A DNA stretch of 24,794 bases from a virus. Positions 1 through 24,794 of the stretch are shown here, piece after piece (the stretch's first letter is position 1; each line of letters opens with the position of its first letter). The translations under genes and the position numbers were made by a program. The notes below the pieces were generated by a model. That model was not told where the DNA came from and ran no database searches. It saw nothing but the letters and a program-made list of their open reading frames with translations. The DNA is taken from positions 1 to 24,794 of IMG/VR virus record IMGVR_UViG_3300021371_000098. The stretch is one strand, 5' to 3'.

Positions 1-72
1 GGTTTTTTCCATTAGTTTTTTTCTTAAGGCCTTACAACCCATACACCAGTCAGCACCTATGATAACAAACAT
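1..72 (-). CDS. Thioredoxin/glutaredoxin-like protein, N-terminal part only (cut by window edge)
   Basis: The gene starts with ATG at 72 and runs off the left edge, so only 24 residues are visible. They begin MFVIIGADWCMGCKALRKKL: a hydrophobic beta strand, then a W-C-x-x-C-K redox motif (Cys10 and Cys13), then a basic helix. That order is the classic start of thioredoxin-fold oxidoreductases, which pass electrons through the Cys pair. The start lies 6 nt after the stop of the upstream gene, so it is probably in the same minus-strand operon. A likely partner is the NrdJ-type reductase at 10407, which as a family needs thioredoxin-like reductants; this is inference. The rest of the protein lies outside the window, so thioredoxin and glutaredoxin cannot be told apart. 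Confidence 0.7.
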   Translation of the reverse strand, partial: MFVIIGADWCMGCKALRKKLMEKT

Positions 73-78
73 AAGTAG

Positions 79-417
79 TTAAAAGTTTAACCTTGGTGTT
101 GCTGGTATCAAATCAAAAGAAATAATACTGACAAACGTAGATCCTGCTTCTGGCGTCAAGGTAATGGTGTCCCCTTCTTTTGCTACCAAGAATTCACCAT
201 GCTGTCCACCAAATTCTAAGAAGTCGTCAGCGTTTACATTCTTACCCGCTATAAAGTCTATGTTTACACCGCCATGAACCCACTTAGCACTAATGCTTTT
301 GTTAGCTCCGGTATTGGATATAAACAAGTAAGTTACAATTGCGTCGTGCCCTGCAGGAACCGCTAAGATATGATTAGCAGAACCTGCTGTTAGTGCGTCA
401 CCGTGTGAAAACTTCAT
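79..417 (-). CDS. Beta-rich hypothetical protein, possibly virion-associated
   Basis: With the start at 417 the protein has 112 residues. I chose this ATG because it comes one nucleotide after the stop of the upstream endolysin, which suggests coupled translation. A longer in-frame start at 486 would add 23 hydrophobic residues lying entirely inside the endolysin gene. The sequence has alternating short strands and many Gly, Thr, Val and Ile residues (ILAVPAGHDAIVTYLFISNT near the N-terminus, FVSIISFDLIP near the C-terminus) and no Cys, consistent with a small beta-sandwich. I do not recognise a catalytic motif. Its place between lysis and redoxin genes in the late-direction arm fits a small structural or decoration protein, but that is a guess. 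If the 486 start were used, the extra segment could be a signal anchor. Confidence 0.6.
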   Translation of the reverse strand: MKFSHGDALTAGSANHILAVPAGHDAIVTYLFISNTGANKSISAKWVHGGVNIDFIAGKNVNADDFLEFGGQHGEFLVAKEGDTITLTPEAGSTFVSIISFDLIPATPRLNF

Positions 418-418
418 A

Positions 419-769
419 CTAATAAACCCACATAACAGGAGTAGTGCCACGGGTGTCAACATGGATAAAGTCGTCAGCAATACCAATACCTGTAAACCCT
501 AGTTTAAGAGCACTGTTGACAAGCTTAAGGCGATCAGCAGCGTTTGTTATTTTTATGTCCGCTGCGATCCCTTGGGCATGTGTTCCGGGAACCTCTTTCT
601 TACGCTCTATTGAATGCAGTGTCGGGTGTCTGTATCCACTAGTAATGACGAAAGGAAATCCACAGTATGCCCTTAACTCGTCTAACTTTTCTAGGAACTC
701 TTGTTCCATGTTGTTAGTGCCTGATTCCTGACAAGAGAATTCTTCTCTGGTGAAGTACTTAAGAGCCAT
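419..769 (-). CDS. M15-type peptidase, probable endolysin
   Basis: This 116-residue protein matches the zinc peptidase M15 family, which cleaves D-Ala-linked peptide bonds in peptidoglycan and serves as endolysin in many phages. The motifs seen are SGYRHPTLH (residues 44-52), PGTHAQGIAADI (61-72) and FIHVDTR (101-107). The zinc ligands would be His64, Asp71 and His103, with Asp105 nearby. The length fits a single-domain enzyme without a cell wall-binding module. There is no signal peptide, so it would need the holin (23539-23937) to reach the wall. Its start overlaps the end of the upstream gene by 11 nt. The endolysin and holin are in different parts of the window but on the same strand. Confidence 0.88.
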   Translation of the reverse strand: MALKYFTREEFSCQESGTNNMEQEFLEKLDELRAYCGFPFVITSGYRHPTLHSIERKKEVPGTHAQGIAADIKITNAADRLKLVNSALKLGFTGIGIADDFIHVDTRGTTPVMWVY

Positions 770-1145
770 CTATTACTTCTCCTTCTATAATATCGTCAGG
801 TGTTGATACTTCAGCAGTACCTACGCCACTAATGTTGATCTGAATAGCGTTACGACCATTGTCCTTGACTACGTCTTTTTCAAAAGCACCTACAGGTAGT
901 ATACGGTCCATCACAAGTTTCCAAGCAGCCGCTTGATTCTTATGGTCATGGTCCAAAGCAGCATCAAAAATAGTCTCTAGCACCTTACGTGACTTCGGAG
1001 AAGCCAGCATACGTGCTTTGTATTCATTGATTATCGCTGCGTCACCCTTGGGTCGGCCTACTACACCCTTGTTTCCGGGCTTTACAGCGGCTACTTCTGA
1101 CTTCCGGGGTCTACCACGACCTCTTTTTTTAACTTCAGTGGTCAT
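759..1145 (-). CDS. AT-hook-like DNA-binding protein, candidate small terminase subunit
   Basis: The protein has 128 residues. The N-terminus is very basic, with two Gly-Arg-Pro minor-groove motifs: KKRGRGRPRKS (residues 6-16) and VVGRPKGD (28-35). A helical middle follows (AIINEYKARMLASPKSRKVL onward, then HKNQAAAWKLVMDRILP), and then an acidic tail (DDIIEGEVIDG). A basic DNA-binding head, helical core and acidic end suit a small terminase that recognises packaging sites, and similar proteins in marine podoviruses carry that label as I recall. A transcription regulator is the main alternative. It is the first gene of the minus-strand operon, 29 nt downstream of a strong promoter. The large terminase is not in the window. 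Confidence 0.55.
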   Translation of the reverse strand: MTTEVKKRGRGRPRKSEVAAVKPGNKGVVGRPKGDAAIINEYKARMLASPKSRKVLETIFDAALDHDHKNQAAAWKLVMDRILPVGAFEKDVVKDNGRNAIQINISGVGTAEVSTPDDIIEGEVIDGS

Positions 1146-1173
1146 TAGATTAATTGTCCCTCAATACAACAAT

Positions 1174-1202
1174 AGTATAACACAAGTCTACACAAAAGTC
1201 AA
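1174..1202 (-). promoter_or_regulatory. Sigma70-type promoter for the leftward operon
   Basis: On the minus strand a -35 box TTGACT (1202-1197) is followed by a 17-bp spacer and a -10 box TATACT (1179-1174). Each box has five of six consensus positions and the spacing is ideal. The start codon of the AT-hook gene is at 1145. A second TATACT occurs at 1234-1229 on the same strand without a matching -35 box. This implies transcription by host RNA polymerase. Confidence 0.75.
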
Positions 1203-1404
1203 GCTATTTTAGAGGTAAAAGCAGTAATAGTATAAACACGAGTAAAAACAAAGGGTTACATGTGTTTAATTTATGGGTAATTTTCCTAATTTTAACCTAT
1301 TTTGTGCGTAAGTGGCTACTACAAATATTAATAGGTTGCGCCTGACCCCCCCGTGCCTAAATTTAACACAGGCAACACAAGAAAACAAGTGTTAATTTCT
1401 AGGG

Positions 1405-1522
1405 TTGACACAAGACACGGCCTATGGTAGCCGCCAGAGTTGGCACGAGTCTTGCATGGGTTGACATGGGCGGACTCATGTAGTAGCGAGCAGAGTTGGC
1501 ATGGGTTTTGCATGGGTTGACA
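1405..1522 (+). repeat. 56-bp tandem repeat, two full units plus the start of a third
   Basis: Units begin with TTGACA at 1405, 1461 and 1517, exactly 56 bp apart. The first two units match at 38 of 56 positions by my count, and the block from CAGAGTTGGCA to the next TTGACA (1435-1466 and 1491-1522) matches at 29 of 32. The third unit keeps only TTGACA and loose similarity. Each TTGACA is a perfect sigma70 -35 box; 17 bp downstream lie TAGCCG, TAGCGA and TGGACC, which are poor -10 boxes. The repeats may be early promoters, regulator sites or origin iterons. Confidence 0.8.
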
Positions 1523-1695
1523 AGTGTGTGAGCTTATGTTGGACCCTTTGGGCCTACCTTCTATTACACGCGCACATGCGACTAGCATACGTCAACCAGT
1601 GCGGTCAATAGTCTATTTGTGGTATTATTTACTATATACATCTGCAGTGGTTCCTGTATTATGGCTACATCTTCAATAAACAAAGGTAATCAATT

Positions 1696-1914
1696 ATGTA
1701 TAACTTATATGAAATTTACACTGTTAACCCTGAGACTGGTGAGGCTGGCTGGGACATTGAGTTCGTCATTGCGCTTGATCGTGAAGATGCCGCAACATTC
1801 CCATACTTTGATTGCGTTATCATGAAGGACGGCACATTCAGCGACTGTAAGCTATCAGCGGCTAACTCAGGGTACTCAATGACTGAAACAGTTCACAATA
1901 TGATTTATGGATAG
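1696..1914 (+). CDS. Small early protein of unknown function
   Basis: This 72-residue acidic protein begins MYNLYEIYTVNPETGEAGWD. It is the first gene of the plus-strand arm. The start is preceded by AAAGG at a suitable distance. The sequence alternates predicted strands with a short segment rich in Asp and Glu (ALDREDAATFPYFD), has no membrane segment and has two isolated Cys. I recognise no family. Its position as the first early gene suggests a role in host takeover, as for T7 early proteins, but this is only positional inference. The stop is 1 nt before the first copy of the 48-nt hairpin element. Confidence 0.6.
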   Translation: MYNLYEIYTVNPETGEAGWDIEFVIALDREDAATFPYFDCVIMKDGTFSDCKLSAANSGYSMTETVHNMIYG

Positions 1915-1915
1915 G

Positions 1916-1963
1916 GTTGACTAATCGCAGGGCATCCTCTAGGGTGTCCTTCAGTGAGTCAAC
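1916..1963 (+). promoter_or_regulatory. 48-nt hairpin/promoter-like element, copy 1
   Basis: The element starts with GTTGACT and ends with AGTCAAC, a perfect 7-bp inverted repeat. Inside it GGGCATCC (1930-1937) pairs with GGGTGTCC (1942-1949) around a TCTA loop, with two G-T pairs. Two 7-nt unpaired strands separate the stems. Read as DNA, TTGACT (1917-1922) is followed 17 bp later by TAGGGT, a weak promoter. A second copy is at 2344-2391. The next gene starts 32 nt after the element. Confidence 0.65.
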
Positions 1964-1994
1964 ACATACAGGAACATCAACTAAGGAAATGAAC

Positions 1995-2237
1995 ATGGAA
2001 AATATATTTACACGAGAAGAAGTAGCCCAATTCGGTGCTGTGGTATGGGATGACGTTCTAACCCAATGGAACCCGAAGCGCACTGATGTTTATACTCATG
2101 TTGTGGCGGTGATGAAAGCCGAAGGAGATAACACTTACAGGGCCGTGAAGCGACACGACAATAACCGCTTTGAACTTGTCAGCGGTCAACGTACATTGTG
2201 TGACGCTATCAACGTATTACAAAGCTGTTTTAAATAG
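1995..2237 (+). CDS. Small early protein of unknown function
   Basis: The protein has 80 residues and begins MENIFTREEVAQFGAVVWDD. I chose ATG 1995 because AAGGA (1983-1987) lies 7 nt upstream; ATG 1989 is two codons earlier, and a TTG start at 1917 would run through the hairpin element. The C-terminal third (YRAVKRHDNNRFELVSGQRT then DAINVLQ) loosely resembles that of the 2427 gene (VVQL, IRILANTSTR, DAIQAM), which also follows a copy of the hairpin, so the two may be distant paralogues. I recognise no family or catalytic residues, and no function can be assigned. Confidence 0.65.
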   Translation: MENIFTREEVAQFGAVVWDDVLTQWNPKRTDVYTHVVAVMKAEGDNTYRAVKRHDNNRFELVSGQRTLCDAINVLQSCFK

Positions 2238-2249
2238 GGAGACGGACAG

Positions 2250-2348
2250 ATGGAACTTGTAGCGATATTTTTTACGATCATTTGGGCGTTTAGCTTCGGG
2301 GCCTTCGTGGGTCACGAGTCAGGAAAAAACAGCAGAGACAGGAGTTGA
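2250..2348 (+). CDS. Tiny single-span membrane peptide
   Basis: This open frame codes for 32 residues: a hydrophobic stretch (LVAIFFTIIWAFSFGAFVG, residues 3-21) and then a short polar tail (HESGKNSRDRS). It starts 12 nt after the preceding stop with a GGGAGA ribosome-binding site at a good distance, and its stop codon lies inside the second hairpin element. The composition is what a single membrane-spanning peptide would show, with the charged tail probably in the cytoplasm. Small membrane peptides are common among phage early genes and often alter host functions, but no role can be read from the sequence. The main doubt is its small size. Confidence 0.5.
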   Translation: MELVAIFFTIIWAFSFGAFVGHESGKNSRDRS

Positions 2349-2391
2349 CTAATCGTCGGGCATTCGCTAGAGTGTCCAGCAGTGAGTTAAC
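2344..2391 (+). promoter_or_regulatory. 48-nt hairpin/promoter-like element, copy 2
   Basis: This copy has the same layout as the one at 1916: GTTGACT at the left and AGTTAAC at the right, with inner stem GGGCATTC (2358-2365) pairing with GAGTGTCC (2370-2377) around a GCTA loop. One inner C-G pair of copy 1 is T-A here, so the stem is kept while both bases change. TTGACT (2345-2350) is followed 17 bp later by TAGAGT. It overlaps the stop of the 32-residue gene and ends 35 nt before the next start. Confidence 0.65.
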
Positions 2392-2426
2392 ACACGTCAA
2401 CACACGAGCCACAGGAGGGCTTTGAC

Positions 2427-2666
2427 ATGAGCTACAGAGTAAACAACAAGCACATCGAATGCGCATTAGAATACCTTAACAGCCGCATAGGTAAACAGGA
2501 CGGTGACATTGGGTGTATTAGGACGTACAATCACAGCGTTGTGCAATTAGTAAACGAAAGCGGAGGCATTAGAATATTGGCTAACACTAGCACTAGGCGT
2601 GAGGCTTATGATGCAATACAGGCAATGACTAACTTCCACTACCACACACAAGAGGTGACAGCATGA
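2427..2666 (+). CDS. Small early protein of unknown function
   Basis: The protein has 79 residues. A full AGGAGG ribosome-binding site (2412-2417) precedes the ATG. The protein begins MSYRVNNKHIECALEYLNSR and ends with a His/Tyr-rich segment (NFHYHTQEVTA). Its middle and C-terminal pattern (VVQLVNESGGIRILANTSTR, then EAYDAIQAM) is a strand-strand-helix arrangement also hinted at in the 1995 gene. There are two Cys and no membrane segment. The stop overlaps the next start as ATGA, so translation is probably coupled. I recognise no family. Confidence 0.65.
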   Translation: MSYRVNNKHIECALEYLNSRIGKQDGDIGCIRTYNHSVVQLVNESGGIRILANTSTRREAYDAIQAMTNFHYHTQEVTA

Positions 2667-2791
2667 GTGAAATACAATGCGCGACTAAGTCGGAGTTTTA
2701 CGAGGCGGTGAAACAGGTAAGCGAAATGGGTATACCCTTCACAGCGTACACGGACTCGTTGATCGTCCAAGTTAACATAGGGGAGCGCTAG
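2663..2791 (+). CDS. Small early protein of unknown function, 42 residues
   Basis: This short frame starts in an ATGA overlap with the preceding gene and ends 2 nt before the next ATG. The product begins MSEIQCATKSEFYEAVKQVS and continues GIPFTAYTDSLIVQV: a helix followed by two strands. The strict gene-to-gene packing and a GAGGTGACAGC ribosome-binding region support it as real. I recognise no family and no motif, and it may be a small adaptor or inhibitor. Its size makes the call less certain than for its longer neighbours. Confidence 0.5.
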   Translation: MSEIQCATKSEFYEAVKQVSEMGIPFTAYTDSLIVQVNIGER

Positions 2792-2793
2792 AC

Positions 2794-2898
2794 ATGTTTG
2801 AACAATGGCAACCGTGGTGGGACGTATTGTTTTTACTATCGACAGGTGGTTTACTGACGTTGTGGTTATGGGTAAAGGAGGAAACAAAAAATGACTAG
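2794..2898 (+). CDS. Tiny membrane peptide, 34 residues
   Basis: The product begins MFEQWQPWWDVLFLLSTGGL and continues LTLWLWVKEETKND. It has an aromatic, Trp-rich N-terminus, one hydrophobic segment (about residues 10-27) and a charged C-terminus, as expected for a single-span inner membrane peptide. The gene starts 2 nt after the previous stop and its end overlaps the next start by 8 nt, which fits a compact operon. No strong ribosome-binding site is visible, though GGGGAG lies about 7 nt upstream. The role is unknown, and the strength of the call comes from packing and composition. Confidence 0.5.
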   Translation: MFEQWQPWWDVLFLLSTGGLLTLWLWVKEETKND

Positions 2899-3046
2899 AG
2901 AAACATGGGAGATGTGGGCAGATGAGTATCAGGAGTACTACGAGGACGAGACTCCTGTATACCCTGACGACTTGGAGGAGTTCAAGAAGGAGGAGCAGAA
3001 GGTGATAGACGAAGTGATACGGGCCATACAAGGGCTGTCATCATGA
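2891..3046 (+). CDS. Small acidic early protein, 51 residues
   Basis: The product begins MTRETWEMWADEYQEYYEDE and is highly acidic, then has a charged helix (LEEFKKEEQKVIDEVIRAIQ). AAAGGAGG lies just upstream of the ATG at a usable distance, and the stop overlaps the next gene as ATGA. The acidic N-terminal half could mimic nucleic acid, as some phage inhibitors of host enzymes do, but that is speculation. I recognise no family. The coupled start and stop on both sides support it as a real gene. Confidence 0.55.
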   Translation: MTRETWEMWADEYQEYYEDETPVYPDDLEEFKKEEQKVIDEVIRAIQGLSS

Positions 3047-3267
3047 CTTACGCAGAGTACGAGCTAGGTTACTACATGGGGGACTCTGAGGACTGCTCAG
3101 GGCCTCCAGAGGACCCAGAGACACAGGCAATGCTAGAGCACCTCATTGAGTTTGAGACTGAGATGTACCGTTTGAACTGCAAAAGGCGACTCTCTGGCTG
3201 TACGTACAGACAACTTAAGGGTTTACTAATTAACTTACACGGGGAGGACTGGAAGGATGCGTTGTAG
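3043..3267 (+). CDS. Small acidic early protein of unknown function
   Basis: The 74-residue product begins MTYAEYELGYYMGDSEDCSG and is acidic over its first half, then changes to a basic, helical second half (MYRLNCKRRLSGCTYRQLKG). It has three Cys that do not form an obvious zinc site. It starts in an ATGA overlap with the gene before it and ends 11 nt inside the next gene, so the cluster is translated as a unit. I recognise no family and assign no function. Confidence 0.6.
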   Translation: MTYAEYELGYYMGDSEDCSGPPEDPETQAMLEHLIEFETEMYRLNCKRRLSGCTYRQLKGLLINLHGEDWKDAL

Positions 3268-3451
3268 AGCTTGCAATAAGATACTAGAGGACTCAGAACT
3301 AACACGGAAAGACGCTAATGGTGATTTTCTTGATCTCTGCGGTACTTGTCTCTCTGCTTCTGCTGGCGTGGGAGTAGATACACAGGAAACACTGGACTAT
3401 TACCCAAATGGGTCATTGACTTTTGACGATGATTCTGATACCCTCTACTAA
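3257..3451 (+). CDS. Zinc-ribbon-like small protein
   Basis: The protein has 64 residues. The N-terminus has MRCRACNKILEDSEL and then DLCGTCL: two C-x-x-C pairs (Cys3/Cys6 and Cys28/Cys31) about 22 residues apart, the arrangement of a treble-clef or zinc-ribbon fold that would bind one zinc ion. The C-terminus is acidic (LTFDDDSDTLY). GGAGGACTGGAAGG precedes the ATG, giving a good ribosome-binding site. Small zinc-ribbon proteins in phages often bind nucleic acid or RNA polymerase, so a transcription role is possible but unproven. A protein-protein adaptor is equally possible. Confidence 0.65.
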   Translation: MRCRACNKILEDSELTRKDANGDFLDLCGTCLSASAGVGVDTQETLDYYPNGSLTFDDDSDTLY

Positions 3452-3527
3452 GGTATACATAAGTATATATACTAAAGAGTAATCAGTAGTAGTTACTACT
3501 AAGGTAAACTAAAGGAGCAACTTAAGT
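3452..3527 (+). promoter_or_regulatory. AT-rich gap with weak promoter-like and palindromic sequences
   Basis: The gap contains TATATATACT (3464-3473) and a small palindrome AGTAGT-AGTT-ACTACT (3485-3500). TTGACG (3423-3428) lies 17 bp before TACTAA (3446-3451), a possible weak promoter at the end of the preceding gene. AAAGGAGC gives the next gene its ribosome-binding site. No poly-T tract follows the palindrome, so it is not a terminator. It may be an operator or a secondary early promoter. Confidence 0.35.
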
Positions 3528-3779
3528 ATGGCAATTGACGAAAAGAGCATATACGTAGTCGATGGTGGTGACTACTCCATCTACTGCTTAGGCTACACAC
3601 AAGCCCGTGCAGTGACCAATGACATCATGAGGGCCGACCCTTGGGGTGGTATACCCTTCGTCCTACGTAAGGACCTAGAGTTGTCTCTGGACGACCGTGG
3701 GAACGTGGTGATGTCTAAGTCCACACTGGACAAGATATTGTTTTTAGCTAGTGACGAATTACCAGAGGGTGACCAGTGA
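3528..3779 (+). CDS. Small early protein of unknown function
   Basis: The 83-residue product begins MAIDEKSIYVVDGGDYSIYC and then has GYTQARAVTNDIMRADPWGG and IPFVLRKDLELSLD. AAAGGAGC lies upstream at a normal distance. A strand-rich N-terminus followed by a helix suggests a small alpha/beta fold. There is no membrane segment and no recognisable catalytic motif. The stop overlaps a GTG start of the next gene by 4 nt, so it probably leads a three-gene unit (3528-4218). The function is unknown. Confidence 0.65.
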   Translation: MAIDEKSIYVVDGGDYSIYCLGYTQARAVTNDIMRADPWGGIPFVLRKDLELSLDDRGNVVMSKSTLDKILFLASDELPEGDQ

Positions 3780-3943
3780 ACACATACTGTATTAAGACCG
3801 TTGAAACAATAGAGCACGTTTATCGTTTAGTTGCAGAAACAGAAGACGAGGCACTGGCACTGCTAAAAACAGACATTTATGATTCAGAGTACAACTTTAT
3901 AGATGAAGAATTCAAAAGCATTGAAGTAGAGGTAGACGAATGA
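3776..3943 (+). CDS. Small acidic protein with GTG start, 55 residues
   Basis: The GTG start overlaps the preceding stop as GTGA, and the stop overlaps the next ATG as ATGA. The product begins MNTYCIKTVETIEHVYRLVA and ends with the acidic segment FKSIEVEVDE. The pattern is strand, helix (ETEDEALALLKTD), strand, as in several other small proteins of this cluster. GAGGGTGACCA upstream supplies a ribosome-binding site. I recognise no family. The coupled overlaps on both sides make it likely to be real in spite of the non-ATG start. Confidence 0.55.
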   Translation: MNTYCIKTVETIEHVYRLVAETEDEALALLKTDIYDSEYNFIDEEFKSIEVEVDE

Positions 3944-4218
3944 AACAACCAGAGAACAGCCACACGAAGCACTTTGGCAACGACGGACCCATTGGTAACG
4001 ACGCTGAGATCGTTGTGTACTACGAGGAACGTGGGCCAGCAGAGCCAGTCCTACGCATACCCTTTTGGTACTACAAGGACGAACTAGGGTTGTTTGAGAA
4101 CTTCGAGGCCTCAGTACACAGGACAGCCAAGGCACTCGCAGAGTCCTACACGTACTGGCCCGACGGGTACGTCCATGTGCAGACAATTATTAATAAGGAG
4201 TACGTGAATATAGTTTGA
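3940..4218 (+). CDS. Small protein of unknown function, 92 residues
   Basis: The product begins MKQPENSHTKHFGNDGPIGN and continues EIVVYYEERGPAEPVLRIPF, WYYKDELGLFENFEASVHRT, and a C-terminus rich in Tyr and Val. It is soluble and mixed alpha/beta. It is the last gene before the promoter at 4215, whose -35 box overlaps its stop codon. No family or catalytic site is recognised. Its place just before the replication operon may mark it as an early regulator, but the sequence gives no direct support for that. Confidence 0.62.
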   Translation: MKQPENSHTKHFGNDGPIGNDAEIVVYYEERGPAEPVLRIPFWYYKDELGLFENFEASVHRTAKALAESYTYWPDGYVHVQTIINKEYVNIV

Positions 4219-4243
4219 TTCGACAGCAAAAGTAGTGTATACT
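4215..4243 (+). promoter_or_regulatory. Sigma70-type promoter for the replication operon
   Basis: TTGATT (4215-4220), a 17-bp spacer and TATACT (4238-4243) form a good host-type promoter; the -10 box is the same hexamer used by the leftward promoter at 1174. The first gene downstream is SSB at 4303, with GGAG about 9 nt before its start. The -35 box overlaps the stop codon of the preceding gene. Confidence 0.7.
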
Positions 4244-4302
4244 ATAAGTATGTTCTGAGAAAAAGCAGGACGTAACCCAAAGCAACCAACGGAGATTATT
4301 CC

Positions 4303-4680
4303 ATGACAGCAACAACAGTAGAAGGCATAGTTAACTTCAGTAAACTGACTGAGCACGACGTGTACAAAGGTCAGGACACCGGAGCCTATTCCATGACAAT
4401 CACCATGTCAGAGGACGACGCGTCAACTCTTGCCGCCAACGGTGTCAAAATCAAGGACTACCAAGGCAACAAGCAACGCAAGTTTAAGTCCAAGTACGAC
4501 ATCAAGGTCTTTGATGCAGACGGCAACCCGTACAACGGAGAAGTACCCTATAACTCCACGGTACGCCTGAAGTACAAGATGGGGCCAGCGCACCCAGTAC
4601 ACGGTGTGTCCACCTACCTTGAAGCAGTAAAAGTCCTTGAGGAAGCTGAGATGGCTATGGGCGATGCCGCAGACTTCTAA
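4303..4680 (+). CDS. Single-stranded DNA-binding protein
   Basis: The protein has 125 residues, about half the length of T7 gp2.5. It begins MTATTVEGIVNFSKLTEHDV and has a strand-rich body with basic and aromatic patches (KIKDYQGNKQRKFKSKYDIK, then VRLKYKMGPAHPVHG), as expected of an OB fold. The C-terminus is acidic and ends in Phe (EEAEMAMGDAADF), the hallmark by which T7-type SSBs contact polymerase and helicase. It would coat single-stranded DNA at the fork and in recombination. It leads the replication operon behind the 4215 promoter, and its last 17 nt overlap the primase-helicase start. The assignment rests on context, size and tail rather than on a strong sequence motif. Confidence 0.75.
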   Translation: MTATTVEGIVNFSKLTEHDVYKGQDTGAYSMTITMSEDDASTLAANGVKIKDYQGNKQRKFKSKYDIKVFDADGNPYNGEVPYNSTVRLKYKMGPAHPVHGVSTYLEAVKVLEEAEMAMGDAADF

Positions 4681-6283
4681 GTTCCTACGTCACGAGAGTT
4701 GTCCGGAGTGTGGTTCTTCGGACGCTCTCGCTATCTACGACAACGGAGGCGCACATTGTTTCGCCTCTGGTTGTGACTATCATCTATTCGGGGACAACGA
4801 GAAACCAATGACAACACAAGAACTGCCAAAGGCTAAACCCCTGAGCATGGGCGGTACAGTGGCGGCAATACCACAACGTAGGCTTTCACAGGAAACCTGT
4901 AGTCGCTTCGGTGTAACAGTGGAGTACTCAAAGACGGGCGAAATCATTCGGCACTACTACCCTTACTACAAGTTAGACACAGGGGAGGTCAGTGCTGCCA
5001 AGGTCCGTGACGTTAAAACCAAGGGCTTCTCCTCCTCTGGAGACGTGTCCGGTGTTGGCTTCTTCGGTCAACAACAGTGCACCAACAACAAGTACCTTAC
5101 GATCACCGAAGGGGAGCTTGACGCCCTAGCAGTGTACGAGATGTTCAATAAGCAGTACGACGTAGTGTCGCTACGCTCTGGTGCTAACAACGCCTCCAAG
5201 GAGATCAAGGAACAGCTTGAGTGGCTCGAAGGGTACGAAAACGTAGTCCTATGCTTTGATAACGACAAGGCGGGTGACGTAGCAGTGGACGCAGTGAAGG
5301 ACCTCTTTAGTCCTAATAAGCTGAAGGTCTGTAAGCTGCCGCTGAAGGACGCCAGTGACATGCTCATGGCTAACCGTGTCAAGGACTTTACTCAGGCATG
5401 GTGGAACGCCAAGGTGTACCGACCTGACGGCATCATTGCAGGTACAGAGACGTGGGACAAACTCGTTGAGAAACGACAGGTCAAGTCCATACCTTACCCG
5501 TGGGACGGCCTCAATCATATAACCAGAGGACATAGGCCGTATGAACTCGTTACGATCACCAGCGGTAGTGGTATGGGCAAGTCACAGTTCATCCGCGAAA
5601 TTGAGTATGACCTTCTACAGCGATGTGAAGGAAATATTGGGGTGCTGGCCCTCGAAGAAGACGTGGCCCGAACAAGTCTTGGTATCATGTCGGTGGCGGC
5701 AAACAGGCCCTTACACTTGGAAGAGGACACGCCTGTGGACGAGCTTCGGCCCTTCTGGGAAGCCACACTGGGAACAGGACGTTACTACCTATTCGACCAT
5801 TGGGGGTCAACTTCAACAGATAACCTGCTCGCCCGTGTTCGCTACATGGCAAAAGCCTTGGACTGCCGGTATGTCGTACTGGACCACCTGTCCATCGTCG
5901 TGTCTTCCCAAGAGTCCGGAGACGAACGAAAGGCCATTGATGAAATAATGACCAAGCTGCGGACCTTGGTAGCAGAGACAGGCATTAGCTTGTTCCTAGT
6001 GTCTCACCTCAAGCGGTCCCAAGGTAAGGCACACGAGGACGGTGCCCAGATATCCTTGGGTGAACTGAGAGGTAGCCAAGCGATTGCACAACTGTCAGAC
6101 ATAGTAATAGGTATGGAAAGGGATCAGCAGAACACTAACGAAGACATACGGAATACGACTACTGTTCGTGTCCTAAAGAATCGTTACACTGGTGAAACCG
6201 GACCCGCTTGTTACCTACAGTACGACAGAGGCACAGGTAGAATGCAAGAAGTAGCTAACCCTGAAATAGGAGCAGATTTCTAA
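4664..6283 (+). CDS. Bifunctional primase-helicase, T7 gp4-like
   Basis: With ATG 4664 the protein has 539 residues; a TTG start nine codons earlier is possible but less likely. It unwinds DNA at the fork and makes primers. Domains in order are: a zinc-binding domain with Cys13, Cys16, Cys32 and Cys37; a TOPRIM primase core with Glu149 (ITEGELDAL) and Asp199-Asn-Asp201 (CFDNDKAG); and a RecA-like hexameric helicase with Walker A SGSGMGKS (300-307), Glu331 (LALEED), Walker B VVLDH (404-408), the His loop LVSHLKR (445-451) and C-terminal VRVLKNRYTGETG (501-513). The second zinc pair is spaced by four residues rather than two. The C-terminus ends GADF, like SSB. It overlaps SSB by 17 nt and the next start by 1 nt. 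Confidence 0.93.
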   Translation: MPQTSKFLRHESCPECGSSDALAIYDNGGAHCFASGCDYHLFGDNEKPMTTQELPKAKPLSMGGTVAAIPQRRLSQETCSRFGVTVEYSKTGEIIRHYYPYYKLDTGEVSAAKVRDVKTKGFSSSGDVSGVGFFGQQQCTNNKYLTITEGELDALAVYEMFNKQYDVVSLRSGANNASKEIKEQLEWLEGYENVVLCFDNDKAGDVAVDAVKDLFSPNKLKVCKLPLKDASDMLMANRVKDFTQAWWNAKVYRPDGIIAGTETWDKLVEKRQVKSIPYPWDGLNHITRGHRPYELVTITSGSGMGKSQFIREIEYDLLQRCEGNIGVLALEEDVARTSLGIMSVAANRPLHLEEDTPVDELRPFWEATLGTGRYYLFDHWGSTSTDNLLARVRYMAKALDCRYVVLDHLSIVVSSQESGDERKAIDEIMTKLRTLVAETGISLFLVSHLKRSQGKAHEDGAQISLGELRGSQAIAQLSDIVIGMERDQQNTNEDIRNTTTVRVLKNRYTGETGPACYLQYDRGTGRMQEVANPEIGADF

Positions 6284-6654
6284 TGAACCCTTTAGGAGTT
6301 TTTCATAAAATAGCTAAACAAGCAGATCAAAAGCACACCAAAGGTAAAACGCTGGAGGAAAAAATAGCGTACAATACCGAACAAGCAAGAGCACTTGACG
6401 AAAGAAACGACCACAAAATGCAATACAGTAACCCTTATGAAAGGGAGGTTGAGCGTCTTTCTTCCTTGTCTGTGTTGGAATCATTTAATATTAGTGTCGA
6501 ACCTTACTCTGTTTCGGGCCAAGTACTAATTAACAACAAGTTTGTTTACGTACTGAGAACAGGTATGTGGAGAGTACAGGGAAAAATGAAGTGGTACTAC
6601 AGCAAAAGTCCTGAGAACTTTATTAGGAAGTACGTTTTAAAGGAAATAAATTGA
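6283..6654 (+). CDS. Hypothetical protein between primase-helicase and polymerase
   Basis: The 123-residue protein begins MNPLGVFHKIAKQADQKHTK and is basic and polar. A predicted helical first half (EEKIAYNTEQARALDERNDH) is followed by a strand-rich C-terminal half (VSGQVLINNKFVYVLRTGMW, then MKWYYSKSPENFIRKYVLK). The C-terminal half is basic and aromatic, which would suit nucleic acid binding. I recognise no family. It starts on the stop of the helicase (TAATG) and its stop overlaps the TTG start of the polymerase (TTGA), so its translation is tied to both. That position suggests a replisome accessory role, by context only. Confidence 0.65.
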   Translation: MNPLGVFHKIAKQADQKHTKGKTLEEKIAYNTEQARALDERNDHKMQYSNPYEREVERLSSLSVLESFNISVEPYSVSGQVLINNKFVYVLRTGMWRVQGKMKWYYSKSPENFIRKYVLKEIN

Positions 6655-8282
6655 TCTACCTTGATCTAGAAGCCAACGGCTTGACTCCCGACACCATTTG
6701 GTGCGTCGTGACTAGGGAAAACGGAGTAAGTACGGTACATACTACCCGTGACACCCTCTGTAAGGCTCTAGAAGGCTCTGTAAGCGTCTGTGGACATAAT
6801 CTGATAGGTTATGACCTCCCAGTGTTAAAACGTCTCTGGGGGCTTTCTGTGGCTCCTGAGCGTATAGTCGATACTTTGGTATTGTCACGTTTGTTTGACC
6901 CAAGCAAGTCCGGTGGACACTCTTTGCGTAACTGGGGCAACGAACTAGGCTTTCCAAAAGGCGACCACAACGACTGGTCAAGACTGTCACAGGAGATGAT
7001 TGACTACTGTATACAGGACGTAGCAGTCACAGAAGCAGTACACCAGCGGTTAACCAAGGACATGGCAGACTTTGACCAGCAGTCCATCGACTTGGAACAT
7101 AAGGTTCAGTACGTAGTGCAACAACAGGAAAAAAACGGGTGGCTCTTGGATCAGTACAAGTGCATGGACTTATTAGCAACATTTAAGGAGAGAATGAATG
7201 AAATTGAAGCGGAACTTCAAGAGAAGTTTCTTCCTATTGTACACGAAAGATGGTCTGATAAGACAGGCAAACGCCTTAAGGACAAAGTTGAAGTCTTCAA
7301 TGTTGGCTCTAGGCAACAGATTGCAAAGCGTTTATCGTCACTTGGCGTCGTCTTTTCTAAAGTTACGGAAAAAGGGAATGCCATCGTTGACGAGGCTGTA
7401 CTAGCCACCATTGACCTACCAGAAGCTAAGTCCGTCAGTGAGTACTTGATGCTACAAAAAAGATACGCACAGGTCAACTCATGGATGGAGCATGTACAGG
7501 AAGACGGTAGGGTTCATGGGCGTGTCATTAGTAATGGCGCTGTCACTGGACGCATGACCCACCAGAGTCCCAACATGGCACAAGTACCAGCAGGACACAG
7601 CCTATACGGTAAAGAGTGTCGCTCATGCTGGACTGTACCCGAAGGGAAGAAGCTAGTAGGTTTCGACGCTAGTGGCCTTGAGCTACGCATGTTGGCACAC
7701 TACATGGACGACAAGGAGTTTACCAATGTCCTCCTCACCGAAGATATACACACAAGAAATCAAATGGCTGCAGGACTTGAAACAAGACCTCAAGCTAAGA
7801 CTTTCATCTACGCTTTCCTTTACGGAGCAGGAGACGCAAAAATTGGAAGTATCGTTGGAGGAAGCCCAAGAGACGGCAGAACTCTTAAACAACGATTTTT
7901 ACGAAACACACCTGCTCTTGAAAGTCTACGAGAACGCGTTGGTCGAGCATCTGGGCGAGGCTATCTCACAGGACTTGATGGACGAAGACTTAGAGTTAGA
8001 TCTGAACATGCTGCATTGAATACGTTGTTACAGGCGGCAGGAGCCATCGTGATGAAGAAGGCCCTAGTCATACTGGACGACTATGCACCGCAGTGGAAAC
8101 TAGACTACAAATTCATAGGGAACATACATGACGAAGTACAGTCGGAGGTGGCTACAGACCAAGCAGAAAAATTCGGTTGGCTTGCAGTCGAATGCCTCAA
8201 GGCGTCAGGGGTTCACTTTAACCTCAGATGTCCCCTTGACGGAGAGTACCAAGTCGGAACAACATGGGCAGAAACCCACTAA
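6651..8282 (+). CDS. polA: Family A DNA polymerase with 3'-5' exonuclease, T7-like
   Basis: The protein has 543 residues, shorter than T7 gp5 (704). The start is TTG, with AGGA (6641-6644) 6 nt upstream and a TTGA overlap with the preceding stop. The exonuclease part has DLEANG (Asp5, Glu7), GHNLIGYD (48-55) and YCIQDV (Tyr119, Asp123). The polymerase part has motif A FDASGLELR (Asp339), motif B with Arg379, Lys383 and Tyr387 (RPQAKTFIYAFLYG) and motif C IHDEV (Asp494, Glu495). Tyr387 is at the position equivalent to E. coli Phe762 and T7 Tyr526. I see no large insertion and no DnaJ-like central domain. It would replicate the genome together with the SSB and primase-helicase upstream. Confidence 0.95.
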   Translation: MIYLDLEANGLTPDTIWCVVTRENGVSTVHTTRDTLCKALEGSVSVCGHNLIGYDLPVLKRLWGLSVAPERIVDTLVLSRLFDPSKSGGHSLRNWGNELGFPKGDHNDWSRLSQEMIDYCIQDVAVTEAVHQRLTKDMADFDQQSIDLEHKVQYVVQQQEKNGWLLDQYKCMDLLATFKERMNEIEAELQEKFLPIVHERWSDKTGKRLKDKVEVFNVGSRQQIAKRLSSLGVVFSKVTEKGNAIVDEAVLATIDLPEAKSVSEYLMLQKRYAQVNSWMEHVQEDGRVHGRVISNGAVTGRMTHQSPNMAQVPAGHSLYGKECRSCWTVPEGKKLVGFDASGLELRMLAHYMDDKEFTNVLLTEDIHTRNQMAAGLETRPQAKTFIYAFLYGAGDAKIGSIVGGSPRDGRTLKQRFLRNTPALESLRERVGRASGRGYLTGLDGRRLRVRSEHAALNTLLQAAGAIVMKKALVILDDYAPQWKLDYKFIGNIHDEVQSEVATDQAEKFGWLAVECLKASGVHFNLRCPLDGEYQVGTTWAETH

Positions 8283-8293
8283 GGAGAGTAACA

Positions 8294-8761
8294 ATGGTTT
8301 ATGAAAAAGAGCAAGGTAAGTACTACAAGGATGACCCACAAACTAAAAAGAAAGAAAACAATCTACAGATGTACGTCAACAGCAAGTACATATCAAAGGC
8401 ACATCCTTTGCATAAGCCCGGACGTTACAAGAACTTTGAGGACGCTGCTTTCAGCAGTTTAGCAAAGTACGAGTCCAGTGTAGAAGGTCAGGTCTACGTC
8501 ATTGTCAACCCTAGCTTCCCTGAGTGGGTCAAAGTAGGCATGGCGATTGACTCAGAGGACAGGCTGAATAACTACCAAACCTCTTCCCCTTTTAGAGATT
8601 ATGTGTTAAACTATAGTTGGAACGTAAGCGACCGCAGGGCTGCAGAGTCAGAAGCCCACACTGAGCTACAGAAGATGTACGAAAGACGTAGTGAGTGGTT
8701 TAAATGCACACCAGAGCAAGCCCAAGAGGTAGTCTCTGGTATAGTAGGGAACTACCAATGA
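8294..8761 (+). CDS. GIY-YIG / T5orf172-type nuclease
   Basis: ATG 8294 gives 155 residues and is preceded by AAGGAG (8281-8286); a start at 8264 would lie inside the polymerase gene. The C-terminal two thirds show a GIY-YIG-like fold of the T5orf172 type: GQVYVIVNPS (65-74), WVKVGMA (78-84), Arg90, the family signature YQTSSPFRDY (94-103), Glu118, His122 and EWF (134-136). Such enzymes cut DNA using a single metal. The N-terminal 60 residues are basic and polar and could bind DNA. It sits among replication nucleases, so a role in host DNA breakdown or branched DNA processing is plausible. A selfish homing role is less likely because it is well integrated in the operon, with an ATGA overlap downstream. 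Confidence 0.8.
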   Translation: MVYEKEQGKYYKDDPQTKKKENNLQMYVNSKYISKAHPLHKPGRYKNFEDAAFSSLAKYESSVEGQVYVIVNPSFPEWVKVGMAIDSEDRLNNYQTSSPFRDYVLNYSWNVSDRRAAESEAHTELQKMYERRSEWFKCTPEQAQEVVSGIVGNYQ

Positions 8762-9621
8762 AAAACGTATACAATTTAGTGGACGACATTTACAAACTTG
8801 TTAAGACCAAGAGGGTAGATAAAGACGTTGACATCGAAGAGTGCATTGAGCAGTTTGGAGAAAACGTCAAGGACTTGATGCGTAAGGAGTTTGGTGGTCG
8901 TCGTTTTGACGGACGTAAACTACGCATGTCCAACATTGGTAAGCGTGACAGGTTCTTATGGAACCACTTCAACAACGTGAAGAAGTCGGAAGAGATGCAA
9001 GGCCACACACTGGTCAAGTTTCTCTACGGACACCTTATCGAAGAACTGTTGTTATTCCTTACGAGGGCCTCAGGACATGAAGTTACAGCAGAACAAAAGC
9101 AATGTGAAATCAACGGCATTACGGGTTCTATGGACTGCAAAATTGACGGTGTTGTCACGGACGTTAAAAGTGTTTCATCGTATGGGTTTAAGAAATTCAA
9201 AGACGGCACTCTGGCTTACGATGATCCGTTTGGATACGTCGCTCAAATTAAAGGATATGCAAAGGCAGAGAACCAGACAAGTTTTGGATGGCTTGCGATG
9301 GACAAACAGAACGGACACTTAACCTACCTACTGTACAACGAGGAGGACACTCAAGCTCCTGTGTACGAGAAGATAGGCTTTGACATCACAGACCGTATTG
9401 AGCATGTCCAAGAGATGGTTAAGCAGCCAGAGCCTCCTGAAAACTGCTACGAGCCTAAGCCAGACGGCAAGAGTGGTAACATGAAGCTGGACATAGGTTG
9501 TTCCTATTGTGCATATAAGAAAGAGTGTTGGCCGGGTCTACGTGCCTTCTCTTACTCTACAGGTCCAAGGTTTTTAACGGAGGTACACAATGAGCCGAAG
9601 GTCCAAGAAATCACCATTTAG
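8758..9621 (+). CDS. PD-(D/E)XK exonuclease, Cas4/RecB-like
   Basis: ATG 8758 overlaps the preceding stop as ATGA and gives 287 residues; an earlier start at 8704 would lie inside the GIY-YIG gene. The nuclease core has GHLIEEL (91-97), Asp130 (CKIDGV), Asp135-Val-Lys137 (the D-x-K motif, TDVKSVSS) and the QIKGY motif (163-167), in the order typical of Cas4/RecB nucleases. Cys230, Cys248, Cys251 and Cys257 (near CSYCAYKKECWPG) resemble the cysteine set that holds an iron-sulfur cluster in Cas4 and AddB proteins. In T7-like phages lacking a gp6-type exonuclease this gene probably degrades host DNA and processes recombination ends. No CRISPR genes are nearby, so a Cas role is not implied. Confidence 0.87.
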   Translation: MKNVYNLVDDIYKLVKTKRVDKDVDIEECIEQFGENVKDLMRKEFGGRRFDGRKLRMSNIGKRDRFLWNHFNNVKKSEEMQGHTLVKFLYGHLIEELLLFLTRASGHEVTAEQKQCEINGITGSMDCKIDGVVTDVKSVSSYGFKKFKDGTLAYDDPFGYVAQIKGYAKAENQTSFGWLAMDKQNGHLTYLLYNEEDTQAPVYEKIGFDITDRIEHVQEMVKQPEPPENCYEPKPDGKSGNMKLDIGCSYCAYKKECWPGLRAFSYSTGPRFLTEVHNEPKVQEITI

Positions 9622-9979
9622 AAGCACGTTTGAAGAAGATGTCGCCAAAATACTACAGGAGTTTAACTATGAACCTTTCACTATTCCTTACACTATTGCT
9701 AGGAGCTACCGTCCTGACTTCGTTGATGCTAGCGGTTTATATCTTATTGAGTGCAAAGGATATTTCAGAGATGGAGACACCAAGAAATACACCAGCATCA
9801 GGGACAGCCTCCCAGAAGGACAAGAGTTAATCTTTGTTCTGATGCAGCCCAACAAGAAAATACGAAAAGGTGCCAAAATGACCATGTCACAATGGTGTGA
9901 CAAAGAGGGAATACTATGGTATAATATAGATACACTACAGGAGTTAATTAGTTATGTCGCTAACGCTAGAGGAAATTAA
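9590..9979 (+). CDS. Endonuclease I, Holliday junction resolvase, T7 gp3-like
   Basis: The protein has 129 residues, close to T7 gp3 (149). The motif order matches the family: STFEEDVAKIL (12-22, with Glu15/Glu16), PYTIARSYRPDF with Asp43, and YLIECKGYF with Glu54 and Lys56. These acidic residues and the lysine form the metal-dependent active site that cuts branched DNA such as four-way junctions. The C-terminal part (IFVLMQ then KIRKGAKMTMSQWCDKEGI) also follows the T7 protein. It would resolve replication and recombination intermediates before packaging and help to break down host DNA. It overlaps the exonuclease gene by 32 nt and the next gene by 26 nt. Confidence 0.92.
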   Translation: MSRRSKKSPFRSTFEEDVAKILQEFNYEPFTIPYTIARSYRPDFVDASGLYLIECKGYFRDGDTKKYTSIRDSLPEGQELIFVLMQPNKKIRKGAKMTMSQWCDKEGILWYNIDTLQELISYVANARGN

Positions 9980-10130
9980 GGAACGCCTCTTGAAAACCCT
10001 TGATCCAGACGACCTACTGGAGGCCCTACAGATAACCTCAGAGCAGATTCTGGACAGGTTTGAGGACAAACTAATTAATAGACTGGACGTGTTTGAAGAA
10101 GAGCTAGAGGAGGAAGAAAATGAGCATTGA
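9954..10130 (+). CDS. Small acidic helical protein, 58 residues
   Basis: The product begins MSLTLEEIKERLLKTLDPDD, continues LLEALQITSEQILDRFEDKL and ends in a run of Glu residues before EH. It is almost certainly helical, with a C-terminal acidic coil. The gene overlaps endonuclease I by 26 nt and the next gene by 11 nt. Similar short proteins with a LEEIKERL start and a DRFEDK segment occur next to replication genes in marine phages, as far as I recall, but I know of no function. It may be a small regulatory partner of a neighbouring enzyme; nothing in the sequence shows which. Confidence 0.6.
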   Translation: MSLTLEEIKERLLKTLDPDDLLEALQITSEQILDRFEDKLINRLDVFEEELEEEENEH

Positions 10131-10407
10131 TGAAGCGACTCCACAAGAGTGGGACACCTTGGCGGCACTTAATAACCTCTCAATCAGGAAAACACCAGAC
10201 CCTGTAGAGCAGCCTGACCACTACAACAACGGAGCAATCGAAGCAATCGAAGCTATCAAAGCGTCCATGCCTGAGAACGAGTTTAGAGGCTATCTCAAGG
10301 GTAACGCACTGAAGTACCTCTGGCGTTATGACTACAAAGGAAAACCAGTAGAGGACTTACGCAAGTGCCGCTGGTACATTGAACGACTAATCAAGGAAAT
10401 GAATTAA
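10120..10407 (+). CDS. DUF3310 family protein (SaV-like), possible nucleotide metabolism protein
   Basis: The protein has 95 residues. After a variable N-terminus it shows the family pattern: QPDHYNNG (about 30-37), EAIEAI (39-44), FRGYLKGNALKYLWRYDYKG (about 55-74) and EDLRKCRWYIERLI (77-90). Proteins of this DUF3310 group are common in phage replication modules and are often labelled nucleotide kinase or SaV-like, though I know of no firm biochemical proof. The stop and the next ATG share a base (TAATG), so it is coupled to the ribonucleotide reductase. That pairing supports a role around nucleotide supply. Confidence 0.88.
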   Translation: MSIDEATPQEWDTLAALNNLSIRKTPDPVEQPDHYNNGAIEAIEAIKASMPENEFRGYLKGNALKYLWRYDYKGKPVEDLRKCRWYIERLIKEMN

Positions 10408-12278
10408 TGGACGCATATCAACAGTACATACACAAGTCCCGCTACGCTCGCTACCTACCAGAGGAGCAGCGTCGGGAGACTTGGGAAGAAACAATCGACA
10501 GGTACTTAAACTTCTGGATTGAGAAGGGTAAGTTAACACTCGAAGAAGCTAATGGTATCTTCAAAGACATACACGACATGGACGTTATGCCTAGCATGAG
10601 AGCGTTAATGACTGCTGGTGACGCCCTTGACCGTGACAACGTAGCTGGATTCAACTGTAGCTACCTACCTATTGACCACCCTAAAGCGTTTGACGAGATG
10701 ATGTACGTACTGATGTGCGGCACAGGAGTAGGCTACAGTGTTGAACGTCAGTACGTTAGCAAGCTACCTGAAGTAGCGGAGGAATTCCATGACACCGACA
10801 CCGTTATACACGTCGCCGACTCTAAAATTGGCTGGGCTAAAGCTTACAGAGAACTTATCAGCTTGCTCTATTCGGGTCAGCTTCCAAAGTGGGACGTATC
10901 TGGAGTACGACTTGCAGGGGCCTCTCTTAAGACCTTCGGTGGTCGAGCGTCTGGTCCAGAGCCTCTTGTTGACCTGTTTAAGTTCACCGTTGACATCTTT
11001 CGGGAAGCTGCTGGACGTAGACTGTCTTCCATCGAATGTCACGATGTCTGCTGTAAGATTGCACAGATCGTCGTTGTCGGCGGGGTCCGAAGAAGTGCTC
11101 TCATCAGTTTGTCTAACCTCACTGACGACAGACTCCGACGAGCCAAGTCAGGACAATGGTGGCAGGACAATCCACAACGTGGCCTAGCTAACAACAGTGC
11201 TTGCTATACAGAGAAGCCAGACTTCGAGGCATTTTTAAATGAGTGGAAAAGTTTATACGAGTCCCGTTCAGGAGAACGAGGTATGTTCTCTCGAGTCGCA
11301 AGTCAAAAGCAAGCTGCAAGGAACGAGCGACGAGATGCTACCTATGATTTTGGAACTAATCCATGTAGCGAGATCATCTTACGACCTAACCAATTCTGCA
11401 ATCTATCAGAAGTTGTTGTCAGGGCAGAAGATACGCTCTCAGACCTCAAACGAAAAGTACGTACTGCGTCTATCCTTGGAACTCTACAGGCTACCTTGAC
11501 TGACTTTCGTTACCTACGTAAGGTGTGGCAGAAGAACACAGAGGAAGAAGCACTGCTTGGTGTTAGCCTAACGGGTATAATGGATCACCCAACACTATCA
11601 GGAAGGAGGGACAAAGGTGTTCTCAAAACGTGGCTTACGGAGCTTAAAGAAGAAGCTGTTAAGACTAACGCAGTTTGGGCTGGTCGTCTTGGTATCAATG
11701 TTAGCACTGCCATTACTGCTGTTAAGCCTTCCGGCACTGTTAGCCAGTTGGTTGATTCTGCTAGTGGCATCCACCCTAGATACTCAGATCAATACATTAG
11801 ACGAGTCAGAGCAGATGCAAGAGACCCACTCTGCTCCGTCCTTGAAGAAGCTGGAATCCCCGTAGAGGACGACGTAATGTCACCCACTACTAAGGTATTC
11901 AGCTTCCCTATAAAATCCCCTGACGGGGCTGTGGTGGCCTCTGAGATGGGTGCAATGGAACAACTTGAGCTATGGGAGATTTATCAGGACTTTTGGTGTG
12001 AGCATAAGCCGTCCATGACATGCTACTACCGTGATGATGAATTTCTTGAGGTAGGCCAGTGGTTGTACAACAAGTTCGACAAGATTAGTGGGGTGTCGTT
12101 CCTCCCTTATTCCGAACATACGTACCAACAGGCTCCTTATGAACCCATAGACTTAGAGACCTACGAGAAGCTTAAGGAGGAATTCCCAGAGACGATTGAC
12201 TGGAACATCTCTGAGAACTCCGACATGACAGAAGGGTCACAGCAGTTAGCTTGTACAGGTAATAACTGCGAGTTGTAA
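10407..12278 (+). CDS. nrdJ: Class II (adenosylcobalamin-dependent) ribonucleotide reductase, monomeric type
   Basis: The protein has 623 residues, shorter than the 739-residue Lactobacillus enzyme. It converts ribonucleotides to deoxyribonucleotides for phage DNA synthesis. Visible motifs are FNCS with Cys84, CGTGVGY (104-110), the finger loop NPCSEI with radical Cys320 and Glu322, FCNL with Cys331, KPSGTVSQL (440-448) and a C-terminal redox pair Cys616/Cys621 (ACTGNNCEL). Cys84 and Cys331 would form the active-site disulfide. No small subunit or glycyl radical activase follows, as expected for class II. It depends on vitamin B12 coenzyme and a thioredoxin-like reductant; a candidate reductant lies at 1-72. 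It is the last gene of the plus-strand operon. Confidence 0.93.
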   Translation: MDAYQQYIHKSRYARYLPEEQRRETWEETIDRYLNFWIEKGKLTLEEANGIFKDIHDMDVMPSMRALMTAGDALDRDNVAGFNCSYLPIDHPKAFDEMMYVLMCGTGVGYSVERQYVSKLPEVAEEFHDTDTVIHVADSKIGWAKAYRELISLLYSGQLPKWDVSGVRLAGASLKTFGGRASGPEPLVDLFKFTVDIFREAAGRRLSSIECHDVCCKIAQIVVVGGVRRSALISLSNLTDDRLRRAKSGQWWQDNPQRGLANNSACYTEKPDFEAFLNEWKSLYESRSGERGMFSRVASQKQAARNERRDATYDFGTNPCSEIILRPNQFCNLSEVVVRAEDTLSDLKRKVRTASILGTLQATLTDFRYLRKVWQKNTEEEALLGVSLTGIMDHPTLSGRRDKGVLKTWLTELKEEAVKTNAVWAGRLGINVSTAITAVKPSGTVSQLVDSASGIHPRYSDQYIRRVRADARDPLCSVLEEAGIPVEDDVMSPTTKVFSFPIKSPDGAVVASEMGAMEQLELWEIYQDFWCEHKPSMTCYYRDDEFLEVGQWLYNKFDKISGVSFLPYSEHTYQQAPYEPIDLETYEKLKEEFPETIDWNISENSDMTEGSQQLACTGNNCEL

Positions 12279-12283
12279 ACTAC

Positions 12284-12303
12284 AGGGGCTTCGGCCCCTT
12301 TTT
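12284..12303 (+). terminator. Rho-independent terminator of the rightward operon
   Basis: AGGGGC, a TTCG loop and GCCCCT (12284-12299) form a 6-bp stem with a very stable tetraloop, followed by a T run to 12303. The T run overlaps the stop codon of the convergent gene ending at 12302. On the minus strand the hairpin has no good T tract, so it mainly stops rightward transcripts. Confidence 0.85.
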
Positions 12304-15028
12304 ATTTCCCCGCTGCTTTCTTTAATTCTTTAAACAGACTGGGGTCTTCTGCCTGAAGTCTTTCTAATCTACCCTTAGACTCCAAGTTCCTATACAAAGC
12401 ACGTTTACCTGATGGTGGTAAGTTACGTATTGTTTCTTTACGTTCTTCACTGAACATAAGTTCTTTAGGCGTAGTAAGCGCTGCAATGCCCCCGGCCTGA
12501 GCACCTACTGTCTGAGCAGAAGTAACACCAGCAGAATCCATAGCTTCTCCTATTGCTGTGGTTCCTCTTCTTAAAGCTTCTTGTCCTCCAGACTGTCTAG
12601 CGATTATTCTTTGTGTTAGTTCTTTACTTAGAAGAGCAGAGCCCACACCACCAGTTACTAAAGAGGCCTTTAAACTTCCTGATAAGCCGGGAGCAGCAAA
12701 CAAAGCTGCTTGCCCAACAAGAGCAGTATTAAACAAGCTTTCAAACACAGAAGCATTAAAATTACTTGGCATCATACCGCTTAAAGTCTTTGTTTCGTTA
12801 GTTGCCTGAGCTATTCTAGTGTCAATATCTTGAAGCTGTAAAGCATACTTTTGTTTAACGTCTGCAATTCTTTCCCTCATGGCTCCTTTAGCTATATCTG
12901 ACGCTCTTTCGTACTGCGTAAGTTTTTTTAAGTTTGCTATCTCCTCTGCCTCTTGTTTTTTCAATAACACCCTTGTTCTCTGAAGTTGTCCACGTAAAAC
13001 AGCCCTATCCTTAATAGCTTGGCGTGTTACTTGCTTTATTTGGTCGTCCGCTAAACCAATAATGTTGTCTTTATTTTGTGCATTGGTTTTTGCAAGCTGT
13101 TGTGCTTCTGTTTGTAATCTTCCTTTACCTCTAGCAGCAAACCTTGGACTATAACTACGTACAGCGTCTAAGTACTCTGTTGCAGTGAACGCGCCAGACC
13201 TAGCGTTTCCTCCCGAAGCTTTAGCAGTAGCGTCGTCTACAGTACTGCGTATGCTCCAAGCTGTACGGTCGGCTGCAAGTTCAGCAACCTCCGACTTAGT
13301 AAGACCTTGTTCTAATATTTCGTGAAAATAGTCTTGTATCTCAGCAGATAAGCGTCTAGTAGAGACACTTTCGTTGCTAAGTCCGTTAATAGCTCTGCCT
13401 ATGTTGCTACGGAGTTGTAAAAGGTCTTCGCCTTTCATAACACCGCCGGGCGCTTTTGTAGTAATTTCTTCGGCCACATATATTTTAATATTACGCAATA
13501 AAGAACCATTCTCAACTAACTCAAGCTCAGGATGGTTTTTAATGATTTTATCAATAAAAGTAGCGGCTTCTTTAGCGTCTAAAGTAAACTCTTTTCCGTT
13601 AGCTACTTTAAAACCATACTGTCGCCATAGATCATCTAAAACAGCATTAGCATCTTGCGGGTCTAACATACCTAACTCAGCAACTGTTTCTTTAGGCGCT
13701 CCGGGTGGCGCTGCTTCACTTAAGGCTTGTCCTCTAAAAGACGCGTTAGCGGCACTTACAGAGGCGTCAGCTTCTCTTACAGCAAGTGTTTTAGCTACAT
13801 CTGCGTTAACCTTAGCTTCCTCTAAAAGAGCTACCTCGTCGTTATATTTTTGTTGTGCTTTTCCTGTAGCTTTGCTTGCAAGAAGTTTAACTTCCGCTAT
13901 TTTTTCGTCTAGCTTTAACTGTGCTTGTTCGCCAGCTTCACGTGTAGACGTTGCTATTACTCTTTTTGCTCTTTCTGTTTCTTGGGTAGCTTGTTCAGAA
14001 AATTTCTTACCTGTTTCTCTAGCCATCGCAGGTGTAAGCGCTCTACCGGCCATTTTTCTTGCTTGTTGCTCTGTTAAAGTACGCGCACCGTAAGCTTTAG
14101 ACACAACGCTTCTATATATAGGGGCAATACCGTGCTCAGTAAACATAAGGTTTATGAAGTCTTTACCTTTTCCTATTTGAGTTGCCATTTTATTTTCGGT
14201 AGCAAAGTCATAAGTCTTTTTAGCTCCCGCAAAGAAAAAAGGAACAGTAGCAGAAATCCCAGCAGTAAAAGCAGCGTTAGCGAGTTTTTCTTCTGTGGTG
14301 TCTCCTTCATAGCCTATAACAGCTCCTTCGGCACCGACGACTCCTGCTGTAGCCACTGGTGTTGGGGTTTTAGATACTATTTCAGCTACCTTACCAGACA
14401 CAGGAACACCAAAGGTTGTCCCTGTTGCTTGTTGTCTACCAAGCTGTTGTGCAAGCTGTGCGGCCTCGTCTGCTCGTGGAGCAAAAGCACCTCCTAAAGT
14501 AGCGGCAACCTCGTCTGAAACTTGAGCAGCTTGCGTTCCTTGACGCATTCTAACGGCTTGACCAATAAGTTGTCCTCCAGCAACAGAAACAGGGGAAAGG
14601 ATACTGCCAGCAATATTAGTCGTTGCTGCTGTTAAAGGCCTTCTTTCAGCAAATTCAGCAGACTCTGCTTCTAGTTTAACAAGCATGTCTTCACGTATGT
14701 CACCAACTGACCTTCCTTCAAATAAATCAGGATAGATTATTTTAACAGCCATTGCCGAAACATAACTACCTGCTTCTTCTGCTTTATTTAACCAAAGTCC
14801 GTCAACAAAAGCACGAGCAGCTAATTCAAGGTCGCTTGTGCCTAGTCTTCCTGAGTCCACCCTTTCAGTAAATTCCTGCATGTGTTCAGCAACGTACTGT
14901 TCTTGTTTTTCTAAAACAGGCAACGCCTCCACACCAAGAGGGTTAGTAAAACCTTCCCCTGAAGCAGCAATCGCTAAAGGATTATCAGGCGACATTTCTT
15001 GACCTGTTAATGAGCTTTTTATAGCCAT
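12302..15028 (-). CDS. Large internal virion / DNA ejection protein
   Basis: ATG 15028 gives 908 residues and follows AGAGG at a good distance; a start at 15064 would overlap the upstream gene. After a polar N-terminus there are Gly/Ala-rich, amphipathic hydrophobic stretches (for example NIAGSILSPVSVAGGQLIG, and ISATVPFFFAGA). A long, highly charged coiled-coil follows, with many KAQQKY, EEAKVNAD and AEEIANLKKL type repeats, then a second hydrophobic stretch near the C-terminus (TALVGQAALFAAPGLSG) and a basic tail. This composition and its place at the end of the tail gene block resemble T7 gp15/gp16-type internal proteins that form the ejection channel. I see no lytic transglycosylase motif, and the exact homologue cannot be named. 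Confidence 0.7.
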   Translation of the reverse strand: MAIKSSLTGQEMSPDNPLAIAASGEGFTNPLGVEALPVLEKQEQYVAEHMQEFTERVDSGRLGTSDLELAARAFVDGLWLNKAEEAGSYVSAMAVKIIYPDLFEGRSVGDIREDMLVKLEAESAEFAERRPLTAATTNIAGSILSPVSVAGGQLIGQAVRMRQGTQAAQVSDEVAATLGGAFAPRADEAAQLAQQLGRQQATGTTFGVPVSGKVAEIVSKTPTPVATAGVVGAEGAVIGYEGDTTEEKLANAAFTAGISATVPFFFAGAKKTYDFATENKMATQIGKGKDFINLMFTEHGIAPIYRSVVSKAYGARTLTEQQARKMAGRALTPAMARETGKKFSEQATQETERAKRVIATSTREAGEQAQLKLDEKIAEVKLLASKATGKAQQKYNDEVALLEEAKVNADVAKTLAVREADASVSAANASFRGQALSEAAPPGAPKETVAELGMLDPQDANAVLDDLWRQYGFKVANGKEFTLDAKEAATFIDKIIKNHPELELVENGSLLRNIKIYVAEEITTKAPGGVMKGEDLLQLRSNIGRAINGLSNESVSTRRLSAEIQDYFHEILEQGLTKSEVAELAADRTAWSIRSTVDDATAKASGGNARSGAFTATEYLDAVRSYSPRFAARGKGRLQTEAQQLAKTNAQNKDNIIGLADDQIKQVTRQAIKDRAVLRGQLQRTRVLLKKQEAEEIANLKKLTQYERASDIAKGAMRERIADVKQKYALQLQDIDTRIAQATNETKTLSGMMPSNFNASVFESLFNTALVGQAALFAAPGLSGSLKASLVTGGVGSALLSKELTQRIIARQSGGQEALRRGTTAIGEAMDSAGVTSAQTVGAQAGGIAALTTPKELMFSEERKETIRNLPPSGKRALYRNLESKGRLERLQAEDPSLFKELKKAAGK

Positions 15029-15038
15029 GATAGCCTCT

Positions 15039-16421
15039 TTATCGTGAGTAGTAGGTAGGAACAAACCCTAAAGCTTCTCGTAAGAACCTTTTTTTATCTT
15101 CTTCAGAGTACAGAGGATTTCCTTGTTGGTCTATTGCGTTCTCTACCGTATCTCTAAATGTAGTCATTACGTTGGCATACTTCCGTCTTTCAAACTCAAA
15201 ACCAGCGGTGGTTGCTTCGATTCCGTCTTCTACTTGTTTGTTTACGTGTTGCTGGAAGAGCGCTGACATGTCTGATTGAGCAGCTAATATTTTTTCCTCT
15301 GCTTCTAAATAACGAATAATTTCCTGTGACGAAGCGTCTGCTTTAGGAAAACCCTGACTAAAAATTCTAACATCAGTATCAGAAGCAACACCCGGTGGGA
15401 GTCCGTTAACAATGTCCGTGTTTCTCGTCCTTAGAAAGAGCGTTTTCTGTTCTTCTTCGGCATCTCTTAGGCCAGCAAAGTCTAAAACTTGAGTTCTTAA
15501 AGTGCTTAAAACTCCTGTTGTTTTTTGATCGCCAGCTATTAAGTCTTCTTTAAGTTTTCTAGCTCTTCCAAAGCCAACAACAGATTTACCGGAAGCAACA
15601 TCCATAGCAATGATTTGTTTTTCTACATTAGCAGGAATACTGCCTCTTTCTTTGTCGTCTGTAACAAGTTTAACACTTCTAATATCCCCTAAAAGATTTC
15701 CGTCGTTGTCGTACTTAAAAGTTGTAGGATCGTATTTGCCTGACTTTAAAAGATCGTAGGCAATGTTTACTTGCTTTGCAGGAGCGTCTCTGGCTTCTAC
15801 AAGAACCTTCCCTGTGTCAGGATCAATGTATCGTGCTCCTGCTACAAGTTGTACTCCCGGCGTTTTTTCCTTGGGCGTCAAGTACTCCATAAGTTGTTCT
15901 GCAGTCATGTTTCTGACTCTTGCTGAATTTCCTGCAGGGTCTTTAGACCTAACCGCTTTTTGTAAAGCTTCGCCCATTAAACGAGCTTTTCTATCTTTTT
16001 CTTCTTGTGCTCTAACAGCAGCAGTAGCAGTAGCACCTGCTTCTGCAAACTTTCCTTGCGCCATTTGCGATTTAGCAAGGGCTTCATTATATTCTGGTGT
16101 TCCGGGTACTTTGCCCGTAAACATACCAGCTTGTTCAACTTGTTTACTTCTTTCACTAGCCTTAGTAGCAAACTGCTGTGCCTCTTTAGTGTACCCTAAA
16201 GCAGACAGTTCCTGAGCAATACCAGAGAGTACTACAGGGTCTGGTTTTGCTGACGACATCGCCGCTTGACCCCTTTTCATAATCTCGTTAAACTTCTCTT
16301 GCTTTTGTTTTTCTCTACGTTGTCCCGGTATTCCACCAAGGGAAGAACCTAGCTCAAACATGCCCCTACCAAAGGACGGCTGTGCTAGTCCTTGGAGTAC
16401 TGTTGATGATATCTGTGGCAT
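15039..16421 (-). CDS. Internal virion protein of unknown function
   Basis: The protein has 460 residues and begins MPQISSTVLQGLAQPSFGRG. AAGGGAG precedes the start. The N-terminal 200 residues are helical and rich in Ala, Lys and Gln (KQEKFNEIMKRGQAAMSS, then KEAQQFATKASERSKQVEQA), and the C-terminal half is more mixed (GLRDAEEEQKTLFLRTRNTD). It has no membrane segment and no enzyme motif. Its place between two Ala/Gln-rich proteins downstream of the tail nozzle fits the three-protein internal core or ejection set of T7-like phages. The spacing to the genes on either side is short (15 and 10 nt), as in a single late transcript. Confidence 0.65.
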   Translation of the reverse strand: MPQISSTVLQGLAQPSFGRGMFELGSSLGGIPGQRREKQKQEKFNEIMKRGQAAMSSAKPDPVVLSGIAQELSALGYTKEAQQFATKASERSKQVEQAGMFTGKVPGTPEYNEALAKSQMAQGKFAEAGATATAAVRAQEEKDRKARLMGEALQKAVRSKDPAGNSARVRNMTAEQLMEYLTPKEKTPGVQLVAGARYIDPDTGKVLVEARDAPAKQVNIAYDLLKSGKYDPTTFKYDNDGNLLGDIRSVKLVTDDKERGSIPANVEKQIIAMDVASGKSVVGFGRARKLKEDLIAGDQKTTGVLSTLRTQVLDFAGLRDAEEEQKTLFLRTRNTDIVNGLPPGVASDTDVRIFSQGFPKADASSQEIIRYLEAEEKILAAQSDMSALFQQHVNKQVEDGIEATTAGFEFERRKYANVMTTFRDTVENAIDQQGNPLYSEEDKKRFLREALGFVPTYYSR

Positions 16422-16436
16422 TTTTATTCTCCCTTG

Positions 16437-17273
16437 TTAGATAGAAAAGAGGCCTTTAGCTGCTTGATTAGCAACACCAGCACCTAAGTCTCCGTATAAT
16501 GCCGCTTGACCTTGTGAAGCAGCAAGCAGTGCGTTAATAGCTGAAGCATAAGTTTCACCGTAGGTCTGTGCTTGTTCAGACACCGACTGACGCTGACGTT
16601 CTGCTGTAGTCATTCCCGGCTGTAGCGCAGCTAACAACTGACCTTGTGGTAAGTAAGAAGCCTCTAGCATACCTGAGCCAAGTCGTTGTTGTCGATCTTG
16701 GTCTGCTCTTGCAAATTCCATTGCACGTAGGATGTCTGCAGACTCCCCTTGTTGTTGTGCTTTAGCCATCGCAAGCTGTTCTGGAGTACCGCCGAACATG
16801 CTCGTGCGTGTGCCTAAGCGTCCTTGTGCTGCTAGGCGTTGTTCTAAGTCTGCTCTGGCTTGTTCTTCTGCTGGCGCACGAAGTTCACGCATTCGGTTAA
16901 GCACGTTCTCCTCTAGTTCTGCAGAAGGTGTTGCCGCCTGTCCGTAAAAACTTTGGGCCTGTTGTAGAAGCTGTTGTTGCAAAGCTTGCTCTTCAGGAGA
17001 CAACGAAAGGTTGTACTGCATCTGACCTGTAGTAGGGTCAGTAGCCATGCCAAATTGACCACCAGTGGCTGAAGTAACTGTGTACGGTTGAAACTCCAGC
17101 ATTCCTGATAATTCACTAGCAAGGCCCGGAGTAAACTCCCCTGTTTCAGGATCAGTGTACCCTTGCCCAAAGCGTTCAAAAGCTTCTTGCCCGGTTGCGC
17201 CTAGTCGGTCGTACGCCTCTTTAATTAAAGCAGCACCACCGCCTAAACCTAAAAGATCAGTTATAAATGACAT
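16437..17273 (-). CDS. Internal virion protein of unknown function, Ala/Gln-rich
   Basis: The protein has 278 residues and begins MSFITDLLGLGGGAALIKEA, a Gly-rich hydrophobic start that could insert into membranes. It continues with a long Gln- and Ala-rich helical region (EEQALQQQLLQQAQSFYG, then ARADLEQRLAAQGRLGTRTS) and ends GANQAAKGLFSI-like with a Gly/Ala-rich segment (GDLGAGVANQAAKGLFSI). Similar proteins in marine podoviruses sit beside the tail genes and are considered ejection or internal core proteins. The start shares a base with the stop of the fibre-type gene upstream (TAATG). No enzyme motif is seen. Confidence 0.65.
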   Translation of the reverse strand: MSFITDLLGLGGGAALIKEAYDRLGATGQEAFERFGQGYTDPETGEFTPGLASELSGMLEFQPYTVTSATGGQFGMATDPTTGQMQYNLSLSPEEQALQQQLLQQAQSFYGQAATPSAELEENVLNRMRELRAPAEEQARADLEQRLAAQGRLGTRTSMFGGTPEQLAMAKAQQQGESADILRAMEFARADQDRQQRLGSGMLEASYLPQGQLLAALQPGMTTAERQRQSVSEQAQTYGETYASAINALLAASQGQAALYGDLGAGVANQAAKGLFSI

Positions 17274-17506
17274 TAATATGTACCTCCGTCGATTGTCCCT
17301 GTTGACAGCGTACCGTTAAACGTCAGTGCAGGTATTGTTACTGTCCCTGTGAATGTTGGTGATGCTGTGTCTGCCTTCGTAGCAATAGCTGTAGAGATAG
17401 CGTCAAACTCCGTCTCAAACTCAGCGCCTTTTATGATTTTACCGCTGTCTCCAGAAGGTAGACTGTCCTTAGCGGCAAAGTCAGTAGTTTTACTGTAGTT
17501 GCTCAT
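17273..17506 (-). CDS. Short tail fibre-type protein, 77 residues
   Basis: The product begins MSNYSKTTDFAAKDSLPSGD, continues SGKIIKGAEFETEFDAISTA, then IATKADTASPTFTGTVTIPA, and ends with a Thr/Gly-rich repeat to GTIDGGTY. This is the familiar phage tail fibre module in which a KIIKGxEFxxEFDAI segment precedes TASPTFTGTV repeats, but here it stops after about one repeat. It may attach a separate fibre or be a vestigial fibre, possibly trimeric. It overlaps the nozzle gene as ATGA and the next gene by 1 nt, so it is expressed with them. A longer fibre might lie outside the window. Confidence 0.75.
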   Translation of the reverse strand: MSNYSKTTDFAAKDSLPSGDSGKIIKGAEFETEFDAISTAIATKADTASPTFTGTVTIPALTFNGTLSTGTIDGGTY

Positions 17507-19026
17507 AGTACTTTACCCTTTAAAACTAATACGTTAATTTCTTGAAGAGACAATGCAAAACCATTTATGTCTGCCTCCAGACCTATGTTAATAACTCCGC
17601 CACCGCCTGTAGCGTTGACTGCTCTACGTGACGTTAGTTCACCACCAGTAAACTCTGCCACGTTAAACTCGCCCTCGTTGTAGAAAGCAGGTTGTTGGTT
17701 TCCTACAGTAAACTCTGCAGTTCTGTAGAATGTGTCGAAGTCGTAGGCCCACTTAAGAAACACCGTAGCACTATTAGCGCCTACCAGTGTTGGCCTGATC
17801 TTCTTGACTCTCTTTAGCATAGACGGGTCACCAAAGGTCAACCCCGGACTGTAGTACTTAAACCTGTACTTTGTTCCGTTGTCGCTATAACCTGTGTATT
17901 CGCTAATACCTTCTGTAGTGCCTATGTACAGCTTACCGTTCTCAAGCCTACCATAAGACGTAAAACTAGTACCGGGCCAACGAGTAACACGATAAGAGCC
18001 GTTTTCTAGTGTACCCCTTACGTCAAAACAATAGGTTACGTCCTGACCTACAAAAGTTAATAGATAAAAACCTTCTTCTGGGCTATAAACAGTCCTATAA
18101 AAAGAAACTTCGTTTTGCAACAAATTTATAATGTCTTTAGTAATGCTGTTAGACAAGTTAGCCATAGGCATTGACTTTTCTTGTATGGTGCGACCAAAGC
18201 TCTTTAGGCCTGTGTGTGACAAAAACAACACGTCAGTACCTGTGTGCTGTACAGTGTCACGGTCAACGCAGCCGACTCCTGCTACAGTATCTGCTAATGC
18301 CATTGTCGCTGGTGCTTCAGCACCTTCATAAACAACAATACTATGTTTACCAAAAATAATCAAAGCACCGTTGTGTGCCGCTAACGCTACGATCTCGTCA
18401 TGACCGTCAGGCCATACTTTAGAAATGTCAATAGAACCGCTAGTACCTCCAGACCAGTCATGGCCTATCAAAAGGTCAGTCCAGTAAATAGTAGACTTGT
18501 CAGCACCAAAGTCAGCCGTCCAGAGCCTTCCATAGGCCGCTAGAACCTCGTTACCGTACATAGCACTAGTAACACCTGCCGCACCAGAAACGCTACTGAG
18601 CGTGACTACAGAGCCTCCTGCGTTGTCATAGACTAAAGGCTGAAAACTACGCTGGAAGAAATAGATCTTATCGTTGAAGTTAACCATCTTCCAGTTGTCA
18701 GAAGTAATTGTATAACTACCGGGAGTTTCGTCAGCTAAGGTTGTAGTACCACTAAGGATCTTATTGTTACCAACAGAAAAAACTTTGGTGTTTCCAGCGT
18801 CGTCTTTAAATTCTTGAATAGCCCTAAGAGCAGCCGTACCTAGTGCAGTCTTGTTTGTTGTAACAACATCATGGCCTTTACGTGCAGCAATACGCCCACG
18901 CTTGTCAATTACAGCGTTGTCTGCAATCTCTGCAAACGAAGGGTCTTGCTGCAACGGAGAATCTTCTGTATTGATTCCCTTAAAGGCCGGTGCAACAAGA
19001 TTGATACTGTTAAGTTGTTGTGCCAT
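17503..19026 (-). CDS. Tail nozzle protein (T7 gp12 / tail tubular protein B-like)
   Basis: The protein has 507 residues. It begins MAQQLNSINLVAPAFKGINT and is strand-rich with repeated propeller-like segments: NDKIYFFQRSFQPLVYDN, then NEVLAAYGRLWTAD, ALIIFGKHSIVVYEG and VLFLSHTGLKSFG. The N-terminal signature (GINTEDSPLQ, then FAEIADNAVIDKRGRIAARK) is typical of podovirus nozzle or stabilisation proteins at the tail tip, where they bind fibres and gate DNA. It directly follows the adaptor gene, the usual order. T7 gp12 is longer (about 794 residues), so this is a compact version. The C-terminal part (FNVAEFTGGELTSRR) may contact the short fibre-type protein next to it. Confidence 0.82.
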   Translation of the reverse strand: MAQQLNSINLVAPAFKGINTEDSPLQQDPSFAEIADNAVIDKRGRIAARKGHDVVTTNKTALGTAALRAIQEFKDDAGNTKVFSVGNNKILSGTTTLADETPGSYTITSDNWKMVNFNDKIYFFQRSFQPLVYDNAGGSVVTLSSVSGAAGVTSAMYGNEVLAAYGRLWTADFGADKSTIYWTDLLIGHDWSGGTSGSIDISKVWPDGHDEIVALAAHNGALIIFGKHSIVVYEGAEAPATMALADTVAGVGCVDRDTVQHTGTDVLFLSHTGLKSFGRTIQEKSMPMANLSNSITKDIINLLQNEVSFYRTVYSPEEGFYLLTFVGQDVTYCFDVRGTLENGSYRVTRWPGTSFTSYGRLENGKLYIGTTEGISEYTGYSDNGTKYRFKYYSPGLTFGDPSMLKRVKKIRPTLVGANSATVFLKWAYDFDTFYRTAEFTVGNQQPAFYNEGEFNVAEFTGGELTSRRAVNATGGGGVINIGLEADINGFALSLQEINVLVLKGKVL

Positions 19027-19034
19027 AATTTACC

Positions 19035-19682
19035 TCAAGGGGTATAGAAGATTACTTCTTCTGGATGCTTTTGAGCGTCTAAAGCAATAGCATCAGACAT
19101 GTAGTTTTCAGCAATCTTAAAGTACTCAGCAGCAGACGTACCACCAGTTTCTCCACGTTCACGGGCTAACAAAGCAATAGCTAAGTGCAACACGGGCATG
19201 TTAGGTATCGTAAGTCGGTCGTCGTTAGCGGACAAGTCACCCGTTCTTTTGACACAGTTAAACCGAATGGTGTACTCTTTGTCAGGAATTGGATAAATGT
19301 CAATCTGAGTGTCACCATCGTCGTCAACACCGTTGTACGTGTAGTACTTAGGAGCACTCTTGCGAGCATCAGAAATCAAGTAAGCTTCATCAAAGAATGT
19401 CGCTGTTTGGTACTCCATAAACAAGTTAGCAGTGTCGTTGATAACATTTAGAGCTTTAATCCTGTTTTGACTACCGGTTAGTACGTAGTTAAAAACATCA
19501 GCAGTTGTTGTAATTGTTAATGTAGTACGCAACGCCGACCAGTCCCAAGAGTCCTCTACAATTCTCTTAGCGTCATTTACAAAGTCCCCTACCATTTTAC
19601 TATAGGTGCTTTCTTGCACAGACGTTACTTCGTCTTCACGCATCCTACGTAGTACATTGTTTACTATATTTAAATAGGTCAT
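19035..19682 (-). CDS. Head-tail adaptor (T7 gp11 / tail tubular protein A-like)
   Basis: The protein has 215 residues, close to T7 gp11 (196). It begins MTYLNIVNNVLRRMREDEVT, then has VGDFVNDAKRIVEDSWDWSA, a helical N-terminal part that matches the adaptor family's helix bundle, then a strand-rich centre (DTQIDIYPIPDKEYTIRFNC) and a C-terminal helical part (PVLHLAIALLARERGETGGT). Adaptors form a ring between portal and nozzle. The W-x-W in the SWDWS segment and the Pro-rich strand before RFNCVKRT are usual for this family. It lies between the repeat protein and the nozzle gene, with AAGGA before the start. Confidence 0.85.
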   Translation of the reverse strand: MTYLNIVNNVLRRMREDEVTSVQESTYSKMVGDFVNDAKRIVEDSWDWSALRTTLTITTTADVFNYVLTGSQNRIKALNVINDTANLFMEYQTATFFDEAYLISDARKSAPKYYTYNGVDDDGDTQIDIYPIPDKEYTIRFNCVKRTGDLSANDDRLTIPNMPVLHLAIALLARERGETGGTSAAEYFKIAENYMSDAIALDAQKHPEEVIFYTP

Positions 19683-19699
19683 TTAAAAGTCCTTGGTAA

Positions 19700-23538
<3,839 letters not shown>

Positions 23539-23539
<1 letters not shown>

Positions 23540-23937
23540 TATTGCTCCCTCGATACGCCCTTAGTTTTTTCATAAGAACGCATTGCACCAAGACCAAGCA
23601 TACCCATAAGTACAGGCATCATAGTCTCAAGATCAATAAGCGGTATAGTTACTTCAATAGCCAATAACGCTAGTACAAAGTTAGTAAACGGTATAACCAT
23701 AAAGTTACCGGTCATGCCTAGCACACAGCACCAACCAACAGCAGGACGCCAGCCAGAGACAAACAAGGACTTGTGTGCTGCTTCTACCTTGTTAACTTCT
23801 ATCTGTGCTGTAGCAAGCTCCTGAGCGTGTATCTGAGCCATTGTAGCGACTTCGTGAGCCAGCCTTGCCTTCTGGTCCTTGTCTTGTATAAACTTGTCTA
23901 GAAGCCCTGTAACCGGCCCTATAAGCGCCTCTATCAT
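23539..23937 (-). CDS. Holin of the GTA-type three-membrane-segment family
   Basis: The protein has 132 residues. A polar helical N-terminus ([20 protein letters not shown]) with [19 protein letters not shown] is followed by the family signature [19 protein letters not shown] (about 61-79), two more hydrophobic segments ([20 protein letters not shown]) and the C-terminal [20 protein letters not shown]. This matches the holin family first named for gene transfer agent release. It would form lesions in the inner membrane so that the M15 endolysin can reach the wall. It overlaps the small membrane protein gene upstream and shares a base with the repeat-protein start. A second holin or antiholin may be the 61-residue neighbour. 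Confidence 0.85.
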
Positions 23938-24119
23938 CTGATGTACTCAGCAAAGACTAACGCACCAAGAATAAAAGGGTACAGAGCAAAAACAGCTTGA
24001 CGGTTGACAGTAATGTCCTTACTTGCTGAATCAAGTTGACGTTGAATCATTTCGTAACGAACAAGACATTCCTTCTCGTGTCCTTCGAGCCTAGCTAAGA
24101 ATTCTTCTGTTTTAGTCAT
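23934..24119 (-). CDS. Small membrane protein, possible lysis accessory (XhlA-like)
   Basis: The product has 61 residues and begins MTKTEEFLARLEGHEKECLV. A charged coiled-coil-like N-terminal two thirds (ARLEGHEKECLVRYEMIQRQ) is followed by one hydrophobic C-terminal segment (AVFALYPFILGALVFAEYI). That layout recalls haemolysin XhlA-type and other small phage lysis proteins, in which a soluble helix precedes a membrane anchor. It overlaps the holin start by 4 nt and shares a base with the upstream stop, so it is made with the holin. A regulatory role on the holin is plausible but unproven. Confidence 0.6.
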   Translation of the reverse strand: MTKTEEFLARLEGHEKECLVRYEMIQRQLDSASKDITVNRQAVFALYPFILGALVFAEYIR

Positions 24120-24583
24120 TACTTACCACCTGTTATAATAAACATTAATAACCCAGCTAAAAGCCCTGTCATCGTCACTATAGCAAAAGAACTAACAAGT
24201 GCTTCCTTTAGTTCTTGTTGTCTATAAACCGTTTCTTCTCTTTCTCTTGCTATGTTCTTCTTTAGTTCACGAAACTCTAAAAGTCCTTGACTACCGTATG
24301 CGTAGTTCAACATGGTTATCAAGTCTCTTTGTTGTGCTTCTATCTTCTTCTTTGCAGCAAAAGCTTGTATAGCCTCTGCTTCTACACTTTTCCTAAATAC
24401 AACCTTCTTAAAAGGTGATGCTCTTTTTGCCTTGTTGTCTGCGTAAATGACATCAGATGCGTGTCCGTACCAAGTGCTTATCTGCATCATAGTGTCTTCA
24501 GCAGCCCTTCCTGCTTCTACCATTGCCTTTGCCATAGCAAATGCTTTAGAGGCTCCAGCAATAGCAGTAACAGGATCAATCAT
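24119..24583 (-). CDS. Membrane-anchored helical protein of unknown function
   Basis: The 154-residue product begins MIDPVTAIAGASKAFAMAKA, with an Ala-rich first helix, and has long charged helices (SVEAEAIQAFAAKKKIEAQQ, then EFRELKKNIAREREETVYRQ). It ends with one membrane segment (AIVTMTGLLAGLLMFIIT). The C-terminal anchor and coiled-coil suggest a spanin-like or membrane-associated virion protein, but a spanin would normally have an N-terminal anchor. Similar proteins are found beside tail or lysis genes in marine podoviruses, as I recall. The start follows 24584, where the next gene ends, with no gap. No enzyme motif is seen. Confidence 0.62.
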   Translation of the reverse strand: MIDPVTAIAGASKAFAMAKAMVEAGRAAEDTMMQISTWYGHASDVIYADNKAKRASPFKKVVFRKSVEAEAIQAFAAKKKIEAQQRDLITMLNYAYGSQGLLEFRELKKNIAREREETVYRQQELKEALVSSFAIVTMTGLLAGLLMFIITGGK

Positions 24584-24794
24584 TTACCAAGGCACACCAG
24601 AGGCACTGGTTGGGTTCTTGTCTGCTTCGATCTTTGCAGTCAGTGCCGCCTCAGTAGCGTCTTTGTCTACCTCTGCGTGTACCCATGCCAGTACGTTAGC
24701 TTCTGTCAGGCTGTTATAAGCAATGTAGTCAGATGCAGTAGGGTCAGGTGTAAACCCACACGTACCGTATGATGATGCAGAGAAGTCTCCGTCT
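24584..24794 (-). CDS. Small phage protein, C-terminal part only (cut by window edge)
   Basis: The frame is open from the right edge (24794) to a TAA at 24584, giving 69 visible residues. It includes DFSASSYGTCGFTPDPTASD, then YIAYNSLTEANVLAWVHAEV, DKDATEAALTAKIEADKNPT and a terminal SGVPW. Proteins ending in a TEA-x(3)-W helix, an A-L-x-A-x-I helix and a C-terminal PW tip are common beside tail genes in marine phages, as I recall (a domain sometimes listed as DUF7936). The function is unknown; a virion or fibre-associated role is a guess. The stop is directly followed by the next start. The N-terminus lies outside the window. Confidence 0.7.
   Translation of the reverse strand, partial: DGDFSASSYGTCGFTPDPTASDYIAYNSLTEANVLAWVHAEVDKDATEAALTAKIEADKNPTSASGVPW

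Follow-up and report, generated by a model that had tools for sequence, protein, structure and literature searches.

A conserved hairpin overlaid with a predicted promoter at early-gene junctions of uncultured phages

Introduction

Why would a phage early region carry the same 48-nt hairpin twice, each time shortly before a small gene? The question is raised by a 24,794-base IMG/VR virus record that was analysed over its whole length and is called the window here. Apart from these two copies, E1 and E2, the window has none; both lie in the early region, ahead of the replication genes. On the plus strand the window encodes a gp2.5-like single-strand binding protein, a primase-helicase, a DNA polymerase, a Cas4-type exonuclease and a ribonucleotide reductase. 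No match to it was found by megablast among cultured phages. Its primase is at most 47–48% identical to those of Roseobacter and Pelagibacter phages, which makes a marine origin likely. The element-bearing phages as a whole are probably an uncultured, podovirus-like marine group. Searched with PF00940 for a phage RNA polymerase, nine contigs gave no match, and neither did the controls.

Two further proteins of the window were noted. On the minus strand, a 132-aa protein (23539-23937) matches GTA_holin_3TM (PF11351, E 1.3e-20), and a 1279-aa protein (19700-23539) has long acidic/proline repeats (D1-D3) and a PARP-like repeat match, with no match in PHROG.

A sequence-only reading of the locus had suggested that the element could be an RNase III-type processing site, a regulator operator or a promoter. 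The features on which this question turns are the following.

1649-1695, plus strand: conserved early leader GGTTCCTGTANNATGGCTACATC, ahead of the accessory first gene
1696-1914, plus strand: accessory first early gene, 72 aa (MYNLYEI..), 5' of E1, with 1 nt from the end of its stop codon to E1
1916-1963, plus strand: element copy E1, an imperfect 22-position hairpin with an outer stem of 7 bp, a split internal loop, an inner stem and the loop TCTA
1917-1922 and 1940-1945, plus strand: E1 hexamers, -35 TTGACT and -10 TAGGGT
1995-2237, plus strand: small early gene, 80 aa (MENIFTR..), flanked by E1 and E2, no family match
2344-2391, plus strand: element copy E2, same family, a variant that differs from E1
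2345-2350 and 2368-2373, plus strand: E2 hexamers, -35 TTGACT and -10 TAGAGT
2392-2426, plus strand: leader 3' of E2, ACACGTCAACACACGAGCCACAGGAGGGCTTTGAC, whose ribosome-binding part ACACGAGCCACAGGAGG is common to unrelated genes in relatives
2427-2666, plus strand: small early gene, 79 aa (MSYRV..), 3' of E2, matching PHROG 15017 (unknown function)

Results

The hairpin is conserved and its pairs covary

Both copies stand where the earlier reading had placed them, and each has the outer arms GTTGACT/AGTYAAC, the inner stem, the 4-nt loop and the hexamers TTGACT-N17-TAGRGT that it described. The changes reported between the copies are real and keep pairing (C21-G28 to T21-A28, and G4-C45 to G4-T45). 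The start codons follow at 31 nt (ATG 1995) and 35 nt (ATG 2427), close to the 32-36 nt given before. The 7-nt strands assigned to the internal loop were too long, as the inner helix spans 11 bp (12-22 with 27-37) over the 29 sequence variants of what we call family A. Their RNAalifold consensus consists of an outer stem of 7 bp, a mismatch, 2 bp, a mismatch, 11 bp and the loop; the internal loop is hence two single mismatches around one A-U and one U.G pair. E1 and E2 are atypical, with one mismatch each in these extra pairs. Their minimum free energies are -23.4 and -21.1 kcal/mol (z of -4.6 and -3.4), and they score 74.1 and 70.3 bits, respectively, with a covariance model of the family.

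Across the 29-variant alignment pairing was kept in 98.3% of the cells, and seven of the 20 pairs presented compensatory changes on both sides. These include C18-G31 to G-C, U21-A28 to C-G, G1-C48 to C-G and G4-C45 to A-U, as well as pairs 13-36 and 14-35. Covariation scored 0.265, compared with 0.125 +/- 0.011 in shuffled alignments (reached by none of 500), and dropped to 0.08 or less once the pairing partners were slid. Regarding the strand, the gene-sense sequence folded better in every variant of family A (29/29) and of the two sister families described below (7/7 in B and 4/4 in C). Over the three families, wobble columns outnumbered A.C columns by 17 to 5 (p 0.017). Sense-strand folding and wobble pairs kept in one orientation point to an element that acts as RNA rather than as duplex DNA.

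Conservation goes beyond pairing. In family A, 24 columns are invariant; the loop bases TA and the internal-loop bases AAT and GTGAGT are the same in all 29 variants, while the remaining loop bases vary. After the hairpin there is no T-rich tail, which speaks against a terminator, and no terminator-like site was reported there. The Shine-Dalgarno sequence lies outside the hairpin, 12-20 nt away in family A, and its sequestration in the manner of T4 gene e is not supported for this family.

Family A occurs in 58 contexts, and unrelated hairpins take its place in relatives

An exact-motif scan of IMG/VR gave 35 contigs, and a looser one gave 74, some of them by chance. Motif scans and primase relatives together yielded the 29 variants of family A, in 58 distinct IMG/VR contexts that share descent and do not count as independent events. 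The covariance model found one copy per early region, and two in the window and in locus L005, and its hits did not trail off into weak members. Broken stems in relatives, or a lack of conservation elsewhere, had been named beforehand as outcomes that would speak against the element; the search came out in its favour on both counts, with the stems kept well beyond the window. Exact motif matches were absent from a collection of bacterial and archaeal genomes, and blastn of the element against cultured phages returned nothing beyond 24-nt matches in Erwinia phages, which are at chance level. In Rfam 15 no family reached its gathering threshold, and none appeared up to an E-value of 5 over 1380-2450.

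We also inspected the intergenic gaps of cultured phages (L178-L181). CRP-125, HTVC115P and HTVC142P contain intergenic hairpins and no clear family member. Roseobacter phage CRP-361 (L179, 1583-1656) has an RNase III-like two-turn hairpin, GGTTTGCATCGCGGGTCCATCGATATCGGTGGGCCTAGCCATGCAAATCC, after its first listed gene, with no promoter overlay visible near it. It is a cultured analogue, open to testing.

Related phages without family A have hairpins at comparable junctions that are unrelated to it in sequence and share its architecture:

Family B: CAGTTGATAAAGGGAAGGCCC..
Family C: CAGTAGACTCAAGTAAGCCC..

Upstream genes that resemble each other stand before A in L021 and before C in L150. When all loci were scanned by structure alone, the hits were A, B and C and, besides them, a few hairpins that were weak or coding. 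In the three families the internal loops are symmetric, with 1-4 extra pairs inside. A further intergenic hairpin, ..GGGCCTCGCTTATGCGGGGCTTT.., follows the MENITRSK gene in L056, L058, L059, L060, L064 and L069; this 'family D' is more terminator-like and was left out as a sister family.

Predicted promoter hexamers occupy the same register in three unrelated families

In A, B and C, the best sense-strand pair of -35 and -10 hexamers has a 17-bp spacing, with the -10 starting within 1 nt of the dyad:

Family A: TTGACT/TAGRGT
Family B: TTGATA/AATACT
Family C: TAGACT with TAGACT, TACGCT or TAAGCT

Shuffles that preserve pairing reached the hexamer score in 2 of 5000 cases for A, 107 for B and 98 for C, with a matrix and shuffles that assume an E. 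coli-like sigma-70. For weaker variants of A and C it was reached by 17 and by up to 315 of 5000. It was structure that led to B and C, which makes them independent tests of the promoter, each only near p 0.02. Among 339 control hairpins drawn from the same contigs, five (1.5%) scored 7.1 or more, and none of the 127 strong ones did. These comparisons support the promoter proposed in the earlier reading, as a prediction. The spacing falls in the 16-18 bp range of sigma-70 promoters and the -10 has A at position 2 and T at position 6; E1 and E2 match 8 and 9 of the 12 consensus bases. TAGRGT makes a weak -10, and the -35 is weakened in some variants (GTTAACT in L038 of family A, TTAATA in L075 of family B). 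A single-strand promoter of the N4 or Frpo kind was rejected on geometry, as the -10 starts in the loop.

Other promoter-like signals were noted in the window. A good sigma-70-type promoter, TTGATT-N17-TATACT, stands before the gp2.5-like SSB gene (4215-4243, plus strand). The early leader contains tandem sigma-54-type sites, TGGCAY-N5-TTGCW, at 1441-1456 and 1497-1512 (plus strand), two in the window when 0.05 are expected, a number reached by none of 100 shuffles. Among 47 related contexts, 39 have at least one such site, usually 2-4, in the 1.2 kb that precede the element, and none has any in the 1.2 kb downstream. This array is possibly a sigma-54 promoter array of the phage early region, or another repeated signal.

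The element marks junctions between shuffled small genes

The element comes after the first accessory gene or genes, which trail a conserved early leader. In all resolvable contexts the upstream stop codon ends between -5 and +6 nt from the element (four cases overlap), and the next start codon follows its end by 24-49 nt. Using simple BLAST clustering and short ORFs called by rule, we counted 19 upstream and 9 downstream gene families around the element, in 30 pairings, and seven of the upstream families have more than one downstream partner. The ACACGAGCCACAGGAGG leader 3' of the element is common to different downstream genes. L053, L056 and L076 are without the accessory first gene and also without the element, and in L076 and L096 the early leader is fused straight to the element's tail, GTCAACACACGAGCC. 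The chimeric elements of L007 and L014 have a 5' end of the G type and a 3' end that is otherwise restricted to C-type elements before the same gene, and look as recombinants would. In the two-copy loci (the window and L005) the copies flanking one gene are different variants, so no simple duplication explains them.

Discussion

A proposed junction cassette for the early operon

The reading we prefer, at about even odds (roughly 0.5), takes the element for a composite junction cassette in the early operon, in which a promoter is combined with a read-through hairpin probably cut by RNase III. As DNA, it would be a host-type promoter with its -35 in the outer 5' arm, a 17-bp spacer and a -10 starting at the dyad. 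From that position of the -10 it follows that its own transcript would start some 7 nt further, inside the 3' arm, and would lack the hairpin; as the earlier reading rightly noted, the roles of promoter and hairpin cannot both apply to the same transcript. RNA reading through from the main early promoters upstream would fold into an imperfect hairpin of two turns, interrupted in mid-stem by an internal loop. If the host RNase III cut there, the accessory first gene and the next gene would end up on separate mRNAs, with a 5' end left near the one given by the element's own promoter. Since element and ribosome-binding leader are alike at every junction, they could serve as a homology seam for exchange, gain and loss of early genes. 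We infer promoter activity, cleavage and recombination from the observed conservation, covariation, sense-strand preference, promoter geometry, position and gene shuffling. The fuller claim, a transcript-origin switch of 48 bp on which three unrelated families converged as a modular joint for early-gene swapping, is somewhat more tentative.

RNase III usually needs little sequence, and the invariance of 24 columns in family A counts against the composite cassette. The enzyme of the phage host may differ, given that the RNase III of S. meliloti cleaves R1.1 atypically and wants longer duplexes (PMC6121014).

One could argue that the element is purely a T7-type RNase III processing site and that its -35/-10 match arose by chance or is left over from an earlier state. 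This is the most plausible of the alternatives, if still an unlikely one: the architecture of T7 R0.5 and R4.7, the sense-strand folding and the early-gene junctions all suit it, and the GTTAACT..AGTTAAC variant weakens the -35 yet keeps the pair. It leaves a hexamer spacing and register common to three unrelated families, and a loop TA that is invariant with no pairing reason. Another protein, such as a phage regulator or an antitermination system of the HK022 put type, might instead read the hairpin on the read-through RNA beside the promoter. We hold this to be rather improbable. The invariance of AAT and GTGAGT in 29/29 variants exceeds the known needs of RNase III and speaks for such a reader, whereas B and C, unrelated in sequence and placed at comparable junctions, suggest that shape is what is recognised, and no common regulator gene was identified. 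Besides, HK022 put sites are two hairpins near a promoter.

Two further readings have still less in their favour. The hairpin could protect the 3' end of the upstream mRNA in the manner of REP elements, with or without the promoter, as suggested by a spacing that is tight and constant to the upstream stop codon and looser to the downstream start. Short spacing is expected anyway, as all genes here are tightly packed; the shared conserved leader is on the downstream side, and an internal loop would weaken a protector, so we regard this as improbable. Least credible is an element acting on DNA, with no RNA involved, as an operator, a recombination site or a cruciform. The 7-bp outer palindrome overlaps the predicted promoter, and the chimeric elements of L007 and L014 and the two-element loci suggest recombination there, but one-way wobble (17 against 5 columns) and sense-strand folding in every variant are not expected of a duplex site. 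From the three roles first suggested, the promoter thus finds support and the RNase III-type site good support, the latter as a candidate through its R0.5/R4.7-like fold, sense-strand folding and place at early-gene junctions, while the DNA operator is disfavoured by wobble pairs kept in one strand orientation.

If the composite cassette is right, it suggests a route by which new, often host-directed early genes are plugged into an operon without disturbing the expression of their neighbours. With the covariance model, metagenomes can be searched for such junctions and, along with them, for the accessory early genes, which are possible anti-defence genes.

Comparison with known systems

The statement that no described family is like this holds for Rfam, and needs correction in that both T7 RNase III junctions and T4 PeSLs come close to it in function. 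T7 RNase III sites (R0.3, R0.5, R1.1, R4.7 and others) are likewise hairpins of about 50-60 nt between early genes, with no terminator tail, an outer stem of 7-10 bp, a mid-stem internal loop, an inner stem of 9-11 bp and a small loop. We folded T7 at what we take to be the R-site positions, with promoter positions from the sequence record. R0.5 and R4.7 fold to an element-like form, R0.5 and family C both contain TAGACTCAAG, and the start of promoter phi3.8 falls in the predicted hairpin at R3.8. A simple scan around these positions found no single hairpin at R0.7, R1, R1.1, R1.3, R13 and R18.5 and only a weak one at R6.5; the comparison therefore rests on R0.3, R0.5, R3.8 and R4.7. Like the T7 type, the element lies between cotranscribed early genes as an imperfect two-turn hairpin that has its internal loop in mid-stem, and its structure is on the sense strand and is kept by compensatory changes. 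R1.1, a 60-nt RNA between T7 genes 1.0 and 1.1 that RNase III cuts in vivo, has a 4/5 internal loop (PMC6121014). That loop is asymmetric, whereas those of A, B and C are symmetric. Family A also differs from the T7 sites in that its internal loop is nearly paired and its sequence largely invariant. Its predicted promoter belongs to the host sigma-70 class and always has its -10 at the dyad, while T7 sites go mostly with phage-polymerase promoters. Unlike the T7 sites, the element forms a seam between modules of a diverse gene set.

PeSLs, or promoter early stem-loops, are reportedly the subject of work by Arbiol (2010) and Comeau (2014), said to be titled as promoter-terminator motifs of T4-like myoviruses. 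They are described as cassettes of a promoter and a stem-loop between small early genes of T4, tied to modular shuffling (PMC4503421). The element resembles them as a stem-loop with a predicted promoter at junctions where small early genes are shuffled. It differs from PeSLs, as described there, in that its predicted promoter and hairpin overlap, that it has no T tail and hence no terminator stem-loop, and that it belongs to podovirus-like phages.

In T4 gene e, a late promoter lies inside a translation-blocking hairpin that hides the ribosome-binding site. Like the element, it would start its own transcripts within the hairpin, which they lack, and form the hairpin by read-through; the difference is that the ribosome-binding site is hidden there, while the Shine-Dalgarno sequence of the element is outside.

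Because the terminator part of PeSLs is absent and RNase III cleavage is only predicted, we file the element under neither system. By analogy, it appears to work like both T7 RNase III junctions and T4 PeSLs, and it would extend the two ideas, joined in one element, to uncultured and probably marine phages.
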